A stretch of 64,000 nt of DNA from Cellvibrio mixtus subsp. mixtus J3-8 (GTDB lineage Bacteria; Pseudomonadota; Gammaproteobacteria; Pseudomonadales; Cellvibrionaceae), in assembly GCF_000766945.1 (NCBI RefSeq), contig NZ_KN266208.1, positions 589,275-653,274 on the forward strand, in the 5' to 3' direction. The notes beneath the pieces are model-generated. The model was not told the DNA's origin and searched no databases. It saw only the letters and a list, made by a program, of their open reading frames with translations. This document shows, piece by piece, positions 1 through 64,000 of the stretch. The position numbers were made by a program, and so were the translations under genes. How positions within the stretch are numbered: position 1 is the first letter of the stretch; each line of letters starts with the position of its first letter.

Positions 1-141
1 CACTTCAAAGCGCTCACCTGGCAATTGTGAAAAATCAATAGTCTTGAGAGTGTTAGCCCACAAGAAAGGGGAGGCGATTACGCCAATCAGTGCCAAAGCA
101 AATTTACGCATATTCAACCCCGGAGTGAATAGAGCACACAT
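1..141 (-). CDS. pilQ: Type IV pilus secretin PilQ, N-terminal fragment
   Basis: Only the first 47 codons lie in the window; the gene continues past base 1. The start at 141 follows an AAGGAA ribosome binding site 10 bases upstream. An in-frame ATG at 111 gives a cleaner signal peptide (MRKFALALIGVIASPFLWA), so either start is possible. The mature part begins with a short beta-type segment (IDFSQLPGERFEV), as in the AMIN region of PilQ. PilQ is the outer-membrane secretin through which the pilus emerges. It is called here mainly from position: it begins 6 bases after the pilP stop in a pilMNOP cluster, where pilQ is expected. Confidence 0.8.
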   Translation of the reverse strand, partial: MCALFTPGLNMRKFALALIGVIASPFLWANTLKTIDFSQLPGERFEV

Positions 142-147
142 GTCCGC

Positions 148-672
148 TTATTCCTTCTCTTCTAATTTAATAATTCTGGGACGTTCAACCCAACCATTGG
201 AACCATCACTAACAATCTCCATCACTTCAATTTGTGATGAGGAGGCTGAAATAATTTTTCCATGATTCATCCCCAGGTAATTACCTAAAGTTGCAGGTAC
301 AACACTATTTTCGCCATTATCGATCAGCGCCCATAACTGACCACCTTTTAAAATAGTGCCCACCATTTTCAATGAAGTAATATTGAATCCTTCAAGAAAT
401 TCTTTTTCACGCGCCAAGTCAGGGGCAACAGCGCGCCCACCTTTAGCAGCCGACTCGTCCACTGGAATTGGTTTTTCAAAAGGGCTACGCAAAGTCATCG
501 CGCTGTACGCAAAAGGTTGATATGGACTAAAGGTTGGTAAAGGCTCAATCTGCCCTTTAGGACGACGCTTGGTCTCTTCCATAAAATCGATTAAATCTTG
601 CTGGGAAGATTGACCACAACCAACCAGTGCCAATACACAAAACACTTGTGCAATTAATAAAGACCGTTTCAT
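148..672 (-). CDS. pilP: Type IV pilus assembly lipoprotein PilP
   Basis: The 174-residue product begins with a lipoprotein signal ending in the lipobox LVGC (Cys19), so it should be anchored to the inner membrane. A flexible Pro-rich stretch (about residues 35-75) precedes the small beta domain with LKMVGTI and WALID, typical of PilP. PilP joins the PilM/N/O inner-membrane platform to the PilQ secretin. The start overlaps the last codon of pilO by 4 bases, indicating translational coupling within a pilM-N-O-P-Q operon. Confidence 0.93.
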   Translation of the reverse strand: MKRSLLIAQVFCVLALVGCGQSSQQDLIDFMEETKRRPKGQIEPLPTFSPYQPFAYSAMTLRSPFEKPIPVDESAAKGGRAVAPDLAREKEFLEGFNITSLKMVGTILKGGQLWALIDNGENSVVPATLGNYLGMNHGKIISASSSQIEVMEIVSDGSNGWVERPRIIKLEEKE

Positions 673-1289
673 TTAGCAGCGGCCTCCTGTGCTTTATAGC
701 GATATGTTTTTGCTGATATTTTCATGTTCAACGTCCGGCTTTCTTTAGCCGCCGTTATTGTGAAGTCATGTAACGTAACAATACGCGGCATACCAGCAAC
801 ACCACTCACAAAACCGCCCATATCGTGATAGCCGCCATCCACCGAAATACTGATGGGAACCTCAATGTAATACTCAGCTACAACATCTGGCTGGAAGTTT
901 ATGTTCGCATTGGTCAAACCGCTCTCTGTTCCGCGTGTACCAATATCTTCAAGCAACCCCGGCACCTCTGTTTTAGCAGGCAGGCGGGAAAGCAACGATT
1001 CGAAAGTGACTTTCATCTCTTCCATTTGCGCTTTATATGCATCCAGATTGGCCGCTTCAAAACTACGCTTTTCAAAAGTGGTTCGAAGTGTTTTTTCCTG
1101 CGCAGCAACAGATTCCAATTCCAAATTTAAATCGCTAATTTTTACGTAATAAGTTGCGATAAAAATAAGCGCCACCAACAACAGGCACACAAACACTTTG
1201 GCAGGTAAAGGCCATACACCGATTTTTTCAAAATCGATATTGTTTACGTCAAAATCTTTTAGTTGTTCGAGAGTATCCTGGAATGACAT
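669..1289 (-). CDS. pilO: Type IV pilus inner-membrane protein PilO
   Basis: The 206-residue protein has a cytoplasmic N-terminus of about 28 residues, one membrane segment (about 29-48), a periplasmic coiled coil (about 52-90) and a C-terminal ferredoxin-like domain. This is the PilO architecture. PilO forms a heterodimer with PilN that aligns the pilus machine across the periplasm. The segment LEDIGTRGTESGLTNANINF is characteristic of the family. The gene abuts pilN, sharing base 1289, and overlaps pilP. Confidence 0.93.
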   Translation of the reverse strand: MSFQDTLEQLKDFDVNNIDFEKIGVWPLPAKVFVCLLLVALIFIATYYVKISDLNLELESVAAQEKTLRTTFEKRSFEAANLDAYKAQMEEMKVTFESLLSRLPAKTEVPGLLEDIGTRGTESGLTNANINFQPDVVAEYYIEVPISISVDGGYHDMGGFVSGVAGMPRIVTLHDFTITAAKESRTLNMKISAKTYRYKAQEAAAK

Positions 1290-1875
1290 TATTTTGCCCC
1301 TCCTGCGGTTTTGGCCGCTTCAGCAGCAGGATCTACAGGAGCAGAAGTTTCTACCGTCATTTTAAATGTGCTTGCATCCTCTCCCTCATCCTGTGCCGCT
1401 TGTACAGAAGACAGATTTGGCGATGCATACCAGTCCGATGCCTCCAGGTTACGCATAAAACTGGCAACACGGTTATATGACTCAGCAACGCCTGCAATGG
1501 TGACGACATTGCCCTTACGCTCTACCGAATTTACCCACACACCATCCGGAATCGCTCTTGCCAGTTCATCAAAATAACGAACAATAACGGGGCGAGTTCC
1601 TTCAAGGTCGGTAATAACTTTGATGCGCGCCAACAAATCATCGCGCACTTTCTTGATTTCGCTAATTTCTTTTACTTGCGCATCCAGCTTTTTAATTTCC
1701 TGGTCCAAGAGCTGGTTACGTGCATTCTGGTTTTCAATAGCGGATTGAACACTGGACACCCATAGATAAGCAGCAAACGCCGCAACAAGCCCAACACCGG
1801 CGATAATGCCTAAAAACTCGCGCTTCTTTTCCTCGCGATAGACTTGACGCCAGGGCAATAAGTTAATTTTGGCCA

Positions 1876-1876
<1 letters not shown>
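1289..1876 (-). CDS. pilN: Type IV pilus inner-membrane protein PilN
   Basis: The 195-residue bitopic protein starts with MAKINLLPWR, the conserved cytoplasmic PilN motif that docks into the PilM groove. A membrane helix (about 22-42), a coiled coil (about 45-85) and a periplasmic domain with GVWVNSVERKGNVVTIAGVA follow. The C-terminus has a low-complexity Ala-rich tail (PVDPAAEAAKTAGGAK). The start overlaps the end of pilM by one base, so translation is probably coupled. Confidence 0.95.
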
Positions 1877-2964
<1,088 letters not shown>

Positions 2965-3020
2965 TTAGACGTTGTTTATGTTATAGCACTTTAACTTAAG
3001 CCTGCAACAAACCGATGAAT

Positions 3021-3049
3021 ATGTAAACAGGCAAAAAAGCCCGTATAAT
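3021..3049 (+). promoter_or_regulatory. Probable sigma-70 promoter of the PBP1a gene
   Basis: A perfect TATAAT lies at 3044-3049 in the context CCGTATAATGCGCG. The matching -35 region (around 3021-3026) is weak. A start of transcription near 3056 would give a leader of about 43 bases before ATG 3099. This argues against the upstream in-frame ATG at 3048, which sits inside the -10 element. Confidence 0.55.
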
Positions 3050-3098
3050 GCGCGCCTCTTCCTGCGAATTCGCTAACCCATTAATTCACATAGAAAAA

Positions 3099-5480
3099 AT
3101 GTTTAGTAAAAAATCCTTGTTCGGCATTATTTTTTGGCTGTTACTGGCTGGTACCAGTGTTACCCTGGTGACATTTGCAGGCCTTTATCTCTATCTCAGC
3201 CCCAAATTACCTTCGGTTGAATCCTTGAGGGAGGTTAAATTACAGACCCCGTTACGGGTTTATTCAAGCGACGGCAAACTTATTGGTGAATTTGGCGAAC
3301 AACGTCGCACTCCACTCACCTACGATCAGATCCCGCCCCTTTATATAAAAGCTCTCCTCTCCGCCGAAGATGCAGAGTTCTTCGAGCATCATGGGGTTTC
3401 TCTAAAAGGCATGTTGCGCGCCGCATCACAAATTCTAAAGTCCGGCGCCATCCAATCGGGTGGAAGTACTATTACTCAACAGTTGGCACGTGATTTCTTT
3501 CTCACTCGCCAGCAAATCTTCTCACGCAAGTTTAACGAAATTCTCTTATCCATTGAAATTGAAAGAAAATTCACCAAGGAAGAAATCCTGGAATTATTCA
3601 ATAATAAAATGTTCTTTGGGAACCGTGCCTACGGTTTACAAGCGGCTGCCCAAATCTATTATGGCAAGGATATTAAGGATTTAAGCGTCGCCCAATACGC
3701 CATGATCGTCGGTGTACTTAAAGCACCTTCAGCCTATAACCCGCTTGCGAACCTCAAACGCGCGATGATCCGCCGCAACTGGATTATCGGGCGCATGTAT
3801 GAGTTAAAACATATTGATCGCGTCACCTATGAAGCAGCAATCAATGAACCCAACACGGCCAGCTATCACGGTACAACACTGGATGTGCAAGCACCTTATA
3901 TTGCAGAAATGGCACGCCAGGAAGTACTTGATCGTTTTGGCGACAAAGCTTACGTGCAGGGGTATCGTGTTTACACTACTGTCGATAGCGCTGCACAAGC
4001 GACAGCCCAGGCAGCAATCCTCAAGGGACTAATGGATTACGACAAACGCCACGGTTACCGCGGCCCGGAGCGAAAACTAAACCCATCGCAAGAATCTGAT
4101 CTTTCGGATTGGCAAGATGAACTGCAGACAATCCCGGTCCTCGGAGGCCTTGAGCCTGCCGCTGTCGTAGATGTTGCCGACAAAACAGTCAAAGTCATTA
4201 TGAGCAATGGGGATTTTGTTGACCTCGGCTGGGAACAAGGCCTGTCCAATGTACGCCCCTACATTACCGAAGACAGCCGCGGCGCGACTTATAATAGTGC
4301 GCGCGATTTTTTGAAGCCCGGCGACGTAGTGCGGCTTGCAAAAGATAATGACGACCAATGGCACTTCAGCCAGGTTCCCGCCATTCAGGCTGCACTGGTT
4401 TCACTCGACCCAATGGATGGCGCCATTCGCTCATTAGTCGGTGGTTTCGACTTCAACCAAAGTCATTACAATCGCGCCACTCAAGGAGCTCGCCAGCCCG
4501 GGTCCAGCTTCAAACCCTTGCTGTATACCGCCGCCCTGGAAAATGGATTTACACCTGCATCAATTATTAACGATGCCCCAATCGTCATCGAAAATACCAG
4601 CACTGGCATAGCCTGGCGCCCGGAGAATGACGATGGCAAATTCTCTGGCCCTATGCGTCTGCGCCAGGCATTGTATCGTTCGCGAAATCTGGTTTCGATC
4701 CGCTTACTGCGCAGTATTGGCATGCAAACAGCGCTGGATAGCATGGCAAGATTTGGCTTCAACCCCAAAGATTTCCCCCGCGACCTGACGTTGGCATTGG
4801 GTACTCATGAATTAACGCCCATGCAAATGGCGACCGCCTATGCCAGTTTCGCTAACGGCGGCTTCAAAATTGATCCATACCTGGTCACACGAATTGAGGA
4901 AGACAGCGGCAAGATTGTTTACGAAGCCACCCCCAAAAGAGTTTGTAAAGAATGCGAGAGCAACCTTCCATCCACGAATGATGCCAACACCAATGTTGCC
5001 AAGCGAATTATTGATGCCCGTATCGCCTACCTGATCGACTCGATGCTGCGCGACGTAGTGGATAAAGGCACTGGCCGCCAAGCGAAACAATTGGGGCGCA
5101 AGGATCTCGCCGGTAAAACCGGCACTACCAACGGTCCGCGCGACACATGGTTTTCTGGCTACAACCCTAATATCACTACCACCGTGTGGGTAGGTTTTGA
5201 TGCGAACACATTATTGGGTAGAAAAGAGTTCGGTAGCTCTGCAGCGCTGCCGATCTGGATCGACTTTATGCGCACCGCCCTGGAAGGATTACCAGATCAG
5301 TTACCACGCCAGCCTGAAGGCATTGTTACCGTGCGCATCAATCCGGATACCGGAAAACCGGCTATGCCTGGTGATCCGGACGCCATCTTTGAAGTATTTT
5401 TAGGGGAAGATACCGGCCGTACATCTGCCGCAGGCCATGAAACCAGCGAGCAAGTCACCCTGCCGGAAGAGATTTTCTAA
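3099..5480 (+). CDS. mrcA: Class A penicillin-binding protein 1a (glycosyltransferase/transpeptidase)
   Basis: This bifunctional peptidoglycan synthase has 793 residues from the chosen ATG (MFSKKSLFG). An N-terminal membrane anchor spans about residues 7-32. The GT51 glycosyltransferase domain has the catalytic EDAEFFEHHG motif near residue 90 and GGSTITQQLARDFF. The transpeptidase domain has SxxK at Ser469-Lys472 (GSSFKP), an SRN motif (YRSRNLVS) and KTG at Lys673. An insert rich in charged residues separates the two domains, as in PBP1a. Divergence from pilM is the common pseudomonad order. All catalytic motifs are intact. Confidence 0.95.
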   Translation: MFSKKSLFGIIFWLLLAGTSVTLVTFAGLYLYLSPKLPSVESLREVKLQTPLRVYSSDGKLIGEFGEQRRTPLTYDQIPPLYIKALLSAEDAEFFEHHGVSLKGMLRAASQILKSGAIQSGGSTITQQLARDFFLTRQQIFSRKFNEILLSIEIERKFTKEEILELFNNKMFFGNRAYGLQAAAQIYYGKDIKDLSVAQYAMIVGVLKAPSAYNPLANLKRAMIRRNWIIGRMYELKHIDRVTYEAAINEPNTASYHGTTLDVQAPYIAEMARQEVLDRFGDKAYVQGYRVYTTVDSAAQATAQAAILKGLMDYDKRHGYRGPERKLNPSQESDLSDWQDELQTIPVLGGLEPAAVVDVADKTVKVIMSNGDFVDLGWEQGLSNVRPYITEDSRGATYNSARDFLKPGDVVRLAKDNDDQWHFSQVPAIQAALVSLDPMDGAIRSLVGGFDFNQSHYNRATQGARQPGSSFKPLLYTAALENGFTPASIINDAPIVIENTSTGIAWRPENDDGKFSGPMRLRQALYRSRNLVSIRLLRSIGMQTALDSMARFGFNPKDFPRDLTLALGTHELTPMQMATAYASFANGGFKIDPYLVTRIEEDSGKIVYEATPKRVCKECESNLPSTNDANTNVAKRIIDARIAYLIDSMLRDVVDKGTGRQAKQLGRKDLAGKTGTTNGPRDTWFSGYNPNITTTVWVGFDANTLLGRKEFGSSAALPIWIDFMRTALEGLPDQLPRQPEGIVTVRINPDTGKPAMPGDPDAIFEVFLGEDTGRTSAAGHETSEQVTLPEEIF

Positions 5481-5502
5481 CGCTAGAGATTTTTTGAGTA
5501 AG

Positions 5503-6327
5503 CTAATCGATAACCTTCAGGGATGAAGGAGTGCGCACCCCCATCACCAACGACTTAAACTGGCGTTTGCCACTTTGGCCACCCTTGTTTTTCCGAGCAG
5601 TAATCCATCCACGCACTTCCACTGTTTTGCCCACCAGCACCTGCCAATCCTTACGCCCGAACGCCTGCCAATCAGACTTTTTGATCTGCGCAACCAGTTC
5701 GCCATCAAACTCAATCCACACCGCCGAATTCACATCGACACGAGTTACCTTGCCGCGCACGAGGCGAAAACCGGTATCGCCCACCAGTAAAGACGCAGAT
5801 TGAAATCCTCCCCAATAAGGGTTACGCCAAACACCGGATGGATTTTTGCGCGCACGCGATTCAATTGAAGAGAGGCAGGATTCTTGCGCACGATTAGGGG
5901 GAACACTGATTTGAAATGCCATGCCAGCGCGAATTTGTTCGGCGGCAAGGCTGCGCCCTGATTTATCGTACACATGCGCCAGCCAACGCCCGTAGTGGTC
6001 GCGCCTTTCAGTATCAAACCCCAAACGAACTTCGCCGCCAGCGCTGGCGATAAATTGGCGCGCTTTTGCCAGTGATTCCTGCCCCATGGGTTGGCCGCGT
6101 TTTTGACCGATGGCAATCTCCGGCGCGTTCATCCCCAACACACGCACCGAGCGACCATCACTGAGCTTCAATGTATCGCCATCCTGCACCTTCGCAACGC
6201 GAATAGGTGCAGTTTCGGGATGGCCGCACTCGGCCAATACAGGCGCAGAGGTCAACAGGCATAAAAAAACGCCGGCGAGTAAACTCGCCGGCGTTTTTAG
6301 TGATTGTCGTGTCAGCTTAAGCTGCAA
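5503..6327 (-). CDS. Secreted thermonuclease-family (SNase-like) protein
   Basis: The core (VAKVQDGDTLKLSDGRSVRV, then LGMNAPEI, then RRDHYGRWLAHVY) carries the staphylococcal-nuclease pattern of catalytic Arg, Glu and Arg. A C-terminal extension of about 110 residues (QSASLLVGDTGFRLVRGKVT onward) looks like an extra OB-type domain. The first in-frame ATG (6408) lies deep inside rpmE. A TTG at 6327, 10 bases after the rpmE stop, gives a good signal peptide (KLTR, then LLAGVFLCLL, then PVLA), so it is preferred; the product is then 274 residues. The signal-peptide codons coincide with a perfect terminator hairpin. Substrate is unknown beyond nucleic acid. Confidence 0.75.
   Translation of the reverse strand: MQLKLTRQSLKTPASLLAGVFLCLLTSAPVLAECGHPETAPIRVAKVQDGDTLKLSDGRSVRVLGMNAPEIAIGQKRGQPMGQESLAKARQFIASAGGEVRLGFDTERRDHYGRWLAHVYDKSGRSLAAEQIRAGMAFQISVPPNRAQESCLSSIESRARKNPSGVWRNPYWGGFQSASLLVGDTGFRLVRGKVTRVDVNSAVWIEFDGELVAQIKKSDWQAFGRKDWQVLVGKTVEVRGWITARKNKGGQSGKRQFKSLVMGVRTPSSLKVID
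6263..6298 (-). terminator. Rho-independent terminator after rpmE, inside the nuclease gene
   Basis: A 16-base stem (6265-6280 with 6283-6298) contains a GC-rich core CGCCGGCGAGT and is flanked by A and T runs on both sides, so it could stop transcription from either strand. In the minus direction it lies 40 bases after the rpmE stop. It overlaps the predicted signal-peptide codons of the downstream nuclease. Confidence 0.85.
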
Positions 6328-6337
6328 GACACACCAA

Positions 6338-6559
6338 TTATTTCTTGGCGCCACCGATGCGGCTGCCGAAACGCTTGGTGAAGCGGTCAATACGACCACC
6401 GGTATCAACGATTTTTTGCTTGCCAGTGTAGAAAGGGTGGCATTGGCCGCACACGTCTACGTGGAAAGATTTACCCAGGGTTGAACGGGTAGTGAAGTTG
6501 TTGCCGCAGCTGCAGTTAACAGCAACTTCAACGTAATTTGGATGAATGTCTGCTTTCAT
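6338..6559 (-). CDS. rpmE: 50S ribosomal protein L31
   Basis: The 73-residue protein beginning [12 protein letters not shown] is a typical L31. It has the zinc-binding cysteines (NCSCGN and [15 protein letters not shown]), so it is the zinc-containing RpmE form rather than the Cys-less paralogue. The ATG at 6559 is preceded by AAGG about 10 bases upstream. The longer frame upstream is not L31-like. The gene is divergent from priA, the usual gammaproteobacterial order. Confidence 0.97.
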
Positions 6560-6650
6560 GATGAATGCCTTCGTAAGCTGTGCCGCCACCGGGTCAATTG
6601 CCTGGCACCGCACATAGGTTAAAAAAAACGGCTGTTTTTGAAGAGCGGCG

Positions 6651-6678
6651 ATACTATCAGAAAAAAATGCGAGCGCAA
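6651..6678 (-). promoter_or_regulatory. Probable rpmE promoter
   Basis: On the minus strand TTGCGC (6678-6673), a 16-base spacer and TAGTAT (6656-6651) form a reasonable sigma-70 promoter about 90 bases upstream of the rpmE start. No site was confirmed for the divergent priA gene. Confidence 0.45.
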
Positions 6679-6819
6679 CCGCAAAGCATGGTTTTGCCTA
6701 AAAAATCATCACCCATATGATGTTTCTGCCACTAAAGCGTCAATTTGACTCCCTGCTTTGTCGAGACGATATGGGTTATCCTTCCACTAAAACGCTGCCT
6801 AATCAGAACTCTATCAACG

Positions 6820-9039
6820 ATGCTCGAACCACGATTGCTTGAAATTGCCCTTCCGGTCCCCCTAAGGCGCAATTTCGACTATTTACCGCCGATTGATTTT
6901 CCCCTCGATGCACTGGATTCAATGCAAGCTGGCACCCTGATCAAGGTTCCGTTTGGCCACCAGGAGCTCATCGGGGTATTGCTCGCGGTTAAATCAGTTA
7001 GTTCTTACCAACCTGCCAAGCTGCGCCCCGCGCTGGGTTTTATCGATCACCACCCTGTACTGGACACTGAACTACTCGAGCTTTGCCGATGGGCCGCTGA
7101 CTATTATCAATCCCCTTTAGGCGAGGCTCTGCAAACTGCTTTACCCGTCCTCTTGCGACAGGGTGAACCGGCGCGATTAAAAGGCGAACCTGTTTTTGTA
7201 TTGACCACTGAAGGCAAAGGCTTGCCCGAAGGCGCCCTCAAACGCGCACGCAAACAAGCCGAATTACTGGCAGCACTACAAAAGACCCCGCAGTTAACAC
7301 GGGCAGATCTGGATTTACTGGAAATACCCCGCGCCATTGCCAAAAACCTGATCGATAAAGGCTTGGTAAGAATCGAAGAGCTGGTGATATCAACACAAAA
7401 TCCCGCCCTCCAATTATTGCGGGAACCGCCACTCCCCCTGAGTGATGAACAACAACAAGCATTTGAACAGATCGACTTTACCGGCTTTAAAACCTGGCTA
7501 CTCGACGGCGCCACCGGTAGCGGCAAAACCGAAATTTATTTGCAAGCGATTGAACAGTGCCTCCAACAAGGCAAACAAGCATTAGTGCTGGTCCCTGAAA
7601 TTGGCCTTACCCCGCAAACCATCCAGCGCTTCCAGCGGCGCTTTGCTGTTCCGGTTGCCGCATTACATTCAGGGTTAAATGATAAAGAGAGGCTGGAGGC
7701 ATGGCTGCAAGCACGTGCGGGTATTGCCCGCATCGTAATCGGGACTCGCTCGGCGCTGTTTACGCCCTTCCAATCACTGGGAATTATCATTATTGATGAA
7801 GAGCACGATGGTTCATTCAAGCAACAGGATGGCTTCCGTTATTCAGCGCGTGACCTCGCCGCCGTACGTGCGCACCGCTTGAACATTCCCCTGATTCTCG
7901 GCTCGGCAACGCCCTCGCTGGAAACCTTGCACAATGCATTGCAAGGTCGCTCCCAACATTTGCAACTTAAAGCTCGTGCGGGCAGTGCCAGGCCACCGGA
8001 AATCCAGTTGCTGGATATTCGCGGCGAAATACTCCACGACGGTTTTGCCCAAGCCAGCATTGATGCTATTAGCGAAACCCTCGCACGCGGAAACCAGGTG
8101 CTGGTTTTTCTCAACCGCCGCGGTTATGCACCGACATTGGAATGCCACGATTGCGGCTGGCTGGCGAACTGTCATTTTTGCGATGCACGCATGACCGTGC
8201 ACCAAACCCCGCGCCATTTACATTGCCATCATTGTGATCACCAGCGCGCATTGCCGCGCCGCTGCCCGCACTGCAATTCCAGCCATTTACAACCCATCGG
8301 CCAGGGAACCGAGCGCAGTGAAATCGTGCTGCAGCAATTATTTCCGGGGCAAAAAATTATTCGTGTGGACCGCGATTCCACGCGCAATAAAAATGCAATG
8401 CAAAAATTACTGGAAGATGTTCATACCGGCGAACCCTGCATCCTCGTTGGAACACAGATGCTCGCCAAAGGCCACCACTTTGCCGATGTAACGCTGGTGG
8501 TCATTATCGATGCCGATGCCGGTTTATTCAGCACGGATTTCCGCGGCCCCGAACGCATGGGCCAATTGCTTTTACAAGTTGCCGGGCGCGCCGGGCGCGC
8601 CGAAAAACCGGGGCGAGTCATATTGCAGAGCCACCATACCGATCATCCGCTGGTACAGACTTTGGTTACGCGCGGTTACCACGCATTAGCTGATTTGATT
8701 TTGCAGGAGCGCCAACTGACTGCCCTGCCCCCTTATCGCCAACTCGCACTGGTTCGTGCCGAAAGCAAATTTCCCCAAAAGGCGACTGACTTTCTGACCT
8801 ACGCACGCCAACAAGCAGAAATATTATCGCCCGCAACCCCGGCACTCAGTTATCTCGGCCCCTTGCCAGCATTGATGGAGAAGCGCGGCGACCGTTTTCG
8901 CTATCAATTGCAAATCAACAGCGCGCAACGCAAGCCCTTGCAACAATTGCTAACGGAATTAGCGATGAAACTTGAGGCCAGTCCGCTTGCCAAAGCGGTA
9001 CGCTGGTCAATTGATGTCGACCCGCAAGAGATGGGTTAG
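6820..9039 (+). CDS. priA: Primosomal replication restart helicase PriA
   Basis: This is a 739-residue superfamily 2 DNA helicase from ATG 6820 (MLEPRLLEIALPVPLRRNFD). An N-terminal 3'-DNA-end-binding domain is followed by Walker A (GATGSGKTE, about residue 230), the DEEH box (IIDEEHDGSFKQ, about 325) and the PriA zinc-binding insert with paired cysteines starting at Cys442 (CHDCGW, CHFC, CHHCDH, CPHC). Motif VI is QVAGRAGRAEKPG. PriA reloads DnaB at stalled forks. Upstream in-frame codons do not resemble PriA, so the internal start is used. Confidence 0.96.
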   Translation: MLEPRLLEIALPVPLRRNFDYLPPIDFPLDALDSMQAGTLIKVPFGHQELIGVLLAVKSVSSYQPAKLRPALGFIDHHPVLDTELLELCRWAADYYQSPLGEALQTALPVLLRQGEPARLKGEPVFVLTTEGKGLPEGALKRARKQAELLAALQKTPQLTRADLDLLEIPRAIAKNLIDKGLVRIEELVISTQNPALQLLREPPLPLSDEQQQAFEQIDFTGFKTWLLDGATGSGKTEIYLQAIEQCLQQGKQALVLVPEIGLTPQTIQRFQRRFAVPVAALHSGLNDKERLEAWLQARAGIARIVIGTRSALFTPFQSLGIIIIDEEHDGSFKQQDGFRYSARDLAAVRAHRLNIPLILGSATPSLETLHNALQGRSQHLQLKARAGSARPPEIQLLDIRGEILHDGFAQASIDAISETLARGNQVLVFLNRRGYAPTLECHDCGWLANCHFCDARMTVHQTPRHLHCHHCDHQRALPRRCPHCNSSHLQPIGQGTERSEIVLQQLFPGQKIIRVDRDSTRNKNAMQKLLEDVHTGEPCILVGTQMLAKGHHFADVTLVVIIDADAGLFSTDFRGPERMGQLLLQVAGRAGRAEKPGRVILQSHHTDHPLVQTLVTRGYHALADLILQERQLTALPPYRQLALVRAESKFPQKATDFLTYARQQAEILSPATPALSYLGPLPALMEKRGDRFRYQLQINSAQRKPLQQLLTELAMKLEASPLAKAVRWSIDVDPQEMG

Positions 9040-9142
9040 TGATTGGGCTATAGCAATTGAGGAATAGAGCTTAGTGACGGCAATAGCCATTCCCTTTACA
9101 ATCGCGCCCTTATTTTTTAGCCAACCGATTATGTAAATATCC

Positions 9143-9694
9143 ATGAGTAGAGATTTCGCCAAAAAAGGCCGCGCACCGGCCAAACGCAACGGCAGCAATA
9201 GCGGAGGGCAAACACCTGCATGGCTGTGGTTTATTGCAGGCCTGGTGCTGGGTGCATTTGCGGCAAGCTACTACTTTATTAAAAATCCGGTAGAAGCACC
9301 GGCCCCCAAGGAAGAGCCCAAACCAAAAGTAATTGAAAACAAAACCCCCAAACCACGTTTTGATTTCTACAAATTACTGCAAGAAAGCGAAACGATTGTT
9401 CCTGCCAGCGAAGCTACCAGTGAAGAGAAACCGGCACAGCAGGAAGCAGGGATTGAATACCTGATCCAGGTGGGCTCATTCCCCAAAGCAGAAGATGCCG
9501 ACAAATTACGCGCGCAACTGATCCTGCTGAACCTTGATGCGGGTATCGAAAAAGTGGAAATCCGCAAAGGTGAAATCTGGCATCGTGTCGTTGTCGGTCC
9601 TTTTGATAACCAAAATGCATTGACCAGCGCGCGCTCACAACTCGTCAAAAATGAGTACAACGCACTCGTCCTCAAACGCGCCAAAGCCAAGTAA
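9143..9694 (+). CDS. SPOR-domain membrane protein, FtsN-like
   Basis: The 183-residue protein has a basic cytoplasmic tail (MSRDFAKKGRAPAKRNG), one membrane helix (about 28-48), a Pro/Lys/Glu-rich linker and a C-terminal SPOR domain (about 103-180; YLIQVGSFPKAEDADKLRAQ). SPOR domains bind denuded septal glycan. The layout matches short FtsN-type division proteins, and the position between priA and hslV matches the same gene in Pseudomonas. Whether it is the essential FtsN cannot be told from sequence. Confidence 0.85.
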   Translation: MSRDFAKKGRAPAKRNGSNSGGQTPAWLWFIAGLVLGAFAASYYFIKNPVEAPAPKEEPKPKVIENKTPKPRFDFYKLLQESETIVPASEATSEEKPAQQEAGIEYLIQVGSFPKAEDADKLRAQLILLNLDAGIEKVEIRKGEIWHRVVVGPFDNQNALTSARSQLVKNEYNALVLKRAKAK

Positions 9695-9824
9695 TGGCGT
9701 AAGCCAATCCGCAATCGATACCGCTTGAAAAACCGGTGTCGATCCCCATTTCGATAATTCCTGTTGCGATACCGCACAGCACATGTCCCGCATGTGTTTG
9801 TATTTATTCTTTAAAGGAAGTCCT

Positions 9825-10349
9825 GTGACTACGATTCTTTCTGTTCGCCGCGAAGGCCAGGTGGTAATTGGTGGCGACGGCCAGGTATCCCTTGGCAATA
9901 CCGTCATGAAAGGCAACGCGCGCAAGGTGCGTCGTTTGTACAAAAACCAGGTGCTCGCCGGATTCGCCGGCGGCACTGCCGATGCGTTTACGTTATTCGA
10001 ACGCTTTGAAGCCAAACTCGAAGCCCATAACGGCCAACTAACGCGTGCCGCTGTTGAACTCGCCAAAGACTGGCGAACGGACCGCAGCTTGCGCCGCCTG
10101 GAAGCCTTACTGGCTGTTGCCGATAAAGAAGCTTCGTTAATCATTACCGGCAATGGCGATGTGATCCAACCCGAAGATGATTTAATTGCGATTGGTTCCG
10201 GCGGCAACTACGCGCAAGCCGCTGCACGTGCATTACTGGAAAATACATCGCTCGATGCGCGCAATATTGTTGAAAAAGGTTTGAAAATCGCTGGCGATAT
10301 TTGCGTGTTCACCAACCAGAACCACACCATTGAAGTGCTCGATTATTAA
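9825..10349 (+). CDS. hslV: ATP-dependent protease subunit HslV
   Basis: This is a 174-residue proteasome-type peptidase. GTG 9825 is chosen because it places Thr2 (V-TTILSVRR) at the N-terminus after Met removal, as catalysis requires, and an AAGGAAG site lies just upstream. Family motifs include [31 protein letters not shown] and [14 protein letters not shown]. It forms the HslUV protease with the downstream ATPase. The ATG at 9783 would bury the catalytic Thr. Confidence 0.96.
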
Positions 10350-10364
10350 TTTTTATATTAGCCC

Positions 10365-10403
10365 GCCATTTTGGTGGGGCACACAGCGCCTCACCAAAAT
10401 GGC
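10365..10403 (+). promoter_or_regulatory. Long intercistronic hairpin between hslV and hslU
   Basis: A 16-base stem (10365-10380 with 10388-10403, one G-U pair) with a 7-base loop occupies most of the 86-base hslV-hslU gap and ends 32 bases before the hslU ATG. There is no T run, so it is not a classical terminator. An mRNA-stability or expression-ratio element is inferred. Confidence 0.6.
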
Positions 10404-10435
10404 TACCAATGCACAAAGAAATTAAAGAGTTTTTT

Positions 10436-11758
10436 ATGTCTTCTATGACCCCGCGCGAAATCGTGCATGAATTGGATAAACATATTGTCGGCCAACAAAA
10501 TGCCAAGCGCGCCGTCGCCATTGCCTTGCGCAATCGCTGGCGCCGCATGCAAGTGCCCGCCGATATGCGCAATGAAATCACCCCGAAAAATATTCTGATG
10601 ATCGGCCCGACCGGTGTTGGTAAAACCGAAATCGCCCGCCGTTTGGCAAAATTGGCCAACGCACCGTTTATTAAAGTGGAAGCGACCAAGTTTACGGAAG
10701 TCGGTTATGTCGGCCGCGATGTGGAATCCATTATTCGCGACCTCGTCGATGTCGCTATTAAAATGCGCCGCGAGCAAGCAGTAAAATCCGTCCAACATCG
10801 CGCGGCTGAAGCAGCAGAGGATCGTATCCTGGATGCATTGTTGCCACCGGCACGCGATTTATCCACTGAAGAAAGCAAACACGAATCCGGCACTCGCCAG
10901 ATCTTCCGCAAAAAATTGCGCGAAGGCGAATTGGATGACAAAGAAATTGAAATTGATTTGGCCGCTCCTGGTGTAGGTGTGGAAATTATGGCCCCGCCCG
11001 GCATGGAAGAAATGACCAATCAATTGCAAAGTATGTTTTCATCACTAGGGCGTGACAAAACAAAAAAAATCAAAACCACCGTTAAAAAAGCCTTCAAACA
11101 ATTACAGGATGAAGAAGCGGCAAAACTGGTGAGTGAAGACGATATCAAAACCCAGGCGATTGAAGCTGCGGAACAAAATGGCATTGTGTTTATCGATGAG
11201 ATCGATAAAGTGGCACGCCGTGGCAATGTGAGCGGCGCGGATGTATCGCGCGAAGGTGTACAGCGCGATTTGCTGCCGCTAATTGAAGGCTGCACTGTAA
11301 CGACCAAACACGGCATGATTAAAACCGATCACATTTTGTTTATCACGTCAGGCGCATTTCATTTGAGCAAGCCATCCGATTTGATTCCGGAGCTGCAAGG
11401 CCGTTTGCCCATTCGGGTGGAATTGCAAGCCTTAACACCGGATGATTTTGAACGCATCCTCACTGAGCCAAAAGCATCGCTGACTGAACAACAACAAGCA
11501 CTGCTTAAAACGGAAGGTGTTGAAGTTTCTTTCTCTAACGATGGTATTCGCCGCATTGCAGAAACCGCTTTTGATGTGAATGAGCGAACTGAAAATATCG
11601 GCGCCCGCCGTTTGCATACTATCCTTGAGCGCTTGCTTGAAGACGTTTCTTTTGATGCGGGCAATGGTAATAACAGTGTTGAAATCAATGCGGATTACGT
11701 TGATAAACACTTGGGAGAGCTGGCAAAAAATGAAGATTTGAGCCGGTACATTCTCTGA
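10436..11758 (+). CDS. hslU: HslU ATPase (unfoldase of the HslUV protease)
   Basis: The 440-residue AAA+ protein starts [20 protein letters not shown], matching known HslU N-termini, which sets the start at 10436. Walker A is GPTGVGKT (57-64), Walker B is IVFIDEIDK, and the pore-loop region is [14 protein letters not shown]. The I-domain, an insertion after the first third, and the C-terminal LSRYIL tail that docks into HslV are present. The stop codon overlaps the next start (TGATG). Confidence 0.97.
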
Positions 11759-12150
11759 TGAGCACAGCTACCACATTAACTCCCAGCAAAATCAAGCTGC
11801 ATAAACAATCGCAACAACTTGAGTTGCATTTTGGTGGCGAGCAATTTTTATTGCCCGCCGAATTTTTGCGCGTTTATTCACCCAGTGCAGAAGTGAAGGG
11901 CCATGGTCCCGGGCAGGAAGTGTTGCAGTTCGGGAAGAAAGACGTTGCTATAACCGGTGTTGAACGCGCCGGCAACTATGCCCTCAAATTGATTTTTAGC
12001 GATGGGCACGACAGTGGCATTTTTACCTGGAGTTATTTTTACGATCTGGGGAAAAACCAGGAGAAGCTCTGGGGTGAGTATCTGCAAAAATTACACGAGG
12101 CTGGTAAAAGTCGCGAGAAAGATACCAGCGTCGTGAAGTTTATTCACTAG
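11758..12150 (+). CDS. DUF971 (gamma-butyrobetaine hydroxylase N-terminal-like) protein
   Basis: The 130-residue protein has the family core (LPAEFLRVYSPSAEVKGHGP and SDGHDSGIFTWSYFYDLG). In eukaryotes this domain is a zinc-binding N-terminal module of the BBOX hydroxylases. The stand-alone bacterial form has no settled function and is often encoded next to hslVU. It overlaps the hslU stop by one base, so it is probably translated with the protease. The metal-binding residues of the module cannot be assigned with certainty here. Confidence 0.85.
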   Translation: MSTATTLTPSKIKLHKQSQQLELHFGGEQFLLPAEFLRVYSPSAEVKGHGPGQEVLQFGKKDVAITGVERAGNYALKLIFSDGHDSGIFTWSYFYDLGKNQEKLWGEYLQKLHEAGKSREKDTSVVKFIH

Positions 12151-12181
12151 CAACCAATCTATTCAGCACCGCTCCAGCTAA

Positions 12182-13006
12182 TTATTCAACACCACTCCAG
12201 CTAACCATACCCGTGTATGCCGTTGCCAAAATCACCAGGCCGAACGCGATGCGATACCAGGCAAAAATTTCATAGGTGTGGTTAGCGACAAAACGCACCA
12301 GTGTTCTCACCGCCAGCCACGCGGCAAAGAATGCAGTGATAAATCCTGCTGCAAACATCGGTAAATCACTGGCATGCAGCAAGTCGCGATGCTTGTAGAT
12401 ATCATAAAACGTTGCTGCAAACATCGTTGGCACTGCGAGGAAAAATGAAAACTCGGCAGCGACTTTGCGATCCAGGCCGATAAACAAACCGCCGATAATG
12501 GTTGCACCGGAACGCGAAGTACCCGGCACCATGGATACCACCTGGAACAACCCCACTTTTAACGCATCTTTCCAACTCATATCATCAACATTGTGTACGC
12601 GTACCTGATGTGTACGGCGTTCTGCCCAGAGAATCACGATACCGCCAAGAATCAACATCGTTGCTACACTCAGCGGGTTGAATAAATAGGTTTTGATAAT
12701 AGAGATAAACAGTACGCCAAAAATTGCTGCGGGCAGAAAGGCAATCAACAAATTGATAATAAATCGCTGGGCTTGCGAATCGTTAAACATCCCTAAGGCC
12801 ACACGGGTAAATCGCTGCCGATATTCCACAACTACCGCCAATATAGCGCCTAGTTGGATCGCAATTTCAAATACGCGACCATCGTTATGGAAGTTAATCA
12901 GGTCCGCAACCACAATCAAATGCCCGGTACTGGAAATTGGTAAAAACTCGGTAAGACCTTCCACCACACCTAACACAATTGCCTTGATAATCAATAAAAA
13001 ATCCAC
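12182..13006 (-). CDS. uppP: Undecaprenyl-diphosphate phosphatase UppP (BacA)
   Basis: The product is a 274-residue inner-membrane enzyme that recycles undecaprenyl diphosphate carrier lipid. Signature motifs are [18 protein letters not shown] near the N-terminus and [19 protein letters not shown] in the second half. GTG 13006 is chosen because GGGAG lies 6 bases upstream and the product then begins at the usual place; the longer frame adds a non-conserved Trp/Arg-rich stretch. The gene is divergent from the next lipoprotein gene. Confidence 0.93.
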
Positions 13007-13138
13007 AATCAACTCCCGGATCAATGTAAAAAAAAGCGGGCGCAGTCTGCGCCAGTTCCACCAGGTTTGCAAACTCTGTGCCCATACGCGGGTCAACTCT
13101 GGGGTATAATTCTTCTACCATACCCGGAGGACAAATTC

Positions 13139-13684
13139 ATGATGCTGAATATTTCCCGTTTATTAGCAATTACTACGTTAATGCTACTGGGAGCCTGTAC
13201 TCAAATCCGCTATAGCGATGATTTTAAATCCGGCACGGAATTTAACGGCTTGAAAACCTACCAATGGCGTTCAGTGACGGTGGATATTGGTGGAACCGAT
13301 AAAGATCTCCTGCAACGTCTGGCCGATAACCAATTGCGCACCCAGGGTTTTGTCGCTGCGGATAAAGCCCCCGATGTATTGCTGGACCTGCAGGTTTTTT
13401 CACGCGAAAGTAGCGGCGGTAATACCAGTATCGGCATTGGTATTGGAATGCCTGTTGGTCGCCACGGTAGTGTTGGCCTTGGTACCGGCCAAATTCTGGG
13501 CAAAGGTAAACAGGAGGGAGTAATCGTTATCGATGTTACCCAGACAAAATCCAATACTTTGATTTGGCGTGGCACCGCAGAAGGAATACCACTCATTAAT
13601 TTTTCATTGAAAGCTGAACATAAACTCAGTGAAAGCTTTACGCAGCTACTGCAACAGTTTCCACCAAAATCCAAGGCCAAGTAA
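13139..13684 (+). CDS. DUF4136 lipoprotein
   Basis: The 181-residue precursor has a lipobox (LLGAC, about residues 17-21) and the DUF4136 pattern (TYQWRSV, then DKDLLQRLADNQLRTQGF, then PDVLLDLQVF, then TKSNTLIWRGTA). A Gly-rich loop (GIGIGMPVGRHG) occurs mid-protein. A CGGAGG site lies 8 bases before the ATG, and TATAAT at 13105-13110 may be its -10. It is probably envelope-anchored; the molecular role of DUF4136 is unknown. Confidence 0.85.
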   Translation: MMLNISRLLAITTLMLLGACTQIRYSDDFKSGTEFNGLKTYQWRSVTVDIGGTDKDLLQRLADNQLRTQGFVAADKAPDVLLDLQVFSRESSGGNTSIGIGIGMPVGRHGSVGLGTGQILGKGKQEGVIVIDVTQTKSNTLIWRGTAEGIPLINFSLKAEHKLSESFTQLLQQFPPKSKAK

Positions 13685-13732
13685 CTAATTATCGATCGTT
13701 GTATCGTAATTTTTTTCCGACAAATGAGTAAA

Positions 13733-13766
13733 AGCGGGCTTTACAGTAAAGCCCGCTACATTTTTT
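13733..13766 (+). terminator. Terminator of the DUF4136 gene
   Basis: An 11-base stem (AGCGGGCTTTA paired with TAAAGCCCGCT) with a CAG loop is followed by TTTTTT at 13761-13766. Confidence 0.88.
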
Positions 13767-13800
13767 GATTTAATTTCATTTCCTTCCAAGTGATGTACTC

Positions 13801-14718
13801 ATGCCCCAGACCTCCCCTCGCCTTTCCGCTGAAGGCATTTTGTTATTAATTGGTTTAGCTATTGGATGGGGCATTAATTGGCCCATTATGAAATTTATTA
13901 TTGCTGAAATTCCCCCACTGAGTTTTCGCGGTTTTTGTTTAATGTTGGGCGGTTTTGGCATTCTCGGACTCGCACGCGTATCGGGCCTTTCATTGCGCAT
14001 ACCCAAAGGCTACGTCAAAAAAATAGTGTGGGTCACGCTGTTAAATATTATTGGCTGGAATGTATTTGCCACTTACGGATTAAGTTTCTTACCTGCAGGC
14101 CGCTCGGCATTATTGGGTTACACCATGCCGATTTGGGCGGTACTGCTTTCCATCTGGATACTGAACGACAAATTCACCACACGTGTAGGTATCGCCCTGC
14201 TATTAGGTGTGGGCGGTATAGCGGCCTTAATGAGCGAATCGTTATTAAGCTGGTTTGGCGGTCCATTTAATCATCAATTGTTAATCGGTGCGGGACTGAT
14301 GATTGTTGCAGCCTGGAGCTGGGCGACCGGAACTGTGTTAATGAAACGCTGGCAAATCCCGATGAATAGCGTCGCATTGACCGGCTGGCTGTTATTACTG
14401 GCGAGTATTCCTGTGTTAATTGCCGCATTTTTTTTTGATGGTTTGCCACAAAAAACACCTTCGACAATGGTGCTATGGGGATTGGTATACAACGTGTTTA
14501 TTGCGTTTATGTTTTGTTATTGGGCCTGGGTACGCCTGGTCAGTTTGGTACCGGTTAGCGTTTCTTCACTTTCATCGCTGATCACACCATTAGTGGGTGT
14601 TATTTCAGGAATAGTAATTCTGGGCGAAGCACCCGGCTGGCCGGAATTCAGTGCAACAGTATTAATTTTGGGAGCAGTTGCCGTCGTTAATTCCGGTACA
14701 AAAAAATGCGCTAAATAA
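13801..14718 (+). CDS. EamA/DMT-family permease (RhaT-like)
   Basis: The 305-residue protein has about ten hydrophobic segments and two EamA repeats. The first includes GWGINWPIMKFIIAEIPPLS and FLPAGRSALLGYTMPIWA; the second includes SSLITPLVGVISGIVILGEA. It is an inner-membrane drug/metabolite transporter. The substrate cannot be predicted, though exporters of amino acids or small metabolites dominate the family. It converges on sfsA, 13 bases apart. Confidence 0.85.
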   Translation: MPQTSPRLSAEGILLLIGLAIGWGINWPIMKFIIAEIPPLSFRGFCLMLGGFGILGLARVSGLSLRIPKGYVKKIVWVTLLNIIGWNVFATYGLSFLPAGRSALLGYTMPIWAVLLSIWILNDKFTTRVGIALLLGVGGIAALMSESLLSWFGGPFNHQLLIGAGLMIVAAWSWATGTVLMKRWQIPMNSVALTGWLLLLASIPVLIAAFFFDGLPQKTPSTMVLWGLVYNVFIAFMFCYWAWVRLVSLVPVSVSSLSSLITPLVGVISGIVILGEAPGWPEFSATVLILGAVAVVNSGTKKCAK

Positions 14719-14731
14719 AAATAAATAGCCA

Positions 14732-15442
14732 TCACATTTCAACAGGCAATGCATGAGCCAGTGCGATGTGATTTTGTTGCGGCAAAATGTCTGCCGCATA
14801 AGCAATCACTTCAACACCGGCCGCCTTTGCTTCGCGCAATGTTGCACCATACAACACATCAATGTGATCAGCGGGGCGCACTGTTTTAATTCCGGTATGT
14901 TGCACACAAAATAATAAAACGGCGCGCTGCCCTTGTCGCACCATTGTCATTAATTCACGTAAATGTTTACTGCCGCGCTGGCTGATTGCATCGGGGAAAA
15001 AACCTTCGCCATCAGCTTCCATGAGCGTTACATTTTTAACTTCGACGTAACAAGCGCGAGCATCATCCAGGCGATTTGCCAACAAAAAATCAATGCGCGA
15101 TTTTTCTTCACCATAAACGACTTCGCGTTTTAGCAATGCATAACCTTGTAATTCCGCAATAACGCCATTTGCAATTGCGTGCTCTACCAAAATATTGGCG
15201 CGCGCTGTATTGATGCCTGCAAGGTATCCGCCCGGCGTACTCACCACCTCCAATGTTTGGGGATATTTACGGGTCTTGCTATCACTCACCGAATACCAAC
15301 ACGGACTATCGGCAATCACACAATTTTTCATGGAGCCTGTATTTGGGCAATGGATCGTCAGCTCACTCCCATCGGACAGAGAAATATCCGCAAGGAAACG
15401 TTTGTAGCGCTTGCGCAATAGCGCGGAAAACAAGGGAACCAT
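14732..15442 (-). CDS. sfsA: SfsA family DNA/RNA nuclease-fold protein
   Basis: The 236-residue protein shows the SfsA motifs [11 protein letters not shown] near residues 30-40, [18 protein letters not shown], and [10 protein letters not shown] followed by [10 protein letters not shown]. The last resembles a PD-(D/E)xK nuclease core (Asp, then Glu-x-Lys). SfsA was named for stimulating sugar fermentation in E. coli and has also been described as a nuclease. It lies just upstream of dksA on the other strand, as in many gammaproteobacteria. Confidence 0.92.
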
Positions 15443-15503
15443 AAGCCACTTTCAGAATCTGGATTGAAGGAACGGGATAAAATGACAATCGAATGACAAA
15501 TTG

Positions 15504-15548
15504 AACCACAAACGCGCCATTTTGGGGCTATAGTTTTTGTTTGTGGTT
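15504..15548 (+). promoter_or_regulatory. Inverted repeat with promoter-like core upstream of dksA
   Basis: Perfect 10-base arms AACCACAAAC (15504-15513) and GTTTGTGGTT (15539-15548) flank a TATAGT -10-like hexamer (15529-15534). A compact hairpin (CGCCC-TC-GGGCG, 15552-15563) follows. If transcription starts here, dksA has a leader of about 180 bases. Operator or leader function is inference. Confidence 0.35.
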
Positions 15549-15725
15549 GATCGCCCTCGGGCGTTTAGGCAAACCGGGAGTTATCACCAGTTTTCAATAA
15601 GATAGCCGTGAAAAAACGCTAGCACTCCCATTTGTTATCTGATAGCTTGCTCCCCCTTCTAATTCTGCCCACCTAATAAGGGCAGTGAATGACGATCCAG
15701 GAAGTCTTACGAGGCGCTACACATT

Positions 15726-16169
15726 ATGGCGAAAAAATCCCCCTCTACTGAAACCTTTGCGCTGCGTCCTTTTACTCCCTATGTGGAGAAAAAGGGTGAA
15801 GACTACATGAACGATAACCAGAAGCTGCATTTTAGAAATCTGCTGCTGAACTGGCGTTCAGAATTGATGGAAGAAGTAGACCGCACCGTGAGCCACATGA
15901 AAGACGAAGCGGCTAACTTCCCCGACCCAGCTGACCGCGCCAGCCAGGAAGAAGAATTCAGCCTCGAGCTGCGTACCCGCGACCGCGAGCGCAAGTTGAT
16001 CAAGAAAATTGACAGCACCCTTGAGCTGATCGAAAACGACGATTACGGTTATTGCGATGCCTGCGGTGTAGAAATTGGTATTCGCCGCCTGGAAGCCCGC
16101 CCGACTGCAACACTCTGCGTGGATTGCAAAACCCTTGCAGAAATCAAAGAAAAGCAAATCGGCGGTTAA
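15726..16169 (+). CDS. dksA: RNA polymerase-binding transcription factor DksA
   Basis: The 147-residue protein has the coiled-coil tip region NFPDPADRASQEEEFSLELR with the two acidic residues needed for activity, and a zinc finger (CDAC at about 117-120, CVDC at about 138-141). It binds the RNA polymerase secondary channel and acts with ppGpp. The N-terminus beyond YMNDNQKLHF matches the length of other DksA proteins, so ATG 15726 is kept. gluQ follows, as in Enterobacteria and Pseudomonas. Confidence 0.96.
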   Translation: MAKKSPSTETFALRPFTPYVEKKGEDYMNDNQKLHFRNLLLNWRSELMEEVDRTVSHMKDEAANFPDPADRASQEEEFSLELRTRDRERKLIKKIDSTLELIENDDYGYCDACGVEIGIRRLEARPTATLCVDCKTLAEIKEKQIGG

Positions 16170-16183
16170 TACCGTCGATTCCG

Positions 16184-16203
16184 GAGGTGGGCTTTCCCAC
16201 CTC
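16184..16203 (+). other. Small hairpin in the dksA-gluQ gap
   Basis: GAGGTGGG pairs perfectly with CCCACCTC around a CTTT loop. No T run follows. It ends 6 bases before the gluQ ATG and could modulate gluQ translation or weaken readthrough; a transcription-processing role is also possible. Confidence 0.5.
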
Positions 16204-16209
16204 ACTGAT

Positions 16210-17145
16210 ATGCCCGCCGCACCACACTCCCCCGTTACATCAAAAAACAGCCCTTACATTGGCAGATTTGCGCCTTCGCCCTCTGGCCCCTTGCATTTCG
16301 GCTCGCTGGTTACCGCCCTGGCAAGTTACCTCGATGCCAAGGCCCATCGAGGCCAGTGGCTGGTGCGAATGGAAGATCTGGACCCACCACGAGAACAACC
16401 CGGTGCCGCCGATGTAATCCTGCGCAGCCTTGAGGGCCATGGGTTGGAGTGGGATGGCGATGTGATGTATCAGAGTAAGCGCCACGACGCATATCAAGAC
16501 TGCCTGGATGATCTGCTTGCACACGACCGGGTTTACCCATGCGATTGTTCACGCCAGGATCTAAGCGCAATGGGGGGAATTTATAATGGTCGCTGCCGCT
16601 ACAGATCAGTGGATCTATCTCTGCCACACGCCCTGCGCCTTAAGCTTTACGATACCAAGGATTACCCGGGCAGCGATGAGTGTCATTTCCATGACCTGAT
16701 TCAGGGCTTCCAAGCACAAAATTTGCGCACGGACGCAGGTGATCAGATCCTGAGACGGCGCGATGGCTTCTACGCTTATCAACTTGCCGTTGTGGTGGAT
16801 GATATAGCGCAAGGCATCACCCATATCATTCGGGGCAATGATTTACTGGAAGTCACCGCTCGCCAGCTATTTTTCTTCGGATTGCTGGGTGCGCCTTTGC
16901 CCATCTATGGCCATGTCCCTTTGGCCGTGCAGGCAAACGGGCAAAAATTGAGCAAACAAAATCACGCGCGCGCCATTGAGATCAAAGATGCAAGCAGGAA
17001 CCTGTGGCGTGGGCTAGAGTTTTTAGGGCAAAATCCGCCCCCTGATTTGGCGGGTGCTTCAACCAATGAAATTCTGGACTGGGGATTGCATTATTGGCGC
17101 AGGGACAAGATTACAGGCCAAAGTCACCTGTACAGCGATAACTAA
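16210..17145 (+). CDS. gluQ: Glutamyl-queuosine tRNA(Asp) synthetase
   Basis: The 311-residue truncated paralogue of glutamyl-tRNA synthetase lacks the anticodon-binding domain. It has the HIGH-like motif (FAPSPSGPLHFGSL), a KMSKS-like motif (GQKLSKQNHAR) and the zinc site YPCDCSRQ with IYNGRCR, all typical of GluQRS. It charges the queuosine base of tRNA(Asp) with glutamate. ATG 16210 lies 40 bases after dksA. The longer frame overlaps dksA and is not conserved-looking. Confidence 0.93.
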   Translation: MPAAPHSPVTSKNSPYIGRFAPSPSGPLHFGSLVTALASYLDAKAHRGQWLVRMEDLDPPREQPGAADVILRSLEGHGLEWDGDVMYQSKRHDAYQDCLDDLLAHDRVYPCDCSRQDLSAMGGIYNGRCRYRSVDLSLPHALRLKLYDTKDYPGSDECHFHDLIQGFQAQNLRTDAGDQILRRRDGFYAYQLAVVVDDIAQGITHIIRGNDLLEVTARQLFFFGLLGAPLPIYGHVPLAVQANGQKLSKQNHARAIEIKDASRNLWRGLEFLGQNPPPDLAGASTNEILDWGLHYWRRDKITGQSHLYSDN

Positions 17146-17225
17146 CAATACAGCGGCAATAAACAGGCCTTAAAACAATAACATCAACCCGGTTGCGCTG
17201 CGGCGCCACTCTGGAAGCACAGCTC

Positions 17226-17408
17226 ATGAACAATCAACGCCTGGTCATCTTACTGCTGCTAATCGCCTACATATTTTCCCCAACCCTGTTTAATTGGATT
17301 ATCAACCCGGAAGGCGCCTGGTACAGGCCTTATATCGTGTGGATTCTGGTGATCGGTATCGCATTCGCGATGCAGTTACGCCGCAAGAAATACAATGATC
17401 TCGATTAG
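17226..17408 (+). CDS. Small two-helix membrane protein upstream of cbrA
   Basis: The 60-residue protein is almost entirely two hydrophobic segments (about 5-24 and 35-52) around an NWIINPEGAWYRPYIVW turn, ending in a basic tail (RRKKYNDLD). It lies 51 bases before cbrA on the same strand. A small gene in the same place is found in Pseudomonas between gluQ and cbrA. Interaction with or co-expression with CbrA is inference. Confidence 0.7.
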   Translation: MNNQRLVILLLLIAYIFSPTLFNWIINPEGAWYRPYIVWILVIGIAFAMQLRRKKYNDLD

Positions 17409-17459
17409 CCGATACGTATTTGATGATCACCTGATAATGACACCCATAAGAACGCCACA

Positions 17460-20426
17460 ATGACTTTTGACCTGAGCCAAGTTGCACTCATCGGAATCGG
17501 TTACCTGCTGCTGTTATTTGGCATCGCCTGGATTACCGAACGCGGCTGGATTCCCGAATCCGTCACCTCCCACCCTATCACCTATATTTTGTCGCTGGGT
17601 ATCTTTGCCAGTGCCTGGGCGTTTTACGGGGTAATCGACCTTGCCTTCCAATATGGCTATGGAGCTCTCGCCTACTACTTGGGAACTGGCGCACTCTTCC
17701 TGTTCGCGCCCGTCGCACTGGCACCACTAGCGGAACTGGCGCGCCGCCATCAAGTGCACTCATTGGCGGATTTGCTGGTATTCCGCTACCACAGCCATAG
17801 TGTTGGCGCACTAACCACACTGTGTATGCTCTGCGGGATTTTGCCACTACTTGCCCTGCAGATTCAGGCAATTGCCGACACCATGCATATCCTGACAGTA
17901 AGCAGTAATCCATCACTACCACTGGAAACCGGCCTGACATTTAAGGACATCATGGCGCTGTGTTATTGCGCCATCCTGGCGTTCTTTACTATTTCATTCG
18001 GCGCCAATCGCGACCAACATCGCGGCCTTATTACCGCGATGGCGTTTGAATCATTGCTAAAAGTGTGTGCACTGTGCGCCGTTGGCCTGGTTGCGGTATA
18101 TGGTGTATTCGATGGCCTTGACGGTTTGGACCAATGGCTGCTGGATCACCCGGAAAACCTGGCACTGCTTCATACCCCGATCCATACCGATTCAGCCCAT
18201 ACACTCTTGCTGGTATTTGTGGCGACAGCAGTCACCATGCCGCACATTTTCCATTTGGGATTGGCGGAAAACCCACTGATGCGCAACTCGCACACCGTCA
18301 CTTGGGCCTTTCCTCTTTTCTTATTATTAATGGCATTGCCCATTTTCCCGATTCTCTGGGCCGGTACAGAACTCTCCGTTCCCTTGCCACCCCAGTATTA
18401 TTCACTCGGCGTTCCCATTTTGTTTGGCTCGCCCGGCCTCACCTTACTGGCATTCCTGGGCGGTTTATCGGCGGCCACCGGCGCCATGGTCATCATCTCC
18501 CTGGCCCTGGCCACTATGGTGATGAACCACTGGCTGCTACCCAGCCTCAAGCTGCGCACCCGCTCGGATCTCTATAGCCAGTTGATCTGGTTGCGGCGCG
18601 TATTGATCGGAGCGATTTTTGCCGGTGGCTATGTATTCTATTGGGTGCTGGACAACCGTTTCAGCCTCGCACACCTGGCGATGACAGCATTTATCGAAAC
18701 ACTGCAATTCCTGCCAGCCACCTTTGCCATTGTATTTTGGAGCAAGGGCAACAAACGCGGCCTGATTGCCGGCTTGTCGGTAGGTACCACTATTTGGGGA
18801 TTGGGTTTACTACTGCCGATCCTGACCGGCATCGAATACATTCATCTACCGCTCGGCAACCTGAATATTCCGGTAGGGATTGAATATTGGAACCATGTAA
18901 CGCTGATTTCGCTGGGCCTTAACACCTTTTTCTTCGTAGTTATTTCCCTGCTTACCCGCCAATCGGATGACGAGCAATACAGCGCCGAAGTCTGCGCCGC
19001 CGATGAGCTAAGCCACCCCGTCCGCCAGGCGCTGGATGTTCACTCCGCCTCCGAATTCAAACATCGCCTTGCCAAGCCTTTGGGTAAGGTCACCGCCAGC
19101 CGCGAGGTGGATATTGCCCTGCAAGAGCTCAATCTCACCATTGATGAGCGCCGGCCTTATGCATTACGCCGCTTGCGCGACCAGATCGAAGGAAACCTCT
19201 CCAGCTTGATGGGTATCCATGTGGCGAGCGAAATCATGGATAAATATATTCCCCATGTGACAGCAGAAACCCAAAGTACGGTAGATATCAACCTGATTGA
19301 AAACAGGCTGGCCCAATACCGGGACCACCTGACCGGTATGGCGGCAGAACTGAACACCCTGCGCCTCTACCATCGCAAAACCCTGGAAGAATTGCCCATG
19401 GCAGTTTGTTCATTAGGGCGCGATATGGAAGTGCTGATGTGGAACCGGGCGATGGCCAACCTGACCCGGATTCCGACCGAAGATGTGACCGGTTCTTACC
19501 TGGAAGACATACCTGAACCCTGGTGCAGCCTGCTAATAGACTTCAGCCAGAGCAAAGAGCCCCATTTTTATCGCCGCGAGATCGAACTGAATAATCGCCC
19601 ACATTGGATAAGCCTGCACAAAGCCAACATTGAGGGCCCTATTACTGCGGGAGTGTACGATCAGGTGATGTTGCTGGAAGATGTTACCGAAACCCAATTG
19701 CTGGAGCAGGAACTGGTACATTCAGAGCGCCTCGCCTCAGTAGGCCGGCTAGCTGCGGGGGTTGCCCATGAAATTGGCAACCCTATCACCGGTATCGCTT
19801 GCCTGGCGCAAAACCTTAAATATGACTCCAGTGACCCCAAAGAAGTACTGGAAACCGCCGAGCAAATCCTCAGCCAAACCGACCGTGTGGGCCGTATTGT
19901 GCAATCGCTGGTGAGCTTCTCCCACGCCGGCCATGCCAGTAAGACCGAGTTTGAAGCTGTTTCCATTCGTGACTGTGCCAACGAGGCAATTCATTTGCTA
20001 TCGCTGCAAAAAGAGAAAAATCAGGTCCTTTTCTGCAATGATATTCCCAAAACCGCCATCATCGCTGGCGACGCGCAACGCATTATTCAGGTTTTTATAA
20101 ATCTTTTATCTAACGCGCGGGATGCCAGCCCGGAGCAAGGGCGTGTTATGCTTGAAAGTAACGAAGATGAGGATTCGGTAACAGTTTCTGTTACCGATGA
20201 GGGGCATGGTATCCCTCCCGAGCTGATCGAGCGGATTCTTGAACCTTTCTTCACCACCAAAGAACCGGGTGAAGGTACGGGTTTAGGTTTGGCCATGGTC
20301 TACAGCATCATTGAAGACCACAGTGGCCATATGGACATCATTAGTCCCGCCGATCCGGTTCACAATCGCGGCGCAAAATTCGTAATAACATTGCCGCGTC
20401 ACCTTGATGTTTTCATGGACGCCTAG
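17460..20426 (+). CDS. cbrA: Sensor histidine kinase CbrA with SLC5-type transporter domain
   Basis: The 988-residue protein begins with about 12-13 membrane segments of the sodium:solute symporter type (about 1-500). A cytoplasmic linker, a PAS region (about 640-745, including [20 protein letters not shown]), a HisKA domain with phospho-acceptor His770 (GVAHEIGNP) and a HATPase domain ([24 protein letters not shown]) follow. This is the CbrA architecture of Pseudomonas, where it governs carbon/nitrogen balance; histidine transport has been reported there. Position before cbrB and between gluQ and pcnB supports the name. The inducing signal here is unknown. Confidence 0.93.
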
Positions 20427-20503
20427 ATATATAACTCGCGACCCGGAGCAAATTTTTGCATCGGGCCAGATCAGTAACACCAACATGCAAGACCCGGATA
20501 GCT

Positions 20504-21913
20504 ATGAGCAAGATTCTGATTGTTGAAGACGAGACCATCATCCGCAACGCCCTGCGCAAGCTGCTGGAGCGTAACCAGTACGAGGTCAGTGAGGCCCCGT
20601 CGGTCAAAGAGGCTACTTCAAAATTCCAGTTGAAGGATTTTGACTTGATCGTCAGTGATCTACGGCTACCGGGCGCACCGGGTACAGATTTGATCAAGCT
20701 CGCGGGCGATACGCCGGTACTTATTATGACCAGCTATGCGAGCTTGCGCTCGGCGGTAGACTCTATGCGCATGGGCGCGGTGGACTATATTGCCAAACCT
20801 TTCGATCACGACGAAATGGTCAACGCCGTCAAACGCGTTATTGGCAAAGCCAAGGCTGCCAATAAGGCAGCTCCATCAAGCCAGGCGGCCAGCAGCGCAA
20901 TTGCAGGCATGATTGGCGCCAGCGATGTCATGCAGGATCTATATAACCGCATCCACAAAGTAGCTCCAACCAATGCCACCGTATTGATTCATGGTGAAAC
21001 CGGCACAGGTAAGGAATTGGTGGCCCGCGCCCTCCATGAAGAAAGCAATCGCAACAATCACCTGATGATCTCGGTTAACTGCGCGGCAATTCCCGACACA
21101 TTGATTGAGTCCGAATTGTTCGGGTACGAAAAAGGCGCATTCACCGGTGCCGCTAACAATCGCGAAGGATTGGTTGCTGCCGCTGACGGTGGCACCTTAT
21201 TCCTGGATGAAATCGGTGAATTACCACTTGAAGCGCAAGCGCGCCTGTTGCGTGTACTGCAGGAAGGCGAAGTTCGCCCCCTGGGTTCCGTAGAGTCGCG
21301 CAAAGTCGATGTACGCCTTGTCGCCGCAACCCACCGCGACCTGCGCAAGCTCTCCAAAGAGGGGAAATTTCGCGAAGACTTATATTTCCGTATTAACGTA
21401 GTCCAACTGGAGCTACCGCCACTGCGTGAGCGTGGCCGCGATATCATCAATATCGCTGAATCCCTATTACAGCGTTACTGTGGTCAATTTGGCAAACCGC
21501 AGCTCAAACTGTCATCGGCTGCGATGGATGCCATCATGAGTTATAACTGGCCCGGAAACGTACGCGAGCTGGAAAATGCCATGCAGCGTGCGGTCATCTT
21601 GTGCGAAGACAGCACCGAGATTGGCGATCACCTGCTCTCAATTGACATGGATGCGCGCGACCTGGATGACAACACCGGTACTTCACTGATCGAAGCACCA
21701 CGCCTTGCCGGACGGAGCAGCCGCCAGGAAGCCACGGAGGATTTATCACTGGAAGACTACTTCCAGCGTTTTGTGCTCGAACATCAGGACACCATGAGTG
21801 AAACTGAACTGGCCCGTAAGCTTGGCGTGAGCCGCAAATGCTTGTGGGAGCGCCGTCAACGGCTTGGCATTCCTCGCACCAAAGTTTCTGCAGCTGCCTC
21901 CGCCGCCAAATAA
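20504..21913 (+). CDS. cbrB: Sigma-54-dependent response regulator CbrB
   Basis: The 469-residue NtrC-type activator has a receiver domain with phospho-acceptor Asp52 and an AAA+ domain with Walker A GETGTGKE. The sigma-54 contact loop GAFTGA and Walker B GGTLFLDEIGEL are present. A Fis-type C-terminal helix-turn-helix reads ETELARKLGVSRKCLWERRQ. ATG 20504 gives the family start MSKILIVEDET. It is 77 bases after cbrA. The likely main target is the adjacent downstream small RNA locus, which has a sigma-54 promoter. Confidence 0.95.
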   Translation: MSKILIVEDETIIRNALRKLLERNQYEVSEAPSVKEATSKFQLKDFDLIVSDLRLPGAPGTDLIKLAGDTPVLIMTSYASLRSAVDSMRMGAVDYIAKPFDHDEMVNAVKRVIGKAKAANKAAPSSQAASSAIAGMIGASDVMQDLYNRIHKVAPTNATVLIHGETGTGKELVARALHEESNRNNHLMISVNCAAIPDTLIESELFGYEKGAFTGAANNREGLVAAADGGTLFLDEIGELPLEAQARLLRVLQEGEVRPLGSVESRKVDVRLVAATHRDLRKLSKEGKFREDLYFRINVVQLELPPLRERGRDIINIAESLLQRYCGQFGKPQLKLSSAAMDAIMSYNWPGNVRELENAMQRAVILCEDSTEIGDHLLSIDMDARDLDDNTGTSLIEAPRLAGRSSRQEATEDLSLEDYFQRFVLEHQDTMSETELARKLGVSRKCLWERRQRLGIPRTKVSAAASAAK

Positions 21914-21936
21914 GCCTCTTAACATTTCGCTATCAA

Positions 21937-21973
21937 AAAAATCCCCGCTATGCCTCAAGCAGCGGGGATTTTT
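21937..21973 (+). terminator. cbrB terminator
   Basis: AAAAATCCCCGCT (21937-21949) pairs with AGCGGGGATTTTT (21961-21973) around an 11-base loop. The T run is part of the stem. It separates cbrAB from the downstream small RNA locus. Confidence 0.9.
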
Positions 21974-22013
21974 ATTGGGAGTGACACATTTACTAAAAAA
22001 TGTGCCAAACATA

Positions 22014-22117
22014 GTTACTTTAACGCCAGACTGTTACCCCGAACCACGAGAGTGTTACCGTAAAAAAACTGTTACTTTCGCTACCCCGCAGTAACAAATT
22101 TGATACCAACCTGTAAC
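22014..22117 (+). promoter_or_regulatory. Cluster of TGTTAC/GTAACA half-sites, probable CbrB upstream activating sequence
   Basis: TGTTAC occurs at 22032-22037, 22053-22058 and 22070-22075, GTTAC at 22014-22018, and the inverted GTAACA at 22091-22096 with GTAAC at 22113-22117. The pair 22070/22091 forms a palindrome with a 15-base spacer. The sites lie about 75-180 bases upstream of a sigma-54 promoter, the usual place for an NtrC-type activator. CbrB is known to bind palindromic UAS sequences at crcZ in Pseudomonas; assignment here is by position and pattern. Confidence 0.7.
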
Positions 22118-22192
22118 CGTTCGAAATAACAAAAAGAAATAAGAGCCTATCAAAAAAAACTAACCAATTGTTTTTATTAGACTTTTAAAAAC

Positions 22193-22208
22193 TGGCACAA
22201 CACCTGCT
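22193..22208 (+). promoter_or_regulatory. Sigma-54 (-24/-12) promoter of the CrcZ-like RNA
   Basis: TGGCAC at 22193-22198, five bases, then CTGCT at 22204-22208 gives the invariant GG-N10-GC spacing of a sigma-54 promoter. Only the first T of the TTGC block is changed. Transcription would start near 22219. Confidence 0.8.
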
Positions 22209-22335
22209 CTATGTCGGCCATAACAAAAACAAACAATAAGAATTAATTAACAAAATCTAATAACAACAACAAATAATAAAAAACGTAAAAACTTAAAAAT
22301 AACAACAATAGACAATAAGAAACTGAAACAAGCGA

Positions 22336-22394
22336 ATAACAACAAGAAATAATAAGAACTGAAAAAAATAGAACATAACAACAAGAAATAATAA
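22336..22394 (+). repeat. 20-base direct repeat inside the CrcZ-like RNA
   Basis: ATAACAACAAGAAATAATAA occurs at 22336-22355 and again at 22375-22394, a 39-base period. Each copy holds overlapping AAYAAYAA-type motifs, suggesting the binding sites were multiplied by duplication. Confidence 0.9.
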
Positions 22395-22586
22395 CAACAG
22401 AATGTATATAACAATAACGAAAACAATAACTTAGATTGACCACGCTAGAAGACAAGAGCAATAAGACAGTAAAATAAAGCGGACTACTGACTAGGCACAG
22501 GATGGGATAGCACGCGAGATCGGATGTTTGCCATGGAGGCAACCCATTGAGATGCCAGAATGCAGCACCTTGGTGCTACCCTCCAG

Positions 22587-22618
22587 CGGGAAAGCGTGAG
22601 CTTTCCCGTTTTGCTTTT
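22587..22618 (+). terminator. Terminator of the CrcZ-like RNA
   Basis: CGGGAAAGC (22587-22595) pairs with GCTTTCCCG (22600-22608) around GTGA, followed by TTTTGCTTTT. Confidence 0.92.
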
Positions 22619-22761
22619 CAGAGGGTTCAACGCCGCTGAACATTGAGACAAGCTTTTACGCGACAAATTCCCAAAACTGCTGCACTGTCGTAAAAAACCC
22701 CGATCATCTGCTAAACTCGCCGCTTTCGTGCAACTGACTGCCTAATCACCAGCGAGACACC

Positions 22762-24147
22762 ATGCTCAAACGCTTGCTCAACCTCTTCACATCAAAGGAC
22801 TCCGGCAAAATTTCCGGCCAGCGCACCATTGATGGCGCGATTTACATCCCGCGCGACCAACACAATATCTCGCGCAAAAATATCAGTCAGGCAGCGATAA
22901 AAATCATTAAACAATTGGAAGAAGCCGGTTTTGCCGCCTATCTGGTGGGCGGTGGTGTGCGCGACTTATTGCTCGGCAATCACCCCAAAGATTTCGATGT
23001 CGCGACCAACGCCAAACCCGAAGAAGTAAAGCGCCTGTTTCGCAGCGCCCGAATTGTCGGGCGCCGCTTCCAGATCGTTCATGTGCGGATGGGGCGCGAG
23101 GTAATCGAAGTCACAACCTTCCGCGGTCACCATGATGACAGCACCCAGCATGCAGCACGTAGCGAAGATGGCATGCTCTTGCGCGACAACGTTTATGGCA
23201 CTTTGGAAACCGATGCCATGCGTCGCGATTTCACCGTTAACGCTCTCTATTACACGCTGAAAGATTTTTCAGTGATCGATTATTGCAAGGGAATGGAAGA
23301 CCTTAAAAACCGCACTCTGCGCATGATTGGCGACCCTGCTACACGCTACAAGGAAGATCCGGTACGCATACTTCGCGCACTGCGCTTTGCAGCCAAGCTA
23401 GGGTTTACAATCGAGCCTAAAACCGCAAAACCGATTCGCGACCTGGGCAGCTTATTGTTGAATGTGTCAGACGCCCGTTTGTTTGAGGAAGTGCTCAAGT
23501 TGTTTTTGGGGGGGTCGGCCACTGCGACCTTTAATTTATTGCGCGAGTACGATCTACTTTTGCATCTCTTGCCCGGCACAGATACCGCACTCAAAGCGGG
23601 TGATAGCCTCGGTGCAAACCTGATTGAACACTGCATGATTAACACTGATAAACGTATCCGGGCCGATAAAACAGTGACGCCAGCGTTTATCTACGCAGCC
23701 TTGCTCTGGCCAGCGTTACAACAGCAATTCACGCTGTTGTCAGGCCAAATGACTCCGGCCCAGGCTTGGGCGCAAGCAGGCACTAACGTAATTAACCAGC
23801 AGCTCACTCGCACCGCTGTTCCCAAACGCTTCCTGATTCCGATGCGCGAGATTTGGGATTTGCAGCAACGTTTGCCCAATCGCCTCGGCTTGCGCGCTTT
23901 ACGCACACTCGATCACCCCCGTTTTCGCGCCGCCTATGATTTCCTGTTAATGCGCGAAGCTGCCGGGGAATCACTGGATGGTTTAGGCGTATGGTGGACC
24001 AATTACCAAACTGCAAGCGATGAAGACCGCGAGCGCATGGTCAAAGACCTGGCCAAACAAGGCGGCCCCAGGGCTGGCAATAAACCACGTCGCCGCCGTG
24101 GGCCACGCAAGCCCAAGACCGATGCACCTCATAGCGGGAACGAATAA
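22762..24147 (+). CDS. pcnB: Poly(A) polymerase I
   Basis: The 461-residue class II nucleotidyltransferase has the signature LVGGGVRDLLLGNHPKDFDV with the catalytic DxD, followed by RRFQIVHVRMGREVIEVTTF and RRDFTVNALYY (about 70-160). The C-terminus is strongly basic (KPRRRRGPRKPK), as in PcnB, and unlike CCA-adding enzymes there is no HD domain. It adds 3' poly(A) tails that promote RNA decay. folK follows after 3 bases, forming a pcnB-folK pair as in E. coli. Confidence 0.94.
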   Translation: MLKRLLNLFTSKDSGKISGQRTIDGAIYIPRDQHNISRKNISQAAIKIIKQLEEAGFAAYLVGGGVRDLLLGNHPKDFDVATNAKPEEVKRLFRSARIVGRRFQIVHVRMGREVIEVTTFRGHHDDSTQHAARSEDGMLLRDNVYGTLETDAMRRDFTVNALYYTLKDFSVIDYCKGMEDLKNRTLRMIGDPATRYKEDPVRILRALRFAAKLGFTIEPKTAKPIRDLGSLLLNVSDARLFEEVLKLFLGGSATATFNLLREYDLLLHLLPGTDTALKAGDSLGANLIEHCMINTDKRIRADKTVTPAFIYAALLWPALQQQFTLLSGQMTPAQAWAQAGTNVINQQLTRTAVPKRFLIPMREIWDLQQRLPNRLGLRALRTLDHPRFRAAYDFLLMREAAGESLDGLGVWWTNYQTASDEDRERMVKDLAKQGGPRAGNKPRRRRGPRKPKTDAPHSGNE

Positions 24148-24150
24148 CTG

Positions 24151-24636
24151 ATGGTGCCGGCCTACATAGGTCTGGGTAGCAATCTGGAAGCCCCCCTCGA
24201 TCAGGTTAAGCGTGCGTTTGATGAGCTGGGTACTCTGCCACATACCCGCTTGATCGCGCGCTCTGCGCTTTACCAGAGTCGTGCGATAGGGCCGGAGCAA
24301 CCGGACTACATCAATGCCGTGGCACGTATCGAAACCGGCCTCACGCCATTGGATTTACTGGACGCGCTGCAAGCATTGGAACACGCCCACAGGCGCGTCC
24401 GCCTGCAGCATTGGGGACCGCGCACACTGGACCTGGACCTCTTACTCTACGGGGACGAAACCATCCAGCATCCGCGCCTCAGTGTTCCCCACCCTTATCT
24501 AACCCGGCGCGCTTTCGTACTCTATCCGCTGGCAGATATCGACCCGAATTTACAACTACCGGATGGCCAATCACTGCAAGCCTTGCTTCACCTTTGCCCG
24601 TTTGAAGGCCTGGTGCGCTTGTCAGGAAGCCATTAG
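24151..24636 (+). CDS. folK: 6-hydroxymethyl-7,8-dihydropterin pyrophosphokinase
   Basis: The 161-residue protein has the HPPK signatures YIGLGSNLEAPLDQVKRAF at the N-terminus and GPRTLDLDLLLYGDE (about 90-105), with the Asp pair that binds magnesium. It makes the pterin pyrophosphate used by dihydropteroate synthase in folate synthesis. It is tightly packed behind pcnB and ahead of a deoxynucleoside kinase gene. Confidence 0.95.
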   Translation: MVPAYIGLGSNLEAPLDQVKRAFDELGTLPHTRLIARSALYQSRAIGPEQPDYINAVARIETGLTPLDLLDALQALEHAHRRVRLQHWGPRTLDLDLLLYGDETIQHPRLSVPHPYLTRRAFVLYPLADIDPNLQLPDGQSLQALLHLCPFEGLVRLSGSH

Positions 24637-24654
24637 CCGGCGCAAGGAGTTAAT

Positions 24655-25338
24655 GTGGACGCTGTATTTGAAGAACTGGGCCTTGATCTCACCAACATCA
24701 AATTACCGCGCTATATCGCGGTAGAAGGTTGTATCGGCGTGGGTAAAACCACTCTCGCGCGCAACATCGCCCGCCTGTTTAATTACGACATGTTATTGGA
24801 GCAACCGGAAGAAAATCCCTTCCTGGAGCGCTTTTATCGCGATCCAAAATCCACCGCCCTTCCCACCCAATTATTCTTTTTATTCCAGCGCGCCAACCAA
24901 TTGCAAAACCTGAAGCAGGGCGATATTTTTGAGCCTGTGCGTGTGGCCGATTTTTTAATTGAAAAAGACCAGCTCTTTGCGCGCGTTACGCTTGACGACG
25001 ACGAATTGAATATCTATCGCCAGGTTTATGACAAGTTAGTCATCAATGCACCACAACCGGATCTGGTAATCTATTTGCAAGCACCGCTTGATGTTTTACT
25101 TGATCGCATTCGCCAACGTGGCATTAGCGCCGAACAGCATATCAGTGCTGATTATTTAAAAGCGCTAAATGACGCCTACACAGAATTCTTCCATTTTTAC
25201 GATGGAGCGCCTTTATTGATTGTGAATGCCAAGGATCTAAACCTGGCAAAAAATCGCGATCATTTCAAACAACTGGTGGAATATATTCTTACTATTAAAA
25301 GCGGCCGCCATTATTACAATCCCGTGCCAGCGCTTTAA
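24655..25338 (+). CDS. Deoxynucleoside kinase (dAdo/dGuo kinase family)
   Basis: The 227-residue protein has a P-loop (VEGCIGVGKTTLARNIARLF, about 24-43), the LEQPEENPFLERFYRD segment, RVADFLIEKDQLFA and the lid region DRIRQRGISAEQHI, matching bacterial dNK enzymes. It salvages deoxynucleosides to monophosphates. GTG 24655 with AAGGAGTT four bases upstream is the start. It is inserted between folK and panB, which are adjacent in Pseudomonas; its length and motifs are intact. Confidence 0.87.
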   Translation: MDAVFEELGLDLTNIKLPRYIAVEGCIGVGKTTLARNIARLFNYDMLLEQPEENPFLERFYRDPKSTALPTQLFFLFQRANQLQNLKQGDIFEPVRVADFLIEKDQLFARVTLDDDELNIYRQVYDKLVINAPQPDLVIYLQAPLDVLLDRIRQRGISAEQHISADYLKALNDAYTEFFHFYDGAPLLIVNAKDLNLAKNRDHFKQLVEYILTIKSGRHYYNPVPAL

Positions 25339-25433
25339 GAATATCCATTGTTTAATGCGCATTGATTTTCAGCGCGACTGACTTTTTAGCGCGGTCATTT
25401 TTATTGCAACCGTCTTATCGAGAGAGAACTGCC

Positions 25434-26273
25434 ATGCCCTACGGAATAATCAACAGTACCTCCACCGCAGACACTGCACTCACCAAAAGTGTCACCATCA
25501 ATACCCTGCATAAATTAAAAAGTAACGGCGAAAAATTTGTCGTTATTTCACTTTACGATGCACACATGGCGGCGATGGCACAACGCTGTGGTGTTGAAGT
25601 GGTATTGATTGGCGATTCATTGGGAATGACTGTCCTGGGTTACGACAGCACCATTCCAGTCACTATGGAACAAATGATTTATCACGTGGAAGCAGTTGCG
25701 CGCGGCAATAAAAAATCACTGGTTATTGGCGATTTACCATTCATGACCTATGCAACACCGGAAGATGCCATGCGCAACTGTATGCGCATCATGCAAGCCG
25801 GTGCGCACATGGTAAAACTGGAAGGCGGCGCCTGGTTGGCAGACACCGTGCGCATGCTCGCTGAGCGTGGAGTGCCAGTTTGTGCGCACCTGGGGTTAAC
25901 GCCACAATCTGTTAATAAATTTGGTGGTTTTCGCGTACAGGGCCGCGATCAGGAGGGTGCAGAAAAAATTCTCACCGATGCAAAATTACTCGCTGAAGCC
26001 GGTGCAGATTTATTAGTGCTGGAATGTGTGCCAGCATCTTTGGGGGCAAAAATCACGCGCGAAATTGCAATCCCCACCATCGGTATTGGTGCAGGTCGCG
26101 ATACCGATGCGCAAGTATTGGTAATCAACGATATTCTCGGCCTGACGGAACAACCACCAAAGTTTTCCAAAAATTTTTTATTAGAAGCCAACGATATTCC
26201 CGGCGCAATGCAGAAATATGTCGCCGATGTTAAATCCGGAACATTTCCGGGTGACGATAATATTTTTAATTAA
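25434..26273 (+). CDS. panB: 3-methyl-2-oxobutanoate hydroxymethyltransferase
   Basis: The 279-residue TIM-barrel enzyme of pantothenate synthesis has the metal-binding LIGDSLGMTVLGY, the SLVIGDLPFMTY loop, GAHMVKLEGG, VCAHLGLTPQSVNKFGGF and the C-terminal IPTIGIGAGRDTDAQVLV. ATG 25434 is used since the upstream extension is not conserved-looking. panC, usually next, is absent; a terminator follows immediately. Confidence 0.94.
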   Translation: MPYGIINSTSTADTALTKSVTINTLHKLKSNGEKFVVISLYDAHMAAMAQRCGVEVVLIGDSLGMTVLGYDSTIPVTMEQMIYHVEAVARGNKKSLVIGDLPFMTYATPEDAMRNCMRIMQAGAHMVKLEGGAWLADTVRMLAERGVPVCAHLGLTPQSVNKFGGFRVQGRDQEGAEKILTDAKLLAEAGADLLVLECVPASLGAKITREIAIPTIGIGAGRDTDAQVLVINDILGLTEQPPKFSKNFLLEANDIPGAMQKYVADVKSGTFPGDDNIFN

Positions 26274-26284
26274 TATCCTGTGCA

Positions 26285-26316
26285 AAAAATACCGCTGCAA
26301 TGGCAGCGGTATTTTT
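26285..26316 (+). terminator. panB terminator
   Basis: AAAAATACCGCTGC (26285-26298) pairs with GCAGCGGTATTTTT (26303-26316). A and T runs on both sides make it bidirectional, so it may also serve the convergent gene that ends at 26357. Confidence 0.92.
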
Positions 26317-26356
26317 AATCCATGATTTTGTTTCAACGACTACTGTGCACCAAAAA

Positions 26357-26809
26357 TCATTTCCCGTCACTCGACCAAACCTTCATGCTTTGAATCGCCA
26401 ACAACCTGCACTCACCATTAACATCAACATAGGTGCGTGTTACCTGATAGCGCGACGTGCGAAATGTTTTGCCATCGACATTCCATTTTTCCACACTGCT
26501 TAAACCTTCCACGACCGCTGTATTCTGCAACTGGCGCACACTCAGATCATGTGAGCGACGCGCTTTGGGTTTTTCTTCTTTTTGAATTCGCGTTAGCAAT
26601 TGGGTTTTATTTTCCTTAAGGCTCGCAAGGTTGTGCACCCAATAAAATTCATCGGCAAGCAATTTCCCTAAAAACTTCACATCCGCCTGTTGTATTGCAG
26701 TTTCATAATGCTGATCAAGGGCAATTAATTTTTCCTTGTCCAGGCAAGAATCTGCGTACGCGGGAAAACCAACAGTAAATAGCAGGGTCATAAGCGCAAT
26801 TTTTTTCAT
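26357..26809 (-). CDS. Secreted DUF4440/NTF2-like protein
   Basis: From ATG 26809 the 150-residue precursor has a signal peptide ending at AYA (MKKIALMTLLFTVGFPAYA). The mature part fits the DUF4440 cone fold: LDQHYETAIQQADVKFLGKL, LADEFYWVHNLASLKENK and a final strand LLAIQSMKVW. Such proteins are often ligand-binding or isomerase-like, but no catalytic assignment can be made. Probably periplasmic and monocistronic. Confidence 0.7.
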   Translation of the reverse strand: MKKIALMTLLFTVGFPAYADSCLDKEKLIALDQHYETAIQQADVKFLGKLLADEFYWVHNLASLKENKTQLLTRIQKEEKPKARRSHDLSVRQLQNTAVVEGLSSVEKWNVDGKTFRTSRYQVTRTYVDVNGECRLLAIQSMKVWSSDGK

Positions 26810-27154
26810 TATTGTCACCAACACTCATTCAAAGAACAGGCCCTGAAAATAACACATACTTTTCTAGCCTCAAAAAAAAAGCCGACACCAAAACGATGCC
26901 GGCCAAGACCATACTAGATTACAAATAAAGGGGAGTTCCAAACTGGGCTAAGAGAAAAAACCCAACGGTAACCATCCTAACCTCCCTAAATTGATAAGCG
27001 GACCAATCTCAACATGCTATCGTCAGCTCACAGGGAGAAACCGTTACCGGTAGTTTTAGTATTGTTCAATTTTCAATCGCTGCCAGTTTTTATATGACAA
27101 TGTTTAAATTATTTGGCGATAACCCGCGACTCCTGATTAGAAAAGGCTATAACG
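26810..27154 (+). other. Intergenic stretch without a supported gene
   Basis: The 345 bases separate two minus-strand genes. They contain A-rich runs and a GC-rich patch at 26880-26910 but no convincing reading frame, RNA gene or clean terminator. They must hold the promoter of the 26357-26809 gene. Confidence 0.5.
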
Positions 27155-27490
27155 CTAGGCGTTGCGGCCAATCAGCACTAAGACTTCATTAATGAGCTGA
27201 TCCAACCTTGTTGCCGTGGTGGAGCGCAAGGCAAAATCATCGATCAACTTCAGCAACCGACCCAGTTTTGGGCGCGCCGCACGAAACTCTTCGGTGACAG
27301 GTTCATACAATAAATCGTGGTCTTGCACGCTTAACTTGCCTAACTCGGCGAGTTCCGCGTGAAGTGCACTGATCAAATCATAAAAAAAATCTTTCCGATC
27401 CAGGCTATTTGCCTCCCAATACGCCTGATCCAACCCCGCCTGCAACCCCTCTAATGCCGGAATCGCATTGGAAATACTGTTACATACCAT
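27155..27490 (-). CDS. Small helical protein of unknown function
   Basis: The 111-residue product from ATG 27490 (AAGGTG about 8 bases upstream) is predicted mostly helical and acidic, with no signal peptide or cysteine cluster. The middle (RKDFFYDLISALHAELAELG) and the end (LRSTTATRLDQLINEVLVLI) are amphipathic. I do not recognise the family. It is divergent from the LysE exporter gene; the longer frame upstream overlaps that promoter region and is not favoured. Confidence 0.55.
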   Translation of the reverse strand: MVCNSISNAIPALEGLQAGLDQAYWEANSLDRKDFFYDLISALHAELAELGKLSVQDHDLLYEPVTEEFRAARPKLGRLLKLIDDFALRSTTATRLDQLINEVLVLIGRNA

Positions 27491-27613
27491 GACACACACC
27501 TTTGAATTAACCAGCCTTAATCGCTTGAGTATAGGAGACTTTAACGCCGCTGCCGGCGGCTCTGTTACACTGGAGGCGACGCACTCACTGGCTTGCTTAA
27601 ATTCCCTTACACC

Positions 27614-28228
27614 ATGTCGCCCGAACAACTCTGGCTGTTTATCACCCTGACCTTCATTGTTTCCGCCAGCCCGGGGCCGGTAATGTTGTCGTGCATGGCC
27701 GATGCCGGTCGCTTTGGCTTTGCCAAATCCATCTTCACCATGTTCGGCGCCAGTACTGGAAACCTGGTGTTGATGTTACTTTCCGCCATCGGGCTGGGAT
27801 TATTGGTAGAGGAAGCCGAATGGATTTTCCACACCATTAAATGGATAGGCGCAGCGTACCTGGTGTATCTCGGCATCGATTTGTTCATTGCCAACCCGCA
27901 CGATTTGCAAAGCGAAGTACCGGATATCCGCAGCAGTCATTTATTCTGGAAGTCTCTGTTAGTCGCAGTCACCAATCCCAAAGGCCTGATTTATTTCGGC
28001 GCACTCTTTCCGCAATTTATTGATATACGCCAGCCCATGCCCGCCCAATTTACCTTGTTAACGGTAATTTTCCTGGCCACAGACTTACTATGGATGGCGA
28101 TTTACGCCCTTGGTGGCAGCGCGATTATGCATTGGTTGAAATCCCCCGGCCATCAACGCTGGTTTAACCGCATCTCTGGTGGAGCATTAGTTATTGCCGG
28201 AATTGCGCTCGCATTTACGCAGCTCTAA
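27614..28228 (+). CDS. LysE/RhtB-family exporter
   Basis: The 204-residue membrane protein has about six hydrophobic segments and the LysE family N-terminus (TLTFIVSASPGPVMLSCMAD). It also has KWIGAAYLVYLGIDLF and NPKGLIYFGALFPQFI. The family exports amino acids or homoserine lactone-type metabolites; the substrate is not predictable. ATG 27614 matches other members and avoids a short unconserved extension. Confidence 0.88.
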   Translation: MSPEQLWLFITLTFIVSASPGPVMLSCMADAGRFGFAKSIFTMFGASTGNLVLMLLSAIGLGLLVEEAEWIFHTIKWIGAAYLVYLGIDLFIANPHDLQSEVPDIRSSHLFWKSLLVAVTNPKGLIYFGALFPQFIDIRQPMPAQFTLLTVIFLATDLLWMAIYALGGSAIMHWLKSPGHQRWFNRISGGALVIAGIALAFTQL

Positions 28229-28374
28229 TAACAACACATCGACTATCCAAATGATCTTGATCTAACCGAACTAAGATATAAGCGCAATTTCGATATAAGC
28301 AAAGAAAAAACAATTCTTTTTCAACCCCGGGAAAAATCCCTAAGCTGCACTCATCAACTTGTGGAGATAGCAGC

Positions 28375-28974
28375 ATGTCCAGTGTTAATTCTTTTTTCCC
28401 TCAATCATTGCGCGACCAACCGGTATTGATCGTGCCTGGCCTGCGCAATAGCGATGAACATCACTGGCAAAGTTTGTGGGAAGGAAAACTTCCCAACAGC
28501 AAGCGTATTGAACTCACCGATTGGGATACGCCTGACCTGGAAAAATGGAAACAAGGCATTCGCGAACAATTGCAAAATATTGACCAGCCCGTTGTCATTA
28601 TTGCCCACAGTTTTGGCACCTTGGCAAGCGCAAGTATTGCCGAGGAATTTCCAGAAAAAATTGCCGCATTATTTTTGGTCGCTCCAGCTGATCCGGATAA
28701 ATTTCAAATCGCATCGCAATTGCCGCAGCATCCACTGCGGGTATCAGCGCAAATTATTGCGAGTAGTAATGACCCCTGGTTAACCGAAGCTAAAGCAGCT
28801 TATTGGGCATTGCTGTGGGGTGCCGATTATTTACGTTTTAAAAATGTTGGTCACATTAACAGTGCATCCAATTTAGGCGAATGGCCCGAAGGAATAATCC
28901 AATTACAGCGTTTGTTACGTAAAGCCAACGCTCGCCGCACGGCACTGGCACAGCACAAGTCAAAAGCCGCGTGA
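28375..28974 (+). CDS. RBBP9/YdeN-type serine hydrolase
   Basis: The 199-residue alpha/beta hydrolase has the family N-terminus VLIVPGLRNSDEHHWQSLWE and the nucleophile elbow IIAHSFGTLAS (Ser about residue 78). An Asp candidate lies in SSNDPWLT and the His in VGHINSASNLGEWPEG. These are the RBBP9-type triad positions. Substrate unknown. A GGAGA ribosome binding site precedes the ATG. Confidence 0.85.
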   Translation: MSSVNSFFPQSLRDQPVLIVPGLRNSDEHHWQSLWEGKLPNSKRIELTDWDTPDLEKWKQGIREQLQNIDQPVVIIAHSFGTLASASIAEEFPEKIAALFLVAPADPDKFQIASQLPQHPLRVSAQIIASSNDPWLTEAKAAYWALLWGADYLRFKNVGHINSASNLGEWPEGIIQLQRLLRKANARRTALAQHKSKAA

Positions 28975-29057
28975 GTCCAATTGTTGAAAAAAATAAGTGC
29001 AGTTTTTTTCATTAAAGATCTGCACTTATTTGTATTTACGTATGAGATATTTTGCAA

Positions 29058-30623
29058 TTACTGCGACGCACCGGAGCGAATCAAATAATCAAATGCCCCC
29101 AAAGATGCCGTCGCGCCCGCCCCCATCGCAATAATGATTTGCTTGTAAGGCACGTTGGTACAATCACCCGCCGCAAATACACCCGGTACTGACGTTTCAC
29201 CGCGTGGATTAATTTCAATTTCACCGCGATTAGTCAACTGCACAACGCCTTTCAGGAAATCAGTATTAGGTAGCAAACCGATTTGCACAAAAATACCTTC
29301 CAACTCTACAGTTGCAACCTCATCGGTATTGCGGCTTTTGTATTTCAATGCAGTGACCTTTTGACCATCACCAACCACTTCCGAGGTTAAGGCTTCAGTG
29401 ATCACGGTAACGTTAGGCAAGCTGAATAACTTGCGTTGCAATACCGCATCAGCGCGCAATTTTGAATCAAACTCAATTAATGTTACATGAGCAACGATTC
29501 CAGCTAAATCAATCGCAGCTTCTACACCTGAATTACCGCCACCAATTACCGCTACGCGTTTACCTTTAAACAAAGGGCCATCGCAATGCGGACAGTAAGC
29601 AACGCCTTTGCCGCGATATTCTTTTTCGCCGGGCACATTCATTTCCCTCCAGCGCGCGCCGGTTGCGAGAATCACACTTTTACTTTTCAAGGAGGCGCCA
29701 CTCGCCAGTTTTACCTCTACCAAATCACCGGGATTATCACCAGGAATAACGTCGCTGGCTTTTTGCAAATTAATAACATCGACATCATATTCTTTAACGT
29801 GTTGTTCAAGTGCTACGGCAAGTTTCGGACCTTCAGTGGCTTTTACTGAAATAAAATTTTCGATCCCGACAGTATCCATTACCTGGCCACCAAAACGTTC
29901 AGCCACTACACCGGTGCGAATACCTTTGCGCGCCGAATAAATTGCGGCCGCAGCACCGGCGGGGCCACCGCCAATAACCAATACATCAAATGGAGCTTTT
30001 TCACTGAGCAGTTTTGCATCGCGCTCAGCGGCACCCGTATCGATTTTGCCAATAATTTCTTCCAGGCTTATACGGCCCTGACCAAAATGCTCACCATTTA
30101 AATAAATGCTGGGAACTGCCATGATTTGACGCTTATCTACTTCGCTCTGGAAGAGAGCGCCATCAATCATGGTTGCAGAAAAATTCGGATTAAGTGCAGC
30201 GAGCAAATTTACCGCTTGCACAACATCCGGGCAGTTGTGGCATGAGAGCGAGACAAACACTTCAAAATGAAATCTGCCCTCAATCGCTTTAATTTGTTCG
30301 ATGGTTTTTGCATCCACTTTCGGCGGATGGCCACCCGTTTGCAATAGAGCTAACACCAGCGAAGTAAACTCATGCCCCATGGGAATGCCCGCAAATTCAA
30401 TCCGTGCAGGTTCGCCCCGAGCAGCAACAGAAAAAGAGGGGCGATAATTCGAATTACCTTGTTCACTGACACTAACTTTGTCAGACAGTGTAGAAATTTC
30501 TTGCAGGAGATTTTTTAATTCCTGTGCTTTTGCACTCCCATCCAGGCTGGCCACCAGTTCGATAGGTCGTTGCAGTTTTTCCAAATAGGCTTTGAGTTGG
30601 CCTTTGATCGCGGTATCTAACAT
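29058..30623 (-). CDS. ahpF: Alkyl hydroperoxide reductase subunit F
   Basis: The 521-residue flavoprotein disulfide reductase regenerates AhpC. The N-terminal tandem thioredoxin folds carry CHNC ([12 protein letters not shown], about 127-130). The FAD site is [19 protein letters not shown], the active CPHC is in [13 protein letters not shown], the NADPH site is [17 protein letters not shown], and the C-terminal [16 protein letters not shown] binds FAD. It is downstream of ahpC on the same strand, separated by a repeat element, so it is probably expressed with it under peroxide stress. Confidence 0.96.
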
Positions 30624-30645
30624 GGTGTGTGCTCCGTAAGATTTT

Positions 30646-30762
30646 AATCTCCCCCCAGCCCCTTTTAGCTACGCACCCCGTTTCAAAGAGGGGAGCCTCG
30701 CATCTCTCGACTCATGAGAAGAACCAAGCTCCTCCCTTTATAAAGGGAGGCTGGGAGGGATT
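30646..30762. repeat. Inverted-repeat element between ahpC and ahpF
   Basis: The ends 30646-30665 (AATCTCCCCCCAGCCCCTTT) and 30742-30762 are imperfect inverted copies (the right end reads AATCCCTCCCAGCC on the other strand). Inside is a second imperfect pair and the palindrome CTCCCTTTATAAAGGGAG. It has no coding capacity. It resembles dispersed intergenic MITE-like repeats. Confidence 0.55.
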
Positions 30763-30784
30763 ACTAAACAGTTGCTTGGGGGAT

Positions 30785-31348
30785 TTAGATTTTTCCAACC
30801 AGATCCAATGAAGGCGCCAATGTTGCCTCACCTTCTTTCCACTTCGCCGGGCACACTTCGCCAGGATGATTTGCGACGTATTGCGCCGCTTTCACTTTGC
30901 GCAGCAGTTCAGAGGCATCGCGACCAATTCCGCCGGCGTTGACTTCGATAATCTGGATCTTGCCCTCTGGATCGATCACAAAAGTACCTCGCTCAGCCAG
31001 GCCTTCAGATTCAATCATCACCCCGAAATTACGGGTGATAGTGCCGGTTGGGTCGCCGATCATCGGGTACTGGATCTTGCCGATGGTTTCAGAGCTGTCA
31101 TGCCAGGCTTTGTGGGTGAAATGGGTATCAGTCGATACCGAGTAAATCTCTACGCCCAGCTTTTGGAATTCGGCATAGTTATCAGCGAGATCACCCAATT
31201 CAGTGGGGCAAACAAAGGTAAAGTCAGCCGGGTAGAAGAAAACAACGGACCATTTGCCTTTCAGGTCAGCATCGCTAACAGGAACAAATTTGCCTTGATG
31301 GTAAGCCTGAGCGTTAAAAGGTTTGATTTCCGAATTGATAGTAGCCAT
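30785..31348 (-). CDS. ahpC: Alkyl hydroperoxide reductase subunit C (peroxiredoxin)
   Basis: The 187-residue typical 2-Cys peroxiredoxin has the peroxidatic Cys in [16 protein letters not shown] (about residue 47) and the resolving Cys in GEVCPAKW near the end. ATG 31348 gives the standard [11 protein letters not shown] start with AGGAG upstream. It reduces hydrogen peroxide and organic hydroperoxides and is recharged by AhpF. An OxyR site was not identified by eye. Confidence 0.97.
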
Positions 31349-31628
31349 GTGTGGACTCCTGAGGTCTGTGGTTAAGTGCTTGTGGTTAAAGACTTGGGTG
31401 GTTTGATGTATTTCGTTGAGTACAGAGTAGGGAGTTGAGCGCCAGCGGGCTAATTGAATGTCGCCATACATTCAATATATAAATTTTATCGATATGGAAA
31501 CACTAATTTTTATTAGCTATCAACAAGCATAAGAAAAAGCCGCAATCCTGATGGGGTTACGGCCTGCCAATTGCGATTATGCGGTATTACTGGCGATCCG
31601 ATTATCCCGTTCCCGAGAAATTTAATGC

Positions 31629-32207
31629 ATGGAAAATCCAATAGAAAAATTTCAAAGCTGGTGGAATAAAGCAATATCAAATTCCCCGTTGCAACAAAAA
31701 AGCGCCATTTGTATTTCAACAATCGATGAGCATGGTTTTCCCTCGGGCAGGTTTGTAGATTTAAAATCGGTTGATGAAAATGGTTTTGTCTTTTGCTCCT
31801 ATCTCGACTCTGCCAAAGGAAAACACATCGAGCAAAATCCAAAAGTAGCAATGACCTTATGGTGGGACCACATAGGTTATCAGGTAAGAGTGATTGGCGA
31901 AGCAAAAACCATTGATGATGCAGAGGCAGTAGAAATCTGGAAGACCAGAAAACGTAGTGCACAGTTAATCACCACTGCATTTCAGCAAAGCCAACCGCTA
32001 ATGGCACAAGAAGAATTGCAAACGCGCCTGCAAACCATATCGGAACAATTTATTGATAAGGATGTACGCAAACCACCCACCTGGGGTGGCTATAGAATTA
32101 AGCCACTATCAATTGAGTTCCTGACGTTTGCTGAAAGCAGGTTGCATTTGCGCGAATTGTTTACCAGAAAAGAAAATATATGGATCAAGAGTTTGCTTCA
32201 ACCCTGA
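31629..32207 (+). CDS. Pyridoxamine 5'-phosphate oxidase-family FMN protein
   Basis: The 192-residue protein has the split-barrel fold pattern: ICISTIDEHGFPSGRFVDLK, FVFCSYLDSAKGKHIEQNP, the PdxH-like KPPTWGGYRI and a C-terminal RLHLRELFTRKENIW that mirrors the substrate-binding RLHDR region of PdxH. It could be PdxH itself or a related oxidase such as PhzG-type proteins. The first half is more divergent than a housekeeping PdxH, so no symbol is given. Confidence 0.8.
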   Translation: MENPIEKFQSWWNKAISNSPLQQKSAICISTIDEHGFPSGRFVDLKSVDENGFVFCSYLDSAKGKHIEQNPKVAMTLWWDHIGYQVRVIGEAKTIDDAEAVEIWKTRKRSAQLITTAFQQSQPLMAQEELQTRLQTISEQFIDKDVRKPPTWGGYRIKPLSIEFLTFAESRLHLRELFTRKENIWIKSLLQP

Positions 32208-32232
32208 TGTAACAAGGTTGAAGCAAAGTTAT

Positions 32233-32370
32233 TTATCGAGGAATAAAATCCAGCACCGTCGCATTGATACAGTAACGCGGCTTCCCATCGGAGCCATCAT
32301 TAAATTAATGCCTTAAATGGATGCCGGAAACTTTCGCGCGGATTTCAGTGCGTTGCATACCATAACTGTT
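32233..32370 (-). pseudogene. msrB: Remnant of msrB (methionine sulfoxide reductase B), 3' end
   Basis: Read on the minus strand, one frame encodes RTEIRAKVSGIHLRH, then an in-frame TAA, then FNDGSDGKPRYCINATVLDF. This matches the C-terminus of MsrB, where the family has RTEVRS...HLGHVFNDG...RYCIN with the catalytic Cys. The 5' two thirds are missing and the stop replaces the residue after the conserved His. The gene is therefore dead. It marks the edge of the AT-rich region. Confidence 0.75.
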
Positions 32371-32399
32371 AGGCGGCTTTGTAGCCGCCTATATTTTTC
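32371..32399. terminator. Hairpin terminator at the island edge
   Basis: AGGCGGCT (32371-32378) pairs with AGCCGCCT (32383-32390) around TTGT, followed on the plus strand by ATATTTTTCT. It could terminate transcription from the flavin-oxidase gene. Confidence 0.65.
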
Positions 32400-32644
32400 T
32401 ACATCGACAACTGTTTCTTAAGATGCACATCAATCCTGTCTATCACCCGCGCAACACTATTAATTGCCCACTGCGGTAATTTCACGCGCTCATTAACTTC
32501 AAACAACAACGTTTTTACCGCAGCGCGGGTCAACGGAAGTGCAGTAATGGGTTGTAATTCATACTGCCACTGAATGCCGCTATGGTCTTTACTTGGTTTT
32601 TGTCGCGTCGACGGCAGCGCCCAATGCCAGGTATTAGATTTTTT
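32399..32644 (-). pseudogene. Unidentified 3' gene remnant
   Basis: An 81-codon frame without a usable start ends at TAG 32399-32401 and is bounded upstream by a stop at 32645-32647. The protein text looks coding (for example RAAVKTLLFEVNERVKLPQW, then AINSVARVIDRIDVHLKKQL), with an amphipathic helix near the end. I do not recognise the family. It sits beside the msrB remnant in the same orientation, so both are probably leftovers of one deleted segment. Confidence 0.4.
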
Positions 32645-32647
32645 CTA

Positions 32648-33240
32648 TTTCTTTTTATATGTAGAAATGGGGCGATTTTTTTTAATTGATTTCTAATACT
32701 CAAATGTTTTTTTGTAAGCGTAAGTTGCTGGGAGTTTACGAATGCAAACAGCTTTAAAGGTCTGCAAAGTGCCCAAGCGGACCTTGGCATGAGTGTGCTT
32801 GTTTACACTCTTCACATGATCAAAATTTAAAGTCAGCGACTTTGGCAATTAGTATAACTATGTGTAAAGCTCTAAAATAAACTCTTCAAGTGTTCACCAC
32901 AAAGTGAATGATTTATTGCTCAAACCTCAGTTCACAATTACTACAATTCGGTAAATAGACCCAGGATCACAACCTCGCACATCATCAACACCGCAACATT
33001 TGTCACATAAGTATTTATATTGACTATATGATTAATATACATATATATTATCAAGGATAGAAATAATCTTATCCTTGAGTTTTAGATCAAATAGCTAACG
33101 GAAGGCATAATAATGAATATATCCATCTCGCATACTGTTGTTTGTCAAAAAATAATGACGAATACAGCATGATCAAAATGCCTATATCTAAAAAAACGAT
33201 AAAATAACTATCCCCGATTCATCCTAGGCTGCATTGAAAA
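32648..33240 (+). other. AT-rich non-coding start of the accessory region
   Basis: Nearly 600 bases with clearly lower GC than the flanks. A possible promoter (TTGACT 33020-33025, then TATATA 33042-33047) is followed at once by a hairpin (TCAAGGATA 33051-33059 with TATCCTTGA 33070-33078, then GTTTT). A 19-codon frame (33113-33172) with GGAAGG upstream encodes MNISISHTVVCQKIMTNTA; it may be a leader peptide or chance. Confidence 0.4.
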
Positions 33241-34185
33241 ATGACAAAGAGAACGCTATCAATAATTGCCATTATGGTTTTGGCTGTATGCTCGTATTTC
33301 TTCTATTCATCGCTTCAAAAAAAAAACCCTGATGGCGCTAGCGCTGATACTCAGCTTTCTTATCAAGAGAGCGATCAGATTGAGCCTGAGATTGAAGACA
33401 GCGTGCCGGAAAAAGAACACGAACAAGAAGCTTCAACTTCTTCGTCAGCAATCACCCTGCCTTCATACAGAGAAGCTTCACGCGATACGTATGTGCCTCA
33501 AGGGCAAGTTTTGGATTTTGTCGAAAAAAATTTTGATAAGCAGAACGACGATCCAACAGGAAAAATAAACCTTATGCTTGGAAAAGCATTTTCCTACTGT
33601 AATTCTGCTCCCAAAGACCAAAAAGAACTGGATGACATGAAACAAATGTTTGAGTTCGTTTCTCTGGAAAATGCAGAAAATAATGGTGAGACTCAAGCAA
33701 GCATCAAAAGAGCAGAAGATCACTACCTAATGTGTAAAACGCTCAAGGAAAATTATCCGAATAGCAGTGTAGAGAAATTCCTGCGCAAATCTTCCGATAT
33801 AGGGAATCCTTTAGCTAAAACGATGTTAGCAGCATTTTATAAACCTGAGGATTTTGATTCCTGGAGCGAGGAGAAAAAATCCAGCTATAGGTTTGAAATG
33901 GGAGACAAGCTTGTTGAAGCTAGAAGCAAATGTGAACCAAAAGCCTTTGAAGTGCTTGCCCATGCAGATAGATTTGAGTACGGCAACACTTGGTATACAG
34001 ACGATCCAATTACTGAAAGCTCCAAACTCGCTCACCTATATGCATATAACTTGATTATGTCGAGAAAATATTCTGATGGTGAGCAGATGAACCCTTCCAC
34101 AGTTTCTGACACGCTGGATTCTTTCAAAATTGATTCAGCAGTCGTGCAAGCAGAAAAACTATATAACGAATTCTGTGTAGACTAG
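33241..34185 (+). CDS. Signal-anchored protein of unknown function
   Basis: The 314-residue protein has a basic start and one hydrophobic segment (about 5-24). An acidic, low-complexity linker follows (EPEIEDSVPEKEHEQEAS, about 48-65), then a helical domain (about 85-314). That domain has scattered cysteines (YCNSAP, YLMCKT, SKCEPK, EFCVD) that could pair in the periplasm. The spacing of the helices (LRKSSDIGNPLAKTMLAAFY) recalls Sel1-type repeats, but no clear repeat is seen. I do not recognise it. Its codon use is AT-rich like the following genes. No good ribosome binding site precedes the ATG. A role as partner or immunity factor for the next genes is only a guess. Confidence 0.6.
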   Translation: MTKRTLSIIAIMVLAVCSYFFYSSLQKKNPDGASADTQLSYQESDQIEPEIEDSVPEKEHEQEASTSSSAITLPSYREASRDTYVPQGQVLDFVEKNFDKQNDDPTGKINLMLGKAFSYCNSAPKDQKELDDMKQMFEFVSLENAENNGETQASIKRAEDHYLMCKTLKENYPNSSVEKFLRKSSDIGNPLAKTMLAAFYKPEDFDSWSEEKKSSYRFEMGDKLVEARSKCEPKAFEVLAHADRFEYGNTWYTDDPITESSKLAHLYAYNLIMSRKYSDGEQMNPSTVSDTLDSFKIDSAVVQAEKLYNEFCVD

Positions 34186-34226
34186 TTTTACGAGAATATT
34201 AACTAACTAAAATCAAGGAGATAATA

Positions 34227-34745
34227 ATGAAGGCTAATGTTTTAGCAGTGATGACCGCTGCTGCAATATCCTATATTCCAGCAGATCTACAAGCCTGAGG
34301 GAATAGAACTGATCCGAGCGAAAAAAACAGAGGTAACTATCTTTGCAAAAGCTGCTCAATATTAGATTTGGATATGGGTGGGGAGATGATGTCTTTCCTC
34401 AAGAGTAATGTTAATCCGACGCTAGTGAGAAGTTGGGCCCCCAATGACACAGTTACCATCACAAATGGTAGTACTTTCGCAACATTGGGATATCTTGCTA
34501 ACGGGAATTTTGTGGTAATAAATACCGGTAGCGGATACGGTACGGGGAAAACTATTAACTATGAAAAAAATTCCAGCGGGCAAGTAACCTGCCAAAATTC
34601 GGTAACCTCAAATGGTGGTGGGGGCGGTAGTGGTTATTATGCTGGGCCTGGTTACACACCAAATCCCGGCACAAATCCAGGTTACTATCAATCCGTATGC
34701 ATGGGTTGTGGTTCATATGGCACAGTGACAATTTTCGCAGGTTAA
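34227..34745 (+). pseudogene. Secreted Gly-rich protein interrupted by an in-frame TGA
   Basis: ATG 34227 has AAGGAG six bases upstream and encodes a 23-residue signal peptide (MKANVLAVMTAAA, then DLQA). A TGA at 34296-34298 then interrupts it. The same frame continues without further stops to 34745: CKSC, TVTITNGSTFATLGYLANGN, a Gly/Tyr/Pro-rich segment (SNGGGGGSGYYAGPGY) and a tail with CMGC. An internal ATG (34368) could give 125 residues but without a signal peptide. If the TGA was once TGC/TGT, the site would read L-Q-A-C, a plausible lipobox; TGG is equally possible. Either the gene is broken by one base change or the stop is read through. Family not recognised. Confidence 0.55.
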
Positions 34746-34755
34746 TTAGTATGCA

Positions 34756-34784
34756 GCCTCTCCATGCGGGGAGGCCGCATTTTT
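34756..34784 (+). terminator. Terminator after the Gly-rich protein gene
   Basis: GCCTCTCC (34756-34763) pairs with GGGGAGGC (34768-34775, one G-U pair) around ATGC, followed by CGCATTTTTC. Confidence 0.82.
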
Positions 34785-34960
34785 CTTATCAAAATAAGAG
34801 CTCAGTAACTTGCAACTAAATATCACCATAGAATAAATAAAAGATTCCCCCAATTAATCACGAAATACAATTCACTTATTAAATCTCATTTGAAACGACG
34901 TCCTCATTTTTAAGGCACTCCTCCATCCTGCGCGGCACAATCTCTTGGAAGTTTTTTTGT

Positions 34961-36523
34961 ATGGTAGATGTATATGATATTGATGCAGTATTGGTGCAAT
35001 TTGAAGCCAGACATATTAAATGTCCTGATGCTATATGGATTAACACAGAATATGTAAACACTCAAAGCAACAATCCATACAAAGACTTCTCAGAAAAATT
35101 TTCCTATGTCGCAACCGAAAACCAAGATAAGTGCTTTTCGCAGCTAGAGTCATTGGAAGAAATGAAGTTGATGCTGGATGCAGAGAGATATGGAGGAGAG
35201 GGTATAGCGGAAAATGGTGGCGGCGGCCGATGCGGCAATCTAAATGGGTTTCAAATAAAGGGGATCGGCAAAAATCCATTAGTAGGCTCTACTAAAAAAT
35301 TTTATTCCTATGGCGGGTTGAATGCACGAGATGCAGTTTATGAAACCATTTATGGTTCTATTTTATCCAAGCTACTCCCTGTCGGAGTAGCTAAAATAAT
35401 CGGCGTAATATTTACTTCTGAGCATGGCGCATACAATAAATTCGACGAGAATAACCCTAGTGCTGAGGAGCTTGGGTGGGGGGCGCTTTTGGTTCGTGAA
35501 ATTTGCCTGAGACCAGGGCATTTTTTTAGATCTCAATTTTTTGTTGAGAATGAAAATTTATCGATCCGGTTAAGTCCTGATGTGGTTCGAACTAAACTGG
35601 CAAACTTATCGCTATTCAACCAGCTAGGAAGCATCGATGCTTGCGTTGGTTATTTGAAAGAATTCCTTAATAATTGCGCTGACCAATTTTCTTATACAAA
35701 AGTATTCAGAATTACGCACGGAGGAATTTATCCGTCAAATCTATGTTTCGATGGAAGATGGATAGATCTAACAAATGCAAGTTTCATTAACGGTGGTCAA
35801 AATGTAGGAGGATGCCCTCCATTCTTCGAAGAATCAAATGCTGTAATTTCAATACTCCAAGAGTTCATCCATAACTTCACTAAATATAATGATATTTCTC
35901 TGGATGAAAAGGAACTCATAAATTTCTACAACGAAAAAAAGTCCGCACATTTCCAGCGACATGTCATTTCTTTATTTTCTATGCAGAATGAAAGACTTGA
36001 CGAGTCAACGAAGCACGATGTGTTAGGTCTTTTCTCGTCGCAGGTCTCAGCGATACTTCATGCAAATCCAAAACTAATTCTTCGCTGGCCCGAAAAAATT
36101 ATCAATGAGGATCCGATAATTTTGCTTCAAGAATCACTATTTTTATCATTGGCCAACCAAAAAGCATCTGATGAAAAATTGCTGAAACTCAGAAATATAA
36201 AAGGTTTTAGTGCTGATGTGGCAGTAGCGACATTTGGAAGAATCGCGAAGAATTATTTTTTTAGATCAAAGTCGTCACGAACTCAATTTTTTGATCTGTT
36301 TACTGTGCTAGCTATCTCATCCCTAAAAAAATCTTTGTTTGTTGAATTTTTCTATAAAGGCAGGCTGGGAAATTATATTAATGATGTCATATACAACAAT
36401 CCTTTTAATTCGGGAAAACTGATAACTGATTCTATATCAGCCTGCGAATGGATATTTGAAGCTACCGATAATCAAAAGATGCGCCTATACGAGGGCAATA
36501 ATTTAACAATAGGATTTGATTAA
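34961..36523 (+). CDS. Large kinase-fold-like protein, MchC/MceJ-type candidate
   Basis: The 520-residue cytoplasmic protein has no membrane segment. Two patches recall the SelO/protein-kinase-like fold: an N-lobe stretch with NGFQIKGIGKNPLVG and RDAVYETIYGSILSKLLPVG (about 95-145), and a catalytic-loop-like HGGIYPSNLCFDGRWIDL (about 250-267) in which His, Asn and Asp sit as in SelO. It is followed by an HlyC-type acyltransferase gene. Known siderophore-microcin clusters pair an HlyC-type protein with a protein of about 500 residues (MchD with MchC, MceI with MceJ), which suggests a peptide-modifying role; this is inference. A TAA at 36521 ends the frame, but 59 more sense codons follow in the same frame. 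Confidence 0.5.
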   Translation: MVDVYDIDAVLVQFEARHIKCPDAIWINTEYVNTQSNNPYKDFSEKFSYVATENQDKCFSQLESLEEMKLMLDAERYGGEGIAENGGGGRCGNLNGFQIKGIGKNPLVGSTKKFYSYGGLNARDAVYETIYGSILSKLLPVGVAKIIGVIFTSEHGAYNKFDENNPSAEELGWGALLVREICLRPGHFFRSQFFVENENLSIRLSPDVVRTKLANLSLFNQLGSIDACVGYLKEFLNNCADQFSYTKVFRITHGGIYPSNLCFDGRWIDLTNASFINGGQNVGGCPPFFEESNAVISILQEFIHNFTKYNDISLDEKELINFYNEKKSAHFQRHVISLFSMQNERLDESTKHDVLGLFSSQVSAILHANPKLILRWPEKIINEDPIILLQESLFLSLANQKASDEKLLKLRNIKGFSADVAVATFGRIAKNYFFRSKSSRTQFFDLFTVLAISSLKKSLFVEFFYKGRLGNYINDVIYNNPFNSGKLITDSISACEWIFEATDNQKMRLYEGNNLTIGFD

Positions 36524-36703
36524 TCTAAAGAAGTCTTTTTTTGCAGTTGTTTGGACTCCGGCGAAATAAAAACCTTTACCTATGCATCAGATCTGATTAT
36601 TGAAATTAATAGCATTCCACCCGAAAAGCTCTCAATTCAAAACTATAGTTTTAGAAGTGGCTTGTTAAGAATTCTGACGACAGTTGAGCTCATACGTAAA
36701 TAG
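36524..36703 (+). pseudogene. In-frame continuation beyond the TAA of the 520-residue gene
   Basis: Directly after TAA 36521-36523 the same frame reads 59 sense codons to TAG 36701-36703 (for example SGEIKTFTYASDLIIEINSI, then PPEKLSIQNYSFRSGLLRIL). The text looks like a real beta/alpha domain end and reaches to 8 bases before the acyltransferase ATG, a natural operon spacing. A single nonsense change in an ancestral gene of about 580 codons explains this best. Confidence 0.5.
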
Positions 36704-36711
36704 GGAATTAA

Positions 36712-37131
36712 ATGAACGATTACGCCAAAATCTTAGTTGATGTTCTTGAGTTTCGTATGAGACATCAATTAGGTATATATCCTGCTCATCTTAATGCGCT
36801 ACGGAATTCTGCGCATAGTCAAAAGCTAACTATATTTCGCGATCAGTTGGGTCGTCCAATTGGTTACATAGCTTGGGCGAGCATCAATAAAGCATCGACA
36901 CAACGCTTGTTTAATGGCTGGGTTTTGCCAGTTTATCCATATGAATGGAGTGAGGGCGCGATTTGCTTACCGTTAGACATAATGATTACAAGCTCTGCTA
37001 GTCAAGAAGGCATCCAACAACTTAAAAAATTTATACGCACGCAGAGGGTCATTGTATTATCTAAACGAAATAAAATTCGCATATATTTTCGTAAAAATAA
37101 AAAATTTGTAAAGCGAGTAGTAACTGGATAA
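36712..37131 (+). CDS. HlyC-family (toxin-activating type) acyltransferase
   Basis: The 139-residue protein aligns by eye with the HlyC family: RPIGYIAWASINKASTQRLF matches the core strand-helix, then YPYEWSEG matches the conserved EDW-SG element, and CLPLDIMITSS carries the Asp expected in the active site. A His near the start (RMRHQLGIYP) may be the catalytic His. The basic C-terminus (KIRIYFRKNKKFVKRV) also fits. HlyC proteins move acyl groups from acyl carrier protein to toxin lysines; MceI and MchD are relatives acting in microcin maturation. No RTX toxin gene is in the window, so its substrate is unknown. It is somewhat shorter than HlyC (170). Confidence 0.7.
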   Translation: MNDYAKILVDVLEFRMRHQLGIYPAHLNALRNSAHSQKLTIFRDQLGRPIGYIAWASINKASTQRLFNGWVLPVYPYEWSEGAICLPLDIMITSSASQEGIQQLKKFIRTQRVIVLSKRNKIRIYFRKNKKFVKRVVTG

Positions 37132-37136
37132 TCAGT

Positions 37137-38498
37137 ATGGCTTCCGATCACCAACTCAAGAAAACCGAAATAGTTGCTTATGGTGCGGGCGATGCTGCGT
37201 TTGCTCTCATCGGCACATTACTTGGATTCTACCAATTATATTTCCTCACAGATGTATTCGGCATCGCTCCAGCTTCGATTGCGATTATTATGCTTGTTAT
37301 TAAGATATGGGATACAGTAAATCATCCGCTCATGGGAATTTTAGCTGATCGCACGCAAAGTAAGTATGGGCGATATCGACCTTGGTTGCTTTACTCTATC
37401 CTACCGTTAGCAATTTCTTCAATTCTTGTTTTTTATGCTCCTCCAGGCTTATCCGATTGGCAAAAAAATGTTTATGCATTGTCTGTTTGCTTCATTTACT
37501 GGAGTTCATTCTCTGCCGTGAACGTCCCTTATGTTGCTTTAATGAGTGCAATGACATCCAATGTAAGCAGCCGAGCAAATCTAGCTTCGGCAAGATTTAT
37601 TGGAGCATTCGGTGCTAGCACCCTGGCAATGTTTTTTACCAAGGATTTAGTGCTCTGGTTTGGCGATGGCGACGAAGCATCTGGTTTCTTAGCTGTAAGT
37701 ATTCTCTACGCGATAATTGGGTCAGTAATTTTATATTGGACATTTTATTCAACCCAGGAACGCATCTCGGTTCAACCTGAATCAATTCTTACCCCTTGGG
37801 GTGACATTAAATCTTTATTTCGATCCGGCCCATTCTGGACAGTTATTGCAACTAGTGTGTTTATTGGGCTCTTTGTAAGTGTTAAATCTGGTCTGGCTGT
37901 TTTCTATCTAAAGTATGTAATTCAGATTCCCTCCGTCGATAAATACTTTATGGCTGGCGGCACAATTAGTTGTTTGATTGGTGTCTGTTTTGTCTCGTTA
38001 TTGTTAGGAAAATTTGATAAGAAGAGACTGTTTATTTGCTTTATGTCGGGAAACGCGTTGTTTATCGCAGCAATTTTCTGGGTTGATCCCGAAAATACAG
38101 CACTACTTTTAACATTTCACTTCTTAAATTCGTTTTTAGGCGGAGCATGCGCACCAATATTTTTTGCTATCTATTCAGATGTAATTGATTACAATGAATT
38201 TAAGACTGGTTCTAGATCCGCTGCATTAATCAACAGCCTGGGATTATTTGCAGGCACCTTAGGAGCTGCAATTGGTGGGTTCATAGCGCCTATTGGGCTG
38301 GCATGGATTGGATACACAGCGAACCAACCACAAAATGCTAACGTCATCGAAGGATTGTGTTGGTTATTCACCATCGTTCCCGCGGTTTTCGCAAGCATTG
38401 CTGCGCTCTTGATGGTTATATTTCCTTTAAATAAGTCAAGAATGGCCTCTATAAATTATAGACTTAGCCAGCGGCGAGTTTGCATTGACACGCACTAA
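37137..38498 (+). CDS. GPH-family (MelB-like) glycoside:cation symporter
   Basis: The 453-residue protein has twelve predicted membrane helices. The N-terminal half carries KKTEIVAYGAGDAAFALIGT and DTVNHPLMGILADRTQSKYG, with the RTQSKYGRYRPW loop typical of MelB/XynB-type symporters. The C-terminal half repeats the pattern around SDVIDYNEFKTGSRSAALIN. These proteins import glycosides or hexuronides with sodium or protons. It starts 5 bases after the acyltransferase gene and ends one base before the next start, so the three genes form an operon. Confidence 0.88.
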   Translation: MASDHQLKKTEIVAYGAGDAAFALIGTLLGFYQLYFLTDVFGIAPASIAIIMLVIKIWDTVNHPLMGILADRTQSKYGRYRPWLLYSILPLAISSILVFYAPPGLSDWQKNVYALSVCFIYWSSFSAVNVPYVALMSAMTSNVSSRANLASARFIGAFGASTLAMFFTKDLVLWFGDGDEASGFLAVSILYAIIGSVILYWTFYSTQERISVQPESILTPWGDIKSLFRSGPFWTVIATSVFIGLFVSVKSGLAVFYLKYVIQIPSVDKYFMAGGTISCLIGVCFVSLLLGKFDKKRLFICFMSGNALFIAAIFWVDPENTALLLTFHFLNSFLGGACAPIFFAIYSDVIDYNEFKTGSRSAALINSLGLFAGTLGAAIGGFIAPIGLAWIGYTANQPQNANVIEGLCWLFTIVPAVFASIAALLMVIFPLNKSRMASINYRLSQRRVCIDTH

Positions 38499-38499
38499 C

Positions 38500-39426
38500 A
38501 TGAAGAAAATTATCATAATAATTGAATACTTTGGTGGAGAATGGCCAGAGTGGATTAACTTATACTTTTTAAGTTGTGCCCGCAATCCATCAATCACTTG
38601 GCTTATTCATACAGACTGTGCACACGATCAATACCAATATAGTAATATTATTTTTTCAAAAATGTCTTGGGATGCATATAAGGCACACGTTAGTGAACGA
38701 TTAAAGATAAATTTCAATCCGGAAAATAAGTACAAGCTCTGTGATATCAGGCCAGCGCTTGGTTATATTTGGGAGGACGAAATTGCTGGATACGATTTTT
38801 ATGGATATGGAGACGTAGATGTAATATATGGAAATCTTCAAAAATTTTTGACTGATGCTGTATTAAAACACAACGTAATTAGTACTCATGAATGGTGTTT
38901 CTCAGGACATTTGTCACTATTCAAAAACGAGCGATGGATACGTAGTTCATTTAGGCAGCTTTCAGCTTGGAAAATGGTATTTGAGTCACCACTCCATTTT
39001 CGCTTTGATGAAGACTATTATTTTAGAGCCTTTCTTAGGCCAAATAGATTTACAAAAAAATATTTTCGATTTTTTATATGGATTACAGACTTATTAAATC
39101 CCTTCCGTATTAAATATAGAAATGTCTATCTTCAAGAACAATTTTCCACCCCGTTAGTGCCAGGCTTATGGCATGGACAATCGATCAAGCACTCTGAAAC
39201 ATGGTATTGGAAGGATGGCATTATTACCAACAAAGATAATGGTGAGCATGAGTTTATGTACCTTCATTTTATGAATTACACAAGCGCACGCTACATGGAT
39301 GCGCTTTATGGCACAATTGCCCCTTGGTCTTCCTTGGAAAAAATAATAAAAATATCATATTCTGAAGCAGAAAATGGATTTACCATAGGGCTTGATGGCT
39401 TTAATACACTTCCCTCGACCGATTAA
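38500..39426 (+). CDS. Glycosyltransferase-like DUF6625 protein
   Basis: The 308-residue protein begins with a Rossmann-type strand (MKKIIIIIEYFGGEWPEW) and contains KLCDIRPALGYIWEDEIAGY, then DFYGYGDVDVIYGNL. The second stretch carries the family DxD (GDVDV), expected to bind a nucleotide-sugar-coordinated metal. A long Arg/Phe-rich region (RPNRFTKKYFRFFIW) may touch the membrane. Similar proteins occur in surface-polysaccharide clusters. ATG 38500, directly after the transporter stop, is preferred over an in-frame TTG at 38485. Substrate and acceptor are unknown. Confidence 0.65.
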   Translation: MKKIIIIIEYFGGEWPEWINLYFLSCARNPSITWLIHTDCAHDQYQYSNIIFSKMSWDAYKAHVSERLKINFNPENKYKLCDIRPALGYIWEDEIAGYDFYGYGDVDVIYGNLQKFLTDAVLKHNVISTHEWCFSGHLSLFKNERWIRSSFRQLSAWKMVFESPLHFRFDEDYYFRAFLRPNRFTKKYFRFFIWITDLLNPFRIKYRNVYLQEQFSTPLVPGLWHGQSIKHSETWYWKDGIITNKDNGEHEFMYLHFMNYTSARYMDALYGTIAPWSSLEKIIKISYSEAENGFTIGLDGFNTLPSTD

Positions 39427-40035
39427 TATGTATATAGCATATAAGATATTGCTCAGTTGAGTTTTAACCAAAGATCTGATCTAGTTATCTTTGATTATCA
39501 TCACATATGAAACTCTAAAAGTTTTTATATGATTAGAATAGTTCTTGCTTAGTTGTATCTAAAAGGTGAAATTTAATTAGCTTTCACCTTTTAGGTTTTT
39601 CTACTGCCTCAAAAAATAGATAGTCGCGTAGCAGCTTAAGGTTCGTATTTAGCTGAAGCCGGCAGTTCACCTTGGCGCTCATTAATAATATTCAACATTC
39701 TCAAGGACCGCTTTTGGCCGTTTTGGCACACAGAGCAGGTAGATTGGAATGTTGAGGGGACGCCGTTTTTGATGTTACTCGGTTGTCGTGTGAGGATTTA
39801 TCTGCGCGTTAGAATACAAATTTGATAAAAATATCGACACCTGTGTAACAACGGGCTGTTGAATCCTATTCGACGCGTTGAAGGACATCTCAACCCTGCG
39901 TAGAAGTTTCTCCATTCGATATGCTAGGCTCTCCGGGCGTAAATTTTTTCAGCGTTAATAGATATTGTTCGTGCTAGTTCTGTTCTCGTAATAAATCAGG
40001 AACCTAATATTTTTTTCTCAAGCGAGGGATTACCT
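39427..40035 (+). other. Intergenic stretch at the end of the accessory region
   Basis: Contains the terminator at 39561-39600. GC content returns towards that of the chromosome from about 39,650. A 50-codon stop-free frame on the minus strand (ending near 39640) is too short to support a gene. The 3' part must carry the promoter and GAGGG ribosome binding site of the PEP-CTERM gene. Confidence 0.5.
39561..39600 (+). terminator. Terminator of the accessory operon
   Basis: AAAAGGTGAAA (39561-39571) pairs with TTTCACCTTTT (39582-39592) around a 10-base loop, followed by AGGTTTTT. Confidence 0.85.
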
Positions 40036-40701
40036 ATGAAAAATGTACTTCTCAGATTGTGTTTATGTATCGGCGGTTGGTTTGGATTGTTGTGTTCAGC
40101 CCACGCCGGATTAATTATCGACACGGGAGAACCCCCGGAACCTGGCTATGGGTCGGCGTTCATGGGGTCAAACAACGGTAACTATCAATATGTTGCAGGC
40201 AAAATAAATTTCGCGTCAGCGTATCAAATCAATAGCATTGACACCCATCTCAAATTTAGTGAACCTTATTTTGCAAGTGGCGGGGCTTTCTCAATTGTCT
40301 TGTATAACGATGACAATGCTAGCGGTCCAGATAATTTGGTTTACAGCGCAAGCGGTGGTTACATGCCTGCCGATTCTCAAGGCGCATGGTATGGGATCTC
40401 TGGACTTGATTGGTTAGTAGAGGCCGGGTCTTATTGGATTGCATTTGAAGCGCAGGACAGCTCTATCAATGCAATCATGTCATATGCAGCTCAACCGGCA
40501 GCAACTGAGTACGCCTACAACATCAATTTTTGGGGTTATAACGGTTATACCACGGACCTTGGCGGCTCGCCGTTTTCCTTGCGTGTCGACGCGAATTCGG
40601 TGAGTGAAGTGCCTGAGCCAGGAAGCCTGATGTTGTTGCTCGCTGCTTTATTAACCCTGCTTTCTGTTTATGGTTTTCGCAGAAATGCGAGCACTTGTTA
40701 A
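40036..40701 (+). CDS. Secreted PEP-CTERM sorting-domain protein
   Basis: The 221-residue precursor has a signal peptide (LRLCLCIGGWFGLLCSAHA). A beta-rich domain (about 27-190) contains the pattern AYQINSIDTHLKF ... GAFSIVLYNDDNASGPDNLV seen in extracellular PEP-CTERM proteins. The tail has VPEPGSLMLLLAALLTLLSV followed by the basic FRRNAS. The VPEP-helix-Arg tail is recognised by an exosortase, which must be encoded elsewhere. Such proteins are linked to exopolysaccharide-producing lifestyles. Confidence 0.9.
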   Translation: MKNVLLRLCLCIGGWFGLLCSAHAGLIIDTGEPPEPGYGSAFMGSNNGNYQYVAGKINFASAYQINSIDTHLKFSEPYFASGGAFSIVLYNDDNASGPDNLVYSASGGYMPADSQGAWYGISGLDWLVEAGSYWIAFEAQDSSINAIMSYAAQPAATEYAYNINFWGYNGYTTDLGGSPFSLRVDANSVSEVPEPGSLMLLLAALLTLLSVYGFRRNASTC

Positions 40702-40785
40702 TACCGAAGGGCGTTGGCTTTTCAATACATGAAGGTTTTAGCAACGATCACTTTCGTTTGTCGAAAAACATCACCAATACGATAT

Positions 40786-40818
40786 AAAGCCCACCTGTTG
40801 TAAACGGGCGGGCTTTTT
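40786..40818 (+). terminator. PEP-CTERM gene terminator
   Basis: AAAGCCCACC (40786-40795) pairs with GGGCGGGCTTT, one mismatch, followed by further T residues. Confidence 0.75.
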
Positions 40819-40852
40819 CATTTCAACAATTATTTCGAAATCATTTCATTAA

Positions 40853-41041
40853 GCTCACCTTACTCATCCTTATACCTTAGCGATAGGTGAAAAAGATGGG
40901 CAAGCCTATAGAGCGTGGGCAACAATGGATATTTCCAGCATGCATGTTTCGCCACAACATGCATCAGTCCCTGAGCCACCATCATTTTATCTGTTAGCTT
41001 TTATTGGGTTGTTGGTTCGTAAATTGGGTCGGGCCGTATAG
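40853..41041 (+). pseudogene. 3' remnant of a second PEP-CTERM protein gene
   Basis: A stop-bounded frame encodes THPYTLAIGEKDGQAYRAWA, then MDISSMHVSPQHASVPEPPS, then FYLLAFIGLLVRKLGRAV. The end is a complete PEP-CTERM signal (VPEP, hydrophobic helix, Arg/Lys). There is no start or signal peptide upstream, only a TAA at 40850, so this is the tail of a deleted gene; a 38-codon frame from ATG 40925 is the longest with a start. Confidence 0.65.
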
Positions 41042-41284
41042 GCCCAATGAAGGATAATTACGAACCTGCCTCGAATTTTTTATATTATCGAGCGCCGTTT
41101 GCAGCGTTATATTTTTTTGAATTTTTTCATCTATCAACAAAATCCCTATAGAACAATCAAATTTCTGGATATCTTCAAGAGAATTTTTTAAAGCTCATAT
41201 TGGCTAAAAAATAGTGTTCAAATATTTATGATTATTACGTATTTGGATATTTCGAACGTTGGGGGTTCGTAAACTCACCTCAGC

Positions 41285-42028
41285 TTACGGAGATACCACT
41301 TCAGGAACCGGGTATCCCGTTAATGCAGACGCAAAGTGAAGCCAGGGCGTTGCTGCATTCACACTAAAAAATATCAAGAGAATCACAAGTAAATAACCAC
41401 CGACTATGCCTAGTGCCAACTTGGAAAATTTGCTCGAACTTTTGTCTTTCAAGCCAGTTGCACCAATATAAAGTGCGAGAGAAATTAACAAAGATCCAAA
41501 AGTAGCAACAGAGCCTGTTTCAACAACAAACCGTAGTGCACGTGCCGTGGCGGGTGCGAGCAAAATAAAAAAGCTGGCTAATTGGAAATGGCGATGCCAG
41601 TGGTGGCGACGAACCAGAATAAAAGCAGCCAAGCCAAAAATTAGCGTTGCAGTGATAATCCAGAATGGATAGGCCAAACGGATTAACGGTGCCACGCCCG
41701 AAGGTTCGCTGGCGGCTGCCGCCGTTCTGCCTAATACCACAACGTAGGACAGCGCAATGTATATGCCGAATAACGCAGCACCTGCAACGCCGACTTCTTT
41801 ATGCCGCGCGAGCAAGCCTCTGCTGGCTGCAAAATGTTGATAAAGGAAAACGGCGATCCAGGCGGTGATTGTTATGCCGTGAACCAATATGAGCGAGGTT
41901 AAGGGTTTGCCTGCACCGAAAACCGGTTTTAAATAAAATGTAGGGGCGAAGCCTACCAGAATCAGAAGAACGCCGAGCAGAACAAAAATATCGCTTTGCT
42001 TTAATGTAAATTTTTTGACTGCAGTCAT
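41285..42028 (-). CDS. Multi-pass membrane protein of unknown function
   Basis: The 247-residue protein has about seven hydrophobic segments. Several histidines sit at segment ends (ILVHGITITAW, LYQHFAAS, LLARHKEVG, RRHHWHRHFQLA), a pattern that could bind haem or metal but is not proof. No family is recognised with certainty. It is monocistronic on the minus strand with a 332-base gap upstream. Confidence 0.65.
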   Translation of the reverse strand: MTAVKKFTLKQSDIFVLLGVLLILVGFAPTFYLKPVFGAGKPLTSLILVHGITITAWIAVFLYQHFAASRGLLARHKEVGVAGAALFGIYIALSYVVVLGRTAAAASEPSGVAPLIRLAYPFWIITATLIFGLAAFILVRRHHWHRHFQLASFFILLAPATARALRFVVETGSVATFGSLLISLALYIGATGLKDKSSSKFSKLALGIVGGYLLVILLIFFSVNAATPWLHFASALTGYPVPEVVSP

Positions 42029-42360
42029 TGCAGTATCTCCATTGCGGTTGTTTTGGGATTTGTATTGAGCAGGAAAGTTTTTTTGAAGAGCAAGGAGTAT
42101 GCCGTTTGAAAGTACGTATTATTAATTTTAACAGAATGGCTAAAACCCTGGTAATTTAAGGGATCGTGAGAATAGTTAAGAGAGTTGAAAAATATATTCG
42201 GGATGAACATGCTACTGAGATTCAAACGCATGTGTTGCTATGAGAACATTTGAATCCCAGATTATGCTGGCTTATCAACTTTACGAGATAAGAAATCGTT
42301 AGCAGGATATTGGAGAAGTAAAAAGCAATCGCGCTTGGCGATTGCTTTTAGTTAACGCAG
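42029..42360 (-). other. Intergenic stretch upstream of the membrane protein gene
   Basis: AT-rich, with no supported gene. It holds the promoter of the gene ending at 41285 and, at 42320-42349, a bidirectional terminator. Confidence 0.5.
42320..42349. terminator. Bidirectional terminator after the repeat peptide gene
   Basis: GCAATCGC (42325-42332) pairs with GCGATTGC (42338-42345), with A run before and T run after, so it works on both strands. It probably ends the minus-strand transcript of the small peptide gene at 42361. Confidence 0.85.
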
Positions 42361-42570
42361 TTATTGCACGATAATGTTTTTTCCTGGTGGATCGGGTTGC
42401 GGGTTAAAATTACCAACCTGCCCTTCAATATTTTTCCCTGGCGGATCGGGCTGTGGGTTAGAGTTGCCTACCTGTTCTTTCACTCGCAGATCATGCACGA
42501 TAACTCCCGCATTCACTGTGGCAGCCCCCAAAACCAACGCAATCACACCAACCAAATTAATTACTTTCAT
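42361..42570 (-). CDS. Small secreted peptide with tandem NPQPDPPGKN repeats
   Basis: The 69-residue precursor has a signal peptide ending at VNA (MKVINLVGVIALVLGAATVNA). The mature 48 residues contain two copies of a 17-residue unit, QVGNSNPQPDPPGKNIE and QVGNFNPQPDPPGKNII. Both are also 51-base repeats at DNA level with silent changes, so they are under protein-level selection. It lies 52 bases downstream of an M23-like gene in the same direction with no terminator between, so co-expression is likely. Function unknown; a structural or binding peptide in the envelope is a guess. Confidence 0.75.
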   Translation of the reverse strand: MKVINLVGVIALVLGAATVNAGVIVHDLRVKEQVGNSNPQPDPPGKNIEGQVGNFNPQPDPPGKNIIVQ

Positions 42571-42622
42571 TGCTCAAATCCTCTTGAATGATTTCCCATT
42601 TTTTAAATCGTTAGCGATTTAA

Positions 42623-43678
42623 TTACTTGCGCCAGATTCCGGTGTACACAGAACCGCAGTACCACCAGCCGTAACGGGTGTAACCCAGTTGTGCCAGATC
42701 GTTCGATTTTTTAGTGAACGCAGTTAACGTCATACCGTGGAATGCTTGCCATGAACCGCTCGATGGAACCCAACCGGTGTTATAAATTTGACCATTGTCA
42801 GTACAGGCGTAAACATTGGGCATTACACCGGAGTCTGCAAAGTGATTGAACCAGGCTTGCATGCGCTCATCGGGAATATTATTGACAGTCCAGTAAGCCA
42901 CTGAGTGTGGGGCCCAAATCATTACTTCACCATCAGGAAGTTTTTTACCTTGCAGTAAAGTCCAGGTGGCATTTACCGATGCAGTTTGGTTGGTGAACGG
43001 TGTTGTTTGACCGTGATCGAATTTAATTTCGACCGGTTGATCCGCAGAGGTTTGCATATGCACATGCAAGTGCGGGCGATCAGAGTTACCGACATTACCA
43101 ACAAGACCCAGAACCTGCCCTTTGGTAATGCGTGCACCGCCGCTAACCCATCCTTCACTGTTTAAAACGTATCCCGCTTTTCCAGTGGAATTGTAAACCG
43201 CATTATGCGGACAAAGGCTGGTAGGAATTGAACCGGGTTGTGCGTGGGCGTAGAGGGCGTAATTACCGTCATCGTGACGCACATACAAATAGTTTCCCGC
43301 ATAAGCGATATAGCCTTCACCTACTTTTGGGTGATTGGAACCAGGCGTGTTTTCCGGTGAGTTACGCCAACAGTTGACGACGGTGCCCGCCTCCATCGCA
43401 CGGATTTTTGCACCGTAAATAATACGACTGGAATTGAGTGTGGTATCAGCATTGTCGGTTTTGAACTCAGACCATTTGCCATTACCGATATGACGTTGGG
43501 CAAGAATATCAAACCCGTCGGTTTGGGCCCCTTTGGACCAATGGTTGGTTGTGGTGTAACGGTAATTCAGGTTGATGTCATCGGCGCGCAACGGAAAATC
43601 CACAGCGGATGCAGAGACAGAAACCAAGGCAGCAGAAGCGATGATTAATGAGCGAGTAAAAGCATGAAGTGATTTCAT
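42623..43678 (-). CDS. Secreted M23-like (LytM-type) protein
   Basis: The 351-residue precursor has a signal peptide ending at ASA (about residue 25). Residues about 85-225 resemble the M23 fold: IIYGAKIRAMEAGTVV, YLYVRHDDGNYALYAHAQPG, ITKGQVLGLVGNVGNSDRPH and LHVHMQ. The HxH motif and the YAH motif are present. The first metal ligands (H and D of the usual HxGxD) appear replaced by Ile and Lys, so it may be catalytically dead, like EnvC-type activators. A C-terminal domain of about 100 residues (QAWFNHFADSGVMPNVYACT onward) is unfamiliar. Confidence 0.75.
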   Translation of the reverse strand: MKSLHAFTRSLIIASAALVSVSASAVDFPLRADDINLNYRYTTTNHWSKGAQTDGFDILAQRHIGNGKWSEFKTDNADTTLNSSRIIYGAKIRAMEAGTVVNCWRNSPENTPGSNHPKVGEGYIAYAGNYLYVRHDDGNYALYAHAQPGSIPTSLCPHNAVYNSTGKAGYVLNSEGWVSGGARITKGQVLGLVGNVGNSDRPHLHVHMQTSADQPVEIKFDHGQTTPFTNQTASVNATWTLLQGKKLPDGEVMIWAPHSVAYWTVNNIPDERMQAWFNHFADSGVMPNVYACTDNGQIYNTGWVPSSGSWQAFHGMTLTAFTKKSNDLAQLGYTRYGWWYCGSVYTGIWRK

Positions 43679-43920
43679 TTTAAATTTCCTTTTAAATTTA
43701 AAAAAATGAGTAAGTTAGGTTGAGCGCCGGCTTCTTCATGAAGCGAAGAAAAAATTAAAAAACGATAACAAATAACAGCAAATGAACAATTCCTTACCAT
43801 AACCGCGACAACCTTGTCGTTTGTTCATGTGGCCATATTACGAGGGCAAATTGTCAGAAGTTTGCCGCGAGGAAGGAGATTTGTGTCAATTGTGTCAGCG
43901 GAGGAAAAGCCCCAATGCGG

Positions 43921-44631
43921 TCAGACATTGGGGATATAGACATAACCTACGGAACGCACCGTTTTGATGGTGGCGGGTTTATCCGGATCAACTTCAATTT
44001 TTTTGCGCATGCGCGTGATGCGGCTATCGATGGAGCGATCAAAAGGATCAGCGTCGGTTTTGTGGGCGAGTTCCAGCAAATAATCGCGCGATAACGGGCG
44101 GTTGGGGTTGGCGAGGAAGACCATCAATAAATCGTATTCCATGGCGGTAAGCGGGATTTCGGTTTCACCTTCCCAGAGTTTGCGTGTTTCAACGTCGAGC
44201 AAACATTTGCCAATTTTTTTGCGCGCATCTTGTACCGGTTGGGTATTCGCCGGCAATTCATTTTGGGTGCGGCGCAATACGCTGCGCACACGAGCTAGCA
44301 ATGCGCGCAAATCAAATGGCTTGCCGACGTAATCGTCTGCGCCCATTTCCAGGCCGACAACCATGTCCACCTGCCCCGCCGATGCGGTGACCATAATAAT
44401 TCCGGCGCGGGTGTGTTCGCGCAAATAGCGCGTGAGTGTTAGACCGTCTTCACCCGGCATATTTAAATCCAGCAGCACAATATGCGGCGTAAAGTCCGGC
44501 AGGATTTTTTTTAACTCCTGGCCATTCACCGCAATTTTTACCGCGAAGCCTTGCATCTCAAAATAATCAGCGAGGGTTTCGGCAATGTCGATTTCATCAT
44601 CGACCACAATCATTTGGTATTGAGTGCTCAT
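43921..44631 (-). CDS. OmpR-family response regulator
   Basis: The 236-residue protein has a receiver domain with phospho-acceptor Asp55 (HIVLLDLNMPGEDG), a Lys in the KPFDLRALLARV loop, and a C-terminal winged helix (LTAMEYDLLMVFLANPNRPL; SRITRMRKKIEVDP). It follows the histidine kinase gene by 64 bases on the same strand, its likely partner. ATG 44631 is preferred over GTG 44640. Targets are unknown; the M23-like and repeat-peptide genes lie directly downstream on the same strand. Confidence 0.92.
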   Translation of the reverse strand: MSTQYQMIVVDDEIDIAETLADYFEMQGFAVKIAVNGQELKKILPDFTPHIVLLDLNMPGEDGLTLTRYLREHTRAGIIMVTASAGQVDMVVGLEMGADDYVGKPFDLRALLARVRSVLRRTQNELPANTQPVQDARKKIGKCLLDVETRKLWEGETEIPLTAMEYDLLMVFLANPNRPLSRDYLLELAHKTDADPFDRSIDSRITRMRKKIEVDPDKPATIKTVRSVGYVYIPNV

Positions 44632-44695
44632 GCTGTTCACTTGATACTGGTTATTAATTGTTACGCGTTTTATTAAATAGAAAATGATAAAAAAT

Positions 44696-46438
44696 TTATT
44701 TCAAAGCCAATGGCAACCTAATGCAAAAACAGGCCCCGCTACCGGGATGCTGTTCCAGCTCCAGATTACCGCCGTGCGCTTCAATAATGCCGCTGCATAC
44801 CGCCAGCCCCAAACCTGTGCCTTTGCCGGGTGCCTTGGTGGTAAAAAAAGGCTCGAAAATCCGGTGTTGCACTTCCGGTGCAATACCCGGGCCTGAATCG
44901 GTAATGCGAATCGCCATATGCGTTTCAGCCAATGCCGATTCAATGCGCAGTATTTTTTGCGGCGAATCCTGCATCGCTTGTTGGGCATTGATAATCAGGT
45001 TGCTAATTACCTGGTGCACTTGGTCCGCATCGGCGGCAACATCCGGTAAATGAGTGGCCAGCTGTAATTGTAGTTCGATGTGCTGGTTGCGTAAGCCAGG
45101 TTCCAATAATTCCAGCACGTGCTGTATAAGTTGATTGATATTCACCGGTGCACATTGCGGCGGCTGGTTGCGGGCCATGGATAAAAATGTAGTTACAATC
45201 GTGGCGCAGCGCTCGGCGGCGTTGCGGATTTTATCGGCGCGCTTGAGGATGCGCGGCTCCTGTTCGGTTTCCTGCAGCAGTTGGGCTTGCCCGACTACAA
45301 TCGCCAAGGGGTTATTTAACTCATGGGATATGCCCGCCAGCAGCGTCCCCATCGCCGCTAATTTTTCATTGCGTTGCAGGACTTCGCGCTGGCGAATAAT
45401 TTCATGTTCCGCATTGCGCTGTGCGGTGAGATCGCGAATATACGCAGTAACTAAACGGCGGCCAATTAAATCTACTTGCCGCAAGGTTAATTCCACCGGA
45501 AATTCGCTGTTATCCTTGCGCTTGGCTTGCAGCTCCAAACGCTGGCCCAACACGCGCGGCTCACCTTTTTCGCTGTAGCGACGGAAACCCTGTTCATGTT
45601 GGGCGCGCATGGCTTCCGGCACAATTAATTCGCCAATCGATTGCCCCAGCGCTTCATCGCGCGCGTAGCCAAACATGTGTTCGGCGGCTTCGCTGAATTC
45701 AATCACCGCACCACTTTCATCAATGGTAATGACGGCATCGAGCGATGCGGCAATCATCGCGCGGTGTAATTTGCTGCTGTTGTTTTTTATCACCAGCGAT
45801 TGGAAAAATTGCCAGCGCGAATGTTGCTCGATGGTATAACCGGCGAAGATGCCGATAATGGCATTGGAGAGCAGGAAAAAATTATTGGAAATAATATCGG
45901 CAAACGGCAGCGCTTTAAAAAACGCGATGCAGTTGTAGAGCACTACGATCAACACTACCGTGCGCAACGCATTTATAAAACGCAACCCGACAATAAATAG
46001 CGTCCAGGTAATGCACAGATTGATGCCCGCGTAATAGTAATGATTATATTGGTTGTGCGTAATTAGCAGCATGGCGAAAATCCCGCCGGCCGCAACCATG
46101 CTGGAGGCAAACACCAGTTGCTGGTGGACTCGCTGGAAAAAGGCCTGGAAGGTGCCAATAAATAATAGCGCTATCAAACTGCAGGTTACGGCACGAACAC
46201 CCCATAGCTCCCACATTTTTTCCGGTACCAGCAAATAATCCAGGAACGCAAAATTCAGGTAGAGCACAAACGCCAATGCCAACGCAATGCGCACTTGTCG
46301 GGCGATGTTTACCGCAACATTGGCCTGGTATTCCTGCTCCAGGGATGAATCGCGGAATACCAGCGTTAACGGATTAAAAATCCGGTAGCGCTGGCTAAAA
46401 GAAAAAGTATGGTAATTATCGATAACCGGATCGCTCAT
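44696..46438 (-). CDS. PAS-containing membrane sensor histidine kinase
   Basis: The 580-residue protein has six or so N-terminal membrane segments (about 45-210) without a large periplasmic loop, so it probably senses from within the membrane. A PAS domain (about 225-345; ITIDESGAVIEFSEAAEHMF), a HisKA domain with His372 (GISHELNNPLAIV) and a HATPase domain (NLIINAQQAMQDS; GKGTGLGLAVCSGI) follow. Partner of the response regulator just downstream. Signal unknown. Confidence 0.92.
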   Translation of the reverse strand: MSDPVIDNYHTFSFSQRYRIFNPLTLVFRDSSLEQEYQANVAVNIARQVRIALALAFVLYLNFAFLDYLLVPEKMWELWGVRAVTCSLIALLFIGTFQAFFQRVHQQLVFASSMVAAGGIFAMLLITHNQYNHYYYAGINLCITWTLFIVGLRFINALRTVVLIVVLYNCIAFFKALPFADIISNNFFLLSNAIIGIFAGYTIEQHSRWQFFQSLVIKNNSSKLHRAMIAASLDAVITIDESGAVIEFSEAAEHMFGYARDEALGQSIGELIVPEAMRAQHEQGFRRYSEKGEPRVLGQRLELQAKRKDNSEFPVELTLRQVDLIGRRLVTAYIRDLTAQRNAEHEIIRQREVLQRNEKLAAMGTLLAGISHELNNPLAIVVGQAQLLQETEQEPRILKRADKIRNAAERCATIVTTFLSMARNQPPQCAPVNINQLIQHVLELLEPGLRNQHIELQLQLATHLPDVAADADQVHQVISNLIINAQQAMQDSPQKILRIESALAETHMAIRITDSGPGIAPEVQHRIFEPFFTTKAPGKGTGLGLAVCSGIIEAHGGNLELEQHPGSGACFCIRLPLALK

Positions 46439-46628
46439 TCGTTTCCCTGCAATGCAATAGAACTATTCGATATGGGGATGTCAAAACCCAGGCTGGCGAT
46501 TGTAGCCGCTGGTGGATTTACATGCAGCTATGCACGCGACGTTATCGGGCAAATATCGTCTGGCAAATATCGCGACAACGCCTAGGCTTAAAGAGCGGTA
46601 CCCAATTTATGCACTGGAGGTGAGCAAG

Positions 46629-46745
46629 ATGAGCAAATCTCAAGACAAACGCAAAGAAAGTAAAAAACCGGCAACTCGCACTGCCAAAGAAAAACATCAA
46701 CAGAAAAAAGCAAAACAGGCTGAGCATGCGCACCGCGAATTTTAG
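46629..46745 (+). CDS. Very small Lys-rich protein
   Basis: A perfect GGAGG eight bases before ATG 46629 and a terminator directly after the stop support a real 38-residue gene. The product (MSKSQDKRKESKKPATRTAK, then EKHQQKKAKQAEHAHREF) is mostly Lys, Arg, Gln, Glu and His, with no hydrophobic core, so it is likely disordered and may bind nucleic acid or ribosomes. Not recognised. A longer frame from 46512 lacks a ribosome binding site. Confidence 0.6.
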   Translation: MSKSQDKRKESKKPATRTAKEKHQQKKAKQAEHAHREF

Positions 46746-46760
46746 TGGTTACGCATAACA

Positions 46761-46787
46761 AAAAAGGGCGCAAATTGCGCCCTTTTT
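46761..46787. terminator. Bidirectional terminator between convergent genes
   Basis: AAAAAGGGCGCAA pairs with TTGCGCCCTTTTT (46761-46787). It serves the Lys-rich gene on the plus strand and the lipoprotein gene ending at 46807 on the minus strand. Confidence 0.92.
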
Positions 46788-46806
46788 ATACGAAGCGAGA
46801 ATAAAT

Positions 46807-47265
46807 CTAATTACCCACCTGTTCACGCACACGCAACAACCCGCTCGCCACCTCTGATCCTTGCGCCGCAAAACGTAAACCCTGCTGCACAAACATCTCT
46901 GCTTTTTGCGGTAAACCTAGTTGCACATAACTTTGGGCAAGAATCAAATACAAATCCGCTGCGCGACGCTCAATGCGCAGGCCGCGCTCTGCAGTAGCAA
47001 TCGCACCTTGATAATCCTGCGCAACATATTGGCTACGCGCTTGTTTAGCCAGGCTCAACGCGGCGGGGTTCAACACCGCAGCCGGCTTTGGGACAGCCCC
47101 GGGTTGCGGCTGCACAACGGCCGGCGCTTCAGGTTTGGTAATTAACGGTGGTGGTGCAGTGGTAACGGGTGGTGGTGATGGAGGAGTCGATGGAGAATGA
47201 GTGGCACAGCCGACAAACGCCAGTGCCAAACAAGCGATAAAAAAACGATTAAAAAAGTTGGTCAT
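46807..47265 (-). CDS. TPR-like lipoprotein
   Basis: The 152-residue precursor has a lipobox (AFVGC, Cys19), a long Pro/Ala linker (about 23-68) and a helical region with two TPR-like units (LAKQARSQYVAQDYQGAIAT and ADLYLILAQSYVQLGLPQKA). It should sit in the outer membrane with the TPRs in the periplasm. The start is 17 bases after the end of the ParA-like gene, so they form an operon. Confidence 0.78.
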   Translation of the reverse strand: MTNFFNRFFIACLALAFVGCATHSPSTPPSPPPVTTAPPPLITKPEAPAVVQPQPGAVPKPAAVLNPAALSLAKQARSQYVAQDYQGAIATAERGLRIERRAADLYLILAQSYVQLGLPQKAEMFVQQGLRFAAQGSEVASGLLRVREQVGN

Positions 47266-47282
47266 GAGGTACCCGATAACAG

Positions 47283-48044
47283 TTATTCAGCATCTTTGGT
47301 TGCAGCTTTCAACAGCCGCGCGATTTCTTTCCACAAATCGATATAGGCCACGGCCGCACGACTGCGCTGATTGTAACTGGTGAGCGGTGCGCGACGCAGC
47401 CCCATTTGTTCAACGGCTGAATCGTTGGGCACATAGGTTTTCAACATCGGTACCGGCATTTTCTTGACGTTCTCTACCGCCTCGCGATGCAGGCTGCGGC
47501 GCATATCGACCTGGTTGAAGAAGCCGACAATACGCGCCGGCGCCGATTTTTTAGTATTAAGGAATTCGATCACTTGCTCCATCGCACGAATGGACAGCGG
47601 GCTGGGAATCATCGGTATCAATAAAATATCTACTTCCATCAGCAGCTGTTCAACGCTGGGGGAGAGTGTTGGCGGGCAATCAAAAATTAAAATGTCGGCT
47701 TTTTCGCTGAGCGGTTTGAGCAATTGCTTGAGGAATTTTTTGTCTTTGCTGAGCTCATCGAACTCGCTATCCAGACTGCGCAGGCTGAGGTCGGCGGGAA
47801 TCAGCATCAAGCGTGGATAGGGGCTGTAAAGCTCCATCTCGCCGATGGATTTGCCTTTGCTGAATAATTTAATCGCCTTGGCGGAATCCGGCTCTTGCTG
47901 GCAAAACCAGCTGGCAGCGGCTTGCGGGTCCAAATCCCAGAGGATCACATTCTTTTTCGCCGCGGCGGCCATGTAAGCCATATTCACAGCGGTGGTGGTT
48001 TTGCCAACGCCGCCTTTAAGGTTGTAGAAAGCGATTTTGATCAT
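47283..48044 (-). CDS. Orphan ParA/MinD-type ATPase
   Basis: The 253-residue P-loop ATPase has the deviant Walker A FYNLKGGVGKTTTAVNMAYM with the signature Lys, Walker A' ILWDLDPQAAASWF, and Walker B ILIFDCPPTLSP. No ParB gene or parS-like repeats were seen nearby, so it is not a standard partition pair. Orphan ParA proteins position other cargos such as chemoreceptor arrays or secretion machines. The co-transcribed TPR lipoprotein may be functionally linked. Confidence 0.85.
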   Translation of the reverse strand: MIKIAFYNLKGGVGKTTTAVNMAYMAAAAKKNVILWDLDPQAAASWFCQQEPDSAKAIKLFSKGKSIGEMELYSPYPRLMLIPADLSLRSLDSEFDELSKDKKFLKQLLKPLSEKADILIFDCPPTLSPSVEQLLMEVDILLIPMIPSPLSIRAMEQVIEFLNTKKSAPARIVGFFNQVDMRRSLHREAVENVKKMPVPMLKTYVPNDSAVEQMGLRRAPLTSYNQRSRAAVAYIDLWKEIARLLKAATKDAE

Positions 48045-48265
48045 AACAATCCTATGCGTGCTCAGGTGGTCCTGATAGTTATTTGCGACTGTACAGTTAT
48101 TATCTGTGATTGAAATATGGCCAGGCAGTTTTAACTTGTAGCATTTTTATTCAAATCCTTCAAAATTTATCCGCCAATCGTCGTCAAATTCTTGATTGGC
48201 TTCATGCCTGAGCAAGAAACTTGCGCGCGCGTTACAATCGCGCCCTCACTTTGCGAGTCATCTTT

Positions 48266-49249
48266 ATGAACCAGGCCCATCCCTACGAACAACTCACCCC
48301 GGACCTTGTACTGGATGCGATTGAAAGCACCGGCCTGATGACCGATGCACGCATACTCGCACTCAATAGTTACGAGAATCGTGTGTATCAGGTAGGAATT
48401 GAGGGCAGTTCACCGTTAATTGCCAAGTTTTACCGGCCCGCGCGCTGGAGCAATGAACAGATCATCGAGGAACACCAATTCACCCATGCCTTAAAGGAAC
48501 TGGAAATTTCCGTCGTTCCGCCACTTGGCGATGATGAAGGCAGCACTTTGCGCGAGTACCGGGGGTTTCGCTTTGCGCTTTATCCGCGCCAGGGCGGCCA
48601 TGCCCCCAACCTGGATGATTTTGATGCGCTCTTATCGCTGGGGCGCACGTTGGGCCGCATACATGCCCTGGGACAGGCGCGCCCATTTGATTATCGCCCG
48701 CCACTGGATATCCAGACCTTCGGACGCGAGAGTTACGCATTTTTGCTCGAGAATGAATTTATCCCCGCAAGCTTGCGCGAGTCTTACCGCACCCTGGGGG
48801 CAGATTTGCTTGCACGTTGCGACACAGTGTTTGGGCGAGTGAAATATCAAGCCATTCGCCTTCATGGCGATTGCCATCCCGGCAATATTTTATGGCGCGA
48901 TGAGGTTCCCCATTTTGTCGACTTTGACGATGCGCGCATGGGCCCGGCAATCCAGGATTTATGGATGCTGCTGTCCGGCGAGCGCGAGCAACAAACCGCA
49001 CAACTGAGCGAAATACTGGAAGGCTATCGCGAATTTTGCGAGTTTGACCTGGCCGAGCTGCAATTGATCGAAGCGCTGCGCAGCTTGAGGATTATGCATT
49101 ACAGCGCCTGGCTGGCGCGCCGCTGGACCGATCCGGCCTTCCCCCGGCATTTCCCGTGGTTCAACACCGAACGCTATTGGGGCGACCATATCCTGGAGCT
49201 GCGCGAGCAATTGGCGGCGCTGAATGAACCGCCGTTAGTCATTTACTAG
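48266..49249 (+). CDS. srkA: Stress response kinase SrkA (YihE/RdoA)
   Basis: The 327-residue aminoglycoside-phosphotransferase-fold kinase starts MNQAHPYEQLTPDLVLDAIE. It has NSYENRVYQVG in the glycine-rich region, IAKFYRPARW with the ATP-binding Lys, the catalytic loop RLHGDCHPGNILW and the metal-binding HFVDFDDARMGP. SrkA proteins are Ser/Thr kinases that protect stressed cells. ATG 48266 matches family starts. Confidence 0.92.
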   Translation: MNQAHPYEQLTPDLVLDAIESTGLMTDARILALNSYENRVYQVGIEGSSPLIAKFYRPARWSNEQIIEEHQFTHALKELEISVVPPLGDDEGSTLREYRGFRFALYPRQGGHAPNLDDFDALLSLGRTLGRIHALGQARPFDYRPPLDIQTFGRESYAFLLENEFIPASLRESYRTLGADLLARCDTVFGRVKYQAIRLHGDCHPGNILWRDEVPHFVDFDDARMGPAIQDLWMLLSGEREQQTAQLSEILEGYREFCEFDLAELQLIEALRSLRIMHYSAWLARRWTDPAFPRHFPWFNTERYWGDHILELREQLAALNEPPLVIY

Positions 49250-49324
49250 TAATCAGCTGTTGGAAATTTAACATTAACCCCCAATAATGGCATTTCGCGA
49301 GCCGGTTCCACCTGAGGAGTTTCC

Positions 49325-50122
49325 ATGACTGCACCCGCACCCGCTTTGGTTGTCGACAGCCTGTGGGAATCCATCCGCCTGCAAACTCGCAAGCAGGCTG
49401 AATCTGAACCGGTTCTGGCCAGTTTTCTGTACGCCACCGTCCTTAATCACGATTCCTTAAAAGGCGCGTTAAGCTTTCACCTTGCCAATAAACTGGATAG
49501 CCCCGCCCTGCCTGCCATGTTAATTCGCGAGGTTATTGAAGAGGCGCTGGCGAAGGATGGCGAGATCATCGAGTCGGTCCGTGCGGACTTAATGGCGGTG
49601 AGTGAACGTGACTCCGCTTGTTGTTCACTGGTAACCCCATTGCTCTATTTCAAAGGCTTCCACGCGCTACAGGCTTACCGCGTTGCCCATTGGCTGTGGC
49701 AACAGGGCCGCATGTCGCTTGCACTGTTTTTGCAAAACCGCATTTCAGCCGTGTTCGCCGTGGATATTCACCCGGCGGCGCACATCGGCAAGGGCATTAT
49801 GTTTGATCACGCCACCGGCATCGTGATTGGTGAAACCGCTATCGTTGAAGATAATGTCTCGATTATGCAATCAGTGACTCTGGGAGGCACCGGCAAGGAA
49901 GCGGGAGACCGCCACCCTAAAGTACGCAAAGGGGTATTAATCGGTGCGGGAGCTAAAATTCTTGGCAATATCACCATTGGCGAATGCGCCAAAATTGGTG
50001 CTGGCAGCGTGGTACTGAAAGATGTTCCTTCGCGCGCAACTGCTGCCGGTGTGCCTGCGCAAATTATCTGCGAGACCCTATGTTCGCAGCCAGCACGGGA
50101 AATGGATCATTTGATCCGTTAA
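49325..50122 (+). CDS. cysE: Serine O-acetyltransferase
   Basis: The 265-residue protein has the SAT N-terminal helical domain (LWESIRLQTRKQAESEPVLA) and left-handed beta-helix hexapeptide repeats (GKGIMFDHATGIVIGETAIV; VRKGVLIGAGAKILGNITIG). The active-site His and Asp are in HPAAHIGKGIMFDHATG. It makes O-acetylserine, the first step of cysteine synthesis. Length and motifs are those of the E. coli-type enzyme. Confidence 0.94.
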   Translation: MTAPAPALVVDSLWESIRLQTRKQAESEPVLASFLYATVLNHDSLKGALSFHLANKLDSPALPAMLIREVIEEALAKDGEIIESVRADLMAVSERDSACCSLVTPLLYFKGFHALQAYRVAHWLWQQGRMSLALFLQNRISAVFAVDIHPAAHIGKGIMFDHATGIVIGETAIVEDNVSIMQSVTLGGTGKEAGDRHPKVRKGVLIGAGAKILGNITIGECAKIGAGSVVLKDVPSRATAAGVPAQIICETLCSQPAREMDHLIR

Positions 50123-50314
50123 CCTGATTCACAGCCTCCCTCAATACGCCGGGTATACCGGCGTTTATTTTATAACCTGCCCCAAAATAATTCCCGCGCA
50201 CCAAAACAACCATCGTTATTGCCCATTGGCAGATCAAATCGCTGGCTATAACCGGAATTTTGGCCTTGGTCTGATAATTGCTCAATTGTTAGTCCAGGAC
50301 CGAGGAGAACGAGC

Positions 50315-50683
50315 ATGCAATACACTAAGCCGATGATTGATTTGGTGTACGAGATTCGCCGCCGGGTTGAACCGGATGTAAAACCGGGTGTGAAAATGGC
50401 GAACCCGGAGCTGCTTAAGGAATTAGCGGATTATTACCACCAGGCAAAAGACACTATCACCAAAACCCTGATTAAAGAGTTGCTCACGCTAGCTGGCAAT
50501 GAATGGCGAGCACTGCTGCAATCGGGAGACTACAAAGCGGACCTCGCCAAACAAGTCGTCAAGGTGTATCGCGGCCAAACAACATTGGAAGAAGCCCCCA
50601 AACACAAAATGCGTACCGAATTATTAGTCGCGCCACCACCAGCCAAACCGGTACGAATGTATCGTGGCCATCCAGTGGATTAA
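50315..50683 (+). CDS. Small conserved-looking protein of unknown function
   Basis: The 122-residue protein has a GAGGAG ribosome binding site, no signal peptide and no membrane segment. The first 85 residues (MIDLVYEIRRRVEPDVKPGV; LKELADYYHQAKDTITKTLI) look helical, and the C-terminus is Pro/Val-rich. I do not recognise the family. It is probably monocistronic. Confidence 0.7.
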   Translation: MQYTKPMIDLVYEIRRRVEPDVKPGVKMANPELLKELADYYHQAKDTITKTLIKELLTLAGNEWRALLQSGDYKADLAKQVVKVYRGQTTLEEAPKHKMRTELLVAPPPAKPVRMYRGHPVD

Positions 50684-50775
50684 GAAGAACAAAGCACAAT
50701 CTGGACGATAGGTCTATCAGCAGCCACAATTAGTGTGTCTGGCATAACCTTGCCAGTATTTCACTGTGATCCGTT

Positions 50776-51684
50776 ATGAAATCAAAACCATTCTGTGCAC
50801 TGCTCGCACCTTATGTCGCCCTGGTTTTGGGCTTGTTTTTATTCGCCGGCAAACTGGCAGCGGCCACGCCAGTCCGTATTGGCGTGTTACCGGATATTCA
50901 CACCAGTTACCTTCAGTTCCTGGATGGACGCAGCCCTGATGCAGTGGATTATTACGGCGGCCCCCACGCGCGACGCGATGTTATCGACCTGATTTTGATG
51001 CAGCAGGCGCTCAAACTGGGAGGCTTTAATCAGCCATTGGAGTTTGTGGCCGAGGAAAATTATTTTCGCAGCATTCGCAATGTACTGGATGGAAAAATCC
51101 TGACGATTAGCGGAACGATTTGGTATCAGGATCTGGAAAGCCAGCAAGAGAAATTGCACATCACCCCGCCGTTGGTAATGGATGGCCAGTTTATTGTGGG
51201 GCTCTACACATCCCCGACAAATAAAAAAGCGCAATCAAGTAAAAACCTCGCACAATTAATTCAATTAAAAGTCGTCACCAGCAATCAGTGGAAACCCGAC
51301 ATGATTACGCTTGAATCGCTGGGTTTTAGCAAAATTATGTACACGCCTAATTGGGTCAATATGGCGCGTATGATTAACGCCGGGCGCGTGGATTTAACCT
51401 TGTCACCGTTTGAAATGAATCCGGAACAGGAAATTGTTGTGGATGGTATTCGCCTGGTGCCAATCAAAGGCGTAAAGGTCGCGATTCGCGGTAGTCGCCA
51501 TTGGCCAGTCAGTAAAATTCACCCATTGGGCGCGGATTTTTATCAGGCATTAAGCCGGGGAATTTCACAATTGCGCGCGAATGGCACTATTGATCGCGCT
51601 TATCGCGAATGTGGATTTTTTCATCCGGAGTTGGCGAACTGGCAATTATTAAATCCTCCAGTCGCCAACCAGGCATTACAATAA
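50776..51684 (+). CDS. Periplasmic solute-binding-like protein
   Basis: The 302-residue precursor has a signal peptide ending near LAAA (residue 35). The mature protein follows the type II binding fold: TPVRIGVLPDIHTSYLQFLD, then NVLDGKILTISGTIWYQDLE, then NMARMINAGRVDLTLSPFEM, then VAIRGSRHWPVSKIHPLGAD. No permease genes are adjacent, so it may act as a stand-alone sensor or enzyme-like domain. Ligand unknown. Confidence 0.7.
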   Translation: MKSKPFCALLAPYVALVLGLFLFAGKLAAATPVRIGVLPDIHTSYLQFLDGRSPDAVDYYGGPHARRDVIDLILMQQALKLGGFNQPLEFVAEENYFRSIRNVLDGKILTISGTIWYQDLESQQEKLHITPPLVMDGQFIVGLYTSPTNKKAQSSKNLAQLIQLKVVTSNQWKPDMITLESLGFSKIMYTPNWVNMARMINAGRVDLTLSPFEMNPEQEIVVDGIRLVPIKGVKVAIRGSRHWPVSKIHPLGADFYQALSRGISQLRANGTIDRAYRECGFFHPELANWQLLNPPVANQALQ

Positions 51685-51687
51685 ATT

Positions 51688-52089
51688 TTATTTTTGTTGT
51701 TGCTGTTTAAGTAAATCGCGAATTTCCGTGAGAAGCACTTCTTCTTTTGTGGGGGCTGCCGGTTTTTCCTCTTCTTTTTTCTTCACACGATTGATGACTT
51801 TAATCATCATAAAAATGGCAAAGGCAACGATGGTGAAATCCAGAATTGTCTGGATGAATTTGCCGTAAAAAATCGATACCGGTCCTTTGCCTTCGATCAG
51901 CTCCGGCAAAATAATTGCCAAATCAGAAAAATCTACACCGCCAATAATCCACCCGAGCGGCGGCATGAACACATCGCTTACCAGCGAGCTGACAACCTTG
52001 CCGAAAGCAGCACCAATGATAATACCCACGGCCATATCGACAACATTGCCGCGCACCGCGAATTCTTTGAAATCTTTAATAAAGCTCAT
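51688..52089 (-). CDS. mscL: Large-conductance mechanosensitive channel
   Basis: The 133-residue protein starts [20 protein letters not shown], with the pore helix [20 protein letters not shown], a second helix [20 protein letters not shown] and the charged C-terminal bundle [23 protein letters not shown] 52089 is chosen for its spacing to GGGGA. The channel opens under hypo-osmotic shock. Its 3' end lies three bases from the convergent binding-protein gene. Confidence 0.97.
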
Positions 52090-52194
52090 TGCCATTCCCC
52101 TGTATGAGTTGATCAAGCGCGCGAATGCGCTGCAAAGTTTTATAGCCTATAACCGAATGAAAACCAACATGAGACTGCAAAAACGCCAACCCGA

Positions 52195-52386
52195 TCATTC
52201 ATCTTCTCGCTGCGCATAAACATCGGGGTAGCCTTGCTCATCCACACTCACGTGCAACACCATGGGCCTGCAGCATACCTGGCAGTCCTCAACATAAGTT
52301 TGTTCTTCGCAGGAGCAATCCACCAACACACTAATGGGTTCACCGCAATAAGGACAATCAATAAAACATTCCTCTAACAAGCTCAT
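52195..52386 (-). CDS. CPXCG-motif cysteine-rich protein
   Basis: The 63-residue protein has CPYCG (residues about 11-15) and two further Cys pairs (VDCSCEEQ and DCQVCCRPM), consistent with a zinc-ribbon or iron-sulfur site. The CPXCG family is small and uncharacterised. It starts 20 bases after ubiD on the same strand and is probably co-transcribed. ATG 52386 (MSLLEECFIDCPYCGEPI) is the likely start. Confidence 0.82.
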   Translation of the reverse strand: MSLLEECFIDCPYCGEPISVLVDCSCEEQTYVEDCQVCCRPMVLHVSVDEQGYPDVYAQREDE

Positions 52387-52406
52387 GGCGCCTCGCAAAA
52401 AATAAA

Positions 52407-53888
52407 TCAATATGCTGTGGGTTGATCGATCCCTAACTCATCCCAGATTTCATCCACACGATTTTTTATGTGCGTGTCCATCACAATAGGAGTGCCCCAC
52501 TCACGCGTGGTCTCACCTGGCCATTTATTGGTTGCATCAAAACCGATTTTGGAACCGAGGCCGGAAACGGGAGATGCAAAATCAAGATAATCAATTGGGG
52601 TATTTTCGATCATTACAGTATCCCGCGCAGGATCCATACGTGTTGTCATCGCCCAGATCACATCTTTCCAATCGCGCGCATTTACATCGTCATCAGTAAC
52701 GATGACAAATTTGGTGTACATAAATTGCCGTAAGAAACTCCACACGCCCATCATCACGCGTTTGGCGTGGCCTGGATATTGTTTCTTCATGGTCACTACC
52801 GCCATGCGGTAAGAACAACCTTCCGGCGGCAAATAAAAATCCACAATTTCCGGAAATTGTTTTTGCAAGATCGGTACGAACACTTCGTTCAATGCAACGC
52901 CGAGAATGGCCGGCTCATCCGGTGGACGCCCAGTGTAGGTACTGTGATAAATCGGATCGCGCCTATGGGTAATTCGCTCCACGGTGAACACCGGGAAATT
53001 ATCCACCTCGTTGTAATAACCCGTGTGATCGCCGAACGGACCTTCAGGGGCCATATCATTCGGAGCAATGTAACCTTCAAGGATAAATTCAGCAGATGCC
53101 GGCACTTGTAAATCATTGCCGATACATTTCACTACTTCGGTTTTATCGCCACGCAATAATCCGGCAAAACCGTATTCGGAAAGCGTATCGGGCACCGGTG
53201 TTACAGCACCCAGGATGGTTGCCGGATCAGCGCCGAGTGCAACCGCAACTGGAAAATTTTTACCGGGGTTCTGAATTTGGAATTCACGGAAATCCAATGC
53301 ACCGCCGCGATGGGAAAGCCAGCGCATAATCAACCGGTTCTTGCCGATTTTTTGCATCCGGTAGATACCAAGATTTTGCCGCTCTTTGTGCGGACCGCGC
53401 GTCACAACTAACGGCCATGTCACTAACGGCCCCACATCGCCAGGCCAACAGGTTTGGATCGGCAATAAATCCAGATTCACTGCATCGCCGTCCAACACAA
53501 CATCCTGGCATTGCGCCTTGCCCAATATTTTTGGAGCCAGATTCAAAACCTGTTTGAAAACCGGCAATTTTTCCCAGGCATCTTTAAACCCTTTTGGTGG
53601 TTCGGGCTCTTTTAAAAACGCGAGTAATTTCCCTACTTCGCGCAGGGCATCAACAGATTCCTGTCCCATTCCCAATGCAACCCGTTCGGGGGTACCGAAT
53701 AAATTTCCCAGCACAGGAATATTGTAACCCTTGGGATTTTCGAACAATAACGCGGGGCCACCGGCACGTAATGTGCGGTCGCAAATTTCAGTCATTTCAA
53801 GGTGGGGATCAATTTCCTGTTTGATGCGTTTTAATAAACCACGGGCTTCCAACAGGGCGATAAAATCGCGAAGGTCTTTATATTTCAT
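52407..53888 (-). CDS. ubiD: 4-hydroxy-3-octaprenylbenzoate decarboxylase
   Basis: The 493-residue enzyme has the UbiD family stretches [20 protein letters not shown] and [20 protein letters not shown], and the acidic active-site region [20 protein letters not shown]. It decarboxylates the ubiquinone precursor using prenylated FMN made by UbiX (not in this window). Length matches E. coli UbiD. Confidence 0.96.
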
Positions 53889-53904
53889 GTTTTAAAAAAG
53901 CCGA

Positions 53905-53971
53905 AGCCCGTACGGAGCGCAGTGAATACGGGTTATTCATTTTCCCGCATACGCTGCGCTCCATACGGGCT
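53905..53971. repeat. REP-like palindromic repeat between rho and ubiD
   Basis: Arms of 28 bases (53905-53932 and 53944-53971) match at 24 positions after reversal, around an 11-base loop. Each arm begins AGCCCGTA and holds GGAGCGCAG, a pattern typical of dispersed bacterial REP elements. It lies in the 3' untranslated region of rho and could stabilise its mRNA. Confidence 0.75.
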
Positions 53972-54051
53972 ACAAGCTGTTTCTTACTTTCCCGGAAGAA
54001 AGCGCCCTCCTTTTAGCATGCACGCACAGCAAAAGGCGGGACGTGTAGGTG

Positions 54052-55311
54052 TTACTTGCGTTTCATCGATTGGAAGAATTCATCGTTAGTTTTGAAATCT
54101 TTCAATTTATCGAGCAGGAATTCAGTTGCGGCTACGTCTTCCATATCGTTTAACAAACGACGCAAAATCCATGCGCGCTGCAATTCATCCTCTTTCATCA
54201 ACAAATCTTCGCGACGAGTACCGGAGCGGCGCACGTTGATTGCGGGATAAATACGTTTTTCAGCAATCTTACGATCCAGGTGCAATTCCAGGTTACCAGT
54301 ACCTTTAAATTCTTCGTAAATAACTTCATCCATTTTGGAACCGGTATCTACGAGTGCGGTAGCGATAATACTCAAGCTACCACCCTCTTCGATATTACGC
54401 GCGGCACCAAAGAAACGTTTTGGTCGCTCCAGCGCATGCGCATCCACACCACCCGTTAATACTTTTCCTGATGAAGGAATAACCGTGTTATAGGCGCGAG
54501 CCAAACGAGTAATAGAGTCGAGCAAAATTACCACGTCTTTCTTGTGCTCCACCAATCGCTTGGCTTTTTCGATCACCATGTCAGCTACCTGCACGTGACG
54601 CGCTGGCGGCTCGTCAAACGTTGACGCAACCACTTCACCGCGCACCGAGCGTTGCATTTCTGTTACTTCCTCCGGACGCTCGTCAATCAATAACACAATC
54701 AAATGGCATTCAGGATTATTGCGCGTAATAGCCTGCGCAATATTTTGCATCATGATGGTTTTACCGGCTTTTGGTGGAGCTACGATCAAGCCACGCTGGC
54801 CTTTACCAATCGGCGCAATCAGATCGATGATACGGCCAGTAAGGTCTTCAGTAGAGCCGTTACCTGCTTCGAGTGGAAGACGAATGTTGGGGAAAAGCGG
54901 TGTGAGGTTTTCAAACAGAATTTTGTTGCGGGAGCTTTCTGGTTTGTCGAAATTAATATCGTTAACTTTCAACAGGGCAAAATAGCGTTCACCTTCTTTG
55001 GGTGGGCGAATCTTGCCAGAAATAGTATCGCCGGTACGCAAGTTAAAACGGCGAATCTGGCTGGGTGAAACATAAATATCATCAGGGCCAGCGAGATAAG
55101 AACTGTCTGCCGACCGCAGGAATCCAAATCCATCCACCAAAATTTCCAATACACCATCGCCGTAAATATCTTCGCCGCCTTTGGCGTGGCGCTTGAGGAT
55201 ATTAAAAATAATGTCCTGTTTACGCGAACGGGCGATATTTTCCAAACCCATTTCATGGGCGATATCAATTAATTCTTCAATGGGTTTCTTTTTAAGGTCG
55301 GTTAGATTCAT
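54052..55311 (-). CDS. rho: Transcription termination factor Rho
   Basis: The 419-residue hexameric RNA helicase has an N-terminal helix bundle ([20 protein letters not shown]) and the cold-shock-like RNA-binding fold ([20 protein letters not shown]). Walker A is [16 protein letters not shown], Walker B is [18 protein letters not shown], and the Q/R-loop region is [20 protein letters not shown]. It follows trxA on the same strand, the order of most gammaproteobacteria. Confidence 0.97.
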
Positions 55312-55675
55312 AGGAGAGACTTTATGGATGGATGTGAGTTATTGCAGATAGTGAGTTTCAAGTTTGTCGGTAAGCGACTTGTCATTTCTGGAACAGGTTG
55401 CTCTTTTACTGTTATTGTCGCCCGCCATTGAATTCTTCAGAAAAATTCAGGAACGCAAGCTTGCCAGCCTAAGACCACGGGTTCAATTAACTTATCAATT
55501 TTTTATACAGTGAATTGACGGGTTAGCTGATAATCCAGGGACCTTTGGATTCCGGGGTAAGAATAACAGCAGGAGTTTAGGGTTTGTTCGTCTGGTTATT
55601 GTGAATCTAGCAGGTGATTCGAGGAGGAACAAACATCAGATTGGCTGGAGTATAGCCATAAAAAACGAACAGTGC
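55312..55675 (-). promoter_or_regulatory. rho leader/promoter region
   Basis: The 364 bases between rho and the trxA terminator contain no gene. Rho is autoregulated through a long leader in E. coli; a similar role is plausible here but no specific element was identified. Confidence 0.4.
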
Positions 55676-55714
55676 AAAAACTAATTGGGCCGTTTTGTAA
55701 CGGCCCAATTAGTT
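55676..55714 (-). terminator. trxA terminator
   Basis: A perfect 16-base stem (55679-55694 with 55699-55714) around TTGT is followed on the minus strand by a T run (A run 55676-55680 on the plus strand). It begins one base after the trxA stop. Confidence 0.93.
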
Positions 55715-55715
55715 A

Positions 55716-56045
55716 TTAAAGCGAACTGTTGATAAAATCAACCAGTTGCGGCTTGCTCAGTGCACCTACTTTAGTCGCATGTGCAGCACCATTTTTGAAG
55801 ATAATCAGCGTTGGAATACCACGGATACCGAATTTTGCCGGGGTGTCTTTGTTGGCATCAACATCCAGCTTGGCGATCTTGATTTTGCCTTCAAACTGTT
55901 CTGCAAGATCATCAAGGATAGGTGCAATCATCTTACATGGACCACACCATGCTGCCCAGAAATCCACCAATACCGGCAAATCGGCACTCAATACTTCTTG
56001 TTCAAAACTGGCATCGCTGACATGAACAATGGCATCACTACTCAT
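55716..56045 (-). CDS. trxA: Thioredoxin 1
   Basis: The 109-residue protein has the active site [14 protein letters not shown] (Cys about 34 and 37) and the cis-Pro loop [17 protein letters not shown] 56045 ([13 protein letters not shown]) with GGAG seven bases upstream gives the standard length. It is the cytoplasmic disulfide reductase. Confidence 0.97.
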
Positions 56046-56181
56046 ATAAAACTCCAAACCTAACGGTTATTTAGTGGCGGGATAACCCAATTGATGGAGG
56101 CATCATAAGGACTGCACCTGGCGCAGGCAAGGAGAAAAAACCAATTATTGCCATAGGAGAGCACTATGTGACAGGTGGAAT

Positions 56182-58581
56182 TTACCCTGGCCTGACCAGG
56201 CCAACCGCTTCAAAAGCACTGTACAAATTATCGAAGGTAATCGGCTTGGAAAGATAATAATTCATCCCGCTGGCAAACACGGCCTCGCGGTGTTCTTGTA
56301 GCGCGTGTGCCGTGAGCGCGATAATCGGTGTCGGCGATAAACCTTCCCGCCGTTCGTAATCCCGGATACCTTGCGTTGCCTCAAAGCCATCCATTTCAGG
56401 CATTTCGCAATCCATCAAAATCAAACCGAAACGCTCTTTTACCTGTTTGACGCTATCCAGGGCTTCAATCCCGTTTTCTGCAAACGAAGGGTTTATTCCA
56501 AGCTTACCTAATAAACCTTTGATGACCATCCGGTTGACCGGATTATCTTCTGCAACCAACACGCGCAAGTGGGAGAATTTTTCCGGATCCAACACTTTGC
56601 GTTCCACAGGCGCAACCGGCGCAGCTTCATGCCCGAGCAGCGCAATTAATTCCTGGTGCAATAATTTGATGGAAACCGGTTTACGCAACACCGAGTGAAT
56701 ACCAAGGCGGCGAATATGCACCTGATCATGATAAACATCGCCTGCACTAAACATAAACAGTGGCAGCTCATCGAGTTCGGGAATATCGCGCAGCCATTGC
56801 GCGAACTCAAAGCCATTAGCATCCGGCAGGGAATAATCAAAACCGACAAAATCGTATGGCTCACCGGAATGCATCGCATGCTTGATCTGCGCCAACGCCG
56901 CTTTTGCAGATTGCGCCGACTCAACAAATACTCCCCAGGCCACACAATGGTGCGTAAGAAAATCAGTTAATGAACGGCTGGACTGCACAAACAATAATTT
57001 TTTTGCAATCAGCACATCATATTTCGCCTGGTTGCGACTCGCATTCCAATCACAAACTTCTTCAATTTCCATTCGCGCCGTAAACCAAAAGGTAGCGCCC
57101 TGCCCTTTGGTACTTTCTACGCCGATCTCCCCCTCCATTAATTCGGCAAGGCTTTTACAAATCGCCAATCCTAAACCGGTGCCACCATATTTGCGTGTTG
57201 TAGAAGCGTCGGCCTGGTTAAACGAATCAAACAAAACGGCGGTGTTGCTGGTATCCAAACCAATACCGCTATCTTGTACTAAAAATCTGAGCGTTACTTT
57301 TTGATCGACCGGATCCGCAATCAGCTGCACGCGCAAGGAAACAAAACCTTCGCTGGTAAATTTAAAGGCGTTGCCGAGCAAATTAATAATGATTTGCCGC
57401 AATCGGGTTGGATCGCCACGCAACCACCGCGGCACCCCCGGCTCCAAACCGCCAAACAATTCAATCTGTCGCTTATTTGCCGTCGCACCAAAAAGCTGGA
57501 TGCAATTTTCGACTAATTCATCCAATTCAAATGTGGTTTCCTCCAACCGCATTTTTCCGGCTTCAATTTTGGAGTAATCAAGAATGTCATTGATGATGCT
57601 CAACAACGTTTCGCCAGAGCGATGAATAACATCGATATAGTGTTTCTGATTTTCATCAAGCGGCGTATCACGCAACATCTCCAACATACCGATAACGCCA
57701 TTCATCGGCGTGCGGATTTCATGGCTCATTGTTGCAAGGAATTGGCTTTTTGCACGGCTCGCATCTTCCGCTGCATTTTTCTGGCGGCGGGTTTCCATTT
57801 TTTCTTCTTTCTCGGTAAGCAATGCCATTTCAATCGCATGGCGCTGTTCGATATCGTCCAGAAGTGTTTCGCGCATGTGGTTAATGGCGTTGACCACATT
57901 GTCCAATTCATCGGATGCAGAGTTAACTTTCAAGCGTTTTAGCTTTAACGGTTTAGTAAGTGTTTCCAGATTTAAATTACGCGCGTAATTGGCGATAGTT
58001 TTAATATGGCGAGTCAGTAACGCATGCACCAGCCACACAATAAATAATGCAATCACCAGCGTTTTAGTGCCCTGTACCAGGGCAATAAAAAAAGCGCGCT
58101 CCCACAATTTATCGTAAATGCTGCTTAAGCTGGCAGTAATAGTGAGCGTACCCAATTGTTGTTCCGGTGTGCTGGCATCTTCATAGACCAATGGGTAAGC
58201 GCGCACCAAAAACTGGCTGCGTTTATTTTCAAGATCTTTGGGATCGTAATTGTAGTTGCTGGCGACCAGTGTTTGCTCAGTGTTGTTCCAGTCGTGCCAT
58301 ACCACTTTAACCTGCACAACATCGTCCACGGCCAATACACTGTTGATCTGGATATTCAGTTGCTCCTGATCAAATCCCCAGAGGCTTTTGGTAATACTCG
58401 CCAACGTACTGATTCGCACCTGGTCCAGGCGCTTTTCAAGCGCAGCTATATCGTCATTAAAATTACTGTGTAACTGCAGGAGAATGGCGATCAGTGTGAT
58501 AATCGAACTGCTGATAATGATCAGCCCAAGCAGCCGTGCCGCTATCGGATTTTCACGCATGTAGCGTCTCAGGTTGGGCAT
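56182..58581 (-). CDS. BarA-like hybrid sensor histidine kinase
   Basis: The 799-residue protein has two membrane helices (about 17-37 and 166-187) flanking a periplasmic sensor region, and a HAMP-type linker and coiled coil. A HisKA domain with His287 (FLATMSHEIRTPMNG), a HATPase domain (GNAFKFTSEGFV; YGGTGLGLAICKSL) and two receivers follow. The second receiver is canonical (LRVLVAEDNPVNRMV; LILMDCEMPEMDG); the first is degenerate (VGFDYSLPDANG). No Hpt domain, so a separate phosphotransfer protein is expected. ATG 58581 is chosen over the upstream start. Signal unknown. Confidence 0.88.
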   Translation of the reverse strand: MPNLRRYMRENPIAARLLGLIIISSSIITLIAILLQLHSNFNDDIAALEKRLDQVRISTLASITKSLWGFDQEQLNIQINSVLAVDDVVQVKVVWHDWNNTEQTLVASNYNYDPKDLENKRSQFLVRAYPLVYEDASTPEQQLGTLTITASLSSIYDKLWERAFFIALVQGTKTLVIALFIVWLVHALLTRHIKTIANYARNLNLETLTKPLKLKRLKVNSASDELDNVVNAINHMRETLLDDIEQRHAIEMALLTEKEEKMETRRQKNAAEDASRAKSQFLATMSHEIRTPMNGVIGMLEMLRDTPLDENQKHYIDVIHRSGETLLSIINDILDYSKIEAGKMRLEETTFELDELVENCIQLFGATANKRQIELFGGLEPGVPRWLRGDPTRLRQIIINLLGNAFKFTSEGFVSLRVQLIADPVDQKVTLRFLVQDSGIGLDTSNTAVLFDSFNQADASTTRKYGGTGLGLAICKSLAELMEGEIGVESTKGQGATFWFTARMEIEEVCDWNASRNQAKYDVLIAKKLLFVQSSRSLTDFLTHHCVAWGVFVESAQSAKAALAQIKHAMHSGEPYDFVGFDYSLPDANGFEFAQWLRDIPELDELPLFMFSAGDVYHDQVHIRRLGIHSVLRKPVSIKLLHQELIALLGHEAAPVAPVERKVLDPEKFSHLRVLVAEDNPVNRMVIKGLLGKLGINPSFAENGIEALDSVKQVKERFGLILMDCEMPEMDGFEATQGIRDYERREGLSPTPIIALTAHALQEHREAVFASGMNYYLSKPITFDNLYSAFEAVGLVRPG

Positions 58582-58701
58582 CTCGGAAACCGCAGCAAAA
58601 ATCAGTACTAGATGAGAGGATGACCTGAAGTGTAGCAGCAAAAAACATTCTACTTATGACAAATCGCGCAGGCGCTCCGAGAAAAATTTACAAGAAATGG
58701 T

Positions 58702-58995
58702 TTAGCTCACATAACCGGACTGCAGATGCAGCAAAATTCGCTCTGCACGCGCAGCAAATTCAGCGCGGACCGTTTGATCATCCAATTGCACACCGAGCGC
58801 ATGTATGTAATGGCGCAACCCCGACGGCGTGGTTTTACCTGACATCAACCAGTGCCGGAAAACAGCTTCTACACGGGCTGGGCCAGCAGTACCTGATAAC
58901 TCCAGAAAGAGCTTGTCCACCTGCTCGATGACACGGGTCACTACCGGTAAGATTTTGTGGGACGGTACAGCAGGATTAATGGCAGCGCGTTGCAT
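58702..58995 (-). CDS. Small protein of unknown function
   Basis: The 97-residue protein is mostly helical (VVTRVIEQVDKLFLELSGTA; DDQTVRAEFAARAERILLHL), without signal peptide, membrane segment or cysteines. An AGGAG-like site (AAGGAGAT) precedes the ATG. I do not recognise the family. It is upstream of the hybrid kinase gene on the same strand, 120 bases apart. Confidence 0.65.
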   Translation of the reverse strand: MQRAAINPAVPSHKILPVVTRVIEQVDKLFLELSGTAGPARVEAVFRHWLMSGKTTPSGLRHYIHALGVQLDDQTVRAEFAARAERILLHLQSGYVS

Positions 58996-59500
58996 ATAAA
59001 TCTCCTTGTCGTCTCTTAATTTGAGTTAAGACGATGCCCTTCTATTCGCAAAGACTGTTTGGGAATAACCGAATTTTTTTAGACTGCCGGCAGCTCGCCG
59101 TACCGCCGCAGAATCTGCCTAAAAAAAGCCATCCAAGTCTTGGTAAAACAAGCTATTTTTTACCGGCAGATGTATTACAATGCGCCCGCTTTCTGCTTAA
59201 TTCATGGCAAGCCTTTTCCAGGCCCACCATGGCGCAGCAAACGTATCTTTTGCCAATCACTACCTCACTATGTATTTGTATAAGCCGTTCGGGAATACCT
59301 CGCATGAGGTTGACTTGCGCAAACCGGAATTACAAAACAGCGGGATAGTTATTCGGAACCAAAGCGTCGAGGCATAGCCCCAGGAATGCGACGCTCAAAA
59401 ATAGAGTGGAATTTAAGGACTACAATGAATGCCGACCCGAGATAAACGGGAGGCTTTTTATATTTAACGAGACACCAAAATCCGACGCGGAGAAAATTGG
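58996..59500 (+). other. opgG upstream region
   Basis: 505 bases with no supported gene. They lie between divergent genes and should hold the opgG promoter. A short unconvincing frame at 59034-59348 has biased Ser/Cys/Arg content and no ribosome binding site. Confidence 0.5.
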
Positions 59501-61141
59501 ATGAGCATGTTGTTTAACAACACTAGGTTTGAATGCACAAGCAAGGTTGGCAGCCGATTATTCCGTCGCTGTGCGCTAACCGCCCTGGCTTTGAGTTGCG
59601 CGCTGGGCTTAAACGTATACGCACAACAACCCGGCCAGCCAGCTGTAGCTCCTGCTTCGGCAACGGAAATTGCCCAACCCGCACTGTTTGACGCAATCGC
59701 CTCCCGCGCCAAATTGCTCGCCCGGCGCGAATACAAACCCATTCAGGCAAACATCCCGGAAGCACTGGCGAATATGAATTACGACCAGTACCGCTCTATC
59801 CGCTTCCGCCCTGAGTCATCGCTGTGGCACAACGAATCGCTCTTCGAACTGCAATTATTTCATCCTGGCTTTCTCTATCGTGAACCTGTCATCCTGCACA
59901 TGGCAACCGATGGTCCTGATTCTTTCGTGCAATTCAAACAAGAATATTTTAATTACGATGGCCCTGCCGCGCCTCTTGCCGGTGTAGCGCCCAATAACAT
60001 CGGCTTTGCCGGCTTCCGCATCCATTACCCACTGAATAGCAACGAATACAAAGACGAGTTTGTAGTATTCCAGGGCGCATCCTATTTCCGTATGGTTGGG
60101 CCCGGCCTGGCTTATGGTTTGTCTGCACGCGGCCTGGCAATTGATACCGCCGAACCCAAAGGTGAGGAATTCCCGGTATTCCGCGAGTTCTGGCTGGTGA
60201 AACCTAACCCTACTGATACGCGCATGGTGATGTACGCCCTGCTCGACAGCCCGTCAGTGACAGGCGCCTATCGCTTCGAAGTTATCCCTGGCGCACCCAC
60301 TGAAATGGCCGTAGAAGCACGCATTTTTGCGCGCAAGGATATTCTTAAAGTTGGCATCGCGCCGTTGACCAGTATGTATATGTGGGGCGAAAACCACACC
60401 CGCTTTGTGGATGACTTCCGCCCTGAAGTACATGACTCCGATGGTTTGTTAATGGCTGCATCGAATGGTGAGTGGATCTGGCGCCCCATCAGCAACCATC
60501 GTCAGCTGCGCGTTTCGTCCATGCTGGATACCAATCCGAAAGGATTTGGCCTGCTGCAACGCGACCGCGATTTTGATCACTACATGGATATGGAATCCCG
60601 TTACGAGAAACGCCCGAGTATGTGGGTAATTCCTGAAGGCGACTGGGGTAAGGGCCGCGCCGAACTGGTGGAAATCCCCAGCGATAGCGAAACCAATGAC
60701 AATATCGTTGCTTATTGGGTGCCGTCCAAATCGATGAAGGCAGGCTCCAGCGCGACCTACAAGTATCGCCTGCGCACCATGGATGACCATGTGATCGAAA
60801 ATACCGGCGCCAAGGTAATTCGCACCCGTATCGGTTGGGGCGCAAACCCTGGCCAGGCCAACCCGCCACCACCAAGCAAACGCAAGTTTGTCATCGACTT
60901 CCGCGGCGGCGAGCTGGATAACTTGTCCGCCGACTCACCGCTGGTTGCCGAAATGCAAAAGTCTGCTGGCACCATCAGTGAGCTGGTAGTTCGCCAGTTG
61001 CCCGATGGCCGCACCTGGCGCGCGTCATTCAAGTTGGAACCGGAAGGCAATAAAGTTGCCGATATGAGACTGTTCCTGAAATTACGCGATCAACGTCTGA
61101 GCGAAGTCTGGAGTTACGTCTGGTATCCGGACGCCATTTAA
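59501..61141 (+). CDS. opgG: Periplasmic glucan biosynthesis protein OpgG
   Basis: The 546-residue precursor has a signal peptide with a long basic n-region (hydrophobic stretch about 25-41, cleavage near VYA). Family stretches include ALANMNYDQYRSIRFRPESS, FPVFREFWLVKPNPTDTRMV, and ILKVGIAPLTSMYMWGENHT. OpgG shapes osmoregulated periplasmic glucans made by OpgH. opgH follows after one base, the conserved operon. Confidence 0.95.
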   Translation: MSMLFNNTRFECTSKVGSRLFRRCALTALALSCALGLNVYAQQPGQPAVAPASATEIAQPALFDAIASRAKLLARREYKPIQANIPEALANMNYDQYRSIRFRPESSLWHNESLFELQLFHPGFLYREPVILHMATDGPDSFVQFKQEYFNYDGPAAPLAGVAPNNIGFAGFRIHYPLNSNEYKDEFVVFQGASYFRMVGPGLAYGLSARGLAIDTAEPKGEEFPVFREFWLVKPNPTDTRMVMYALLDSPSVTGAYRFEVIPGAPTEMAVEARIFARKDILKVGIAPLTSMYMWGENHTRFVDDFRPEVHDSDGLLMAASNGEWIWRPISNHRQLRVSSMLDTNPKGFGLLQRDRDFDHYMDMESRYEKRPSMWVIPEGDWGKGRAELVEIPSDSETNDNIVAYWVPSKSMKAGSSATYKYRLRTMDDHVIENTGAKVIRTRIGWGANPGQANPPPPSKRKFVIDFRGGELDNLSADSPLVAEMQKSAGTISELVVRQLPDGRTWRASFKLEPEGNKVADMRLFLKLRDQRLSEVWSYVWYPDAI

Positions 61142-61142
61142 T

Positions 61143-63095
61143 ATGACCCATATGCAATCGCCATCCGCTCCACCGGTCAGCCGCCCTGTGGCTGACCTCA
61201 CCAGCGCACCTGCTGATGAAATCAGGATTCCGGCCAAATCGCTGCGCCGTTATATCTATGTTTTATTGAGCGTAATCACTGCTGTCAGCGGTGTTTACAT
61301 CATGTTCGATATATTGCGTGCAAACGACCTGACCGCACTGGAAGCCGTAATCCTGGTGCTCTTCGGTATCAGTTTCACCTGGCTGAGCCTGGCGTTCTGG
61401 AGCGGCCTGTTCGGATTTATCCTGCAGATGTTACGCATTGATCCGCTCACCCTTAAATCCACCAAAAACCTGGGCGCCGATAACTCGCCGATTATCACCC
61501 GCACAGCGGTGGTGATGCCGGTATACAACGAAGATACCCATCGGGTAATCGCCGGTTTTGAGGCCACATTACGCTCGCTGGAAAAAACCGGTGAAATTGC
61601 CAACTTCGATTTCTTCTTGCTAAGCGACACCACGAACCTGACCATCGCCCAGGCTGAACGCGATGCATGGCAACAATTGCAAGAGCGCCTGGGCGATCTG
61701 GGCAAACAAACGTTTTATCGCCGCCGCGAAAAAAATATCGCGCGCAAAGTCGGTAACCTTGCCGAATTTTGCCAACGCTGGGGAGCTAACTACGAGCACC
61801 TGTTGGTGCTGGATGCCGATTCCATCATGACTGGCGAGTGCCTGGTAAAAATGGTGCGAGCCATGCAGGCCAACCCGCGCACCGGCCTGATCCAGACCAT
61901 TCCGATTCCCGTTCGCCAAACCACTTTCTTTGGCCGCTTCGTACAATTTGCAGCGGTGCTTTACAGCCCGATGCTCGCCACCGGTATCGCTTTCTGGCAA
62001 ACCGATGCCGCCAACTATTGGGGTCATAACGCCATCATCCGCATGCGCGCCTTTATGGATCATTGCGGCCTGCCAACACTGCCGGGCAAAGCGCCTTTTG
62101 GTGGCGATATCCTCAGCCACGATTTTGTTGAAGCAGCCATGTTGCGTCGCGCAGGATGGGACGTGTTTTTGCTATCTGATCTGGAGGGCAGTTACGAAGA
62201 GGTTCCTTGCAACATTATCGATTACGCCAAGCGTGATCGTCGCTGGGTGCAAGGCAATATCCAGCACCTCGGGATTTTAAGTTTACGTGGATTGCACCCC
62301 ATCAGCCGCATGCACTTTTTGCTCGGCGCCACCGCTTACATCACGTCATTGATATGGTTATTGATGCTGGTGTTAAGTACTGCCGACGCCGTAGTTCGTG
62401 CAATTAATTCCAATGTGTATTTCACCGAAACCTATCAGCTCTATCCCAACTGGCCCATTGCCAAAACGGAATTAATTATTGCGCTGATTGCACTGACAAC
62501 TTTGCTGTTAATGGGCCCCAAGTTTCTCGGCGTGATAGTTGCACTCGTTCATCGCCGCAAACAATTTGGCGGAGGCTTTGCGATTATTAAAGGTGCGGTT
62601 GTAGAAACTATTTTTGCCGTGCTAATTGCACCAATCATGATGGTCTACCACGCCTACTTTGTGATTTCAGTATTGCTTGGTTTCAAAGTGAATTGGGATT
62701 CCCAGGACCGCGAAGGCCGCTTGTTACCATGGGGCGAATGTTTTGCGCGCACATCCAAAATGACTATCGCAGCAATTATCTGGGGCGCAGTCACTTATAA
62801 ATATGCTCCGGTTTTTTTCTGGTGGCTGATTCCGGTTATCACCGGTTTGATTTTGGGGGCCGCTTTAGTGCGCTATTCATCCAGCCTGGATTTGGGCCGC
62901 AGTACACGCGAACATAAAATTTTGTTGTGCCCAAGTGAAGCCATTGAAGATCCCGTGTTGGTTCATCTCGATGAATTGTTAGCGGTAGAACATCCGAAAC
63001 TGGAAACACCTGCGCCAATTCCCGAACTACCTGCAGATAACTGGTTGGATATGCCCCACGGTGACCTGGACGAGTTCCGACCAATTACCCGTTAA
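61143..63095 (+). CDS. opgH: Glucans biosynthesis glucosyltransferase OpgH
   Basis: The 650-residue inner-membrane GT2 enzyme has two N-terminal membrane helices, the donor site VVMPVYNEDTHRVIAGF, DxD-type LVLDADSIMTG, the acceptor-site HDFVEAAMLRRAGW and the RRWVQGN (QxxRW-like) motif, then several C-terminal helices. It polymerises UDP-glucose into beta-1,2-linked backbones and moves them to the periplasm. It is shorter than E. coli OpgH (847), lacking the long N-terminal FtsZ-binding extension. Confidence 0.95.
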   Translation: MTHMQSPSAPPVSRPVADLTSAPADEIRIPAKSLRRYIYVLLSVITAVSGVYIMFDILRANDLTALEAVILVLFGISFTWLSLAFWSGLFGFILQMLRIDPLTLKSTKNLGADNSPIITRTAVVMPVYNEDTHRVIAGFEATLRSLEKTGEIANFDFFLLSDTTNLTIAQAERDAWQQLQERLGDLGKQTFYRRREKNIARKVGNLAEFCQRWGANYEHLLVLDADSIMTGECLVKMVRAMQANPRTGLIQTIPIPVRQTTFFGRFVQFAAVLYSPMLATGIAFWQTDAANYWGHNAIIRMRAFMDHCGLPTLPGKAPFGGDILSHDFVEAAMLRRAGWDVFLLSDLEGSYEEVPCNIIDYAKRDRRWVQGNIQHLGILSLRGLHPISRMHFLLGATAYITSLIWLLMLVLSTADAVVRAINSNVYFTETYQLYPNWPIAKTELIIALIALTTLLLMGPKFLGVIVALVHRRKQFGGGFAIIKGAVVETIFAVLIAPIMMVYHAYFVISVLLGFKVNWDSQDREGRLLPWGECFARTSKMTIAAIIWGAVTYKYAPVFFWWLIPVITGLILGAALVRYSSSLDLGRSTREHKILLCPSEAIEDPVLVHLDELLAVEHPKLETPAPIPELPADNWLDMPHGDLDEFRPITR

Positions 63096-63126
63096 AATAT
63101 TTGTAAAAAAAACCTTTCTGTAAAAT

Positions 63127-63158
63127 AAAAAACGGGGCGTCCATACGCCCCGTTTTTT
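63127..63158. terminator. Bidirectional terminator between opgH and chitinase
   Basis: AAAAAACGGGGCGT (63127-63140) pairs with ACGCCCCGTTTTTT (63145-63158) around CCAT. It serves both convergent genes. Confidence 0.95.
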
Positions 63159-63203
63159 ATTACCAATCTATTAATTTTATTTTCCAAACCGACTCAATTC
63201 CAA

Positions 63204-64000
63204 TCACGGTAATTGATCCAGATATTGGCGATGCCGGGTAGAAAATTCAGAATTATTGAATTTGTCCCAATTAATTGACCAGGTCATCAAGCCGCGCAGG
63301 TTAGTCCATGCCTGCGCCGGCTGGTAGGTTGTGCAGCCCTGCGCCTTGATCAAGCAATTCATCGCGGTTTGCACATCGGTCACACTGGTAAATCCACCGC
63401 CCGCATTTACATTCGCAGGCAACCCAATCAATACCTGATCCTGACGCAACGCCGGGAAAGTTAAATTGGTTCCCGCCACTTTAAATCCGGTTAACAACAT
63501 ATCGATCAGGGCAATATGGAAATCTGCACCGCCCATGGTGTGATACTTATTATCGGTGCCGGTAATTGCACCCGAGTTATAGTTTTGCACTTGCAGCCAA
63601 TCAAGTTGGTCGCGCAATGCATAAATCACGGGCAAATAAGCACCGGCACGGGTATCACAACTGATGCAGGTCCCACCGTAGAAGCTATAACCCAATTGCA
63701 CAAAGAATGTTTCCGGAGCCATCGTCAGCACGAATTTATCCCCGTAATGGCTGGTTAAATCTTTCAGTGCGCCAATTAAATTTACGATCACCGGTGTCGT
63801 TGGATTGCGGAAATCATTATCGCCAGAATTTAAAAATAATGAATGACCTTCAAAATCCACATCAAGTCCGTCAAAACCATATTCATCGATAATTGCTTTC
63901 ATCGAATTCACAAAATTCGCGCGCGCCGCAGCGGTTGGCAATTGCACCTGTCCATTAGCACCACCAATACTGATGATGATTTTTTTGCCTGCCGCTTGTT
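63204..64000 (-). CDS. GH18 chitinase, C-terminal part
   Basis: The frame is open to the window end, giving at least 265 residues; the start and any signal peptide or chitin-binding module lie beyond 64,000. The GH18 motifs are clear: KKIIISIGGANG (SxGG) and YGFDGLDVDFEGHSLF, whose DxxDxDxE holds the catalytic Glu. MAPETFF, LDWLQVQNYNSG and GLMTWSINWDKFN follow. This is the single-domain barrel of bacterial GH18 subfamily with DGLDVDFE. It should hydrolyse chitin outside the cell. Confidence 0.92.
   Translation of the reverse strand, partial: QAAGKKIIISIGGANGQVQLPTAAARANFVNSMKAIIDEYGFDGLDVDFEGHSLFLNSGDNDFRNPTTPVIVNLIGALKDLTSHYGDKFVLTMAPETFFVQLGYSFYGGTCISCDTRAGAYLPVIYALRDQLDWLQVQNYNSGAITGTDNKYHTMGGADFHIALIDMLLTGFKVAGTNLTFPALRQDQVLIGLPANVNAGGGFTSVTDVQTAMNCLIKAQGCTTYQPAQAWTNLRGLMTWSINWDKFNNSEFSTRHRQYLDQLP

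Follow-up and report, generated by a model that had tools for sequence, protein, structure and literature searches.

A predicted CrcZ-like small RNA with long A-rich tracts between cbrB and pcnB of Cellvibrio mixtus

Does the gap between cbrB and pcnB of Cellvibrio mixtus subsp. mixtus J3-8 encode a counterpart of the small RNA CrcZ, which occupies the same gap in Pseudomonas and there relieves the priority given to preferred carbon sources? CbrAB is described as exclusive to the Pseudomonadaceae (Pseudomonas, Azotobacter) in the available portions of two articles (PMC8871633, PMC6296734). No report of a CrcZ/CbrB-type system in Cellvibrio or Microbulbifer, nor of a CrcZ homolog in Marinobacter, was found in the open-access literature searched, and where CbrA and Cellvibrio occurred together in the accessible text of that literature, Cellvibrio appeared solely as a tree outgroup. 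We analysed a stretch of 64,000 nucleotides of this genome (the window), and its sequence makes it highly probable that a small RNA orthologous to Pseudomonas CrcZ (Rfam RF01675) is encoded here, or failing orthology one that matches it in position and function. Features of the locus were as follows.

16075–17145: Glu-tRNA-synthetase-like gene
17460–20426, + strand: cbrA, sensor kinase of 988 aa with HisKA and HATPase_c domains and a match to the solved protein 10ed
about 20504–21913, + strand: cbrB, sigma-54-dependent response regulator with Response_reg and Sigma54_activat domains
21942–21968, no strand assigned: terminator-like hairpin 3′ of cbrB, with A/T runs flanking both sides
22032–22058, + strand: two extra TGTTAC copies (22032 and 22053), 5′ of the core array
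22070–22118, + strand: CbrB-type array, F1 TGTTAC at 22070, R1 GTAACA at 22091 and R2 GTAACC at 22113
22193–22208, + strand: sigma-54 promoter TGGCACAACACCTGCT (GG-N10-GC; TGGCAC-N5-CTGCT), 80 bp from R2
22219–22616, + strand: predicted CrcZ-like RNA of ~398 nt from promoter to terminator, both ends predicted, A content 0.48
22222–22429, + strand: six A-rich Hfq-type tracts of 20–27 nt each
22500–22584, + strand: 3′ domain with a long-range stem, GGATGGGATAGCA (22500–22512) pairing with TGCTACCCTCC (22574–22584)
22528–22542, + strand: CsrA/RsmA-type hairpin with ANGGA in the apical loop, TTGCC-ATGGA-GGCAA
22585–22610, + strand: intrinsic terminator hairpin with T tail
22762–24147, + strand: pcnB, flanking gene outside the RNA (TIGR01942, E 2.9e-165)
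24151–24636: folK-like gene
25362 onward: panB-like gene, assigned by eye

The gene order in the window was thus Glu-tRNA-synthetase-like gene, cbrA, cbrB, gap, pcnB, folK-like gene and panB-like gene; the initial annotation had placed the gap between cbrB and pcnB, and domain and profile matches of the flanking genes confirmed this location, which is that of CrcZ. Residues 1–601 of CbrA resembled 10ed (entry name “histidine kinase”) with an E-value of 2.6e-168. Proteins of the CbrA family presumably carry a transporter half in their N-terminal ~600 residues; Pfam reported no transporter domain in the window CbrA. CbrB shared 64–68% identity with its Pseudomonas counterpart over the best segment and 98% with that of a genus-mate (G013), and a by-eye comparison found its DNA-binding end almost the same as in Pseudomonas. 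Among relatives, a CbrB match of some kind (other NtrC-like regulators included) was obtained in 57 of 57, and pcnB was seen in 40 of 50 downstream stretches. Within the family, pcnB lay downstream in 27 of 32 loci within the fetched stretch; the five others comprised two at contig ends (L008, L017) and three in which ~1.5 kb was examined (L016, L026, L032).

The same annotation had reported clustered TGTTAC/GTAACA sites and a GG-N10-GC sigma-54 promoter, and both were found in place (22032, 22053, 22070 and 22091, with GTAACC at 22113; promoter at 22193–22208). The published arrangement, according to the available text, is one forward and two reverse CbrB subsites 20–25 bp apart (PMC6296734), and the window had these subsites together with the sigma-54 promoter, spaced 21 bp (F1–R1), 22 bp (R1–R2) and 80 bp (R2–sigma-54). 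Pseudomonas crcZ gave nearly the same picture: all subsites were present in 60 of 62 loci drawn from the best 80 of 580 relatives, with spacings of 20–23, 20–22 and 80–82 bp, the search having covered set distance ranges and at most one mismatch in F1 and in R1, so that other geometries were invisible to it. The R2–promoter distance was 80–81 bp in 27 of 31 family transcripts, the exceptions being L026 (no triplet), L028 (92 bp), L031 (55 bp) and L032 (56 bp); overall, 46 of 57 transcripts had the forward–reverse–reverse triplet. When a composite F1–R1–sigma-54 pattern was run against the own genome, its single match was at the cbrB–pcnB gap. The pattern matched in 49 of 390 genomes of the order (Pseudomonadales, which we take in the GTDB sense), and the reversed control pattern had no match among the genomes listed. 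An R1–R2–sigma-54 pattern likewise had its single own-genome match at this gap and matched in 35 of 57 relatives; its reversed control, too, had no match among the genomes listed. A simple scan of the gap for sigma-70-type promoters gave none.

The start of the predicted RNA was set by rule, 26 nt beyond the 5′ end of the promoter element. Pseudomonas CrcZ is likewise about 400 nt long and ends in a terminator. A transcript of about 400 nt with at least six A-rich blocks had been expected, and the 398-nt predicted RNA held 10 non-overlapping AAYAAYAA motifs and 12 AANAANAA motifs in six tracts (22222–22242, 22259–22282, 22295–22321, 22335–22358, 22377–22397 and 22410–22429), a tract being AANAANAA matches merged when at most 5 nt apart. 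The stretch is 48% A, as would be expected if the gap were merely AT-rich spacer or upstream DNA that yields no transcript and owes its motifs to base composition. Dinucleotide shuffles, which keep this bias, gave only 0.65 ± 0.73 AAYAAYAA motifs and reached 10 in none of 200; other 398-nt stretches of the window (step 10) had at most one on the + strand and two on the − strand. Motifs and promoter spacing also recur across genera, and the spacer reading is accordingly very improbable. The tracts had a by-product on the other strand, a 99-aa Leu/Phe/Tyr-rich ORF (22243–22542, − strand), which was rejected as coding and taken as the T-rich complement of the A-rich tracts. Within the transcript, three ORFs of at least 20 aa (23, 30 and 28 aa) started on the + strand.

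Several A-rich stretches are a property of CrcZ: the P. aeruginosa RNA has six, and gel shifts with its first 151 nt, which contain three of them, fit one Hfq hexamer per stretch, in the part of PMC4063720 available. The window RNA likewise has six. The initial annotation had judged the motif number higher than in the known RNAs; this held for motifs, with 12 AANAANAA against six in 59 of 62 Pseudomonas loci (best 80 of 580 relatives), but not for blocks, since in the same sample 60 of 62 loci also had six tracts. The larger feature is therefore the length of the tracts, not their number. A tract of at least 16 nt occurred in one of these 62 Pseudomonas loci, the other 61 having tracts shorter than 16 nt, whereas those of the window measure 20–27 nt; they sum to 137 nt, against a median total of 72 nt in the 62 Pseudomonas RNAs (again from the best 80 of 580 relatives). 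An earlier Hfq–Crc complex was formed with an 18-mer (PMC9890229, accessible portion). Set against this 18-mer and the one-hexamer-per-stretch data, the window tracts appear to be about the size of an Hfq hexamer site. With six tracts each, short in Pseudomonas and about hexamer-sized in this Cellvibrio, the two RNAs offer a natural experiment on how tract length affects Hfq–Crc titration.

A terminator had been noted in the gap and was recovered as the hairpin with T tail at 22585–22610; in all, two terminator-like sites were found in the gap against 1.2 expected, and the terminator scan listed part of the 21942–21968 hairpin on the − strand. The terminator bears on another reading of the gap, as a cis-acting part of the pcnB mRNA, either a long 5′ leader or a region for processing. 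The gap does lie on the pcnB strand, but the strong terminator closes the unit ~150 nt 5′ of pcnB and the promoter is of the CbrB/sigma-54 type, leaving little room for a leader, which we consider most unlikely.

Absence of the A-rich tract from close relatives would have spoken against such an RNA. A sigma-54 site followed by at least two AAYAAYAA motifs was instead present in 16 of 16 analysed Cellvibrio genomes (own included) and in 15 of 15 other genomes of the family, and the motif counts in these genomes were reached by 0 of 200 shuffles each. The 16 were drawn from 21 genomes of the window genus, those left out being G002 and G017 (partial cbrB), G010 and G020 (no cbrB-grade match) and G011 (locus L017, whose contig ends inside cbrB). 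The Cellvibrio RNAs had three to seven tracts, six in 9 of 16, and each had at least three tracts of at least 16 nt; the other loci (15 and 13, in overlapping sets) had two to eight, at least one of them of at least 16 nt in each locus. L056, in which no orientation passed, was excluded, as were L037, L039, L040, L041 and L047 from transcript counts, having no sigma-54 pattern match. Three of these, L037 (G044), L041 (G042) and L047 (G051), had zero or one AAYAAYAA 3′ of their cbrB relatives, and G042 had a sub-threshold Rfam CrcZ match on a different contig; loss or relocation of the CrcZ-like unit is possible in these three loci.

Kinship with CrcZ itself was examined with Rfam. The check with the Rfam CrcZ model that the initial annotation had proposed was negative for the window at gathering score: neither the window nor the rest of its own genome reached the RF01675 cut-off of 95 bits, and no other Rfam family matched the window at gathering score. 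As it stands, the window RNA is not filed in RF01675. With laxer filters, applied to 18 genomes of the family (3 Cellvibrio and 15 others), the best match in the own genome had an E-value of 0.197 and lay outside the gap; the stricter search gave nothing in the own genome and nothing in 14 control genomes. As a positive control, RF01675 was recovered in 71 of 390 genomes of the order at E ≤ 0.001, 19 of them above the cut-off. Ten sub-threshold Rfam matches fell in the gap, eight of them on or beside the hairpin 3′ of cbrB; the best, Leu_leader (E 0.0031, 26.9 of 50 bits), was treated as chance.

The model silence in Cellvibrio is what would be seen if a non-orthologous, convergent A-rich RNA occupied the same place, and a second sign agrees with it. 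The UUGGAGAGG core, which 56 of 62 Pseudomonas RNAs (best 80 of 580 relatives) carry unchanged, was not recovered from L131 or from the other Cellvibrio RNAs, in which a composite pattern needed four substitutions to match or failed to match. Against convergence stand the promoter geometry shared with Pseudomonas and intermediates in sister genera. None of seven sister-genus loci matched CrcZ at gathering score, but in 4 of 15 sister-genus genomes the best sub-threshold RF01675 match, at 24.8–48.3 bits, lay in the cbrB–pcnB gap (E 2.5e-11 in G033, 1.2e-8 in G031, 8.7e-5 in G027 and 2.3e-4 in G026). Only the strongest of these syntenic matches count, because at weaker E-values matches also occurred outside the gap (0.0027 in G021, 0.0094 in G034 and a second one in G027 at 0.0087) and, with the E-value limit at 10, 9 of the 14 unrelated control genomes matched too. 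The UUGGAGAGG core was moreover exact in four sister-genus loci (L020, L025, L027 and L029). Because such intermediates match the CrcZ model in the same gap, the window RNA is likely to be a homolog of CrcZ that has drifted strongly, and convergence is improbable.

Protein partners of CrcZ were all encoded in the own genome (Hfq, Crc, CbrA and CbrB). Hfq, found in 53 of 57 relatives, was nearly identical to P. aeruginosa Hfq across its first 72 residues. The annotation had left open whether crc is present; an ortholog was located at L066:1453-2220, with P. aeruginosa Crc as its best solved match (1.6e-74) and E. coli exonuclease III far behind (9.8e-12), and a separate gene (L063) matched exonuclease III at 2e-115. 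The Crc protein also passes xth, the NCBIfam model for exonuclease III, so its name is based on the solved-protein comparison. Of 36 family genomes searched, G010 alone gave no Crc match of at least 63% identity; the other 35 had one.

Synteny, promoter geometry, tracts, terminator, conservation and the Hfq, Crc, CbrA and CbrB genes agree on a CrcZ counterpart, as the initial annotation had suggested, and from these parts a mode of action can be proposed. On a poor carbon source, CbrA would activate CbrB, which would bind the F1–R1–R2 array and drive the sigma-54 promoter, making transcription of the RNA dependent on CbrB and RpoN. The six A-rich tracts, each of roughly the length that the distal face of an Hfq hexamer accommodates, would then capture Hfq and Crc, a titration suggested by the tracts themselves, and the physiological effect would be to lift translational repression of catabolic mRNAs. 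A search of the own genome with AAYAAYAAYAAHAA gave 19 matches against 10 for the reversed pattern; of the 19, L120 alone lay where a long ATG-initiated reading frame begins, and no convincing Hfq/Crc target mRNA emerged from this pattern search. The pattern is also a weak test for a second copy of the RNA, as it matches the RNA itself just once. CbrAB genes, promoter and A-rich RNA were found in Cellvibrio, Gilvimarinus, Microbulbifer and others, which offers a hypothesis for how polysaccharide degraders rank carbon sources.

Cellvibrio differs from Pseudomonas CrcZ also in its 3′ domain, which carries the ANGGA hairpin. The region 22490–22616, terminator included, had a folding z of −3.67. 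Cells of the long-range stem were 95.2% paired in 16 Cellvibrio sequences, and 1 of its 12 pairs had changed on both sides. For the whole 3′ structure, which was derived from the same alignment later used for covariation, double-sided changes affected 3 of 41 pairs, where shuffles gave 1.0 and one slid control 4; further pair types showed no excess in the 16 sequences. Support for the 3′ fold from these alignments is modest.

ANGGA stood in an apical loop in 16 of 16 Cellvibrio RNAs against 0.90 expected (60 shuffles each), and in 8 of 15 sister genera against 0.82. It was also found in 8 of the 14 named loci L131–L146 that had a transcript, four loci of this series belonging to the first locus sets as well; L136 and L141 were excluded for lack of a promoter match, L141 being just 415 nt long. 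All four Microbulbifer loci had the hairpin (GCGCAAGGAAGCCGC). The loop stayed constant while the stem varied (TTGCC/GGCAA, GGGC/GC-ACC, GCGC/GC-CGC). A GNRA tetraloop was ruled out by eye, as the ATGGA, AAGGAC and AGGGAT loops retain ANGGA and not GNRA.

This hairpin raises a further reading, that of an RNA of dual specificity which also binds CsrA/RsmA and so links carbon hierarchy to Csr. It is an addition to the CrcZ explanation, so the confidences in the two overlap, and we put it forward tentatively, as somewhat short of an even chance. The genome has one CsrA gene, and in vitro, according to the available text of PMC6061880, P. aeruginosa CrcZ is bound by RsmN in its 5′ half at UUGGA and by RsmA in its 3′ half at AGGGA, the shifts being abolished when these motifs were mutated. 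Since these proteins bind P. aeruginosa CrcZ and ANGGA is present here, a dual Hfq/Crc and CsrA role is plausible. Several observations weigh against it. ANGGA was near chance in Pseudomonas (4 of 12 against 2.58 expected; the hairpin in 4 of 62 named loci from the best 80 of 580 relatives) and in transcripts of the other families of the order (1 of 14 against 0.93). The 16 Cellvibrio sequences are closely related and do not count as 16 independent events, and 9 of their 16 sites are weak, at −3.1 kcal/mol barely past the threshold of −3.0 kcal/mol. Under a strict definition (contiguous stem of at least 4 bp), the single GGA loop was retained in 5 of 16, namely L001 (the window), L002, L003, L005 and L010. 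When the 3′-terminal 190 nt of L004 were folded, the GG of its site was paired, and 3 of the 8 sister-genus sites (L021, L030 and L031) lay in transcripts in which no terminator was found. RsmY/RsmZ/CsrB-type RNAs resemble the window RNA in bearing GGA in a hairpin loop; unlike them, it has a single ANGGA hairpin and no Rfam match.

The kind of system is known; new here are its occurrence in this lineage, tracts of hexamer length and the hairpin with ANGGA. A broader proposal, in which the Cellvibrionaceae RNA would be a sponge for both Hfq/Crc and CsrA that sets carbon hierarchy and Csr behaviour, with CbrAB–CrcZ descending from an ancestor of much of the Pseudomonadales and not from Pseudomonas, is speculative and in our judgement rather doubtful.

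CrcY and CrcX of P. putida, P. syringae and Azotobacter are, in the accessible part of PMC8871633, likewise CbrB-activated RNAs acting on Crc/Hfq. Unlike those hosts, the own genome has one such promoter by two patterns, whereas a sister-genus genome, G030, has a second CbrB-type promoter (L211, G030:C52:15725-15841) on a contig other than that of cbrB. Six AANAANAA motifs occurred in the 300 nt after it, with a terminator-like hairpin seen by eye, and L211 may be a CrcY-like second copy, a reading made in part by eye. In two further families, L034 (G046) and L046 (G040) each had two sigma-54 sites in the gap downstream of cbrB, with A-rich motifs after each site, although the second set of L034 was weak (11 of 200 shuffles reached its count); a duplicated unit is possible. 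Tandem CbrB-type promoters ~290–420 bp apart were seen in family f47 (L212, G132:C6:9100-10100; also G159, G184 and G267), and in G132 a very short A-rich stretch with a GAGACCTGGATG core lay downstream of each, together with a hairpin, as would fit minimal CrcZ-like RNAs.
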